Origin: Candidatus Sulfotelmatobacter sp.
GTDB lineage: Bacteria > Acidobacteriota > Terriglobia > Terriglobales > Acidobacteriaceae
Direction of reading: 5' to 3'
Length of the DNA: 41,484 nucleotides
Assembly: GCA_030041415.1 (NCBI GenBank)
Contig: JASHNX010000297.1
Coordinates: forward strand, 1-41,484
Every line of letters begins with the position of its first letter. Within the stretch, counting starts at the first letter, position 1. The notes beneath the pieces are model-generated. The model saw only the letters and a list, made by a program, of their open reading frames with translations. It had not been told where the DNA came from and did not search any database. Made by a program: the position numbers and the translations under genes. This document shows, one piece after another, positions 1 through 41,484 of the stretch.

Positions 1-743
1 CCGAGGACGAAAGCGTTTTCATCCTGAACCTCTCCTTGAATGATGCGATGGCGGAAGGATTGGTCGTCTTGCGTGGGCGCAATGCCAGGGCGTAATTGTG
101 CCGGCGGGTTGAAGGTGGTGTCGGTCATCGCGAGTGGAGCGAAAATTTCGCGCCGGCAAAAGCCGTCTAGAGACTCATCGGCGAGGCGCTCGAGGGCGAC
201 GCCGAGAATAACGAATCCGATGTCGCTGTATTCAGCGCGCGAACCTGGATCGGCAGTGAGCGGAGTAACGAAGGCGCTGTGCAGGAGACCGTCGCGGGAT
301 TTCGCTTTCAGGAATAATTTTTCGTAGGCAGGCAAGCCGGAGGAATGCGCGAGCAACATGCGGAGGGTTACATCGCCGCGGCGGGAATCTTTTGCACCGT
401 CATGGAGGAATTCTGGAATGATCGCCGCCACAGGTGTGTCGAGATCGAGCAGGCCGCGCTCGTAAAGCAGCATCGCCATCGAAGTCGTCGCGACGACCTT
501 GGTGAGAGAGGCGAGGTCGAAAAGAGTCGTGCTCCGAGGTTCAACGCTTGTCTCGTAGGTGAAGTGGCCGAAGGATTTCGATGCGACTAATTCCCCGGCA
601 TGCGTGACGGCGACGGATGCCGCAGGGAAGGCGCGGGCAGCGATGGCTTCTCGGAGGATCGAAAATGCCTGCTCGAACTGCTGATCTTGTTGGTCAAAAG
701 AAGCCAGCAAACATGAAGAATACACCGAATCGCCCGACGTCAT
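1..743 (-). CDS. Serine hydrolase, beta-lactamase/transpeptidase-like family (3' end cut by window edge)
   Basis: Partial gene read on the minus strand, with 247 codons visible and the C-terminus beyond position 1. A nucleophile motif SLTK (S-x-x-K) lies at about residues 79-82 and a YSD motif (the Y-x-N-type second motif) at about residue 172. Between them are family-typical segments such as LLAHSSGLP. This is the class C beta-lactamase/esterase/D-aminopeptidase fold, whose members hydrolyse cell-wall peptides or esters. The substrate cannot be told from sequence. No N-terminal signal peptide is obvious, so it may be cytoplasmic. The chosen ATG overlaps the stop of the upstream ROK kinase gene as ATGA (740-743), which suggests translational coupling. 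A GTG at 725 is an alternative start. The pairing with a sugar kinase suggests a role in cell-wall or amino-sugar recycling, but that is only inference. Confidence 0.85.
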   Translation of the reverse strand, partial: MTSGDSVYSSCLLASFDQQDQQFEQAFSILREAIAARAFPAASVAVTHAGELVASKSFGHFTYETSVEPRSTTLFDLASLTKVVATTSMAMLLYERGLLDLDTPVAAIIPEFLHDGAKDSRRGDVTLRMLLAHSSGLPAYEKLFLKAKSRDGLLHSAFVTPLTADPGSRAEYSDIGFVILGVALERLADESLDGFCRREIFAPLAMTDTTFNPPAQLRPGIAPTQDDQSFRHRIIQGEVQDENAFVL

Positions 744-1729
744 AGATTCGCGGACGTGGTGACTTCGCACAGGGCCGCGCCCCCGGCGATGCCGGCATCG
801 GCTCCGTAGTGGGCTGGAACGAGAGGAATTTCCTGGCACTGCGAGTTGATGCACCAAGTAGGCAGGCGATTGTGAATCTGCTGGAAGAAAGGTTGCAGCA
901 TGGCGCCTGCGCCACCGCCGACGATAATCACATCGGGTTCCAGCAAGTCGATGATGTTGCCGATCCAGATGGTGAGATATTCAGCGGTTTGCTCAAGGAC
1001 TTGCTTGGCGAGAGGGTCGCCGGCAAGATAGGCGCGGCCCACCATTTCACTGGTGATGCGGTCGGGGCATCCCTCGGCGTAGTCGAGAATGACGGAGCGT
1101 TCGCCCGCGCGAATTCTTTCCGCGGCGCGGCGGGCGATGTAGGGGCCAGCGGCGTGGGCTTCGATACAGCCGAGCTTGCCGCAGCCGCAGCGCGGGCCGC
1201 GATAATCGATGGTAGTGTGGCCACCCTCGCCGGCGGCGCCGGTGCGGCCGTGATAGATGCGACGATTGCAGACAATGCCGGTTCCGATGCCGGTTCCGAT
1301 AGTGGTGCAGAAAACATTCCTGTAACCCCGTCCTGCGCCCCATAGAGCCTCGGCGAGAGCCGCGGCGTTGCCATCATTATCGATGTGAACGGGCAGCTTG
1401 TAGACCTTTGTGATCTCGGCGGCGAGGGGAAAATTACGCCAGGCAGGGAGGTTCGGAGGATTGACGATGACGCCCGTGTGTGGATTGAGCGGACCGGGAG
1501 CGCAGATACCAATAGCGGAGATGAGCGATTCGCGCCGATGATTTTCATCGGTCGCCTTGCCGACCAGGTCAATAGCGGAAATGACGGCCGCGAGAGCACC
1601 GGGTGAATCATTAGCGGGCATGGGAACCCGGGTGTGATGGCTGATCTCTCCGGCGGAATTGACCAAGCCGGCGGCAACTTTTGTGCCGCCAACATCGACG
1701 CCGATGAAAACCGCGTCTGGGTTTGCCAT
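740..1729 (-). CDS. ROK family sugar kinase (glucokinase-like)
   Basis: Predicted cytoplasmic ATP-dependent sugar kinase of the ROK family, about 329 residues. The ATP-binding DVGGTK motif is at residues 12-17. DNDGNAAALAE at about 117-127 contains the catalytic aspartate. EGGH at about 168-171 and CGCGKLGC at about 181-188 form the ROK zinc-binding signature. There is no N-terminal winged helix, so this is a kinase and not a ROK repressor. The frame remains open upstream to 1801, but the 24 extra residues are unlike the family and MANPDAVFIGVD begins just before the phosphate-binding motif, so 1729 was chosen. No strong ribosome binding site supports either start. The sugar (glucose, fructose, N-acetylglucosamine or N-acetylmannosamine) cannot be assigned. 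The next gene overlaps by 4 bases. Confidence 0.88.
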   Translation of the reverse strand: MANPDAVFIGVDVGGTKVAAGLVNSAGEISHHTRVPMPANDSPGALAAVISAIDLVGKATDENHRRESLISAIGICAPGPLNPHTGVIVNPPNLPAWRNFPLAAEITKVYKLPVHIDNDGNAAALAEALWGAGRGYRNVFCTTIGTGIGTGIVCNRRIYHGRTGAAGEGGHTTIDYRGPRCGCGKLGCIEAHAAGPYIARRAAERIRAGERSVILDYAEGCPDRITSEMVGRAYLAGDPLAKQVLEQTAEYLTIWIGNIIDLLEPDVIIVGGGAGAMLQPFFQQIHNRLPTWCINSQCQEIPLVPAHYGADAGIAGGAALCEVTTSANL

Positions 1730-2350
1730 TAGAAGTTCGTACCTGCGAAGAACCGCAGGTTCATCGTTAACCCACTTGGGTGCAGTGTAGCAGGAATACA
1801 ATCTGCGGGGTGTTGCTGGAGTATTAAAAAGAGTGTTGCTCCGAAATATTCCGCGGCTTCCTGGCGGTCAATGGGCCGGGTCGGCTGTTCTGAAACAAGG
1901 GCCCAGAGCAGAGTCAAACATGGGGACGGAAAGAGAAAATCGGCTTTAAATTCGATTATAATGCCGCAAAGCACAGATACCGGCGGCTGCAGAGTGAGGT
2001 TCCCCACTCACCGTGTCTGCGGCGCGGCTAAACTCTCTGGAACCCTAATTGTTCAATCCTCGAAACCAGTTGACAGAGAGGGTCCGCCCGGAGACTTTTC
2101 GGAGCGGGAAGGGTTATGCTCGAAAGGGCGTTCTTACGAAATACATCGGGCATGGCTTAATTTTCATTCAGAAAGCAAGAATGCGGCGGCCGGTCCCGAT
2201 GGCACGGTATGCGCAGTGGGGTAACGCGGATTGCGACGCGATTCTCATATAGAATCTATTTCCGGATTTCGATTCTGGTGCAAGAACGGTCAGCCCGGGC
2301 GAGCTATTGAGACGAAATGTAGTCGGAACTACCAAAAGGTAGTAGAGCAC
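1730..2350. other. Intergenic region between divergent ROK kinase and exopolysaccharide locus
   Basis: About 620 bases lie between two divergently transcribed units and should contain both promoters. Open frames here have no recognisable protein character and overlap one another in several frames. A short inverted repeat, GAGTG with CACTC, lies around 1993-2010. A weak sigma-54-like element is listed separately. No RNA gene or mobile element was recognised. Confidence 0.5.
2200..2214 (+). promoter_or_regulatory. Possible sigma-54-type -24/-12 element
   Basis: The sequence TGGCAC, five bases, then GCGC matches the GG (-24) and GC (-12) core of the RpoN consensus (TGGCAC-N5-TTGC) with the correct spacing but two mismatches in the -12 part. 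It lies about 140 bases upstream of the export gene. Sigma-54 control of exopolysaccharide loci is known in other bacteria. One degenerate match can easily occur by chance. Confidence 0.2.
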
Positions 2351-5300
2351 ATGATGAATTCGAAAAAGCCTGATCGAACGAGAAATTTGGGGAGGTTACA
2401 CACGCTGTCCTTTCTGGGGTGCGCGGTTATGCTGTGCGCGACCGGATTCGCTCAGAGTCGGCAACAGAAACCGGTTTCGCAGTCCGAACTGGCGCGGCAA
2501 AACATGCAGCACGTGGCAGCGAACACCGAGCAACTGGCGCTGATTCTGCACCGTGATCCGGGCTTGTTGGTGGAAGTGAAGCGCTGGATGGCGAAAGACG
2601 CCACCGATCACGGACAGATCATCACCGAAGGGGATCTTGCGGAAGAAGCGATTTTCGACCGACTGGAAAACGACGTGACCTTCCGCTCTGTGGTCACGGA
2701 CATCGTGCAGAGGTATGGGTACCTGACGCCAATGGTGAATCCTGACTCGCCTCTGGCGAAAGAGCAGGAGTTGTTGATTCAGGAGCGGGTGAAGTGGGTG
2801 AGTGAAGAGGAAGCTGCCGACCGCGAAAAGATGAAGGCAGCACAAGAGAAGCTGGCCGAAGAGCAGCAGGCTTGCGATCCTCGCTCAACGAACTGCGCCG
2901 TGCAGAAGACCGGGGCCCCGATGGCTCCGCAGTGGCAGGAGCAACAGCAGCCGCCGGGAATGTTCAACCCTGGACAGCAAGTTCCTGGGTTAGAGCCTCA
3001 GATTGAAGTGCCTCCGACGGTTCCGTATGCGCCGACGGAGCCGGCAGCACCTGGTAATGGCACGGACCTGCTGCGAACCAGCGGACCAAGTAATGGCTTA
3101 GGTTTCGGGCAAGGGCAATCGAATGCGGGCGGTGAACTTGCGTCGCCTTATGCTGAAGAATCCGACGGCGGTTCGGGAGGAAGCGACGAGAGCGGATATC
3201 AGCGGCGCGGCTATGCGGGCGGGACACGATCGCAGGGTGGAGGAGGGTTCGACGAGTTCGGCGACTTGTCGCTCGATTCCGACTTTGGCGTGAGCGGGTC
3301 GAACCAAGGATTTGGCCAGGGAATGTATGGGAGTTCGAACGCATACGGATATGACGGATATGGCAGCTCCTACGGAAACGGCTACTATCCGTATGGGACG
3401 CCGTACAGCGCTTACGGGAACGGCGCTTATGGTTCCAGTTACGGGAACGGCCAGGGAAACAACTACAATCTGAGCTACGACAACGCTGTGTTGCGCGAGC
3501 AGGCCCGGCGGGCGCGGCAGGCAACGACACCAAGCCAGCGGCTGGTACGACGGTCGAATCCTTATCAAGAAATTCCATCGCTTTACGACATGTATTTGCA
3601 GGCGGCGGAGCGTCCCCCGGCGGTGCAACGCTTCGGTATGGAAGTGTTTGTGAACGGAACGCGCGACCTGCAGAGCATTCCCATGGATTTGCCGGTCGGT
3701 CCGGACTACGTGCTCGGGCCGGGGGATGGCGTCAAGGTCACCATGTGGGGCGGGGTCTCGCGGCCGTTTTACCAGGTTGTGGACCACCAGGGGCGCATCA
3801 ATCTGCCGGAAGCCGGGCCAGTGCTGGTTGCCGGCAAATCGTTGGCCGAAGTGCAAGAACTAGTGCAGAAAACCTTGCGCACGCAGTTCCGCGACGTTTC
3901 CGCCGACATATCCCTCTCGCGATTGAGGTCAATTCGGGTTTATGTGGTCGGAGATGTGGTGCGACCGGGAGCATACGATATCGGGTCGCTTTCGACACCG
4001 CTGAACGCGCTCTTCGCCGCGGGCGGCCCTACGGGACAGGGATCTTTACGAATTCTGGAGCAATACCGCGGAAATCAGCTCGTGCAAACCGTCGATGTTT
4101 ACGATTTGCTGTTGCATGGAGTGAAGGGAAATATTGCGCGGCTGGAGGATGGGGATACGGTGATGGCTCCGCCGCTCGGCGGGGAGATCACGATTGAAGG
4201 GATGGTACGGCGGCCGGCGATTTACGAGCTGAAAGACGAGAAAACATTGTCTGACGCGCTGGAACTGGCGGGAGGGTTGCTGCCGACCGCGACTCTGCGG
4301 CATGTAGAAGTGCAGCGAGTGATTGCGCATCAGAAAGAAACGATGCTGAGTCTGAACGTTGCTGCGGACGACAACTCGGACGATGTCACCAAACAGCTGG
4401 AATCCTTCAAGATTCAGGATGGCGACAAAATTCGGATTTTCCCGATTGCACCCTATAACCAGGATGCGGTGTATCTGGAAGGCCATGTGATCCGGCCGGG
4501 AAAATATTCCTACAGGCAGGGAATGCGGGTTACTGACCTGGTTGGGACTTACAAAGATCTGTTGCCCGAGCCGGCCCTGCAATATGGCGAGATCATCCGA
4601 TTGAGCTTGCCGGATTACAGGCCAGTAGTTCAGAGCTTCAGCGTGGCTGAAGCGCTAGTTGATCCCCAGAATGCGCCGGAGCTCGAGCCGCTCGACACGG
4701 TGCAGATTTTCGGGCGATACGACTTTGAAAATCCGCCTACGGTTTCAGTACTGGGCGATGTGCGCGCTCCAGGAACGTACCGGACTTCGGGAGATATTCA
4801 CATTAGCGACGCGATCCGCCTGGCTGGCGGATTGGGTCCAGATGCTCAAACCGAAGATGCGCAGGTGTTCCGGTTCATGCCGGATAGCACTTTGAAAATT
4901 CTGAACGTAAAGCTGAGTACGGCGCTTGAGGGAAATCCGACGGATAACATCATGCTGACCTCCAGGGACCGTGTGCTGGTGCACAAAAATGCAGCGGCTG
5001 CGGATCCTGCGACGGTGCTGGTAAAGGGTGATGTTGAACGGCCCGGGCGTTACCCGCTGGCTGCGCAGATGACGGTTTCTGACCTGATCGCAGCGGCGGG
5101 CGGATTGAAGCAGAGCGCAGATCTGCAGACCGCCGATCTCACCCACTATGTGTGGAAAGACGACCAGCAAGTCAGCGGTGACGAGCAGCGCGTTTCACTG
5201 GCGAAAGCCATGAGCGGCGACCCGGGTTCGAATGAAGTCTTGAACAACGGCGATGTTCTGACTATACGGCAAGTGCCGGGGTGGGAAGATTTGGGTGCTT

Positions 5301-6058
5301 CGATTGTGGTGCGCGGAGAAGTCGTGCACCCCGGAACGTACGGAATAAAGCCGGGTGAGCGATTGAGCTCGGTGCTAGCGAGGGCTGGCGGATTCTCGCC
5401 CAACGCGTATCCCTATGGCGCCGTGCTGGTGCGCAGGGAGGTGCAGAAACTGGAGATGAGATCCTACGCGGAACTGGTGCAGCGGGTTCGCGAGCAGCAG
5501 ACGAACCTGAAGCTGACCGCGACAAGCACCACCGATCCGGATCAGAAACTCTCGGCAGAGTCAGCGCTGACGCAGTGGCAAACGACACTGGACAATCTGG
5601 TCAGCTCGCCACCCACAGGGCGAGTTACGATTCAGGTTTCGCAGGACATCAAGGCGTGGGCCAACAGTTCACGCGATATTACAGTCAGGGCGGGAGATAT
5701 TCTAACGATTCCGAAGCGGCCAAGCTACGTATTGGTTCAGGGGCAAGTGTACGGTCCGACTGCTGTTTCGTACCGGCCAGGCAAGAGCGCGCGCTGGTAT
5801 TTGACGCAAGCCGGCGGCACTACCAACATGGCAAACAAGCGAGCTACGTTCGTCATTCGCGCGAACGGGACGGTGATCAGCAATCACAGCGGAGGGTGGG
5901 CGACGGGCGACTCTCTGGGCGTGTCTCTGCAACCGGGAGACATGGTGGTGGTTCCGGAAAAGGCACTGGGCGGGCCACCGATCTGGAAGGCAATATTTGC
6001 GAATGCGCAGGTGCTGGCTTCGCTTACCACCAGCGCGGTTCTAGTGGCCTCGTATTAA
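2351..6058 (+). CDS. Polysaccharide export outer-membrane protein with about seven SLBB domains (Wza-like)
   Basis: Predicted outer-membrane/periplasmic export protein of 1235 residues, about three times the length of E. coli Wza. A signal peptide (hydrophobic stretch LSFLGCAVMLCATGFA) is followed by a Gln/Pro-rich and then a Gly/Tyr/Ser-rich low-complexity region (about residues 267-377). A Poly_export domain starts near residue 447 (VLGPGDGVKV). SLBB-type beta-grasp repeats with a GxVxxPGxY-like core begin near residues 526, 610, 705, 796, 887, 983 and 1125. The C-terminus ends in a hydrophobic/amphipathic segment that could be the membrane-crossing helix of Wza-type channels. The frame is open from 2231, but 2351 (or 2354) places the signal peptide at the N-terminus. 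It leads the plus-strand locus, 10 bases before the PAP2-Wzi gene, and probably forms the exit channel for the glycan. Confidence 0.9.
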   Translation: MMNSKKPDRTRNLGRLHTLSFLGCAVMLCATGFAQSRQQKPVSQSELARQNMQHVAANTEQLALILHRDPGLLVEVKRWMAKDATDHGQIITEGDLAEEAIFDRLENDVTFRSVVTDIVQRYGYLTPMVNPDSPLAKEQELLIQERVKWVSEEEAADREKMKAAQEKLAEEQQACDPRSTNCAVQKTGAPMAPQWQEQQQPPGMFNPGQQVPGLEPQIEVPPTVPYAPTEPAAPGNGTDLLRTSGPSNGLGFGQGQSNAGGELASPYAEESDGGSGGSDESGYQRRGYAGGTRSQGGGGFDEFGDLSLDSDFGVSGSNQGFGQGMYGSSNAYGYDGYGSSYGNGYYPYGTPYSAYGNGAYGSSYGNGQGNNYNLSYDNAVLREQARRARQATTPSQRLVRRSNPYQEIPSLYDMYLQAAERPPAVQRFGMEVFVNGTRDLQSIPMDLPVGPDYVLGPGDGVKVTMWGGVSRPFYQVVDHQGRINLPEAGPVLVAGKSLAEVQELVQKTLRTQFRDVSADISLSRLRSIRVYVVGDVVRPGAYDIGSLSTPLNALFAAGGPTGQGSLRILEQYRGNQLVQTVDVYDLLLHGVKGNIARLEDGDTVMAPPLGGEITIEGMVRRPAIYELKDEKTLSDALELAGGLLPTATLRHVEVQRVIAHQKETMLSLNVAADDNSDDVTKQLESFKIQDGDKIRIFPIAPYNQDAVYLEGHVIRPGKYSYRQGMRVTDLVGTYKDLLPEPALQYGEIIRLSLPDYRPVVQSFSVAEALVDPQNAPELEPLDTVQIFGRYDFENPPTVSVLGDVRAPGTYRTSGDIHISDAIRLAGGLGPDAQTEDAQVFRFMPDSTLKILNVKLSTALEGNPTDNIMLTSRDRVLVHKNAAAADPATVLVKGDVERPGRYPLAAQMTVSDLIAAAGGLKQSADLQTADLTHYVWKDDQQVSGDEQRVSLAKAMSGDPGSNEVLNNGDVLTIRQVPGWEDLGASIVVRGEVVHPGTYGIKPGERLSSVLARAGGFSPNAYPYGAVLVRREVQKLEMRSYAELVQRVREQQTNLKLTATSTTDPDQKLSAESALTQWQTTLDNLVSSPPTGRVTIQVSQDIKAWANSSRDITVRAGDILTIPKRPSYVLVQGQVYGPTAVSYRPGKSARWYLTQAGGTTNMANKRATFVIRANGTVISNHSGGWATGDSLGVSLQPGDMVVVPEKALGGPPIWKAIFANAQVLASLTTSAVLVASY

Positions 6059-6068
6059 GGACTCGTGC

Positions 6069-8711
6069 GTGATTCGAAAGCTGGTTCGCAGGCTGCGGAT
6101 GATGTGCTTAGTGGCGAGCACGGCGGTTGCGGTCGGGCAGTCGGTGCGGAAACCAGGGCCTATGGCTGATGTGAACAGCGGAGCTCGGGTCGGGGAGAGC
6201 ACAAATCAGACTCGAGCTGGTCAGCAGCCGGAGGCCACCGATACGGGAGATTTACCCGATAATCCTCAACCCAGGCAGGGTTCCGGGCATTCTGAAAACA
6301 CACTTCTTGGTTTGCCGCGACAGCTTTTGCACGATCAGATTGGTATGTGGACGAGCCCCGAGAGATTCAAGCTGTCGGATGCGACGTGGCTGGTTCCGGC
6401 GGGAGGGTTCGCGGCAGCGCTATTCGCGACCGACAGCTCCGTGAGTCGACATCTTTCAAACAAAACCAGCACTCTGAACACCTATCTCCACGTCTCTGAT
6501 TACGGCACCTACTCGATGGTGGGCGGAGCTGCCGGAGTGTATTTCTTGGGACTGATGTCGCAGAACGAGCACGAGCGCGAAACCGGCTTTCTGAGCGGCG
6601 AAGCGACCATCGACGGGCTTGCAGTGGTAGAGGCGCTCAAATATGCGACCGGGCGCCAGCGTCCGTTTCAGGATAGTGGCGACGGGAAATTCTTCAAAAG
6701 CGGGACTTCGTTTCCTTCGGAGCATGCTGAAATTTCATGGGCAATCGCGGGAATGTTTGCCCATGAATATCCGAGTCCGTTCATGAAGTTCCTTGCGTAC
6801 GGTGCGGCGACGGCGATCAGCGCGACCCGAGTCACGGCGAAACAGCATTTTCCTTCTGATGTGTTTGTGGGCGCCGTGATCGGATATCTGACGAGCGAAT
6901 ACGTTTACCGCAAGCATCACGATCCGGACTTGCCGGGTGGACCGTGGGAGCTTCCCGGTGTGCGACAGGATAGTCCCGGACACTGGCAAGCGAAAGACAT
7001 GGGTTCGCCTTATGTGCCGCCGGATAACTGGGTCTATCCGGCGATCGATCGTTTGACGGCGATGGGTTACATCCACACGGGGTTTGCGGATATGCGCCCG
7101 TGGACCCGCATGGAATGTGCGCGCCAGATTGAGGAAGCGGCGGACAGCATTTCTCAGGATGTCGCTGACGAAAGTGAAGCGGCGCGGGCGTTGCGCGAAT
7201 TGCAAATTGAGTTCAAGCCAGAGTTGAATTTGCTGGGCGGCGGAGATAACGCTGGTTTTCGTGTGGAATCGGTTTACACGCGGGGCATGGAAATTACTGG
7301 CAAGCCGCTCACGGATAGTTATCACTTTGGTGAGACGATTACGAATGATTTTGGCCGACCCAAGGCGCAAGGATTCAATGACGTTGCGGGACTGTCGGGA
7401 TGGGCCGCGGATGGGCCGTTTGTAGTTTATGGGCGCGGCGAGTTTCAACATGCGCCATCGGCGCCAGCATTGCCGGCGACGGAGAGAAGCACAATTTCAA
7501 GTGAGGACTTCAGCCAGGTTGCGTACGAAGTCCCTAATGCGCCGGTTCCACCCGACATGCCCATCCCTGCGTTTAACGAAGGACGTTTTCTCGATGCTTA
7601 CGTGGGAATGAATTTTTCCGATTGGCAGATTTCCTACGGAAATCAAAGCTTGTGGTGGGGGCCTTCGCAAGGTGGCCCTTTGATGTTCAGCGACAATGCG
7701 CAGCCGATGCGCATGTTCCGAGTGGACCGCGTAACGCCTTTCCGACTGCCGAGTTTTCTGAGAGTGCTTGGGCCGATGCGGATCGAGGGCTACGTTGGCC
7801 AGTATTCGGGCTACAATTTTGTGCTGACTCCTGCGGGTTTGTCTGGTGCTTACGGAGTTGCACTGAATCCTGAGCCGATCGACCATGGCGAGCGTATCAG
7901 CTTTAAGCCCACATCGAACTTGGAGGTCGGGCTCTCACGAACCACTGACTATGGAGGACCAGGATATCCGCTAACTCTGCACAACTTTTTCAGAAGCGTG
8001 TTTTCGACTGGAAACACAGGGCCAGGCAATGCTCTGAAGCCAGGAGCGCGACGTTCAGGGCTGGACTTTAGCTATCGGCTCCCGGGAATGCGCAATGGGG
8101 CAACTTTTTATGCAGAGGGTATGGCGCAGCATGACGAAATTTCGCCGCTGCTGGGACCCGACGTTGCGTGTTGGTTCGCGGGCCTGTACATTCCGACCTT
8201 ACCCGGAGTTCGCAAAATGGATTTGCGGTTGGAGGGAGGGTATACAGATCCTCCCTATGCGGCGGGCGATGTTGCCCATGGCGCCTTTTATTGGGATGAT
8301 ACGTGGATTACGGGATTCCAAAACGCGGGTCATTTGATGGGAAGTTGGATGGGCCGCCAAGGGCAGGGGACGCAGGCGTGGACGACATATTGGCTGAACC
8401 ACCGAAACAAACTGCAGTTCGGATTCCGGCATCAAGAAGTAAGCCGGCAATTGGTTACCGACGGTTTCCAGCCTGACGGACTTCCCAAGACCGCGGTTCC
8501 GCCAGGAGGAAGCCTGACCGATGCGAATGTGCGCGCCGAGTTCTGGGTGGGATCGACGTTCAGCGTTTCGGGAATGGCGCAATATGAGACGTGGCACTAT
8601 CCGGTTATTGCTTTGGGGAGGCAATCGAATGTAACTTCCATGATTGAAGTAAGCTTCTGGCCGAAGCCATTGCGCGGAAAAAATCAGAATGGAGATGTTG
8701 GGCAGCAGTAA
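6069..8711 (+). CDS. PAP2 phosphatase fused to a Wzi-like capsule assembly beta-barrel
   Basis: An 880-residue exported fusion protein. A signal-peptide-like N-terminus is followed by a PAP2 acid phosphatase domain with all three motifs: KYATGRQRP near residue 190, FPSEH near 216 and SATRVTAKQHFPSD near 251-264. A short SLH-like stretch (about 318-357) ending in RPWTRMECARQIEE follows. The remainder (about 390-870) resembles the Wzi outer-membrane barrel, with alternating aromatic/glycine strands and SFKPTSNLEVGLSR. Wzi helps attach capsule at the cell surface. PAP2 enzymes dephosphorylate lipid phosphates such as undecaprenyl pyrophosphate. The GTG start has an AAGGA ribosome site eight bases upstream, just after the preceding stop. 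The fusion suggests that carrier-lipid recycling is tied to surface assembly, which is inference. Confidence 0.88.
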   Translation: MIRKLVRRLRMMCLVASTAVAVGQSVRKPGPMADVNSGARVGESTNQTRAGQQPEATDTGDLPDNPQPRQGSGHSENTLLGLPRQLLHDQIGMWTSPERFKLSDATWLVPAGGFAAALFATDSSVSRHLSNKTSTLNTYLHVSDYGTYSMVGGAAGVYFLGLMSQNEHERETGFLSGEATIDGLAVVEALKYATGRQRPFQDSGDGKFFKSGTSFPSEHAEISWAIAGMFAHEYPSPFMKFLAYGAATAISATRVTAKQHFPSDVFVGAVIGYLTSEYVYRKHHDPDLPGGPWELPGVRQDSPGHWQAKDMGSPYVPPDNWVYPAIDRLTAMGYIHTGFADMRPWTRMECARQIEEAADSISQDVADESEAARALRELQIEFKPELNLLGGGDNAGFRVESVYTRGMEITGKPLTDSYHFGETITNDFGRPKAQGFNDVAGLSGWAADGPFVVYGRGEFQHAPSAPALPATERSTISSEDFSQVAYEVPNAPVPPDMPIPAFNEGRFLDAYVGMNFSDWQISYGNQSLWWGPSQGGPLMFSDNAQPMRMFRVDRVTPFRLPSFLRVLGPMRIEGYVGQYSGYNFVLTPAGLSGAYGVALNPEPIDHGERISFKPTSNLEVGLSRTTDYGGPGYPLTLHNFFRSVFSTGNTGPGNALKPGARRSGLDFSYRLPGMRNGATFYAEGMAQHDEISPLLGPDVACWFAGLYIPTLPGVRKMDLRLEGGYTDPPYAAGDVAHGAFYWDDTWITGFQNAGHLMGSWMGRQGQGTQAWTTYWLNHRNKLQFGFRHQEVSRQLVTDGFQPDGLPKTAVPPGGSLTDANVRAEFWVGSTFSVSGMAQYETWHYPVIALGRQSNVTSMIEVSFWPKPLRGKNQNGDVGQQ

Positions 8712-8737
8712 AGCGGACCATAATTGCGTTGAGCTAA

Positions 8738-10093
8738 ATGGCGACGAGAGAAATCACGAAGCGGGACGCGAGATTTGTCGATCCAGACCTTGAGCGGGAA
8801 ATTCTCGTTGAAACCGAGGATGCTTCGAGCCGCAGGCAGCGCCTTATCGGGCGCATTTCGTTGCTTTGGCAGGAGAGACGGTTTTTATTTCGTTGCGCGG
8901 TGATCGCATTTGCAGCTTCGTCGATCGTCGCGTTTCTCATTCCCGTGCGTTATACATCCACGACTCGGCTGATGCCGCCGGATCAGAGCGGCCAGGGAAT
9001 CACCTCGATGTTGTCCGCCCTCGGGAAGAATGGCGATCTGGGCGCCGTTGGCGAGCAATTGCTCGGGCTGAAAACGTCCGGCGATTTGTTCATTGGCGTG
9101 ATCCATAGCCGCACCGTGCAAGACGATCTCATTGATAAATTCGGCTTGCGCAAGGCGTATGGCGTACGCCGGTATCAGGATGCGCGAAAAATTCTCGACA
9201 GTGTTACCGACGTTTCCTCCGAACGCAAGAGCGGAATTATTACGATTAAGGTCAGCGACCACAGTAGCGACCGGGCTGCCGCGATGGCGCGCGAGTATGT
9301 GGCGGCGCTGAACAATGTTGTCATCAACCAGAATACGGGTTCAGCGCACAAAGAGAGAGTGTTCTTAGAAGATCGCCTGTCCCAAGTGCAGAAAGATCTA
9401 GAAGCCGCGGAAAAAGATTTCAGCCAATTCGCGAGCCAGAATACAGCCCTCGACGTAAAAGAGCAGGGGCGCACAATGCTCGTCGCGGCCGCAGATTTGG
9501 AAGGTCAACTGATAGCGGCGGAGACCCAACTCCAGGGTTTGCAGCAAATCTATGCGCCTGAGAATGTGCGGATTCGTTCGCTACAGGCACGAATCGACGA
9601 GTATCGGCGGCAGTTGCAGAAAATGGGAGGCAGAGTTCCTGCCGCTGGCGGTGCAACGTCCGCGGGCGATCAGGTGGGCGAATCGGCGGAGCAGAAGCCG
9701 GATTTGTATCCTTCAATTAGACAGCTTCCCGTGTTGGGTGTGACTTGGTCTGACCTTTACCGCCGAACCAAGATACAGGAGACGGTTTTCGAGACGCTGA
9801 CCAAGCAATATGAGCTTGCGAAAGTGGAGGAGGCCAGAGAAACGCCCAGTGTAAAGGTTCTGGACGCTGCCGATGTTCCCGAGATCAAATCGTTCCCGCC
9901 TCGAACGCTTCTGGTTGGAACGACAATTGTGGTGGTTTTCTTTGGCGCCTGCGCCTGGATTCTAGTACTGGCCCGCTGGCAGGAAATTGATCCGGCGGAT
10001 CCGGGAAAAAGACTTGTGAATGAAATCCTTCAGACTATTCACGGAACCTTGAGGGGAATTTACGATAGAACATGGCATCGAAAGGGCGCGTGA
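8738..10093 (+). CDS. Chain-length determinant protein (Wzz/GNVR family, no kinase domain)
   Basis: Inner-membrane polysaccharide co-polymerase of 451 residues. Transmembrane helices lie at about 49-70 and 386-412. A large periplasmic region between them contains a coiled-coil stretch (about 205-300) rich in KDLEAAEKDF-type heptads. The PPDQSG sequence after TM1 is typical of the Wzz domain. The protein ends in a short cytoplasmic tail with no Walker A motif, so it lacks the BY-kinase domain found in Wzc-type proteins, and no separate kinase gene is in the window. It would set the length of the glycan made by the Wzy-type enzyme encoded at 14.2 kb. It starts 26 bases after the PAP2-Wzi gene and is probably in the same transcript. 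Confidence 0.9.
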   Translation: MATREITKRDARFVDPDLEREILVETEDASSRRQRLIGRISLLWQERRFLFRCAVIAFAASSIVAFLIPVRYTSTTRLMPPDQSGQGITSMLSALGKNGDLGAVGEQLLGLKTSGDLFIGVIHSRTVQDDLIDKFGLRKAYGVRRYQDARKILDSVTDVSSERKSGIITIKVSDHSSDRAAAMAREYVAALNNVVINQNTGSAHKERVFLEDRLSQVQKDLEAAEKDFSQFASQNTALDVKEQGRTMLVAAADLEGQLIAAETQLQGLQQIYAPENVRIRSLQARIDEYRRQLQKMGGRVPAAGGATSAGDQVGESAEQKPDLYPSIRQLPVLGVTWSDLYRRTKIQETVFETLTKQYELAKVEEARETPSVKVLDAADVPEIKSFPPRTLLVGTTIVVVFFGACAWILVLARWQEIDPADPGKRLVNEILQTIHGTLRGIYDRTWHRKGA

Positions 10094-10157
10094 CCCTTAG
10101 CGCTCCCGTGGAAGAAAGCACTGGCATCGACTCGAGGATAGAGAAGGGAAACTCTGT

Positions 10158-11168
10158 TTGCGTCTGAAGATTTCAGTAGCGATGTGCACGTTTCAGGGAG
10201 CACGTTTTCTAGGAGAGCAGCTTGACAGCCTTTCGGCTCAAACCAGAGTGCCCGACGAATGCGTCATCTGCGACGACGATTCACAGGACAATACCAGAGA
10301 AATACTGAGGGACTTCGCGCGCACAGCTCCCTTCGCCTGCAGGATCGAAGAGAACCCGAAGAATCTTGGCACCACGGCAAACTTTGCGAAGGCGATCTCC
10401 CTTTGCCAAGGGGACATAATAGCTCTGGCGGACCAGGACGATATCTGGTTTCCCCAGAAGCTGAAAACGATTGAGGAAAGATTTCTCGCGTGTGCTGGCC
10501 TCGTAGCTGTTTTCAGCGATGGAACGCTGATCAGCGAAAGCTCAGAGTCCTTGCCCGGCGCCTTGTGGCGATCGCACACGTTTGACGCCGTCAAGCAGCG
10601 GGCATTCGTGGTGAATGCCTTCGATGTTCTGTTGCGACGGCCTTATGTGACGGGAGCCGCATTGGCATTCCACAGCCGGTATCGTGATCTGCTCCTGCCC
10701 ATCCCAAAGAACCAGATTCATGATTATTGGATTTCGTTGCTGCTGAGTGCATGCGGAAAAATTGATCTAGTACCCGAACCGTTAATCCGGTATCGATGGC
10801 ATCCATCTCAACAGCTAGGATTGCCAAAACCAATGGCTTTGCGGGAGAAATTTTCGCACGTTTACGAATATGTTGGGGATCGCTACTATCCAGAAATCGA
10901 ACAGTGTGAACAATGGAAAGAGCGCTTACTAAATAGCGGTGACAGATTTTCGGTTTCTCTCGAGGCGATCCGCAAATTGAGTGAGCAGATTAACCACAGA
11001 CGCGCACGGGCCAACCTTCCATGTTCATTTCTGGGCCGTTGTCCGATCATTGTACGCGAAGCCAGAAACACTAACTATTGGCGTTACTCCTCCGGTTGGA
11101 AGAGCATCGGAAAAGATCTGTTTCTGCTCGCGGGCAATCAAAACGGTCGCGCTCGGTCGCAAGGGTAG
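10158..11168 (+). CDS. GT2 family glycosyltransferase (rhamnosyltransferase-like)
   Basis: GT-A fold glycosyltransferase of 336 residues. The nucleotide-binding segment CDDDSQDNT is at residues 38-46, and the metal-binding DxD-type motif LADQDDIW at 90-97 has the form common in rhamnosyl- and related transferases of O-antigen clusters. There are no transmembrane helices, so it would act at the cytoplasmic face on a lipid-linked acceptor. The TTG start is supported by AAGGG about ten bases upstream. The next ATG in frame would remove the first beta strand. It lies 64 bases after the chain-length gene. Donor and acceptor are unknown. Confidence 0.85.
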   Translation: MRLKISVAMCTFQGARFLGEQLDSLSAQTRVPDECVICDDDSQDNTREILRDFARTAPFACRIEENPKNLGTTANFAKAISLCQGDIIALADQDDIWFPQKLKTIEERFLACAGLVAVFSDGTLISESSESLPGALWRSHTFDAVKQRAFVVNAFDVLLRRPYVTGAALAFHSRYRDLLLPIPKNQIHDYWISLLLSACGKIDLVPEPLIRYRWHPSQQLGLPKPMALREKFSHVYEYVGDRYYPEIEQCEQWKERLLNSGDRFSVSLEAIRKLSEQINHRRARANLPCSFLGRCPIIVREARNTNYWRYSSGWKSIGKDLFLLAGNQNGRARSQG

Positions 11169-11357
11169 TCGTACGACTTCCTTCGGCGAAAAGGACGTTT
11201 GTCAATTGCCAGCGGAGCGTTCCAAAAGGGATGCAAGGTTCTCGCGCACGAACTGGCCGCGCTTTGTCGTGAGACCGAAGAATTCCATCAAAACAATGTG
11301 TTAATGATGCATCCCTGTGTGTATTTAAGAACTTGAACCGACGCAGCCACAAAGTCT

Positions 11358-12302
11358 ATGAGAGATCGCTTACGGTATCACTGGAATTTGTACATGATGT
11401 TTGGGCCACGTTATCCACTTTGGTTGCTGAGGAGAGGTGTTTTTGGCCGGGAGCGCGACCGTGAAGCTCTTTCCAAGTTTAGCGGCCGAGGACTGGAGAT
11501 CGGTGGCCCGAGTCCGTTTTTTCAAGCCGGAGGCGAATTCCCAATCTATGCGGTCGCCAAGGATATTGACAATGTCAACTACAGCAGCCAAACATTTTGG
11601 GAGGGCGCGCTGAAGGAAGGTCAGTATTTTAAATACAACGCCCACAAACCGGCAGGTCATCAGTTCCTCCGCGAAGCAACCGACCTATCGGGCATTCCGT
11701 CGGATGAGTACGACTTTATTGCATCGTGCCACACACTGGAACACTGCGCCAATCCGATCAAGACTATGCAGGAGTGGGGGCGAGTACTGAAAACGAAGGG
11801 TTGGCTGCTGTTGATTCTGCCTCACAAGGCGGGAACGTTTGATCATCGGAGAAGTGTGACTGGGTTTGAGCATTTATTGGAGGATCATCGTCGTGCGGTG
11901 ACCGAGGAAGATCAGACGCACTTTGCAGAGATATTGGAGAAACATGATCTGAACCGAGATCCGGCGCAGAAATCGAGGCAAGATTTTGAGAAATGGATTA
12001 AAAACAACGCGGCCACGCGAGGCGTTCATCATCATGTATTTGATCCAGAGCTGGCACTCAAGCTTGTCGATTACGTAGGCTTCGAGGTTGTAGCTGCAGA
12101 GGTGGTCATGCCGTACCATATCTTTATCGTGGGCCAGAAGTCGTCGGCCGCCTCCACCCAAAAAGAAAAGACACGCTTGCAGGTTCTCCAATCCTGCTGC
12201 GAGCGGAGTCCATTTAAGACGGATCGAGGAAGGTGCCAGGACTTCAGTTCCCGCCTCCGGGAAAGCGGTGGCATGCGGGCGAATCTGATTAGCGAGCTCT
12301 AG
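11358..12302 (+). CDS. SAM-dependent methyltransferase, class I
   Basis: A 314-residue protein of the Methyltransf_11-like group. The SAM-binding motif is the variant LEIGGPSP at 46-53. Motif IV-like YDFIASCHTLEH is at about 118-129, and the post-motif strand VLKTKGWLLLILP at about 143-155. Such variants occur in methyltransferases of polysaccharide clusters that act on sugar residues or lipid-linked glycans. The last roughly 50 residues after VGQK (about 262 onward) are Arg/Ser/Cys-rich and unlike the family, so they may be a read-through tail produced by an old frameshift near 12140. No clear ribosome site precedes the ATG. It is preceded by 189 bases without a recognisable gene. Confidence 0.8.
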   Translation: MRDRLRYHWNLYMMFGPRYPLWLLRRGVFGRERDREALSKFSGRGLEIGGPSPFFQAGGEFPIYAVAKDIDNVNYSSQTFWEGALKEGQYFKYNAHKPAGHQFLREATDLSGIPSDEYDFIASCHTLEHCANPIKTMQEWGRVLKTKGWLLLILPHKAGTFDHRRSVTGFEHLLEDHRRAVTEEDQTHFAEILEKHDLNRDPAQKSRQDFEKWIKNNAATRGVHHHVFDPELALKLVDYVGFEVVAAEVVMPYHIFIVGQKSSAASTQKEKTRLQVLQSCCERSPFKTDRGRCQDFSSRLRESGGMRANLISEL

Positions 12303-12315
12303 GCAGAGGCCGAAA

Positions 12316-13269
12316 ATGTCTTCTATTGCAAGTGTGACCGTGGTTTACAACGGCGCAAGCGTTCTAGCAAGACATTTGGATGCCCTGTATCGCCAGACCA
12401 AGGAGCTTGATGAAGTTATTGTGGTGAATAATGCGTCCGCGGACGACAGTTTGAAGCTGCTGGCGAAAGAATATCCGCAAGTGACGGTTCTGGATCTGGC
12501 GGAAAATGTCGGGGTAGGAGGCGGCTACGCTGCGGGAATTGCTCATGCCGTACTTGACAGGAAGCACGATTGGGTGTGGCTGTTCGATCAAGACAGCGTT
12601 CCTGCCGAGACGTGCTTGGAGAGCCTGCTGAACGCGATTCCGCTCCTTGGCACCGACGAAGGGAGCACGGCGATTCTCGCTCCGGTCTGCGTTCATACGG
12701 GAACCAAAATGGCATATCCAGGTCATTTATGGAAGCAGGGGCGTATGGTTCCAACGCTCGGAGACCCCAACCAGGCGATCAGTTTTGTCGACTTCGCAAT
12801 TTCTTCCGGCAGCTTGATAAGAAGGGAAGCAATCGACGCCGTGGGGTTGCCGCGCGCCGATTTCTTCATGGATTTTGTTGACTACGAGCACTGCCTCCGT
12901 CTTCGGCATCACGGGTTCAAGATTGGAGTGGTTCGGGACAGCCATCTGGATCACGTTCTGGGCGATCCGTCCAAATTCAATTTTTTTGGCCGAATAAAAT
13001 ACTGGTCCGATCACGCTCCGTGGAGGTGTTATTACATGGTCCGGAACCAGGTTTTTACAATTTGGGAGTACTGCCCGGAGTGGCGGAACAAAGGCTTTTT
13101 ATTATGTCGATTGGGTCACTATGCCGTTTCCCTGTCCCTATTTGGTAAGCAAAAACTGGCCTGCCTTCGAATGATGTGGCGCGGGTTTCTGGATGGACGG
13201 TCGGGAAGACTGGGGATTCGTTTCTCCGGAACGGTCGAGGGGAATGCTCAGCTTGAGGTTAAGGCGTGA
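12316..13269 (+). CDS. GT2 family glycosyltransferase (RfbF/WbbL rhamnosyltransferase-like)
   Basis: A 317-residue GT-A enzyme. The VVNNASADDS segment is at 36-45 and the DxD-type motif LFDQDSVP at 89-96. The NVGVGGGYAAGI stretch near 64-75 is typical of rhamnosyltransferases that follow the RfbF pattern. AGAGG about ten bases before the ATG serves as ribosome site. It ends in a GTGA overlap (13266-13269) with the next glycosyltransferase, so the two are probably translated together. It would add a deoxyhexose such as rhamnose to the growing repeat unit, but the sugar is a family-level guess. Confidence 0.87.
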   Translation: MSSIASVTVVYNGASVLARHLDALYRQTKELDEVIVVNNASADDSLKLLAKEYPQVTVLDLAENVGVGGGYAAGIAHAVLDRKHDWVWLFDQDSVPAETCLESLLNAIPLLGTDEGSTAILAPVCVHTGTKMAYPGHLWKQGRMVPTLGDPNQAISFVDFAISSGSLIRREAIDAVGLPRADFFMDFVDYEHCLRLRHHGFKIGVVRDSHLDHVLGDPSKFNFFGRIKYWSDHAPWRCYYMVRNQVFTIWEYCPEWRNKGFLLCRLGHYAVSLSLFGKQKLACLRMMWRGFLDGRSGRLGIRFSGTVEGNAQLEVKA

Positions 13270-14207
13270 TCTCGCCGAAGCCACTGATCGAGATCCTCAT
13301 GGCCACCTGGAATGGGGAGCGATTCATCGAGGGGCAGTTGTCCTCTTTATTTTCGCAAAGCTTACAAGATTTTCGGTTGATCGTCAGGGACGATGGTTCG
13401 AGCGACTCGACGCTGGATATTGTTGAGCAGTACAGAAATCGTTATCCAGGTCGAGTAGTGATCCGAAAAAACCCCAGCCGTCAAGGGCCGTGTCGTACTT
13501 TCTCATTGCTGCTGGAAGAGTCTAGCTCACCTTATATTGCGTTCTGCGATCAGGATGACATCTGGCGGCCGGATAAATTGGGGTTGAGCACTTCGGCTAT
13601 GAAAGCGATTGAGGCTGAACGGGGCTCAGACACGCCCGCTCTCGTGTTTTCGGACATGATGATCGTAGACGACGAGTTGCGGGTAAGGGCTCCGTCGCTG
13701 TGGAAGCTGGGCCATATTAATCCCGAGCGGGCCAGTTTGGGCGCGATGCTGGTACAAAATCTGGTGACCGGGTGCACGGCCCTGGCAAACCGGAGTCTGA
13801 TATTCAAAGCAAGCCCAATACCAGAAGGTGCAACGATGCACGATACATGGCTGGGGCTGATCGCTGTCGCCTTCGGTGTTCTGCAGCCGCTCCACGAAAC
13901 CACGATTCAGTATCGCCAACATGGCGGGAATGCTGTGGGGGCGGGTCACGGCTGGAGGTCGGGAAACCTGTTGAAACGTTTGCGCCACGACAGGCCGTTC
14001 AAAGACAGGATTGAAGCTTCTCGAAAACAGGCTGAAATTTTTGTTGACCGGTATAGCGATCAATTGAACGATCAACAAAAGGCCACGCTCAGAATCTGGT
14101 CAGAATCACGTGATCTGCCGCTAATTATCCGGCAATTGACGCTGCACCGGAAGGGTCTTCGGGGAACCAGCCTGTTCAATCATCTTGGATTTCTCGCGAG
14201 GGTATAA
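13266..14207 (+). CDS. GT2 family glycosyltransferase
   Basis: A 313-residue GT-A enzyme similar in layout to the one at 10.2 kb. DDGSSDST is at 42-49 and FCDQDDIW at 93-100. The GTG start shares bases with the preceding TGA stop. The following polymerase frame overlaps its last 23 bases. The DQDDIW form is shared with the 10.2 kb enzyme, so the two may use related donors. Soluble cytoplasmic enzyme, probably peripheral to the inner membrane. Confidence 0.86.
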   Translation: MISPKPLIEILMATWNGERFIEGQLSSLFSQSLQDFRLIVRDDGSSDSTLDIVEQYRNRYPGRVVIRKNPSRQGPCRTFSLLLEESSSPYIAFCDQDDIWRPDKLGLSTSAMKAIEAERGSDTPALVFSDMMIVDDELRVRAPSLWKLGHINPERASLGAMLVQNLVTGCTALANRSLIFKASPIPEGATMHDTWLGLIAVAFGVLQPLHETTIQYRQHGGNAVGAGHGWRSGNLLKRLRHDRPFKDRIEASRKQAEIFVDRYSDQLNDQQKATLRIWSESRDLPLIIRQLTLHRKGLRGTSLFNHLGFLARV

Positions 14208-15453
14208 GGAAGTGGTATTTGCTGCACAAGCTAGCGACAGCACTCGGCTGCAGACCCGATGGATGCCAAGGTGTGGGTGGATCCATCCCCTGGTGATTTT
14301 TTGGTTGGTATGGGCGATCACGGTCGGGCTGTACGAGTTGCACCTTAGCGAGATGCTGATCTTCTCCAGCAGCCAAGTGATGACGGTGGTGGCTTGGATT
14401 GTTATCCCGTTCACGTTGACCACTCTCATCTATTTGGGGTGCCGCTCGTGGGATTCTTTGAACCTATCCTCGTTTTATTTGGATACGGATTTCCGAGTCG
14501 AAAAACTGACGCGAAACCTCACAATTGCCTTGGCTATTTGGGCGATGCTGACGGTCGTTGAGATCTTCTTGTCGGGCGGATTACCGATTCTATGGCTGAT
14601 TCAAGGCAGTTCCAAAACCTACCTCGATTTCGGGATTCCAACCTTCCACGGCTTGCTTAACTCTTTGATCCAGACTATCGGCCTAATTGGTTTTGCGTTG
14701 TATGTCTTGACGCGCCGGAGGCGATTTCTATGGATGGCCGGCTTCGTCCTTCTGTGGTCAATCATTGTGGTCACCCGAAACATGCTGATCGTGATGCTGA
14801 TTGAATACGGAGTCGTGTGGGTTATGATTCGAGGGCTTTCGAAAAAGACTGTAGCAAGATCTGTGGTTGGCCTGATCGCGTTGATTTTGGCCTTCGGTTA
14901 TATTGGGGACCTCCGATCAGGAGGTGCCGAATCTTTTCGCGGTGTAGCCGAGCCCTCGCAGAATTATCCGGAATGGCTGCCTTCCGGAGCGCTCTGGGTA
15001 TACATCTATGTGGCGACGCCTATTAACAACTTAGTGAATACGGTTCAAACGACTCACCCAGTCTATGATCCCCTGTTCCCCTACGCAACTTCCCAGCTGC
15101 TCCCGACTGTGTTGCGCAAAATCGTTTATGACCCCACTACTGTCTCCGAATTGCCCAGCGGAGATCTGGTCACGGAGGCTCTGAATGTGAGCACTGCTTA
15201 TCTCGGCCCTTTCCGAGACTTCGGCATGTTTGGGATCGCCTGTTTCAGCATCATCATGGCCTATGTGGCGGCACATTATTGGCGCGACCGTTCGCTCCGC
15301 GGCTCTTTGGCGTATGCCGTCTTAGCGCAATGCGTGATCCTCACCATTTTTTTCAACCATTTGTTCTATCTTCCTATTATTTCTCAGGTTTTTTGGCTGT
15401 ACTTTTTTTTTCCTAATCGGAAACGAATCGAGAAAATGTCGACCGTAGCCTGA
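14185..15453 (+). CDS. Wzy-type O-antigen/oligosaccharide repeat-unit polymerase
   Basis: Polytopic membrane protein of 422 residues with about ten to eleven hydrophobic segments and a large extracytoplasmic loop (about residues 245-345) containing LRSGGAESFRG and SQNYPEWLPSG. This layout is characteristic of Wzy polymerases, which join lipid-linked repeat units at the periplasmic face. Sequence is poorly conserved in this family, so the call rests on topology, cluster position between glycosyltransferases, and the adjacent chain-length protein. The start is uncertain: TTG at 14185 overlaps the previous gene, and GTG at 14212 is the next choice but lies too close to an AAGGA sequence. A terminator-like hairpin follows. 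Confidence 0.78.
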   Translation: MDFSRGYKEVVFAAQASDSTRLQTRWMPRCGWIHPLVIFWLVWAITVGLYELHLSEMLIFSSSQVMTVVAWIVIPFTLTTLIYLGCRSWDSLNLSSFYLDTDFRVEKLTRNLTIALAIWAMLTVVEIFLSGGLPILWLIQGSSKTYLDFGIPTFHGLLNSLIQTIGLIGFALYVLTRRRRFLWMAGFVLLWSIIVVTRNMLIVMLIEYGVVWVMIRGLSKKTVARSVVGLIALILAFGYIGDLRSGGAESFRGVAEPSQNYPEWLPSGALWVYIYVATPINNLVNTVQTTHPVYDPLFPYATSQLLPTVLRKIVYDPTTVSELPSGDLVTEALNVSTAYLGPFRDFGMFGIACFSIIMAYVAAHYWRDRSLRGSLAYAVLAQCVILTIFFNHLFYLPIISQVFWLYFFFPNRKRIEKMSTVA

Positions 15454-15527
15454 TTTATCTGCTCCCAGATGCCATGGCCCAATCCGGGCGCAAATTCCCC
15501 GGCAGCAAAAGCGCGCCGCCAACCCTA

Positions 15528-15561
15528 GTGGCGTCCAGATGCTTACGCCACGCGGTTTTTT
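15528..15561 (+). terminator. Probable intrinsic terminator after the polymerase gene
   Basis: GTGGCGT (15528-15534) pairs with ACGCCAC (15545-15551) around a ten-base loop. GCGG and six T residues (15556-15561) follow. It lies 75 bases after the polymerase stop, in the gap before a convergent gene, and would end the plus-strand transcript. Confidence 0.5.
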
Positions 15562-15568
15562 GAGCCAC

Positions 15569-16411
15569 TTACACGGTGCGTTTAGCCAACAATGAAATGT
15601 TCGGGCCCGCGGCATCGTCGGGGTGATCGAAGTGAATGGTGAGGTTGTCGAAGCCGAAGAATTTTAACGAACCGATCAAATCTTCTCGACTGAGCCAATG
15701 ACTGTAATGTCTGGAACCACCGTTGAATCCGGCATTTCCGAGGCGGGTCTGATAATGTTGGCGGTAGAGGGAGTGCGTGTATCCAGCATATTCCGCCGAC
15801 GAAGTAGATTTGAAATGGTGCGCCAACATTGGGTGGGTTCTAACCCTTGGTTCATCGTAATAGTGCGACCAGATGTAAAGCTGATCGGTCACTCTTGACA
15901 TCAAGGCGATGGCTTCTACGGGATTGACTAAATGGTAAAGGACGCCGGAAGCAACCACGAGATCGTAGCGTCCGCTGGTGCGCAGATAACTGACGAAGTC
16001 TCCGAGCATGAACCGTGCTCTTTTCAGATCGAGGAGTTCCTTTAGAACGAGGCATCGCAAGAAGGCGTGGGTGTTCGCTTCAATCGATAGTATTGACGCA
16101 ACCCCAAGTTTTTCGAGCATGTAGGTGTGAGCCCCTTCGTGCGGACCACACTCGAGAACATGCAAGCTCCCCGGATTATCGAGCCTCTGTCCCAGCCAGA
16201 TGATTCGGGGATCTTCAAAAATGGGACCGTCGCCGGCGTTCAGGTTCGCAAAAGGAGGCGGCAACTTCGCAAACCACTCGCCTCTGAAAATATCCAAAGC
16301 GTTTTGTGGGGATGGAGGAGTGTTTATGTACTCGATCTTGAGTTCGAGTCCGGCGAGATGCAGTGCACGATCTTTGATTGCGGCATTCAGTTTCTGGAGT
16401 CGATTTTTCAT
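15569..16411 (-). CDS. SAM-dependent methyltransferase, class I
   Basis: A 280-residue protein with SAM motif I VLECGPHEGAHT at 85-96, the ribose-binding acid in SIEAN at 109-113, GDFVSYL near 137-143 and YDLVVASGVLYHL near 149-161. The arrangement resembles methyltransferases of polysaccharide and lipid modification clusters. It is transcribed against its neighbours, converging on the polymerase and diverging from the next glycosyltransferase, so it is its own unit and may have been inserted. Substrate unknown. The C-terminus carries a second half (ending NISLLAKRTV) typical of the family, so the gene looks intact. Confidence 0.82.
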   Translation of the reverse strand: MKNRLQKLNAAIKDRALHLAGLELKIEYINTPPSPQNALDIFRGEWFAKLPPPFANLNAGDGPIFEDPRIIWLGQRLDNPGSLHVLECGPHEGAHTYMLEKLGVASILSIEANTHAFLRCLVLKELLDLKRARFMLGDFVSYLRTSGRYDLVVASGVLYHLVNPVEAIALMSRVTDQLYIWSHYYDEPRVRTHPMLAHHFKSTSSAEYAGYTHSLYRQHYQTRLGNAGFNGGSRHYSHWLSREDLIGSLKFFGFDNLTIHFDHPDDAAGPNISLLAKRTV

Positions 16412-16713
16412 TGGATTAACAAATGCATCAAACCGTTATAATTCATGTGCAAATTAGTCTGTAGGATACACTGCTTCGGCTGGGAAGATTTGTCGGGTCG
16501 CAGTCGTTAGACTGCATTTTGCGTCTTCGGCTTGCTGTAGCGGCCAGTGAAATCCATTCGCGACGGTGTCTGTAAAACATGAGGCCGAATCTCAGACTTG
16601 GCCGAATCAGACCAAGAAAAGAGCGGGGATGCCTCGTTGGTAAACCGATTTGACGTGGTGGGATGGATCGATAACTCTCAGAGATCCGATTTCAAAACAC
16701 ACACTAGCATACT
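16412..16713. other. Divergent intergenic region
   Basis: About 300 bases separate a minus-strand methyltransferase from a plus-strand glycosyltransferase. A weak promoter-like pair, TTGACG (16650-16655) and TAACTC (16672-16677) with a 16-base spacer, points toward the glycosyltransferase. No coding frame, repeat or RNA gene was recognised. Confidence 0.35.
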
Positions 16714-17625
16714 ATGATCGATAGCGTTCGTGTTCTAAAGTCCAGCGGCTCTCGTGCACCTCTTCTATCCGTTCTGGTCAGAGTAAAAAACGAGCGTTTG
16801 GCTCTCTCTGAATTCTGGTCGCGCCTTTCGTCGCAGACCATTTTTCGAGATGTAGAGGTATTGTTTCTCGATAGCGGCAGCACAGACGGGACTCTTGAAT
16901 TCCTTCAAGCGCTACCCGTGAACATTTACGAGATAGCTCCTGCGGATTTTTCCTTCGGGAGTAGTTGTAATTTCCTATTATCGGTATCCCGCGCGTCCGT
17001 CGTGTGCTTTTTGTCTGGGCACGTCTTGCTTGAATGCTCCGACGCGCTGGAAAAGCTATTTTCAGTGCTGTCGAAAGATGCCCTAGCGGCGGCTTACCTC
17101 CGGCAAGTGCCAGACCAAGTTTTTGGTGCAAACTGGTACGAGCGAGCTTATCTTGCCCGTAGATATCCCAGATTCGCTGGGAAAGAATTGATCGAAGTTA
17201 ACTCCCCGGCCGGTTTTTCCAACGCAGCTTCTGGGCTTACACGAGATTCGTGGGAGAAGAATCCGTTCCCCAACCTTCACGGCAGCGAGGATTTTGCCTG
17301 GGCAGAAAAACATCTAGCGCAGGGGGGGAAGCTCTTTTACCTTCCCGAGGTGAAAGCGATGCATTCGCATCGTGAATCGCCCGCTGCGGTGTTCCAGCGG
17401 GTAAGGTTGAACGTCCTCGCTAGAGGAGTCAAGCGATCCTACCTCAAAGCGTCCTATTTTTTTGCAGGAGTCGCCGTGGCCATGTTGCGCCAAGGGGCCC
17501 CGATATCCGAAGCATTGCGATATGCAAAGGTTCATGCTCTGGCATACGGTCCAGACAATTTGGGGATCCGAAACCCGTACCCTCCGGTGCGAACACATGA
17601 GGTTGATTTAGACGGCAGAGAATAG
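16714..17625 (+). CDS. GT2 family glycosyltransferase with SGH in place of the DxD motif
   Basis: A 303-residue GT-A fold protein. The donor-binding segment LDSGSTDGT is at 52-60. The position usually occupied by DxD reads FLSGHVLL (99-106). A comparable SGH/SAH form occurs in a subgroup of GT2 proteins, so this may be an active enzyme using a different metal ligand set rather than a broken one. ADFSFGSSCNFLL (77-89) is the typical following segment. No clear ribosome site was found. It stands alone on the plus strand after the locus terminator and converges on the first arylsulfotransferase gene with only 32 bases between them. Confidence 0.8.
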   Translation: MIDSVRVLKSSGSRAPLLSVLVRVKNERLALSEFWSRLSSQTIFRDVEVLFLDSGSTDGTLEFLQALPVNIYEIAPADFSFGSSCNFLLSVSRASVVCFLSGHVLLECSDALEKLFSVLSKDALAAAYLRQVPDQVFGANWYERAYLARRYPRFAGKELIEVNSPAGFSNAASGLTRDSWEKNPFPNLHGSEDFAWAEKHLAQGGKLFYLPEVKAMHSHRESPAAVFQRVRLNVLARGVKRSYLKASYFFAGVAVAMLRQGAPISEALRYAKVHALAYGPDNLGIRNPYPPVRTHEVDLDGRE

Positions 17626-17657
17626 GGGGTCCTACCACGCCTCCGTTAACACAATCT

Positions 17658-19238
17658 TCAATATTGCCAAGTTACCCCCGGATACAGGCTGGGCACGCGA
17701 TATCCCCGATAAGCAGTGGCGTTGACCGGCGTAATGTCCATTTGCCAGACCACTTGTGGCGCCGAAGTCGCAGTCACTTCCTCAATCCTGGAGGCTACAT
17801 TTGGACTGGGTGGGAGCGCCATAGCATTCGAATCAAACTCAACATTTCCGTTGGCAAACTGGTTGACGCTCCCACCGAATGTCGAGTAGTAGAGTATGGG
17901 CTCAGCCCATTGCAAATTGGCGACCATCGAACTTTGGTCGACTTGAAATAGCGTCGGACGCGAATAACAAGGTGGAAACGGCAGGCCCGAACGTGGATCC
18001 ACACAAACCTCGCCTGTCGTATTGAGGACTCGTTCATTTCCGTTATCCCAGACGCCGAGATTATCCAGGTATCCACTTTGGCTTAACAAGATTGGAAAAT
18101 GCTGGAACGAAAACCACTCACTGGGGTCGTCCGAAGGCACGCCGTTTACAGTCAAAGCGAAGTCGCCCTGATAACCCAGGCGCCACAGAATGTCTCCGGA
18201 TCCAGTTCCGTTGTTGTAGTCGATTTTGATAACCCAAGACTGATGACGGACGGACAGTAGTATATTGCCGTCGTTGGGAGAATATAAAAGCGTGTTGCTA
18301 TGGGTCCAGTCGGGCAAGCCGAACAAGTGCCGATTGATGTCAAGCCAATCGAAGCCGTTCCACGCCCAGACGGGATTAAAGTTCTGGTCCAAATCGACAA
18401 CGCCGTCTCCGAGGACCTGAATAGTTCCAGGATAACCGGGGAGATCCGTGAAACTCTTGGTGACGTTCACAAGGGCCAGCACATGACCATTCGCGAGGGG
18501 AAGCACGTCATGGTGGAATGACGTCGGCACAAAATCGAAGCCTGCGGCCTGCATCTTTTGCTGCAGCGTCGGAATAGTGATTTGTTGAATGATGTTCCCG
18601 GCCAGATCGATTTGGACGAGACCATCCGCAGCGGCGACGCCAGGGGAAACAATCATGACGATGTTCCCGTTAGGAAGGAATTTGAAGGCGAAGGGGAAGA
18701 ATCCTTGCCCGGTGTTGTAATACCAGATCACATTGCCATCGCGGTCTGTAAAAAGAGCTGGGTAATTCTGGACGGTTATGGTTAGCATTTCTATTCCCGG
18801 GTTCTCGGTGGAACTTAGAGAGGGGGAGGGTCTAGTTACCGTAATACCCGGAAAGGGGAGGGATGAGGGAAGGGCGCCCGTTGCGAAGGTCGTGTCTGAA
18901 GTAGTGAGGGTACTGTTCCCGCATTGAACCTGGGCGCGCATGTGATAGGTGGTCGATGCTTTCATTCCCGCTACTTCAACAGAAGTCGGCTCGTAGAAAC
19001 CTTTCGTTGGATACCAAGAGGTGCTTCTTCCGTAATCGGTCGTCTCACCAAACTCAACCATGACCTGTCCAATGCACTGTTCCTGGACTGTGTAGATCGC
19101 CACCAAAGGGTTCTGCGTCTTTGATACAGTTCCTGTCGCTAAGGAAGGGATCGAACCGGCATCGCACCCTGGCATCAAACCACACACTACGGCGACTGCC
19201 ATTGCAAGAATGGCTCTTACGGCAAACAATGCTCTCAT
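17658..19238 (-). CDS. Aryl-sulfate sulfotransferase (ASST family), predicted lipoprotein, copy 1
   Basis: A 526-residue exported protein. The N-terminal hydrophobic segment ends in LMPGC (Cys25), an imperfect lipobox. A fibronectin/PAP-N-like domain follows (about 30-122, with VEFGETTDYGRST). The rest is a beta-propeller of ASST type. DWTHSN at 310-315 and SVRHQS at 329-334 place His313, Asn315 and Arg331 with the spacing of His356, Asn358 and Arg374 in E. coli ASST. His380 in FSFQHF is the candidate sulfate-accepting histidine. ASSTs move sulfate from a phenolic sulfate ester to another acceptor without PAPS. GAGGAAAA lies just before the ATG. It is a close paralog of the gene at 26152-27726 and is transcribed against its neighbours. 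The real donor and acceptor are unknown. Confidence 0.85.
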   Translation of the reverse strand: MRALFAVRAILAMAVAVVCGLMPGCDAGSIPSLATGTVSKTQNPLVAIYTVQEQCIGQVMVEFGETTDYGRSTSWYPTKGFYEPTSVEVAGMKASTTYHMRAQVQCGNSTLTTSDTTFATGALPSSLPFPGITVTRPSPSLSSTENPGIEMLTITVQNYPALFTDRDGNVIWYYNTGQGFFPFAFKFLPNGNIVMIVSPGVAAADGLVQIDLAGNIIQQITIPTLQQKMQAAGFDFVPTSFHHDVLPLANGHVLALVNVTKSFTDLPGYPGTIQVLGDGVVDLDQNFNPVWAWNGFDWLDINRHLFGLPDWTHSNTLLYSPNDGNILLSVRHQSWVIKIDYNNGTGSGDILWRLGYQGDFALTVNGVPSDDPSEWFSFQHFPILLSQSGYLDNLGVWDNGNERVLNTTGEVCVDPRSGLPFPPCYSRPTLFQVDQSSMVANLQWAEPILYYSTFGGSVNQFANGNVEFDSNAMALPPSPNVASRIEEVTATSAPQVVWQMDITPVNATAYRGYRVPSLYPGVTWQY

Positions 19239-19872
19239 TTTTCCTCGCTGGGATTGAGGTTATGAACCGTTTTCGTCCGATCTGGGCGTGTCAGTCTGCG
19301 AGACTTCAAACTACGGGGGAAGCTGAGTAAAAACAGCGCCAAGGAGTTTCCCGAACCCGTTGTCCAGAGTGAACGTCCGATGATAATTGTCAGGAATGAT
19401 ACGCGAAAATAAGTAACGCGCCAAGAATTATTAAGGGCACGGACCCACTTGATGGCTTAGCCGACAAGTGGTGGGGCGGTGCCCGCTGCCTGCGGCGAGT
19501 GAAAAAGTGCCTTTGAAGCAGCCCTGCCAATTCCGACCCGTTTTCGCACACCATTCGCTTGTTGTCGTGCAAAAGCCGCTGGAGGCGCAGGAACGCGTTA
19601 GGTGTTCGGATCGCCAGCAGGCACAACTTGGCTTTACAGAAGGCCTGAATTTCCCGAAGGACAGCATTTCACCCAAAGCCCGCAATATCTCGTTCACCCT
19701 GGACACGAGACCTTGATTTTCTTGCCCTTCAAGATCGCTGTACTCGCACGGAAACTCCCCAATCGCAGGCCCATTAGAGTGTTTTCTGGTAAGCTGAAAT
19801 GTGCATTTGTAGTTCGACACCTTCTCGCTCTCTTAAATTTGGCGACTCCGAGCGTGGTTCCTTTCGTAAATA
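19239..19872. other. Intergenic region, possibly holding a decayed gene
   Basis: About 630 bases separate the first arylsulfotransferase from the ABC exporter. On the minus strand, two frames give complementary stretches: RVNEILRALGE from about 19690 and then, after a frame change near 19650, REIQAFCKAKLCLLAIRTPN and AFLRLQRLLHDNKRMVCENG down to about 19390. Joined, they read like a protein, but I do not recognise the family. An inverted repeat, CCACTTG (19445-19451) with CAAGTGG (19465-19471), lies within it. The promoter for the exporter should be in the right-hand part. Confidence 0.3.
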
Positions 19873-20694
19873 ATGTCTGAATTGATTATCGAAGCCGGGC
19901 GCACCGAGAAAAACTACTGGCGCGACCTTTGGCGCTACCGCGAGCTGTTCTATTTTCTGGCGTGGCGAGACATTCTCGTCCGTTACAAGCAGACAGTCAT
20001 GGGGATTGCCTGGGCCGTCGTCCGTCCCCTGCTCATGATGGTGATTTTCACGATCATTTTCAGTCGCGTCGCCAAACTTCAGGCCCCGGCCGCAATTCCC
20101 TACGCCTTGCTGGTCATGGCCGGAATGCTGCCATGGCAGTTTATCTCCGCTGCGTTCGCGGCCTCGGCTGACAGCCTCGTTCAGAACTCCAACCTCGTCT
20201 CCAAAATCTATTTCCCCCGCCTCATCGTTCCCGCCAGTTCTGTGATCACTAGTTTCGTCGATTTTCTGATCACCATGGCGCTGATTGCGATGATGATGGT
20301 CTGGTATCGCTTCGTTCCCGACTGGCGCCTTGCCGGATTGCCGCTCTTCGTCTTGCTAGCCTTCCTGGCTTCCATCGGAGTCGGCTTGTGGCTTTGCGCT
20401 CTCAACGTCGAATATCGCGACTTCCGCTACATCATCCCTTTCATCGTGCAGTTCGGTCTCTATGTTTCCCCTGTGGGATTCAGCAGCAGTGTCGTTCCTT
20501 TCAAATGGCGCTTCTTTTTCTCCCTGAACCCAGTCGTCGGCGTCATTGACGGCTTCCGCTGGTCGCTGCTCCGAGGTCAGCCCCTCATCTGGTGGCCCGA
20601 CCTCGCCAATTCCATTGGTGTGACAGTTTTCCTGTTTATCAGCGGAACCTGGTATTTCCGCAAGATGGAGCGGACCTTTGCCGACATTATTTAG
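19873..20694 (+). CDS. wzm: ABC-2 type polysaccharide exporter permease (Wzm-like)
   Basis: A 273-residue inner-membrane protein with six hydrophobic segments (about 45-65, 75-95, 121-143, 153-176, 187-205, 240-260). It begins with the amphipathic WRYRELFYFLAWRDILVRYK region and contains KIYFPR at 111-116, both hallmarks of O-antigen/teichoic-acid ABC permeases. With the ATPase encoded next it would move a completed lipid-linked glycan across the inner membrane. Third-position C is more frequent here than in the preceding glycosyltransferase genes, which may reflect a separate origin of this block. Confidence 0.9.
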   Translation: MSELIIEAGRTEKNYWRDLWRYRELFYFLAWRDILVRYKQTVMGIAWAVVRPLLMMVIFTIIFSRVAKLQAPAAIPYALLVMAGMLPWQFISAAFAASADSLVQNSNLVSKIYFPRLIVPASSVITSFVDFLITMALIAMMMVWYRFVPDWRLAGLPLFVLLAFLASIGVGLWLCALNVEYRDFRYIIPFIVQFGLYVSPVGFSSSVVPFKWRFFFSLNPVVGVIDGFRWSLLRGQPLIWWPDLANSIGVTVFLFISGTWYFRKMERTFADII

Positions 20695-20774
20695 CGTTCC
20701 CGCACGTCCTCGGCGGACGATTCGTCCTCGCATCCACTCGACCGCCCGGATTCAGCGCGACGAGTTACTGCTCT

Positions 20775-22088
20775 ATGTCTGACGTCATCATTTCCGTCGA
20801 GAACGTCGGCAAGAAATACGCTATCCTGCATCAGCAGGAGCGCGCCCCCTACAAGACTCTGCGCGAAACACTGATAAAGTCCACCGCCGGCCTCTTCCGC
20901 CGCCGCGACGAGTCGCAGCACGGCCGCACTCACGAGGAATTCTGGGCGCTCAAAAATATCTCCTTTGAGGTCGAGCGCGGTAAAGTCCTCGGCATTATTG
21001 GACGCAACGGAGCTGGCAAAAGCACCCTGCTCAAAGTCCTCAGCCGCATCACCCAGCCGTCTCAAGGCCGTATTACTCTCCGTGGCCGTGTCGCCAGCCT
21101 TCTTGAGGTCGGCACCGGCTTTCACCAGGAGCTCACCGGCCGCGAAAACATCTTTCTCAATGGCTCCATTCTCGGGATGAGCCATGCCGAAATTAGGAGC
21201 AAGTTCGATGAAATCGTTGCCTTCGCCGGAGTCGAGAAGTTCCTCGATACCCCAGTCAAGCGCTACAGCAGCGGCATGTACGTTCGCCTGGCATTTGCCG
21301 TCGCTGCGCATTTAGAGCCCGAGATCCTGGTGGTAGACGAGGTACTGGCCGTCGGCGATGCGGAGTTCCAGAAGAAATGCATGAGCAAGATGCAGGATGT
21401 AGCGAGCGGCACGGGGCGGACCGTGCTGTTCGTGAGCCACAACATGATTGCCGTCCAATCTCTGTGCGAACAGGCGGTCTTGCTGGAAAGGGGACATCTG
21501 AAGAGTGCTGGCCCCGCAGCATCGGTGATCGCAAGCTATCTCTCCGAGAGCATGGAATCGAATCAGGCGGTTACCTGGGACGATCCCGAAATTGCGCCGG
21601 GCAACAGCATCGTGCGGATCCGCTGCATCTCCGTCACGGACGGTAATGATCCCGGATCCAGATCGCTTTCAATGCAAACAGAGATTCGAATCGAAACAGA
21701 GTACACAGTCCACGAAAGCAATTTTCTGCTGCATATCACTTACCATCTGGTGAACGACCAGGGAATCACAGTTCTGACGACCTGGAGCAAGCCAACCGTC
21801 CACTCCGCGGGAAGCTATCGCGCAATCTGCAGAATACCCGGAAATCTGCTGAACAGCGGGGGGTACTTCCTCAAGTTAATTATCGTGGAAAACGAAAACT
21901 CGGCAATCTACTGGAAGGAGGACATCGTTTCCTTCAATGTCATAGACACTGCTGAGCGTGAGACGGCGTACATGGGACGTGAACCGGGAATCGTTCAGCC
22001 GATTCTTGAGTGGAGTGTGGAAGGCCCGTTCCAGCAAGCGAAAAGTGACGCGCCTCTTGTTACCGCAACTCGAGACCGCAGCCGTTAA
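20775..22088 (+). CDS. wzt: ABC polysaccharide exporter ATPase with C-terminal glycan-binding domain (Wzt-like)
   Basis: A 437-residue protein. Walker A GRNGAGKST is at 76-84, the signature YSSGMYVRLAFA at 164-175, Walker B ILVVDEVLAVGD at 184-195 and the switch histidine in SHN at 221-223. YSSGM is the usual variant in Wzt-type ATPases. Residues from about 275 form the Wzt C-terminal beta-sandwich that, in known systems, recognises the capped end of the polymer. The frame is open upstream to 20592, but that part overlaps the permease gene and lacks family similarity, so the ATG at 20775 is used. No strong ribosome site was found. Confidence 0.9.
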   Translation: MSDVIISVENVGKKYAILHQQERAPYKTLRETLIKSTAGLFRRRDESQHGRTHEEFWALKNISFEVERGKVLGIIGRNGAGKSTLLKVLSRITQPSQGRITLRGRVASLLEVGTGFHQELTGRENIFLNGSILGMSHAEIRSKFDEIVAFAGVEKFLDTPVKRYSSGMYVRLAFAVAAHLEPEILVVDEVLAVGDAEFQKKCMSKMQDVASGTGRTVLFVSHNMIAVQSLCEQAVLLERGHLKSAGPAASVIASYLSESMESNQAVTWDDPEIAPGNSIVRIRCISVTDGNDPGSRSLSMQTEIRIETEYTVHESNFLLHITYHLVNDQGITVLTTWSKPTVHSAGSYRAICRIPGNLLNSGGYFLKLIIVENENSAIYWKEDIVSFNVIDTAERETAYMGREPGIVQPILEWSVEGPFQQAKSDAPLVTATRDRSR

Positions 22089-22104
22089 AGCAGAGGCTCA
22101 AAGC

Positions 22105-22662
22105 ATGGCAATTTTGGATCGAACCAGGGTCGTTGAAATGGGATTCGTCTCCGTCGGAGACAGAGTCGCGATCTCTGACAAAGCGTCGTTTTACAATTGT
22201 GGCCGTATCTCGCTTGGAAATGACGTGAGGATCGATGACTTTTGTGTGCTTTCCGCGGGCCCGGGTGGAATATTCATCGGTAGCTACATACATATCGCAG
22301 TTCATTGTTCATTGATCGGCGCTGGGGCAATAAGGCTAGGCGACTTTGCGAATTTGTCATCCAAGGTCGCGATCTACTCAAGCAGCGACGATTTTTCAGG
22401 TGAGTGGATGACGAATCCCACGGTCCCTTCATCTTTGACAGGGGTTGTTCGTGCAGATGTCACCGTCGGACGCCATGTGATCATTGGCTCAGGATCGGTA
22501 ATCTTGCCGGGCGTAACGCTTGCAGACGGCGTGGCAGTAGGTGCACTCAGCCTCATAAAACGAGACTGCGAGCCATTTGGGGTTTACGCTGGCGCGCCAG
22601 CGCGAAGAATCGGTGAACGGAAGCGGCGAATTCTCGAACTCGAAAAGCAGCTTCCGAGATAG
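22105..22662 (+). CDS. Hexapeptide-repeat (left-handed beta-helix) acyltransferase
   Basis: A 185-residue protein made of hexapeptide turns, for example VSVGDRVAISDKASF, ISLGNDVRIDDF, VTVGRHVIIGSGSVILPGV and ALSLIKRDC, with the closing APARRIG motif typical of the WcaF/maltose acetyltransferase group. It would O- or N-acetylate a sugar from acetyl-CoA in the cytoplasm. The open frame extends back to 21958 inside the exporter ATPase gene, but the extra residues do not fit the fold. The ATG at 22105 has AGAGG about ten bases upstream and follows the previous stop by 16 bases. Its place between an exporter and a sugar aminotransferase suggests decoration of the exported glycan. Confidence 0.83.
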   Translation: MAILDRTRVVEMGFVSVGDRVAISDKASFYNCGRISLGNDVRIDDFCVLSAGPGGIFIGSYIHIAVHCSLIGAGAIRLGDFANLSSKVAIYSSSDDFSGEWMTNPTVPSSLTGVVRADVTVGRHVIIGSGSVILPGVTLADGVAVGALSLIKRDCEPFGVYAGAPARRIGERKRRILELEKQLPR

Positions 22663-22840
22663 GCAGGTAATATCCAGAGCAGGGCCATGGTCCAGAGACG
22701 GGGCGACGAGAAGACAACGAGATACCACCGCATCAATGATAGCTTCTCAGAGTGTACCCACCGAGACTGGTTTTAGGATACCCGTCTTCACGACGGGCGT
22801 GATACAAGCGTTCTGTGATGAAAGGGCATAGCTGAGAGCA

Positions 22841-24058
22841 ATGAAGGTAAACACAGCAATCCAATCCAAGCGGCTGGCGCTGCTGGGGGATCTTCCACGT
22901 TTCCAATCCGTACTGCATGTGGGCAGGCCAAATGTGGGGAGCCGAGAGCGCCTTCTGGAGAGATTTAACGACATGCTTGACCGTCGCTGGTTCTCCAATG
23001 ATGGCCCTTTCGTCCAGGAGTTCGAGGCTAAAGTCGCCGCGATTGCAAAAACCAGGCACTGTGTGGCGATGTGCAATGCAACGGTAGCACTTGAAATCGC
23101 AATTCGTGCGCTGGAATTGACGGGGGAAGTTATCGTGCCATCGTATACGTTCATTGCGACAGCACACGCCCTCCAGTGGCAGGAAATCACCCCCGTTTTC
23201 GCGGATATCGATCCGGCCACTTGCAACATGGATCCTCGGAGTGTTGAGCGGGTGATCAGCTCAAAGACAAGTGGGGTCCTCGGTTTGCATCTGTGGGGAC
23301 GCGCCTGCGATACCGAGGCGATTGAGAGGATCGGCCGCGAGTATGGATTGAAGGTAATGTACGACGCTGCGCACGCGTTTGCATGTACGCACCGAGGCAC
23401 GATGGTGGGTGGTTTTGGCGAATGTGAGGTCTTTAGCTTTCACGCGACAAAATTCATCAACGCGTTCGAAGGGGGGGCAATCGTAACTAACAACGATGAC
23501 TTGGCCACCCGCTTGAAATTTATGCGCAATTTTGGCTTCTCGGGCTACGACAAGGTCAGCTATCTGGGGGTAAACGGCAAAATGACGGAAGCCTGCGCGG
23601 CAATGGGCCTGACGTCGCTCGAGGCGCTGGACGAAATTGTAGTTGTGAACAAGACAAACTATGAAGCATTTGAAAAATACTTCTCCGGACTGCAGGGTGT
23701 TTCTCTCATTCGTTACGACAAGCAGGAGCACAACAACTATCAATACATTGTTTTGGAGATCGACCCTGAAGCGGCTCCTTTGAACCGGGATGAAGTTGTT
23801 GATGTCTTTCATGCGGAGAACGTGCTTGCGAGAAAATATTTTTGGCCAGGATGCCACCGCATGGAGCCTTACAGAAGCCTGCAACCCAATGCGTATCTAA
23901 TGCTGCCGAATACGGAAAGAGTCGCCAGCCGCATTTGCCTTCTTCCAACCGGGCAAACTGTGGATGCTGGCATGATCGCGAGCATGGCTGAAATACTTGA
24001 GACGGCATTCCAATTTTCCGGCGAAATCAAGGACGCTCTAGGCAAGAGGCAAAAGTGA
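22841..24058 (+). CDS. DegT/DnrJ/EryC1/StrS-family sugar aminotransferase
   Basis: A 405-residue PLP enzyme. The internal-aldimine lysine is Lys204 in FSFHATKFINAFEGG, and the cofactor-contacting aspartate is in YDAAHAF at 174-180. SYTFIATAHALQW (101-113) and ADIDPATCNMDP (121-132) are typical of enzymes aminating nucleotide-linked 3- or 4-keto-6-deoxyhexoses. It implies an amino sugar in the glycan. The dehydratase or isomerase that would make its keto-sugar substrate is not in this window. It lies 178 bases after the acyltransferase, which could acetylate the amine it makes. A short tail after FSGEIKDAL is not conserved in the family. Confidence 0.88.
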   Translation: MKVNTAIQSKRLALLGDLPRFQSVLHVGRPNVGSRERLLERFNDMLDRRWFSNDGPFVQEFEAKVAAIAKTRHCVAMCNATVALEIAIRALELTGEVIVPSYTFIATAHALQWQEITPVFADIDPATCNMDPRSVERVISSKTSGVLGLHLWGRACDTEAIERIGREYGLKVMYDAAHAFACTHRGTMVGGFGECEVFSFHATKFINAFEGGAIVTNNDDLATRLKFMRNFGFSGYDKVSYLGVNGKMTEACAAMGLTSLEALDEIVVVNKTNYEAFEKYFSGLQGVSLIRYDKQEHNNYQYIVLEIDPEAAPLNRDEVVDVFHAENVLARKYFWPGCHRMEPYRSLQPNAYLMLPNTERVASRICLLPTGQTVDAGMIASMAEILETAFQFSGEIKDALGKRQK

Positions 24059-24116
24059 ACTTGAGTTGGGCTTTCGATGCCGCCGAAATGAGTGCGCAAC
24101 TAGGAACTACGAATGC

Positions 24117-24860
24117 ATGAAAATCGCTAAAGCGGTGAATCAATTGATCCGGCCATTGGGTCTGCAAATCGTACGAGCTTCCAACAACAGCTCACACGCG
24201 CGAACGGACCCATTCTTCGAGTGTCTGGTTAAACTGGGATTTAAGCCAAAACATATCGTGGATGTTGGCGCCAATCGAGGCAATTGGACCCGAACCGCCT
24301 TGAAATACTTTCCCGACGCCTATTTTTCGATGTTCGAACCGCAGGAAGAAATGCGCCGTGAAGTGGCTGATCTCACGCGGAATGAAAGGGTCAAGTTTTA
24401 TTGCATGGGAGCCGGTCCGATCAATTCGACGATGAAGCTTACAGTCCATTCAAGAGATGACAGCTTTACGTTTGCCTTGGATGAGGAGCAAGCGTCCAAA
24501 CTTGGTTTTCAGCAGATTGAAGCGCCAGTTGTCTCACTTGACGACTTCCTGCCCAAAACAAGTCTGCCTCCACCCGATGTGCTCAAGATCGATGCCGAAG
24601 GCTGGGACTTGCAGGTCCTGGACGGAGCCACTAGAACGCTCCTGAGCTGCGAAGTCGTCCTGCTTGAGGCGGCAGTCATGAGCAAGATCTTCACAAATCG
24701 AATTGACGTTGTTATTGCAGCCATGAAAGAAAACGGGTATGTGGTTTTTGACATCACAGATCTCAATCGCACAAGTTTCCAGAACGCTTTGTGGCTTGTA
24801 GAAATAGCATTCGTTAAGCAAAACGGTATGTTGGATTCTCAGGTCAGTCGCTATTCTTAG
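24117..24860 (+). CDS. FkbM family methyltransferase
   Basis: A 247-residue SAM-dependent O-methyltransferase. VDVGANRGN at 48-56 is motif I, MFEPQ at 72-76 the ribose-binding strand, and LKIDAEGWDLQVL at 156-168 the FkbM-specific motif. The open frame reaches back to 24066, but MKIAKAVNQLIRPLG is the usual N-terminus of the family and AGGA lies about eleven bases before the ATG at 24117. FkbM-type enzymes often methylate sugar hydroxyls in surface glycans. The 59-base gap after the aminotransferase suggests co-transcription. Confidence 0.87.
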   Translation: MKIAKAVNQLIRPLGLQIVRASNNSSHARTDPFFECLVKLGFKPKHIVDVGANRGNWTRTALKYFPDAYFSMFEPQEEMRREVADLTRNERVKFYCMGAGPINSTMKLTVHSRDDSFTFALDEEQASKLGFQQIEAPVVSLDDFLPKTSLPPPDVLKIDAEGWDLQVLDGATRTLLSCEVVLLEAAVMSKIFTNRIDVVIAAMKENGYVVFDITDLNRTSFQNALWLVEIAFVKQNGMLDSQVSRYS

Positions 24861-25102
24861 CGTCGCCGCTTTCGTAGGACATATGTTTACTTGTGCCACA
24901 ACGCGGAACAGAGCGCCGTCTGGTTGGAACTTGTCCTTAAAAAGTCTGCTATAGGCTGATCTTTTTCACGACTGCGTAGACATTCTGCTTGGCGCCGTGG
25001 TTTCTGAGCGCATGGACCGGAACAGAAAATACAAGTTTGAAGGACTCCACGACGTACGATCGACGCGAATAGATCCTGAATCCGATTCAGAATTGCGGAA
25101 TT

Positions 25103-26059
25103 ATGAAATTAAGTGTCGCGATCATTACCTATAACCATGAGCAATACATCGGGCAGGCCATCGAAAGCATACTCGCGCAAAACGTGAACTGTGAATATGA
25201 GATCGTCATTGGAGAGGACTGTTCGACCGACGGAACCCGCGGCGTAATTACGGCATTTCATCGCCGCTACCCTGAGCGAATCAAGCTCCTTCTCCGTGAC
25301 CAGAATATCGGCGTGATACAAAATTTTACGGAAACTATCGAAGCTTGCCATGGCAAGTACGTCGCACTTTTAGAAGGTGACGATTACTGGTTTGCAACGG
25401 ATAAGCTCCAAAAGCAGATCGATTTCCTCGACGCCCATCCTGAGTGTGCAATATGCTGTGGCCGCGCCCGAGCGCAATATGAAGCGGGGGCACAGAATCT
25501 CGATGTCAGGCTGGATGTGGTCCCTCAACTTCCTGCCGGGCGGTACACGATTGAGGACATACTGAAGGGCAATTTCGTAATGACGTGTACCGCCGTGCTG
25601 CGGCGGAAATATATCAGCCAATTCCCCAAATGGTTTTTCGAGATGAAGCTCGGTGATTGGCCGCTTTGCGCGATGGTCGCCCGGTACGGGACGATCGAGC
25701 TACTAGACGAGATCTTGGCCGCTTACAGAATTCACTGCGGTGGCGTGTGGTCCTCAGTATCCCAAGGTGTTCGAGCGGAGGAAAGTCTTCGAATGCTAAG
25801 GGCTCTCGATAAGGAGTTTGGATATCAATACACCGACACCATCCGAGAGACGATCGTATCCATGTATCACAGTCTGGCTTTCGACTCACGATCAAAAGGC
25901 AGACGGATGGAAGCTGCCAGACACTTGGTTAATTACATTCGCAATGGGGGTTGGCATCGTCCAGGAAGTGCGCGGGTTATCGCGGGCATGATCACTTTTG
26001 AAGTAATTGGTTCCTGGTACAAGGTTTTCTCGCGAACTGATGCATCGAGGCAAAGCTGA
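25103..26059 (+). CDS. GT2 family glycosyltransferase
   Basis: A 318-residue GT-A enzyme. EDCSTDGT at 38-45 binds the nucleotide and LEGDDYW at 90-96 carries the DxD-type metal ligands. The EGDDYW form is typical of a GT2 subgroup in polysaccharide clusters and differs from the DQDDIW enzymes at 10.2 and 13.3 kb, so a different donor is likely. It is preceded by 242 bases without a recognised gene and converges on the second arylsulfotransferase with 92 bases between. A weak GGA lies close to the ATG. Confidence 0.85.
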   Translation: MKLSVAIITYNHEQYIGQAIESILAQNVNCEYEIVIGEDCSTDGTRGVITAFHRRYPERIKLLLRDQNIGVIQNFTETIEACHGKYVALLEGDDYWFATDKLQKQIDFLDAHPECAICCGRARAQYEAGAQNLDVRLDVVPQLPAGRYTIEDILKGNFVMTCTAVLRRKYISQFPKWFFEMKLGDWPLCAMVARYGTIELLDEILAAYRIHCGGVWSSVSQGVRAEESLRMLRALDKEFGYQYTDTIRETIVSMYHSLAFDSRSKGRRMEAARHLVNYIRNGGWHRPGSARVIAGMITFEVIGSWYKVFSRTDASRQS

Positions 26060-26151
26060 TTACGAAGGGTGTTCTGAATTTTGGGAGTATGATGCCAAAA
26101 TTTGAGTAATGGGCTGCGTCGTAGAGCTTTGAGGTCTTTCAGGAAGCGCGG

Positions 26152-27726
26152 TCAGTAGGGCCAAGTCACTCCGTTGTAGAGACTTGGAACCCGATACGCG
26201 CGATAGGCAGGGAGATTAACTGGAGACACCTCCATTTGCCAAACGATCTCGGGGTTCAGCGTGTAAGTTACTTCCTCAACAATGGAAGCTACTTCCGGGC
26301 TGGGTGGGAGTGCCATGGCATTCGACTCGAACTCGACGTTTCCGTTGGAGAATTGATTGACGCCCCCGCCAAAGGTTGAGTAATAGTAAACAGGGTCAGC
26401 CCATTGCAAATTCGCAACCATGGAACTTTCGTCGACCTGAAATAAGGTTGCTCGAGAATAACAAGGGGGGTAAGTGTTGCCGGAGCGCGGGTCCTCACAA
26501 ACCTCACCCGTTTCAGCATTGAGGATGCGAAGATCGCCATTGTCCCAGACGGCAAGATTATCCTGGGAGCCGCTTTGGCTAAGCAGTCTCGGGAAATGCT
26601 GAAACGAAAACCACTCACTGGGATCATCCGTGGGGACGCCATCCACGGTCAAAGCGAAATCTCCCTGATAACCCAAGTGCCACAGAATATTTCCGCTACC
26701 TGCACCGTTGCTGTAATCGATTTTCAGAATCCACGATTGATGGCGAATCGACAAGAAGAGGTTGCCGTCATCGGGCGAGTAGAACAGTGCGTTACTGTGA
26801 GTCCAGTCCGGCAAACCGAACAAATGGCGGTTGATATCGAGGTGGTCAAAGGTGTTCCATCCCCAAACCGGATTCCAGTTCTGATCTAAGTCCACAATCG
26901 CATCGCCGAGAACGCGGATGGTTCCGGGATAGCCGGGAAGGTTCGTGAAATCCTTAAAGCAATACACGAGGGTAACGAGGTGACCATTCGGGAGCGGCAG
27001 GAAATCATGGTGGAAACCAAACGGTATGAAATCGAAGCCGCCGGCGTTCGCCATCCTGTGTTGCAAGTCAATACTGGTCAACTCTCGAATAGTATTTCCC
27101 GCAAGATCAACCTCTACCAAATTCGAAAAAGTTGCCCCGTCCGTAACGATCAATAGTATGTTTCCATCGGGAAGCAATTTGAATGGAAACGCAAAACCAG
27201 TCGGACCGTTATCGTAATACCAGATGACATTGCCGTCGCGGTCGGTGAAAAAAGCAGGTGTGCCCCTGACAGCTACGTCGATCGATTCGATTCCTGGATT
27301 TTCCGTGGAGGTCAATGAGGGAGTAGGACGGCTCACGACTATTTGGGGAAGGGCTGTTGAGACAGAAGAAGGCAACGGGCCCGTTGTGAAGGTTGAATCA
27401 GGACCCGTTGAGATGGTCTCCTGACCGGTGCATTGCTCCTGAGCGCGCATGTGGTAGGTAGTCGATGCCATCATGCCCGCAACCAAGATCGAAGTCGGAA
27501 CGTTGTTGCCATTCACTGGATACCAGGCGGTGCTTCTTCCATAATCGGTGGTCGGACCAAACTCCACGCTGACCTGGCCGGGACATTCCGTCGAGATTGT
27601 GTAAAGTGCCACCAAGGGATTCTGGGTGCTTGCTACTTTTCCCAGAGCGAGAGAGGGGATCGAACCTGCCCCGCATCCTGCCATCAAAGCACACGCAATC
27701 AACAACGACACAAACAAAACCTTCAT
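26152..27726 (-). CDS. Aryl-sulfate sulfotransferase (ASST family), predicted lipoprotein, copy 2
   Basis: A 524-residue paralog of the gene at 17658-19238, similar along its whole length. The signal peptide ends in ALMAGC (Cys18), a better lipobox than in copy 1. A fibronectin/PAP-N-like domain and an ASST propeller follow. His310/Asn312 in DWTHSN, Arg328 in SIRHQS and His377 in FSFQHF match the catalytic set of the family. The ATG at 27726 was chosen because GGGGAAAAAG precedes it at the place equivalent to GAGGAAAA of copy 1. GTG at 27738 would add four residues. It faces away from the type III polyketide synthase gene across a shared 0.5 kb intergenic region, so joint regulation is possible. 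Donor and acceptor are not known. Confidence 0.86.
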   Translation of the reverse strand: MKVLFVSLLIACALMAGCGAGSIPSLALGKVASTQNPLVALYTISTECPGQVSVEFGPTTDYGRSTAWYPVNGNNVPTSILVAGMMASTTYHMRAQEQCTGQETISTGPDSTFTTGPLPSSVSTALPQIVVSRPTPSLTSTENPGIESIDVAVRGTPAFFTDRDGNVIWYYDNGPTGFAFPFKLLPDGNILLIVTDGATFSNLVEVDLAGNTIRELTSIDLQHRMANAGGFDFIPFGFHHDFLPLPNGHLVTLVYCFKDFTNLPGYPGTIRVLGDAIVDLDQNWNPVWGWNTFDHLDINRHLFGLPDWTHSNALFYSPDDGNLFLSIRHQSWILKIDYSNGAGSGNILWHLGYQGDFALTVDGVPTDDPSEWFSFQHFPRLLSQSGSQDNLAVWDNGDLRILNAETGEVCEDPRSGNTYPPCYSRATLFQVDESSMVANLQWADPVYYYSTFGGGVNQFSNGNVEFESNAMALPPSPEVASIVEEVTYTLNPEIVWQMEVSPVNLPAYRAYRVPSLYNGVTWPY

Positions 27727-28222
27727 CTTTTTCCCCACCGGGAATTGGAGTTCAGAATGATTCCACGGACGTCAGAGAATTGCCCGCGGTGCTTGCAATC
27801 AAGGATTAGTAGCAATGGTTCCCCGGCTTGGCAATATCCGGATCACTTCTGCGAAGCCGTCTGCGATGGTCCCACTCCAGCGGCACTTCATCCATTGATC
27901 TGAAATATATCTCAAACGAAGAAAAACACCAACAAAGTTGAGAGAAGTAAAGATTGAAATTAGGGGTTCACACATCCGCAGAAGTGGATGAAGGCTCTGA
28001 AACCCAAGCTGGGCAGTGGTTTCAGACGCAAATCATTAGAAACGGTTCTGTCCTTAATAAAACTTTACAGAACAGGCTGGGTTTTGATCCGCACCACTGG
28101 TCACAATAAATTAGAGTGTGGCGATATTGACGGCTGGAAATCTTTCGGTATTATGACAGCAGGCTGCGATAAGAAAAGATTAAGAATGAAGATGGCAGTC
28201 CGAAAGCTTGATTGGGGGGTTG
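27727..28222. other. Divergent intergenic region between ASST copy 2 and the polyketide synthase
   Basis: About 500 bases, AT-richer than the genes on either side, should contain promoters for both directions. It holds an inverted repeat at 28045-28073 (listed separately) and a weaker TCTCAA/TTGAGA pair (27910-27943). An 82-codon frame (27988-28236) has no family signature and runs into the synthase gene, so it was not called. Confidence 0.4.
28045..28073. repeat. Inverted repeat GTTCTGT-N15-ACAGAAC, possible operator
   Basis: Perfect seven-base arms (28045-28051 and 28067-28073) are separated by fifteen AT-rich bases, about 150 bases upstream of the polyketide synthase start. The 22-base centre-to-centre distance is two helical turns, as in dimer-binding operators. 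It could also form a weak hairpin. No matching regulator was identified. Confidence 0.3.
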
Positions 28223-29491
28223 ATGAGGTTGCCTGAACAAGGGCAAGTTTTGGACGGACCATATGAAGCGGAAGCAAGTTCTCGGGCGCGCACATTTCCG
28301 ATCGTCTTTGCCGACTTTAAGCCGGTCACTCTAAAGCCGCCCGTTCCGCAAGAGGAACTGCTCGACTGTCTGGCACACTGGATGTCTGTCGCGCGATGCG
28401 TCAGTCACGGCATCGAATCGGAAGAGCAAAGAACTGCGGTATTCAGGAACACGAAGAAGCGGGTCGACAGGTACTGCGCGTCTTCCGCGGAACATATCTC
28501 ACAGCGCCAGGTTTGTATTTACGATACGGCGGATACGCGGCGGAATGGGCATTTCGAATTTCTTGCGCCTCCGGTCCCATACACAAACATCTACGACAAT
28601 CCGGCCGGCAAAACCTGGGACAAGCGGCGCGTTCTCTTTGAGCAGGCGGCACTCACCGCGTTTGAGCGTTGTTACGAAGAAAGCAAGCAGCCGCCCGACG
28701 AGATCATCCATGTCACTTGCACCGGGTATGCGTCGCCGAGCCCCGCTCAAAGTTTTTTGTCGAAGCAGGGTTGGCTTCACACCGGTGTGACCCACGCCTA
28801 CCACATGGGGTGCTATGGCGCCTTTCCGGCGATCCGTACGGCCTGTGGGCTGTTGGCAGCATCGTACGCGACCTTGCCAGAGCCGAAAGAGCGGGTCGAT
28901 ATCGTGCATACGGAATATTTGTCGCTGCATGTCGACTTTCTGACGCATGAGCCCGGCAACTATGTGATGAACGCGCTCTTCGGCGACGGATTCATCAAAT
29001 ACTCGGCTTATCCTCTGGCGAATTTCCCGTCAGCGAACAAGAGAGGCTTGAAGCTTGTTGCGATCCAAGAACGCCTCATCCCGAGTTCCCTGGATGAAAT
29101 GACCTTGAAGCCGGGGTTGTACTCCTTCGACGAGACAGTTTCGAAAAATGTTCCTGACATAATTTATGTCCACGTAAAGGACTTCGTAATCGATCTCTGC
29201 CAGCAAGCGGGTATCGATTTCGATGCCGAGAAAGAGGATCTCGTTTACGCGATGCATCCTGGGGGTCCGGCAATCGTGAGCAAAGTCCGCGAAGCGCTTG
29301 GTCTCGATGAGAGCCACATGTGGGTCAGCCGGGAGATTCTGGACCAGCACGGCAATATGGCCTCCGCCACGGCTCCTTACATGTGGCAAAAAATCGTGGA
29401 AACGGATGCGATTCCAACCGGTGCGAAAATCATCAGCGTGGGTTTCGGCCCCGGTTTGACTGTAATCGGCGCGGTGTTCGAGAAGATCTGA
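28223..29491 (+). CDS. Type III polyketide synthase (chalcone synthase-like)
   Basis: A 422-residue thiolase-fold enzyme with the complete triad of type III polyketide synthases: Cys197 in HMGCYGAFPA, His345 in AMHPGGPAIV and Asn378 in QHGNMASATAPYM. GFGPGLTVIGAVFE near the C-terminus is the family closing motif. These enzymes condense malonyl-CoA units on a CoA starter to give pyrones, resorcinols or related phenolic products. The ATG at 28223 follows a run of six G residues at good ribosome-site spacing. The TTG at 28208 would add five residues. It is somewhat longer than most bacterial members because of the N-terminus. The PAPS-type sulfotransferase gene follows after 48 bases, which suggests that its product is sulfated. 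Product and starter are unknown. Confidence 0.87.
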   Translation: MRLPEQGQVLDGPYEAEASSRARTFPIVFADFKPVTLKPPVPQEELLDCLAHWMSVARCVSHGIESEEQRTAVFRNTKKRVDRYCASSAEHISQRQVCIYDTADTRRNGHFEFLAPPVPYTNIYDNPAGKTWDKRRVLFEQAALTAFERCYEESKQPPDEIIHVTCTGYASPSPAQSFLSKQGWLHTGVTHAYHMGCYGAFPAIRTACGLLAASYATLPEPKERVDIVHTEYLSLHVDFLTHEPGNYVMNALFGDGFIKYSAYPLANFPSANKRGLKLVAIQERLIPSSLDEMTLKPGLYSFDETVSKNVPDIIYVHVKDFVIDLCQQAGIDFDAEKEDLVYAMHPGGPAIVSKVREALGLDESHMWVSREILDQHGNMASATAPYMWQKIVETDAIPTGAKIISVGFGPGLTVIGAVFEKI

Positions 29492-29539
29492 AAACCAGCC
29501 CGGTATTCATCGAGGCATTCACCCCAATTTCCACACGTT

Positions 29540-30697
29540 ATGGAACAGGTTGTCACGTCTCAGTCCAAGCTGCATCCTCCGCCGAAAGCGGAGCGGTTCT
29601 CCGTGCCCGCTGGACTTTTTTGGTTTGTCAGGTTCGTTAATGCAACGGCGCCACTCTTCGTGGAGCTTGGGCAGCTCGAGTCAAAATCGCTGGCGTCGCG
29701 AATGGCGGCCATCCCCATCGACCGGCCGATTTATATTCTGGGCTTGCCGCGTGCCGGGACCACGATCTCGGCCCAAATGCTCAGCGAGCACCCGGATGTA
29801 ACCACGCATCACTATTCGGATTTTGCACTGCCCTACACACCATGGTGGTGGAACCGGCTGTTTCCAAAGCTTCCGATCCACGCTCTGAAGTCACCCGTAG
29901 AACGCGTCAACCGCGATCGTTTGAAGGTAACTCGTGACAGTACGGAGGGTGTGGAGGAAATGATTTGGCTGCGCTTTTTTCGGCAGCTGCATGATCCCAG
30001 CCGCTGCAATGTTCTGGACGACACGACGGCAAATTCGGACTTCGAGAAATTCTTTAAAGATCACATCCGCAAGTTGCTTTTGGTGAGGGGGCGTTCGCGT
30101 TACGTATCCAAAAACAATCCTTGCGTTACGCGGATGCGCTACTTGCGCCGTATTTTTCCTGATGCGCGGTTCCTGTTGTATGTTCGCAATCCTATTGATC
30201 ATGCGGCGTCGGTGGTCAAGCAGGATCGACTTTTTACAGAGTTAGCGCGTGAAGATCAGCGGCTGATGAGAATGAACAGGCTGACCGGGTTCCATGAATT
30301 CGGCCCGAATTTTGTTCCAGTCAATGTCGGAAACAATGCGACTACCCAGGAGATCTGCGGCTGCCGCGATGAAGCACGCCAGGTACGCGCCCGCGCGCTT
30401 CAGTGGGCTTCAGTGTTTGGTTTCGTCATTGATCAGCTGGAGCATGACCCCGAGCTGGCTCGCGCGGTGTGTGTCGTGCGTTACGAAGACCTGTGCGTAA
30501 AACCCGAGGAAACGATTGATCGCATACTCGCTCACACCGGCCTTTCTCGAGAGGCTTTCGCCCCCGCACGTGCCAAGTACATCTCCAAACTTTCTCTGCC
30601 CGACTATTACCGTCCGAATTTCAGCACAGAAGAGAAAGCTGAAATCATCTCGCTGACGAAAGATGTGGCAGCACATTTTGGATACAGCCTCGCTTGA
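29540..30697 (+). CDS. PAPS-dependent sulfotransferase
   Basis: A 385-residue cytoplasmic enzyme of the sulfotransferase family. The 5'-phosphosulfate loop LGLPRAGTT is at 67-75. The 3'-phosphate-binding segment LLYVRNPIDHAASVV is at 212-226, with the Arg and Ser expected to bind PAPS. KNNPC at about 191-195 is the usual intervening motif. It would transfer sulfate from PAPS to a hydroxyl group. Because it follows the type III polyketide synthase by 48 bases in the same direction, the phenol or enol of that product is the most likely acceptor, although a sugar or lipid acceptor is not excluded. No PAPS-synthesis genes are present here. Confidence 0.88.
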   Translation: MEQVVTSQSKLHPPPKAERFSVPAGLFWFVRFVNATAPLFVELGQLESKSLASRMAAIPIDRPIYILGLPRAGTTISAQMLSEHPDVTTHHYSDFALPYTPWWWNRLFPKLPIHALKSPVERVNRDRLKVTRDSTEGVEEMIWLRFFRQLHDPSRCNVLDDTTANSDFEKFFKDHIRKLLLVRGRSRYVSKNNPCVTRMRYLRRIFPDARFLLYVRNPIDHAASVVKQDRLFTELAREDQRLMRMNRLTGFHEFGPNFVPVNVGNNATTQEICGCRDEARQVRARALQWASVFGFVIDQLEHDPELARAVCVVRYEDLCVKPEETIDRILAHTGLSREAFAPARAKYISKLSLPDYYRPNFSTEEKAEIISLTKDVAAHFGYSLA

Positions 30698-30714
30698 GTG
30701 CAATCGCCTGATTT

Positions 30715-30742
30715 CGACGGCAAACTTCCAGTTTGCCCGTCG
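30715..30742. terminator. Hairpin between convergent genes, likely bidirectional terminator
   Basis: CGACGGCAAAC pairs with GTTTGCCCGTCG around TTCCA, with one bulged base. It lies 18 bases after the sulfotransferase stop and before the convergent DUF2490-like gene. There is no long T run, so it may act as a transcript-end stabiliser or weak terminator. Confidence 0.4.
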
Positions 30743-30825
30743 TCAGCCAGCCAAGTGAACCAGTGCCGAACCGCGGGGATTCGCGGTGCCAAGGCGGCCT
30801 ATGGTGGCAATTCTTCCAGTATTCG

Positions 30826-31539
30826 TTAGCCTTTGTTGGGTGGGAAAAACAAGCTGATCATTACGCCCGCAGCGTTTACCTGACGATTCGGATGTGGCCC
30901 GGTGTTGTTGACGTGCTCGTAATAACTATCGATCTGGAGATGTTTGCTCAAAGGCAAAAGGCAACCTGCAAAGAGCCGGGTGCTGCTCCACTTGGAGTAT
31001 TGGCTTTGGTAGAAGAACTCCGCAGCAGCATATGGGCCTGGATGGTAGGAGCGAAACGTCAAGCGCCGCTCGGCCGTGACGCGATTGCGATACGTCCAGT
31101 GAAACGCGGTTCGCGACCAGTCGAGATCGAAACGGTTCCGGTCTGTAACCAGAGTGCTTCCAGGGAACGGAACATGAAACTGGATGATGGGTTGAAACCG
31201 ATTGATATCTGGCTGCACAGTTGATGGGAGATAGCGATATCCGATGGTGAAGACGACCGGCATGCACTTGATGTCATCCAGATCGAAAATTGTGATCTTC
31301 TTGAGCTTTTCGAGGGGCCGGAAGTTGAACTGAATGCTTGGTCCAATCTGTGCGTGATTAAGGTCACCATCTTCCATATAACCCTTCGCTTGAAGAAAGA
31401 GGCGAGCGTTGGGACTGAAACGAGCGTAGCCGTCGACTTCCGGCAGGAAGGCTGTGATGGTGGTTTGCCCTGTAGCGGCACAGGAAACTAGCCACAGAAA
31501 CAACACCACCATCAACCGTCTGCTCTGAATAGATTTCAT
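30826..31539 (-). CDS. Exported DUF2490-like protein, predicted outer-membrane beta-barrel
   Basis: A 237-residue protein with a signal peptide (LMVVLFLWLVSCAATG) and a series of alternating strands such as NARLFLQAKGYM, FTIGYRYLP, LTFRSYH and LQIDSYYEHVN, ending in VMISLFF. This pattern, with RFDLDWSRTAFHWTYRNR in the middle, fits DUF2490, a family of small outer-membrane barrels of unknown function. It is the last gene of a three-gene minus-strand set of exported proteins and follows the DUF302 gene by 53 bases. No good ribosome site was seen. Confidence 0.68.
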   Translation of the reverse strand: MKSIQSRRLMVVLFLWLVSCAATGQTTITAFLPEVDGYARFSPNARLFLQAKGYMEDGDLNHAQIGPSIQFNFRPLEKLKKITIFDLDDIKCMPVVFTIGYRYLPSTVQPDINRFQPIIQFHVPFPGSTLVTDRNRFDLDWSRTAFHWTYRNRVTAERRLTFRSYHPGPYAAAEFFYQSQYSKWSSTRLFAGCLLPLSKHLQIDSYYEHVNNTGPHPNRQVNAAGVMISLFFPPNKG

Positions 31540-31592
31540 TTTCGTCGGGTCCGCTTCTTAGTGCACGTTTGGTCGGTTCCTTCCCCACTCCA

Positions 31593-32051
31593 TTACTCTG
31601 CGGCCTTAGCGGCCAGAGTTCCGACGACTGCGATGGTTGGGACCAGATCCTGGGGCAATCCGTGTCGTTCCGCCAGGTACTCCGGGCTGTTGTAGGAGAG
31701 CCAGACTTTGCCCTGTGCGTCTTCCCAAACCAGAATCTTCAAAGGAAGATCGATAGCGATGCTGGGTGCAGCCAGCATGAGAGGTGTACCTGCCTTTGGG
31801 CTTCCGAAGATCAGGAGTTTCGTTGGGCGCATCTTCATCCCGACCTTTGCCGCCTCGCCACTATGGTCGATCAGGGCGAAAAGGGTGATTCTTTTGGATT
31901 GCAGAATATTTTTGACCCTGTCCACCGTTTCATCGACCGAGTGATTGCTGGGAAGGTCGATAATTCCGTTCTTGTTTTTGACCGGATCGCTCGCTGCTGA
32001 AGCGGGCAGCGCAAGACCAACTAGCACGACTGCGATTTGCCAGACCCTCAT
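31593..32051 (-). CDS. Exported DUF302 domain protein
   Basis: A 152-residue protein: a signal peptide ending around ALPASA, then a DUF302 domain with the typical SVDETVDRVKNILQSKRITLFALIDHS opening (shown at about residues 38-64), a GMKMRPTKLLIFGSPKAGT core and LPLKILVWED. DUF302 proteins have no established biochemical role and are often found near sulfur-metabolism or redox genes. A perfect AAGGAGGTG ribosome site precedes the ATG. It lies between the DsrE-like and DUF2490-like genes on the same strand. Confidence 0.84.
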   Translation of the reverse strand: MRVWQIAVVLVGLALPASAASDPVKNKNGIIDLPSNHSVDETVDRVKNILQSKRITLFALIDHSGEAAKVGMKMRPTKLLIFGSPKAGTPLMLAAPSIAIDLPLKILVWEDAQGKVWLSYNSPEYLAERHGLPQDLVPTIAVVGTLAAKAAE

Positions 32052-32111
32052 GTCACACCTCCTTCAGTTCATTTATTTCGGTTTGCAACGTTGGCTCGGA
32101 TACGTGCCGCT

Positions 32112-32630
32112 TTACTGGTAAATCAGCGTGTAACCCTCCTGTTCCAACTGAGTCACCCGGACCATCGCATTCACGTTGACTTTGATCCCAGGAAGAAGGT
32201 TCGCATTGCCCCAATGATTACCTCTGGCGGTGGCGCCGCACAACTCAAGTTGCACACCTTTCTCCATCAGTCCGTTCAGAAGTCCTTTGTAAGGATTTCC
32301 AGTCGCGACATGTCGATTGGAGTTGTATGTTTCGTCATCCAAAATGAGATAAGCTGCGTCTCCATGGAATACCATGACGATCTGACCTTTGGTGTTCCAG
32401 TCGTGAAAGTCGGTCGCGAGCAGATTGATGTCTCCCAGCGCAAAAAGTGCGTCGCCCAGGTACACAGCATGTCCGAAGTCGACTACGACGTTGGCTTTTT
32501 CGAGCTTGGTGGGAACGTCGATGTGTAGCGCGGGTTCGCTATTGTCCTGGGCCCAAAGAGATCCCAGAGATCCCATGACGATGACCAGCCAGGCAGCGCA
32601 CAGCAGCGTAAACGATTTATACCTCGGCAT
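32112..32630 (-). CDS. Exported DsrE/DsrF-like protein
   Basis: A 172-residue protein with a signal peptide (LLCAAWLVIVMGSLGSLWA) and a DsrE-like domain. A VMVFHGDAAYLILDD segment is followed by LMEKGVQLELCGATARG, whose single cysteine sits where the persulfide-carrying cysteine of the DsrE superfamily is found. Cytoplasmic relatives relay sulfur. Exported ones are uncharacterised. AAGGAGG lies before the ATG. It is the first gene of the minus-strand trio and is divergent from the AraC-type regulator. Whether it relates to the sulfotransferases nearby is unknown. Confidence 0.8.
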   Translation of the reverse strand: MPRYKSFTLLCAAWLVIVMGSLGSLWAQDNSEPALHIDVPTKLEKANVVVDFGHAVYLGDALFALGDINLLATDFHDWNTKGQIVMVFHGDAAYLILDDETYNSNRHVATGNPYKGLLNGLMEKGVQLELCGATARGNHWGNANLLPGIKVNVNAMVRVTQLEQEGYTLIYQ

Positions 32631-32840
32631 AGCAGTTCCTCCTTAAGCAGCGATTGATTGTAGTTTTGATTTTCTGGAAGCCGAATATCTCTGACTTCCA
32701 TCTTTCGAGGGTGAGCGTACCGAGTGCTACGGATGGCTGCTGTTCCAAACGTCCGGCTTTGTGCAAATCTTCCGATTTAATACAATGACAGTCGCCGTGG
32801 GGTGCGGTGCTCCGTTTTTCGTTTCCGCGGAAAGGGCCTT

Positions 32841-33839
32841 ATGGGCGGAAGCCCGGCTGTCGATATTTTACGATCCAATTTTTTGCCGTCCCTGGTGGGT
32901 GCGCCGCCGCAGTCTGCCAGCGACACCTGCCGCGTCGTTCCTCCTTGCGTCGGCCTGGTCCGCGAGGGCTGCGTTGAGCCATTCCTGAATGCCCGTCCTT
33001 CCTTGTCGAGTGCCCATGCCCAGTGGAATGGCATCGCCTTGGAGACGTACTCGACACCAGCGATATCGATAGACCGTCACGAACATCCGGAACTCTTCCT
33101 TCATCTGGTGGTGGGCGGGACCGCAAAGTGCGAAGTTATCACGAGAGGTCGAAGCTTTTGTTCGGTGTCTCGTCCCGGGACAATCTTCCTGCTACCGCAC
33201 GGCACCCAGGATGAAGTGCACTGGGCCGGGCCAATCGATCATCTGGTTGTCTCTCTCCACCCACGCCACCTCGCTCAATCGCTGGAAGAAACGGAACACG
33301 AAACGGAAGTTGAACTGACTGAGCACTGGAATCTCATCGATGGGCACGTTTCCGTCCTGTTAAGTGAAATGGCGGCCGATCTGAATGAAGGGTCGCCGGC
33401 GGGAGCACTCTACGGCGATACCCTCGCTACCGCATTGTCTGTGTACCTGTTGAAGCGTTACGCTGTGCGGCGGCGCACGCCGGTTGTCTACAAAGGGGGC
33501 CTGCCAGCGTATCGCCTGAGGCGCGTGCTGGAATACATCGCAGCTGGTCTGGATACGAACATAAGCCTGTCGCAGCTTGCGGAAACTGCAGGCATGAGCC
33601 CACACTACTTTTCTGAGCTATTCAAACAAAGCACAGGTCAAACACCACACAACTATGTACTCGGGAAGAGGATCGAACGCGCAAAGCAAACTTTGCGTGA
33701 TCCTGAGCGAAGCGTGCTCGACGCGGGACTGGAAGCGGGGTTCCAGAACCATAGTCATTTTTCGCGGATGTTTCGCAAAATTGAAGGCATCTCGCCGTCG
33801 AGATTCCGGGCGGATAATGCGTCTATTAGGACGCGCTAA
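32841..33839 (+). CDS. AraC family transcriptional regulator
   Basis: A 332-residue protein. The N-terminal half has a cupin-like sensing domain (HEHPELFLHLVVGG and RPGTIFLLPHGTQDEVHW). The C-terminal 100 residues form the double helix-turn-helix: ISLSQLAETAGMSPHYFSELFK and then AGFQNHSHFSRMFRKIEGISPSRFR. ATG at 32841 was chosen because GGAAAGGG lies just upstream. A GTG at 32802 would add 13 residues. It is divergent from the DsrE-DUF302-DUF2490 set across about 210 bases that contain a TGGAAG/CTTCCA inverted repeat (32675-32700), so control of that set is plausible. Ligand unknown. Confidence 0.88.
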   Translation: MGGSPAVDILRSNFLPSLVGAPPQSASDTCRVVPPCVGLVREGCVEPFLNARPSLSSAHAQWNGIALETYSTPAISIDRHEHPELFLHLVVGGTAKCEVITRGRSFCSVSRPGTIFLLPHGTQDEVHWAGPIDHLVVSLHPRHLAQSLEETEHETEVELTEHWNLIDGHVSVLLSEMAADLNEGSPAGALYGDTLATALSVYLLKRYAVRRRTPVVYKGGLPAYRLRRVLEYIAAGLDTNISLSQLAETAGMSPHYFSELFKQSTGQTPHNYVLGKRIERAKQTLRDPERSVLDAGLEAGFQNHSHFSRMFRKIEGISPSRFRADNASIRTR

Positions 33840-33909
33840 GAGGTCGGCGGTCCTCGGTTTCTTAGGTGAGAGCGAGGGATCGGATCAGCCTTGGCTGCAA
33901 TCCTCCACC

Positions 33910-35043
33910 TCAGTCGAGCGCTTTGTGAAACCGCAATACGGCGATCGTGAGCAAACTGAACCCCAGTACAGCCATCGCCAACATCTGCGGCCAGAGAATT
34001 TCCATCCCCACGCCTTTCAGATAGGTCCCGCGAAGCAGAACCAGAAAGTAACGCAGCGGGTTGAGATACGTGAGGTATTGCAGCCACGGCGGCATAGTGC
34101 TGATGGGAAATCCGAACCCGGAAAAAGTGATGGCGGGCATAATAAAGAAAAAGGAAGTTACCATCGCCTGTTGCTGGGTAGACGAGACCGTCGAAATCAG
34201 CAAGCCCACGCCGAGCATGCACAAGAGAAAAAGAATTGCGCCGGCGAACAGCACCAGGATGTGACCGCGAAATGGAACTTCGAACCAGAACGTTCCTACA
34301 GTCGCAATCAGAGAAACATCGAATAAGCCAATCAGGAAGAACGGCAGGGTTTTGCCGAGAATGAACTCGAACGGGCGGATCGGCGTCACCATGATCTGCT
34401 CGAGGGTTCCGATCTCGCGTTCGCGCACCACGGCGAAGGCCGTCAGCGTGACGACGAGCACGAGAGTCAGGCTGCCAATGATCCCGGGCACGAAAAACCA
34501 CCGGCTCCGAAGATCCGGGTTATACCACGGTCTCTGTTCGAGTTGCAGGGAAGGGATTTCTTCCAGCACTTGCGGGGCAATGCGGTAAATGCGGTCCCGC
34601 TGGTAGTCCTGGGCGAAACCCAGCGCTATTTGCGTGATGTAGGCGGAGGCGATCAAGGCGGTATTGGAGTTGGTAGCATCGACGATCACCTGCAGTGGAG
34701 CGGTTTGTCCTTTGCGGAGATTCTCGGCGAAGCCGGCATGAATCTCGAGACCGACCGTAGCCGTGCCTTGATTAATAAGGTCGTCGATCTGGCGATGGTC
34801 AGTGAGTTGGCGTTGGACGTCGAAATAGCGGCTGGACGAGAACCGGGAGATCAGCTCGCGGCTCTCCTGGCTGTGGTCGAGATCAAGGACAGCAGTGGAA
34901 ACATGATAGATCTCGAAAGTCGCTGCGTAGCCGAACATCAACATCTGAATGATCGGCGGGCCGAACAACAAAAACCGGGTGCGTTTGTCGCGGAAGACCT
35001 GAATGAACTCCTTGATTAACATTTGCTTGAGACGCGCCAGCAT
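33910..35043 (-). CDS. ABC-2 type efflux permease (YbhR/YbhS-like), second of two
   Basis: A 377-residue inner-membrane protein. One N-terminal helix is followed by a large periplasmic domain (about 45-175), then five hydrophobic segments. EREIGTLEQIMVTPIRPFEFILGK is the conserved cytoplasmic coupling loop of this ABC2 subfamily (about residues 222-245). The open frame extends to 35226 but overlaps the upstream permease; ATG at 35043 has AAGGAGAG nine bases before it. It is the last gene of the operon, 14 bases after its partner permease, and the two probably form a heterodimer. It converges on the AraC gene with 70 bases between. Confidence 0.9.
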   Translation of the reverse strand: MLARLKQMLIKEFIQVFRDKRTRFLLFGPPIIQMLMFGYAATFEIYHVSTAVLDLDHSQESRELISRFSSSRYFDVQRQLTDHRQIDDLINQGTATVGLEIHAGFAENLRKGQTAPLQVIVDATNSNTALIASAYITQIALGFAQDYQRDRIYRIAPQVLEEIPSLQLEQRPWYNPDLRSRWFFVPGIIGSLTLVLVVTLTAFAVVREREIGTLEQIMVTPIRPFEFILGKTLPFFLIGLFDVSLIATVGTFWFEVPFRGHILVLFAGAILFLLCMLGVGLLISTVSSTQQQAMVTSFFFIMPAITFSGFGFPISTMPPWLQYLTYLNPLRYFLVLLRGTYLKGVGMEILWPQMLAMAVLGFSLLTIAVLRFHKALD

Positions 35044-35057
35044 GGTTTCTGCTCTCC

Positions 35058-36191
35058 TTAGGCCAGCCTCTTGCGGAATGAACTGGTGGCAAGCAGCGTC
35101 AAGACGAGCGCAAACAGAGCGAGGGGAAGCAGATCGGTGGAGAGCAAGGCGGTGGGCGTCCCCTTGAGAAATATCTTTTTCAAGACAGAAACGTAATAAC
35201 GTGCCGGCAGGAAGCGTGTAATCCACTGCAGAACAACAGGCATTTGCTCAATCGGAAAGAGAAAACCGGACAGCAGAAAAGCTGGAAGAAAAGTAACAAT
35301 CAGCGCGATTTGACTGGCGGCAAGCTGATTTTTTGCGATCACAGAGATGAAAAATCCGAGCGAGAGCACAACTATCATGAACACGGCCGAACTGAGAAGC
35401 AAAGTCGGATAAGAACCGCGAAAGGGAACCTCGAACCAGTAGATGGCGAGCACAGCGCAGACGACAACGTCGAACATGCCGATCGCAAAATAGGGCGCCA
35501 GCTTGCCCAGCATGATTTCAACCGGCGTAACCGGAGTGGAAATCAACTGCTCCATGGTGCCACGTTCCCATTCGCGCGCGATGGTGAGCGAACTGAGGAA
35601 AGCTCCAATGACGGACATAACGAGGGCAAGCACGCCGGGAACGATGAAGGCGCTGCTTTCGAGATCTTCGTTGTACCAGGTTCGGGTTTCAACACTGATG
35701 AGAGCGGGCTGAACGAATTGGCCGCGGGCGCGCAGCCAGTCCATTTGTAGACCGGACGAATAGCCTTGGACCACGGCCTGGGTATACCCGATCAGGACAT
35801 TGGCAGTGTTGTCATCTGTTCCGTCAACCAGCGCTTGGACCTGAACCTGACGACCGTCGCCGAGACGTTGGGAAAAATCCCAAGGGATGACAATCCCCAA
35901 CTTGGCATGACCGTCGTCGAGCGACCGTACCAACGCGGGGTAGTCGTTCACAACCCGCACGACATCGAAGTACTCGCTGGCCTGGAAACGCTTCAAGAGT
36001 TCCTGGCTCTGCTGGCTGCCGTCGCGGTCGTAGACGTATACCGGCAGGCCCTTGAAATCGAGATTGACGCCGTAGCCAAACAGGAGCACCAGAACCACCG
36101 GCATGATCAGGACAATGATCAGGCCGCGCGAATCTCGCATGATGTGGATGACTTCTTTTCTAGCCATAGCCAGGAAGCGGGTGAAGCTCAT
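35058..36191 (-). CDS. ABC-2 type efflux permease (YbhR/YbhS-like), first of two
   Basis: A 377-residue paralog of the next permease, the same length and topology. The coupling loop reads EWERGTMEQLISTPVTPVEIMLGK. The ATG at 36191 shares ATGA with the stop of the ATPase gene (36188-36191) and has AAGGAG upstream. The GTG at 36200 is too close to that site. In E. coli the YbhFSR complex exports cations and some drugs; the substrate here is unknown. Confidence 0.9.
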   Translation of the reverse strand: MSFTRFLAMARKEVIHIMRDSRGLIIVLIMPVVLVLLFGYGVNLDFKGLPVYVYDRDGSQQSQELLKRFQASEYFDVVRVVNDYPALVRSLDDGHAKLGIVIPWDFSQRLGDGRQVQVQALVDGTDDNTANVLIGYTQAVVQGYSSGLQMDWLRARGQFVQPALISVETRTWYNEDLESSAFIVPGVLALVMSVIGAFLSSLTIAREWERGTMEQLISTPVTPVEIMLGKLAPYFAIGMFDVVVCAVLAIYWFEVPFRGSYPTLLLSSAVFMIVVLSLGFFISVIAKNQLAASQIALIVTFLPAFLLSGFLFPIEQMPVVLQWITRFLPARYYVSVLKKIFLKGTPTALLSTDLLPLALFALVLTLLATSSFRKRLA

Positions 36192-37144
36192 GCTCTCCAC
36201 TCCTTCCCCGTGTCAGGCGAACTGGTGAGAGAGACGAAAACGTCTTCGAGTGTGGGGTGAATCTTCTCGATCCGGCCAACGGTGATGTTGTGGTCGGACA
36301 GAAACTGCTTGACTTTGGGAACCGCAGCGGCGGCATTGGGCACGACAAGGTGCAGAGCCCTGCCGAAAACCGCAGCGTCGGTTACATCGGGATCGGATTG
36401 CAAAATTTCCAGCGCTTCGCCCAGCGGGTCACACTCAACCAGGAGCAGTTCGCCCTTCATCGATTTCAGCTTCAGCTCCGAAGGCGTGCCAAGGGCGACG
36501 ATCGCACCGCGAAAGATCAAAGCCAAGCGGTTACAGTATTCTGCCTCTTCCATGTAATGCGTAGTTACGAAGACCGTTACCCCGTCTCCTGCCATGTGGT
36601 GAATCAGGTCCCAGAACTGACGGCGCGAAATTGGATCGACGCCGGAGGTGGGCTCGTCCAAAAAGATAATCGGCGGTCTGTGTAGTACCGCGCACCCTAG
36701 GGCGAGGCGCTGCTTCCATCCTCCGGGGAGCGTCGCCGTAATCAGATGTTCCTGTCCCTTAAGATTCGACATCTCCAGCGCCCAATCAATTCGTTGTTTG
36801 AGCAAGCGGGCGGGCACGTTATAGAGGCCGGCAAACAGGCGTATGTTTTCAATCACTGTAAGGTCGTTGTAGAGAGAAAATTTCTGCGACATGTAGCCGA
36901 TATTGTGGCGCACCGATTCGGGTTCGCGGGCCACGTCATATCCTGCAACCGCAGCGCCGCCGGAAGTCGGCCTCAAGAGACCGCAAAGCATTCGGATGGT
37001 GGTGGACTTGCCTGCGCCGTTCGGCCCGAGAAAACCAAACACTTCGCCTTTTCGCACTTCGAGACTAATCCCATCGACGGCCACGAAGTCTCCGAACCGC
37101 TTGGCCAGATTCTGGATTACGACGGAATTGTTGCCTTCAGGCAT
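36188..37144 (-). CDS. ABC transporter ATPase, second nucleotide-binding subunit (YbhF C-half-like)
   Basis: A 318-residue protein. Walker A GPNGAGKST is at 40-48, Walker B with DEP at 163-165 and the switch histidine His196 in VTTHYMEEAE. The signature motif is degenerate, LPGGW at 139-143 instead of LSGGQ. The open frame extends to 37276, but the extra residues fall in the upstream gene; ATG at 37144 overlaps the preceding stop by 8 bases. It corresponds to the second half of E. coli YbhF, encoded here as a separate gene. Confidence 0.9.
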   Translation of the reverse strand: MPEGNNSVVIQNLAKRFGDFVAVDGISLEVRKGEVFGFLGPNGAGKSTTIRMLCGLLRPTSGGAAVAGYDVAREPESVRHNIGYMSQKFSLYNDLTVIENIRLFAGLYNVPARLLKQRIDWALEMSNLKGQEHLITATLPGGWKQRLALGCAVLHRPPIIFLDEPTSGVDPISRRQFWDLIHHMAGDGVTVFVTTHYMEEAEYCNRLALIFRGAIVALGTPSELKLKSMKGELLLVECDPLGEALEILQSDPDVTDAAVFGRALHLVVPNAAAAVPKVKQFLSDHNITVGRIEKIHPTLEDVFVSLTSSPDTGKEWRA

Positions 37145-38084
37145 GGGATGACGCTCCACGGCCGACCATATCGATGAAGAGGTCTTCGATTGTGGGCGTG
37201 ACTTGTCGAATCGTGTCGAAAGGAACGGAGGCGCTGTGGAGGCGAGCCTCGAATTCGGGAATGCGGCTGGCGCCATCGTCGACGACGACGTGCAAGCCGT
37301 CGCCGGTCAGAACCAGACTGGAGATTCCGACTGCATTCTCCAGTTCCGTGCGTAATCTGCGGGGCTCCGATGAGGTGATGGAAAGAACGCTTTTTCTAAG
37401 CTTGGCCTTGAGATTGTTCGGAGTGTCGCAGAAGAGCAGCTTTCCCTGATGGAGCAGAGCGACGCGATGGCACCGCTCCGCCTCGTCGAGGTATGCAGTG
37501 GAGATGAGGATGGTCACGCCCTCTGCGAGCAATTCGTAGAGAATGCGCCAGAAATCGCGGCGAGAAATAGGATCGACGCCGGTAGTCGGCTCATCCAGCA
37601 AAATCACTTTGGGACGGTGGATGAGCGCGCAAACCAGGCTGAGCTTCTGCTTCATGCCGCCGGAAAGCTTGCCCGCGAGACGCCGGCGGAACTCTTTCAT
37701 CCCAGCGGCGTGCAATAAAGAGGTGGAACGTTCCTCGCGTTCCCTCCGATGCACTCCGAACAGGTCAGCGTAAAAGCGAATGTTCTCCTCGACAGTCAGG
37801 TCTTCGTAGAGCCCGAAGCGCTGCGGCATGTAACTGAGGTTGCGCTTGGTATTTTCGGGATCGTGAACGACATCAAAGTCAGCCACACGGGCAGTGCCCT
37901 CGTCAGGGGGCATGATGCCGGCGAGCATGCGGAGGGTTGTCGTTTTTCCGGCTCCGTCCGGACCCACAAGACCAAAGATTTCGCCAGACTTAACGTCGAA
38001 GCTCAAGCGGTCCACTGCCCGCACGCCGGGGAAGTTCTTGACAAGTCCCTCGGCGATGATCGCGGATTGAAGCGTTTCCTGCAT
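37137..38084 (-). CDS. ABC transporter ATPase, first nucleotide-binding subunit (YbhF N-half-like)
   Basis: A 315-residue protein. Walker A GPDGAGKTT is at 41-49, a near-canonical signature LSGGM at 140-144 and Walker B with DEP at 164-166. The switch (H-loop) position reads STAYLDEAE, with Ala197 where histidine is expected. The start is shared with the stop of the membrane-fusion gene (TAATG). It corresponds to the first half of YbhF. Together with the second ATPase it should form an asymmetric pair (see findings). Confidence 0.9.
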   Translation of the reverse strand: MQETLQSAIIAEGLVKNFPGVRAVDRLSFDVKSGEIFGLVGPDGAGKTTTLRMLAGIMPPDEGTARVADFDVVHDPENTKRNLSYMPQRFGLYEDLTVEENIRFYADLFGVHRREREERSTSLLHAAGMKEFRRRLAGKLSGGMKQKLSLVCALIHRPKVILLDEPTTGVDPISRRDFWRILYELLAEGVTILISTAYLDEAERCHRVALLHQGKLLFCDTPNNLKAKLRKSVLSITSSEPRRLRTELENAVGISSLVLTGDGLHVVVDDGASRIPEFEARLHSASVPFDTIRQVTPTIEDLFIDMVGRGASSHA

Positions 38085-39118
38085 TAGTTCGTTGGGGTAC
38101 TTCCCGGTTGGGATGTGTTTGGTTCGTTCGCGGCAAAGTTGATGTGGGCATCTGCTGGCATACCAGGTTTGAGTTCGTGCTTAGGATTGTCGATATCGAT
38201 CTTGATGCGATAGACGAGGGTCACGCGTTCTTTGTAGGTTTGCACGCTTTTGGGCGTGAATTCTGCGCTCGACGATATGAATGAAATGTGTCCAGGGTAC
38301 TGCTTGCCCGGGTACGTGTCGGTGGTGACGGTTGCTTCCTGGCCCCAGTGGATGCGGCCCAGGTCGGTTTCGGCGATGTACGCGCGTAGCCAGATGTGAT
38401 CTAGATCGGCGAGCGTAACCACAGGAGTGCCGGGAATGACAACTTCTCCGAGCTCCGCTTCCCGCACGGTGATCACGCCAGCAGACGGGGCGCGGAGGGT
38501 TGCATAGTCCAAGTTGACTTGCGATAGACCGAGATCTGCATCGGCTTGCTTGAGATTGGCGCGGGCAATGGCTATGTCTTCTTTGCGGGTGCCCTCGACG
38601 GCCTCGTTGTAACGCTGTTGTGCCGCCTGAAATGTCGCTTCCGCGCGCTTGACAGCCGTATCGGCGAGATCACGGTCCTGTGCGGAGACTTCATCTTTGC
38701 TGAAGAGGCGATGAGCGCGGTCGTCGTCGAGCTTCTTCTCCTCAAGATCGGCCTTTGCATTGAGCATTGTTTCTTCAGAGGCTTTGAGCTCCTGCTCGCG
38801 CGTTCCGGCGAGCATAAGCTCAAGATTGGATTGCCGCACATTTACCGCGGCCTCGGCAATCCGAACCTTTTGCCTGTAGTCGGCATCGTCGAGACGCGCA
38901 AGCAACGCGTCCGGCTTAACCTGTTGCCCTTCCTCGATGGGTAGATCGACGATGCGTCCTGGCACTTTGAAGCTGACAAGGCTCTCGTGCGCTTCGATGT
39001 TGCCGGACAGCGTGAGCTGATTTTGAGGTTCTGTTTTCGTGGTAAAGCGCGGATAAAAGTACGCGGCCCCGGCAACCGCCGCGGCCAGCAGGATCAAGAT
39101 TGGTAGACTTCGTTTCAT
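38084..39118 (-). CDS. HlyD-family membrane fusion protein (YbhG-like)
   Basis: A 344-residue periplasmic adaptor with an N-terminal membrane anchor (LPILILLAAAVAGAAYFY). The first half-lipoyl segment is LSGNIEAHESLVSFKVPGRI. A long alpha-hairpin coiled coil (about 75-185) is followed by the second lipoyl half LRAPSAGVITVREAELGEVV and a beta-barrel domain. It would link the inner-membrane ABC pump to the outer-membrane channel encoded just upstream. ATG at 39118 has GAGAGGG nine bases upstream, better than TTG at 39127. Confidence 0.9.
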   Translation of the reverse strand: MKRSLPILILLAAAVAGAAYFYPRFTTKTEPQNQLTLSGNIEAHESLVSFKVPGRIVDLPIEEGQQVKPDALLARLDDADYRQKVRIAEAAVNVRQSNLELMLAGTREQELKASEETMLNAKADLEEKKLDDDRAHRLFSKDEVSAQDRDLADTAVKRAEATFQAAQQRYNEAVEGTRKEDIAIARANLKQADADLGLSQVNLDYATLRAPSAGVITVREAELGEVVIPGTPVVTLADLDHIWLRAYIAETDLGRIHWGQEATVTTDTYPGKQYPGHISFISSSAEFTPKSVQTYKERVTLVYRIKIDIDNPKHELKPGMPADAHINFAANEPNTSQPGSTPTN

Positions 39119-39186
39119 GGCCTTCAACCCTCTCGAGGGCGAAAATGTATCATCACTAGTCGACAGATCCTTCGCGAACCGTGCAG

Positions 39187-40518
39187 CTACTCTCCAATGT
39201 CCTTCGTGTCCGCCAGGGCCGCTGCAAGCATGAACTTCGCGCCGACGTGGCTGGAAACGGCGAGAATATAATTTTCCTGTGCGCGCGAGAGTTGGTCCTG
39301 GGCAGTGACTACTTCAACATTGTTAGTGGCACCTGACTGGAAGCGATCCTGCGCGAGTTCGAGCTCACGCTGCGCGAGATCTTGTCCTTCCTGGGCGACA
39401 GCAACCTGCTCGGCAGCGGATTGAAGATTCAGCAGCGCCTCGCGCACATCCTCTTCAATGCCGCGCCGAAGATCGGCGATCTGATAATCGACACGTTTCA
39501 AACGGCTGGCGATTTCCTGGCCCTCGCCGCTGACATCGCGTTCAAACAAGGTAAAGTCAATCTGGCCTTGAATGATGCCTACGCTGTTGAAGCTTCCGAA
39601 GCTGCGGCCAAGCTCGCCATAGCTCCCGAAAACACTGAACTTCGGATAGTAACGAGCGCGGTTGGCACGCTGCTGGTCAACCACCGCCTGGCGCTGGCTG
39701 GCAAGCGCCAAATAGTCGGGGCGCGCAAGAAGTGCCGCGGGCACGAGATACTCCGCTTGGAGCGGAGGCAGTGGACGATAGCGAAGCGGGTCGGCGAGTT
39801 CCAATGGGGTGCCTGGAGTTATCCCCAGATTGCGTGCGAGAGCGAGCAGCGACTGTTTGTATTGATTCTGCGCGACCAGCAAAGCCTGCTTGTCATTTGC
39901 CAGCTGCACCTGAGAGCGCAGCACGTCCACACCGGTCGCCGTTCCGGCGTCGTGCTTGTCTTTCGCCAACTTGTACAGCGCATCGGAGGCTGTAACCCGC
40001 GACTGGGCGGCATCGATGCGAGCCGCATCGGACTGGCCCTTCAAATAGAGATTGGCAACGGCAAGGATGACAAGATCTATCTCACCTTCATAATCCAACT
40101 TTCCGGCCTTGACGGCGTATTGGCTGGCCCTCCATTCGCGGCGACTCTGCAGATCAATGACGTTCTGCTCGGCCACGAAGCGAAAATCGTAATTGGAAAA
40201 CGGCCCGGTGGTTTGCGGCAACGCTACTGTCGCAATCCCGGTCAGCCCGAATTGGTTCAGGGAGAGCTTCGTCAAGTTTGAGTAGATTTGTCCCTGCACA
40301 TGCGGATAGAGAGCGAGAGATTTGAGGCGCGCGCTGCTGCCTTCGCCTTCTTCGACCTGGGTATTGGCGACAAGCACACTGACGTTATGCTCCACCCCTC
40401 GTTGGACCGCCTCACGTAACGTAAGGCGATTAGGCGCTGGTGTCTGGCCAGAGCTGACTGCCGGGCTAAGCAGGGTTGGCAATGACAGCATGAAAATAGT
40501 TAAAAGATTCCGTCTCAT
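39187..40518 (-). CDS. TolC-family outer-membrane efflux protein
   Basis: A 443-residue protein. Signal peptide (LLTIFMLSLPTLLSPAVSSG) followed by two OEP repeats that begin with LTLREAVQRGVEHNVSVLVA and, in the second half, PDYLALASQRQAVVDQQRA. Both end in long helical segments such as ELAQDRFQSGATNNVEVVTA. It forms the outer-membrane channel of the pump. ATG at 40518 shares ATGA with the TetR stop, so regulator and channel are probably translationally coupled. The frame opens at 40551 but that would put residues before the signal peptide. Confidence 0.9.
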   Translation of the reverse strand: MRRNLLTIFMLSLPTLLSPAVSSGQTPAPNRLTLREAVQRGVEHNVSVLVANTQVEEGEGSSARLKSLALYPHVQGQIYSNLTKLSLNQFGLTGIATVALPQTTGPFSNYDFRFVAEQNVIDLQSRREWRASQYAVKAGKLDYEGEIDLVILAVANLYLKGQSDAARIDAAQSRVTASDALYKLAKDKHDAGTATGVDVLRSQVQLANDKQALLVAQNQYKQSLLALARNLGITPGTPLELADPLRYRPLPPLQAEYLVPAALLARPDYLALASQRQAVVDQQRANRARYYPKFSVFGSYGELGRSFGSFNSVGIIQGQIDFTLFERDVSGEGQEIASRLKRVDYQIADLRRGIEEDVREALLNLQSAAEQVAVAQEGQDLAQRELELAQDRFQSGATNNVEVVTAQDQLSRAQENYILAVSSHVGAKFMLAAALADTKDIGE

Positions 40519-41198
40519 CGTCTTTGCTCTCGAACCGAAATTGCCCTCCAAAAATGTTGAAAGCTTTCTTCAGCGCAAGCCTGGAGAGCAGGCCGGCCTT
40601 CAAGCGACCAAAGCAGGAGCGTTCCCATAAACGCCTGCTGGATGTGAAGTGCGACCCTCTCTTTTTTTAGGTGAGAGTCGATCTCCCCGCGTTCTTGACC
40701 CGCCGCTACGATTTTGGCCAGCATCTTGCGGCCTTCCGACGCCAGGTTGTGAGCCATGAGACGGCGAACGTCCTCGCTTGCGAGAAAAGAAGAGAGCAGC
40801 GCGCGGGCGAGGCCGGGACTTCGGCCGGGTTCCTCCGCGGAGCGAATGAAAAGGTGATGCAGCACTGAGCAAATTGTCTGCTCGCCGGCTTCGGCCATAG
40901 TCAGGGCTTGTTTTACCTTACCCAGCTGGATTTCGCCCATCACGCCCAGCACGTGATCCTTGCTTTCAAAGTAGTTGAAGAAAGTGCCTTTACCTACATC
41001 GGCGGCTTCGGTGATATCTTCCACCGTGACGTTTGGGTACCCACGCTCGGCAAAGAGCTGCAGCGCACAACGGAACAAGCGTACGCGGGTTTCGGCGGCA
41101 CGACGCTGGCGCCGTCCCATGCCGCGCAAATGCGGGAGAGGCCCAAAGGGGAGAGCTTCGATGAAGGCGGTCGAATTTGATACATGACCTTTGTTCAT
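40515..41198 (-). CDS. TetR family transcriptional regulator of the efflux operon
   Basis: A 227-residue repressor-type protein. The helix-turn-helix TVEDITEAADVGKGTFFNYFESKD lies at about 58-81 and is followed by an all-helical ligand-binding domain. It is the first gene of the operon it probably controls. ATG at 41198 is preceded by AAAGGT at correct spacing. ATG at 41120 (dropping 26 residues) would also retain the DNA-binding domain. The start codon at 41198 lies inside one of two tandem repeats that look like its operator, so binding could block both transcription and translation starts. Confidence 0.89.
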   Translation of the reverse strand: MNKGHVSNSTAFIEALPFGPLPHLRGMGRRQRRAAETRVRLFRCALQLFAERGYPNVTVEDITEAADVGKGTFFNYFESKDHVLGVMGEIQLGKVKQALTMAEAGEQTICSVLHHLFIRSAEEPGRSPGLARALLSSFLASEDVRRLMAHNLASEGRKMLAKIVAAGQERGEIDSHLKKERVALHIQQAFMGTLLLWSLEGRPALQACAEESFQHFWRAISVREQRR

Positions 41199-41232
41199 AC
41201 TTGACCTTTGCTCATATACGACTGTAGGTCAT
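41184..41232. promoter_or_regulatory. Candidate TetR operator: tandem TGACCTTTGYTCATA repeats plus inverted AGGTCAT
   Basis: TGACCTTTGTTCATA (41185-41199) and TGACCTTTGCTCATA (41202-41216) are 15-base repeats with one difference and a period of 17 bases. An inverted half-site AGGTCAT lies at 41226-41232. They span the start codon of the TetR gene and the region just upstream, the usual place for autoregulation. Confidence 0.55.
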
Positions 41233-41295
41233 AACTATCACGCGCAAGGTTAGGATTGCAAGACTCGGTGAAAAACGTGGCTACTTGAGGAGGGA

Positions 41296-41415
41296 ATGAG
41301 CATGGCTGGAGCCGCTCCCTCGTTTCCGGATGCCCTAGTCCGCGCTGAAGCTGGGGGGCTTCTGGCTAGCCTCGAATATATCTCCGAACCGCTTGGGGCG
41401 GCTTATTGCCGATGA
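41296..41415 (+). CDS. Possible small protein, unknown function
   Basis: A 39-codon frame starting ATGAGCATG and ending at TGA (41413-41415). GAGGAGGG, a strong ribosome site, lies just upstream. The peptide (MSMAGAAPSFPDALVRAEAG at its start) has no recognised family and no signal peptide. It is divergent from the TetR gene. The strong ribosome site is the main support; chance is quite possible. Confidence 0.25.
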   Translation: MSMAGAAPSFPDALVRAEAGGLLASLEYISEPLGAAYCR

Positions 41416-41447
41416 ACGAGGGCCTTATCTCCACAGCTTCGTTATTC

Positions 41448-41473
41448 GGTGTCTCGCTCTCGAGCGAGACACC
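41448..41473. repeat. Perfect 12-base inverted repeat
   Basis: GGTGTCTCGCTC pairs with GAGCGAGACACC around two bases, which can form an 11-pair hairpin with a four-base loop. No T run follows. It could be a terminator stem or a protein-binding palindrome. It ends 11 bases before the window edge. Confidence 0.4.
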
Positions 41474-41484
41474 TCGCCTCAATC

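Follow-up and report, generated by a model that had tools for sequence, protein, structure and literature searches.

A conserved fusion of a PAP2 phosphatase domain with a complete Wzi protein in an acidobacterial polysaccharide export locus

The window analyzed here, a 41,484-nucleotide stretch of DNA from Candidatus Sulfotelmatobacter sp., a soil-dwelling member of the Acidobacteriota (contig JASHNX010000297.1), contains a plus-strand gene at 6069..8711 that starts with GTG and encodes 880 amino acids with no interruption in its frame. Its neighbors are polysaccharide export genes. Upstream on the same strand is a gene for an OPX polysaccharide export protein with a Poly_export domain and five SLBB stretches (2231..6058), which ends 10 bases before the gene, and a gene for a Wzz/KpsE-type polysaccharide co-polymerase (8738..10093, plus strand) starts 26 bases after it. 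This arrangement recurs among 75 testable homologous loci. At least 55 of them have an OPX gene immediately upstream in the same orientation (20 failed this test); 53 have a co-oriented Wzz gene no more than 1.2 kb downstream, and 48 have both.

The encoded chain runs from a signal peptide through a linker into a PAP2 domain and then into a complete Wzi, comprising a helical plug and an 18-strand barrel. Read from its sequence, the start (6069..6137) is a probable Sec/SPI signal peptide with cleavage near residues 23/24 (AVG-QS), and a signal-peptide-like start was scored in 74 of 75 homologous frames by a home-made heuristic that was run without a negative control. The helical core of the PAP2 domain occupies 6321..6938 (residues ~85-290), as delimited by the AF2 model, the match to the LpxE structure 6ebu and the Pfam match to PF01569 at residues 183-283 (E 6.3e-20, 71.7 bits, curated cut-off 27.2). 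A joint of ~30 residues leads to the plug (7005..7253, residues ~313-395) and the barrel (7254..8657), where Caps_assemb_Wzi PF14052 matches residues 410-854 (E 6.4e-89, 299.1 bits, curated cut-off 30.1) and DSSP assigns 18 strands of at least eight residues to the AF2 model. The single frame and the two Pfam matches bear out the initial annotation, which had placed a PAP2 domain and a Wzi-type barrel in one 880-residue chain.

The fusion is genuine and conserved. A sample of 61 genomes, made up of the organism's own and 60 relatives, contains 46 Wzi matches, of which 33 belong to frames 826-972 amino acids long. All 33 frames also carry a Pfam PAP2 match; one of them (G021) is interrupted in the late part of the barrel. 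The initial annotation had named the occurrence of two separate genes in every close relative as the sign of an erroneous join, and these genomes do not show it. One relative, G032, does have its PAP2 and Wzi parts in overlapping frames; however, single long frames in many independent assemblies refute a sequencing or assembly artefact, to which we assign a negligible probability. Conservation in relatives, together with the Pfam E-values and low dN/dS in the PAP2 part (0.117, 0.088 and 0.057 against three relatives, rough values as synonymous sites are near saturation), places the fusion beyond chance. The phylum-wide search for fusions covered Acidobacteriota only, and a scan of genome contigs used patterns drawn from this fusion family. 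A mobile origin was rejected, as no phage record matched the PAP2 part and the 11 matching records in a plasmid collection all start from residue 312 onward, with none covering more than 80% of the query. No paper on a PAP2-Wzi fusion was found in the literature searched, including the parts consulted of PMC3791409, PMC4827864, PMC5006271, PMC6128206 and PMC12419801. The portion of PMC4827864 that deals with the Wzi family gives its size as 514 +/- 50 residues, and Acidobacteria are not in the list there.

The active site of the PAP2 domain is close to complete throughout the family. In the window protein all six catalytic residues are present (R198, S217, H219, R254, H260 and D264), and across an alignment of 71 fusions this set is complete in 66, with one residue missing in the other five. 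Motif 1 (6639..6665) reads K191-x6-R198-P199, conserved in 58, 70 and 71 of the 71 fusions, respectively; in motif 2 (6714..6725, P216-S217-E218-H219) S217 is kept in 70 and H219 in 68; and the R254, H260 and D264 of motif 3 (6828..6860, R254-x5-H260-x3-D264) are each invariant. The canonical PAP2 motifs are worded KX6RP-PSGH-SRX5HX3D, in which a histidine of the H260 type is the nucleophile and H219, D264 and the arginines assist. The window protein does not match this wording, since motif 2 is PSEH and motif 3 opens with TR, a T taking the place of the canonical S before R254. Consequently, the earlier description of three intact motifs stands for the catalytic residues and not for the motifs as such. 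In 69 of the 71 fusions motif 2 is something other than PSGH, position 218 being E in 47, D in 9, Q in 5, V in 3, N and G in 2 each and I, T and M in 1 each. Among non-fused PAP2s in the tree, all 21 with a readable motif 2 keep the glycine (9 more show no such motif), as does the most basal fusion, L113, so that to judge from these sequences the motif-2 change goes with fusion.

The AF2 model of the PAP2 domain (mean pLDDT 91.5) is nearest in fold to Aquifex LpxE 6ebu (Z 16.1, rmsd 3.2, 153 residues aligned), followed by Bacillus PgpB 5jki (Z 15.7). Further down are the PAP2-fold transferases 9ivc (Aur1-Kei1, Z 12.2) and 9vj4 (inositol phosphorylceramide synthase, Z 12.0), soluble class A acid phosphatases (Z ~12) and the C55-PP phosphatase E. 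coli PgpB 8bm3, at only Z 11.8. Because E. coli PgpB scores no better than the soluble acid phosphatases, the fold leaves a lipid substrate unproven, and the LpxE/PgpB fold shared by the model demonstrates no function. Judged by hydropathy, the helices of the fusion PAP2 look too polar for the inner membrane. A 19-residue Kyte-Doolittle peak of at least 1.6 is absent from 68 of 71 fusion PAP2 domains, the window protein included, whereas all 10 conventional PAP2 controls have one to five such peaks each; on an insertion-energy scale, fusions and controls overlap at helices 2-6 and separate cleanly solely at the last helix. Stand-alone secreted PAP2 relatives are also polar, 17 of 20 lacking any peak. 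In the tree, all 39 sampled fusion PAP2s form one group (support 85/80) nested within secreted PAP2s (93/85), both supports being modest.

The stretch between the two domains had been described as SLH-like. Residues 316-390 do match the S-layer-homology chain 8bz2 weakly (E 0.005 and 0.0035), and no Pfam SLH model reaches E<=0.01 in the fusion protein. The predicted structure aligns with E. coli Wzi 2ynk over 421 of 441 residues (Z 34.2, rmsd 2.8) in VIA-align, with model residues 238-792 (protein 313-867) lying on 2ynk residues 24-477 and the plug covered, and a plug segment precedes the barrel in all 28 stand-alone Wzi loci examined (within L142-L171). On these two observations the plug is preferred to a separate SLH module, and it is they that carry its identity, because by sequence alone the segment scores below chance against the 2ynk plug (-3.8). 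On the modeled structure, the stretch is best explained as the helical plug at the N terminus of Wzi rather than as a third module, and that plug may itself be SLH-like. An open export pore as the function of the Wzi part is weakened, since the plug is retained. Binding of capsular polysaccharide and its retention at the surface are putative functions of the Wzi part, by analogy.

We consider that the whole is best explained by an outer-membrane protein of the export locus that carries a periplasmic lipid-phosphatase PAP2 domain at the inner leaflet, a reading to which we give a probability of about one half. Sec would export the chain by way of its signal peptide, and the C-terminal plug and 18-strand barrel, whose fold is predicted, would enter the outer membrane as Wzi does. 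The PAP2 domain would then lie on the periplasmic side, resting on the outer membrane's inner leaflet or partly embedded in it. The initial annotation aptly asked where the phosphatase works, given an enzyme usual in the inner membrane and a barrel of the outer membrane. That conflict is probably not real in view of the signal-peptide-like start, the grouping with secreted PAP2s and the missing inner-membrane hydropathy. Because the PAP2 helices are polar and the domain groups with signal-peptide PAP2s, the most likely place of action of the phosphatase is the periplasmic side of the outer membrane, next to the exporter that the neighboring gene encodes. Its conserved residues and the known chemistry of the family would make it a histidine phosphatase, with H260 as nucleophile assisted by H219, D264 and arginines. 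The likeliest substrate is a phosphorylated lipid on that leaflet beside OPX, either a lipid A phosphate or the terminal phosphate of a lipid-linked polymer. Surface glycan phosphate or lipid A may serve, as had been proposed, with inner-membrane C55-PP a less likely candidate; the presence of LpxC in the organism's own genome makes lipid A synthesis probable. Removal of the phosphate would adapt either the membrane surface or the end of the polymer to the coat-holding Wzi lectin. A further and tentative reading, which we hold to be possible but not probable, is that PAP2 is the missing enzyme of coat attachment in these bacteria, hydrolyzing or transferring the terminal phosphate of the lipid-linked polymer at the OPX mouth, after which the polymer so processed would pass at the surface to the Wzi of that chain; if so, carrier release and lectin retention would be done by one protein.

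The same polar helices, together with a fold that class A enzymes share (Z ~12, against 11.8 for E. coli PgpB) and the polar stand-alone relatives, would also suit a soluble periplasmic acid phosphatase of class A type, acting on water-soluble compounds or on phosphorylated sugars of the polymer with the Wzi barrel merely as an anchor. Soluble PAP2s derived from membrane ancestors are noted in the relevant part of a review (PMC12419801). We regard such an enzyme as unlikely, as Aquifex LpxE and Bacillus PgpB score higher. More doubtful is a transferase that moves phosphate or a phospho-glycan between a lipid carrier and an outer-membrane lipid, thereby attaching the coat: 9ivc and 9vj4 match the model and the loss of the motif-2 glycine accompanies fusion, but hydrolases score higher on fold.

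Slightly less probable again is an inner-membrane PAP2 domain recycling the C55-PP released by polymer export, in a protein bridging both membranes. The export neighbors favor this reading, as do the capsule loci of K. pneumoniae and E. coli, in which wzi is preceded by a PAP2 gene of inner-membrane type, and the organism's own genome, which holds no PF01569 domain besides the fusion's and in which BacA was not found. However, 68 of 71 fusions lack inner-membrane hydropathy, the ~30 residues between PAP2 and plug are short for the periplasm, and BacA is present in 54 of 61 genomes and in 31 of 32 good ones. The latter count also weakens the suggestion, drawn from the two absences, that the fusion might be the organism's sole C55-PP phosphatase. 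A degenerate, mainly structural PAP2 domain that aids the plug or contacts the OPX exporter is, by a small step, the least probable of these four. The motif-2 glycine missing in 69 of 71 fusions and the one catalytic residue missing in five speak for it, and the invariant H260, R254 and D264, the six-residue set in 66 of 71 and the low dN/dS speak against it.

As a 2025 review (PMC12220298) puts it in the section consulted, precisely how Gram-negative bacteria retain their capsule is not known. A conserved chain joining a phosphatase to a capsule lectin beside exporter genes offers a concrete enzyme and place for it. As far as PMC3791409 describes E. coli group 1 Wzi (2ynk), the fusion resembles it in its plug, its 18-strand barrel and an adjoining gene for a Wza-like exporter, and differs by a PAP2 domain that E. 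coli Wzi does not have. A K. pneumoniae record has a different sort of PAP2 gene immediately ahead of wzi-wza, and so do the 20 genomes listed among 466 matching E. coli genomes (of 5426, those covering at least 80% of a PAP2-wzi query). We take it to be the cpsACP of Klebsiella and E. coli group 1 capsule loci. Among seven wzi regions of the plasmid collection, this type of PAP2 occurs only in two from K. pneumoniae (annotated in L220, an unannotated frame in L223) and is absent from one E. coli, one other Klebsiella, Citrobacter, Marinobacter and Granulicella. It is a separate gene of 209 amino acids (Pfam 41.6 bits) with the five hydropathy peaks of an inner-membrane protein, where the PAP2 of the window protein has none, which hints that it serves carrier recycling there. 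Homology between the two was looked for and not detected, the gene showing no similarity to the fusion PAP2 profile. PAP2 and Wzi thus appear to have met twice independently, the enterobacterial gene ahead of wzi being of another kind. This precedence slightly raises the probability of the coat-attachment reading, and the fusion echoes an old neighborhood, the PAP2 gene beside wzi being described in part of PMC6128206 for group 1 capsule loci.

In its PAP2 core fold the fusion resembles Aquifex LpxE (6ebu) and Bacillus PgpB (5jki), and unlike them it lacks inner-membrane hydropathy and has PSEH as motif 2. It also resembles the composite OPX/beta-barrel translocons, as outlined in parts of PMC9601211 and PMC9603273, in that a barrel gene adjoins an OPX gene, but its barrel retains the Wzi plug; in those parts, the plug is held to occlude Wzi, for which a function other than export is argued (PMC9601211), and plugless Wzi-type barrels are candidates for export (PMC9603273). 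By analogy, the PAP2-plus-barrel chain has a published parallel in P. gingivalis LpxE, a lipid A 1-phosphatase described in the pertinent sections of PMC12704123 with a Sec/SPI signal, weakly hydrophobic PAP2 helices and a predicted C-terminal barrel. The fusion likewise combines a signal peptide (by our heuristic), an N-terminal PAP2 of low hydrophobicity and a C-terminal barrel in one chain, a likeness of description. P. gingivalis LpxE is placed in the outer membrane by prediction, and in those sections its authors retain an inner-membrane model. Its C-terminal part has ~200 residues and eight predicted strands, whereas the fusion has a complete 18-strand Wzi with plug and is encoded in a polysaccharide export locus. 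The fusion thereby extends to acidobacteria, where the barrel is a different one, the recent and still debated idea of a PAP2 enzyme at the outer membrane that came from P. gingivalis.

The PAP2-Wzi gene spans one uninterrupted 880-residue open frame (window 6069-8711, + strand), in which Pfam places PAP2 at residues 183-283 and Wzi at 410-854, both well above their cut-offs. It is preceded by a gene for a polysaccharide export outer-membrane protein (OPX; Poly_export and SLBB domains) that ends 10 bases before its start, and followed after 26 bases by a Wzz/KpsE-type co-polymerase gene, beyond which are glycosyltransferases, methyltransferases and an ABC-2 permease with a Wzt_C ATPase. These neighbours together identify the locus as one of polysaccharide synthesis and export. 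The OPX gene (2231-6058, +) is long, with 1275 aa and five SLBB stretches, and by eye its N-terminal part is rich in glycine and tyrosine while its C-terminal end is hydrophobic and helix-like. Also inside the locus are two similar arylsulfotransferase-like genes on the - strand, one at 17658-19238 with a PF05935 match (E 6.3e-42) and one at 26152-27738 whose resemblance to the first was judged by eye only. A chalcone/stilbene-synthase-like gene (28208-29491, +; PF02797) is followed by a sulfotransferase (29540-30697, +; PF13469).

The nearest named relatives carry the titles Candidatus Sulfotelmatobacter, Acidobacteriaceae and Terriglobales/Terriglobia. Searching the own genome and 60 relatives with PF14052 and PF01569 gave 46 Wzi matches, of which 33 are in frames of 826-972 aa; all 33 also contain a PAP2 match, and one (G021) is broken late in the barrel. 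The remaining 13 are in shorter frames, some of which start or stop at a contig edge. In one relative (G032), PAP2 and Wzi are encoded by overlapping frames, and a 632-aa frame in another (G014:C31, query residues 312-866) is apparently Wzi without PAP2. A named collection yielded 460 stretches with a pattern match, 158 of which encode a relative; among the best 80 of these 158, 79 have 98% or more of the match within one frame, the exception being L074 (88.5%). Frames run off the contig end in L076, L081, L109, L127 and L137, L128 starts only at residue 158, and L074, L079 and L115 contain undetermined bases. Single long frames across relatives rule out an artefactual fusion. Across the phylum, Wzi scored above the cut-off in 63 of 396 sampled genomes; the 30 loci of the best matches comprise two fusions (L164, L168) and 28 with plug and barrel but no PAP2, and 15 further long frames, chosen deliberately, comprise 13 fusions, one without PAP2 (L189) and one incomplete stretch (L183). 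Thus, the family contains both fused and stand-alone Wzi, and fusions occur in several genera.

The segment between the two domains, which the initial annotation called an SLH-like stretch, is most probably the helical plug of Wzi. A plug profile built from the fusions recognises the segment N-terminal to the barrel in all 28 stand-alone Wzi loci among L142-L171; it found no plug in a further, incomplete barrel frame that is truncated at the L142 edge. The AF2 model of the fusion, from 71 sequences (mean pLDDT 87.5, pTM 0.83), aligns with E. coli Wzi (2ynk) over 421 of 441 residues (Z 34.2, rmsd 2.8), beginning at residue 313 of the protein and 24 of the chain. One report places the helical bundle of E. 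coli Wzi in the periplasm and notes that more capsule is released once it is deleted (PMC12220298). PAP2 is therefore attached at the periplasmic end of Wzi.

Modelled alone, the PAP2 domain (mean pLDDT 91.5) most resembles LpxE 6ebu (Z 16.1, rmsd 3.2, 153 aligned) and Bacillus PgpB 5jki (Z 15.7, rmsd 3.3, 173 aligned), with lower matches to human LPP1 (Z about 13), class A acid phosphatases (about 12) and E. coli PgpB (at most 11.8). R254, H260 and D264 are present in 71 of 71 fusions, R198 and S217 each in 70 and H219 in 68; 66 have all six, one being absent in L070, L071, L077, L091 and L120. Fusions L071 and L137 have SP in place of RP in motif 1. PAP2 dN/dS is 0.117, 0.088 and 0.057 against relatives L061, L062 and L063, respectively.

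A tree of 69 PAP2 domains was built from one in three of the 71 fusions, 15 fusions from other genera, 21 secreted PAP2s and 9 of inner-membrane type; all 39 fusion domains form one group (85/80) nested in the secreted PAP2s (93/85). Both support values are modest, and the software flagged long branches. PSGH is retained as motif 2 in L113, the fusion that branches off most basally. All 21 non-fused rows with a readable motif 2 have its G; the nine secreted rows without such a motif (L204-L212) do not match F/Y-P-S/T/A-x-H and, judging from their sequences, may be inactive or diverged.

Hydropathy peaks (19-residue windows, Kyte-Doolittle mean at least 1.6) are absent from 68 of 71 fusion PAP2 domains, the other three having one, while every one of the ten conventional controls shows one to five: nine acidobacterial PAP2s, with starts picked by eye, and E. 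coli PgpB. Further stand-alone PAP2 relatives, whose signal-peptide-like starts were judged by eye, lack a peak in 17 of 20 cases. On a position-independent insertion scale, the fusion mean exceeds that of controls for all six helices; helices 1-5 have overlapping ranges, and only the last is cleanly separated (7.49 to 13.52 versus -1.01 to 3.26 kcal/mol). By a home-made test, 74 of 75 fusion frames begin with a signal-peptide-like sequence, and one (L097) has a lipobox-like string. P. gingivalis LpxE has the same combination of features, and an outer-membrane location has been argued for it on the basis of prediction (PMC12704123). The polar helices, signal-peptide-like starts and this parallel lead us to infer that the PAP2 domain probably sits at the periplasmic face of the outer membrane.

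As to substrate, OPX directly precedes the fusion in at least 55 of 75 loci (those with at least 700 bases upstream), a lower bound because the OPX of L113 ends 4 bases before the frame yet failed the distance rule. Wzz is within 1.2 kb downstream in 53 of 75 loci with room, both genes flank 48, and Wzz is upstream and divergent in seven. LpxC is present in the own genome, making lipid A a possible substrate. BacA was found in 54 of 61 genomes, including 31 of the 32 good ones; the exception among these is the own genome, where the fusion is also the sole PF01569 match. The simpler reading would be an assembly gap (350 contigs, 95.6% complete). A PAP2 gene precedes wzi and an export gene in a K. 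pneumoniae record (L220 1950-4972), and PMC6128206 describes the same order in group 1 capsule loci of E. coli. Among 5426 E. coli genomes, 466 cover at least 80% of a 3,023-base PAP2-wzi query and 1385 match it to some extent; both genes are annotated in the 20 genomes listed of the 466. This association shifts the odds slightly from lipid A to polymer or carrier, to the modest benefit of the rival in which the domain works in the inner membrane; given the polar helices, we regard that rival as improbable. That PAP2 would act on the polymer end while Wzi of the same chain retains the polymer, one protein doing both, is a tentative reading that also gains slightly from this association; we give it a probability of about 0.23.

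Compared with known systems, enterobacterial group 1 capsule loci have a separate PAP2 gene, whereas here PAP2 is fused to Wzi. The enterobacterial PAP2 is of inner-membrane type with five hydropathy peaks, and its three motifs deviate from the canonical wording. Compared with the fusion profile it shows no detectable similarity, so the two associations have separate origins. The parallel supports a functional link between PAP2 activity and Wzi-type coats. The Wzi and PAP2 halves are each known, as is a PAP2-barrel chain from P. gingivalis, and our literature search found no publication on PAP2 attached to a complete, plugged Wzi. Relative to the P. gingivalis chain, it is this attachment that differs here.
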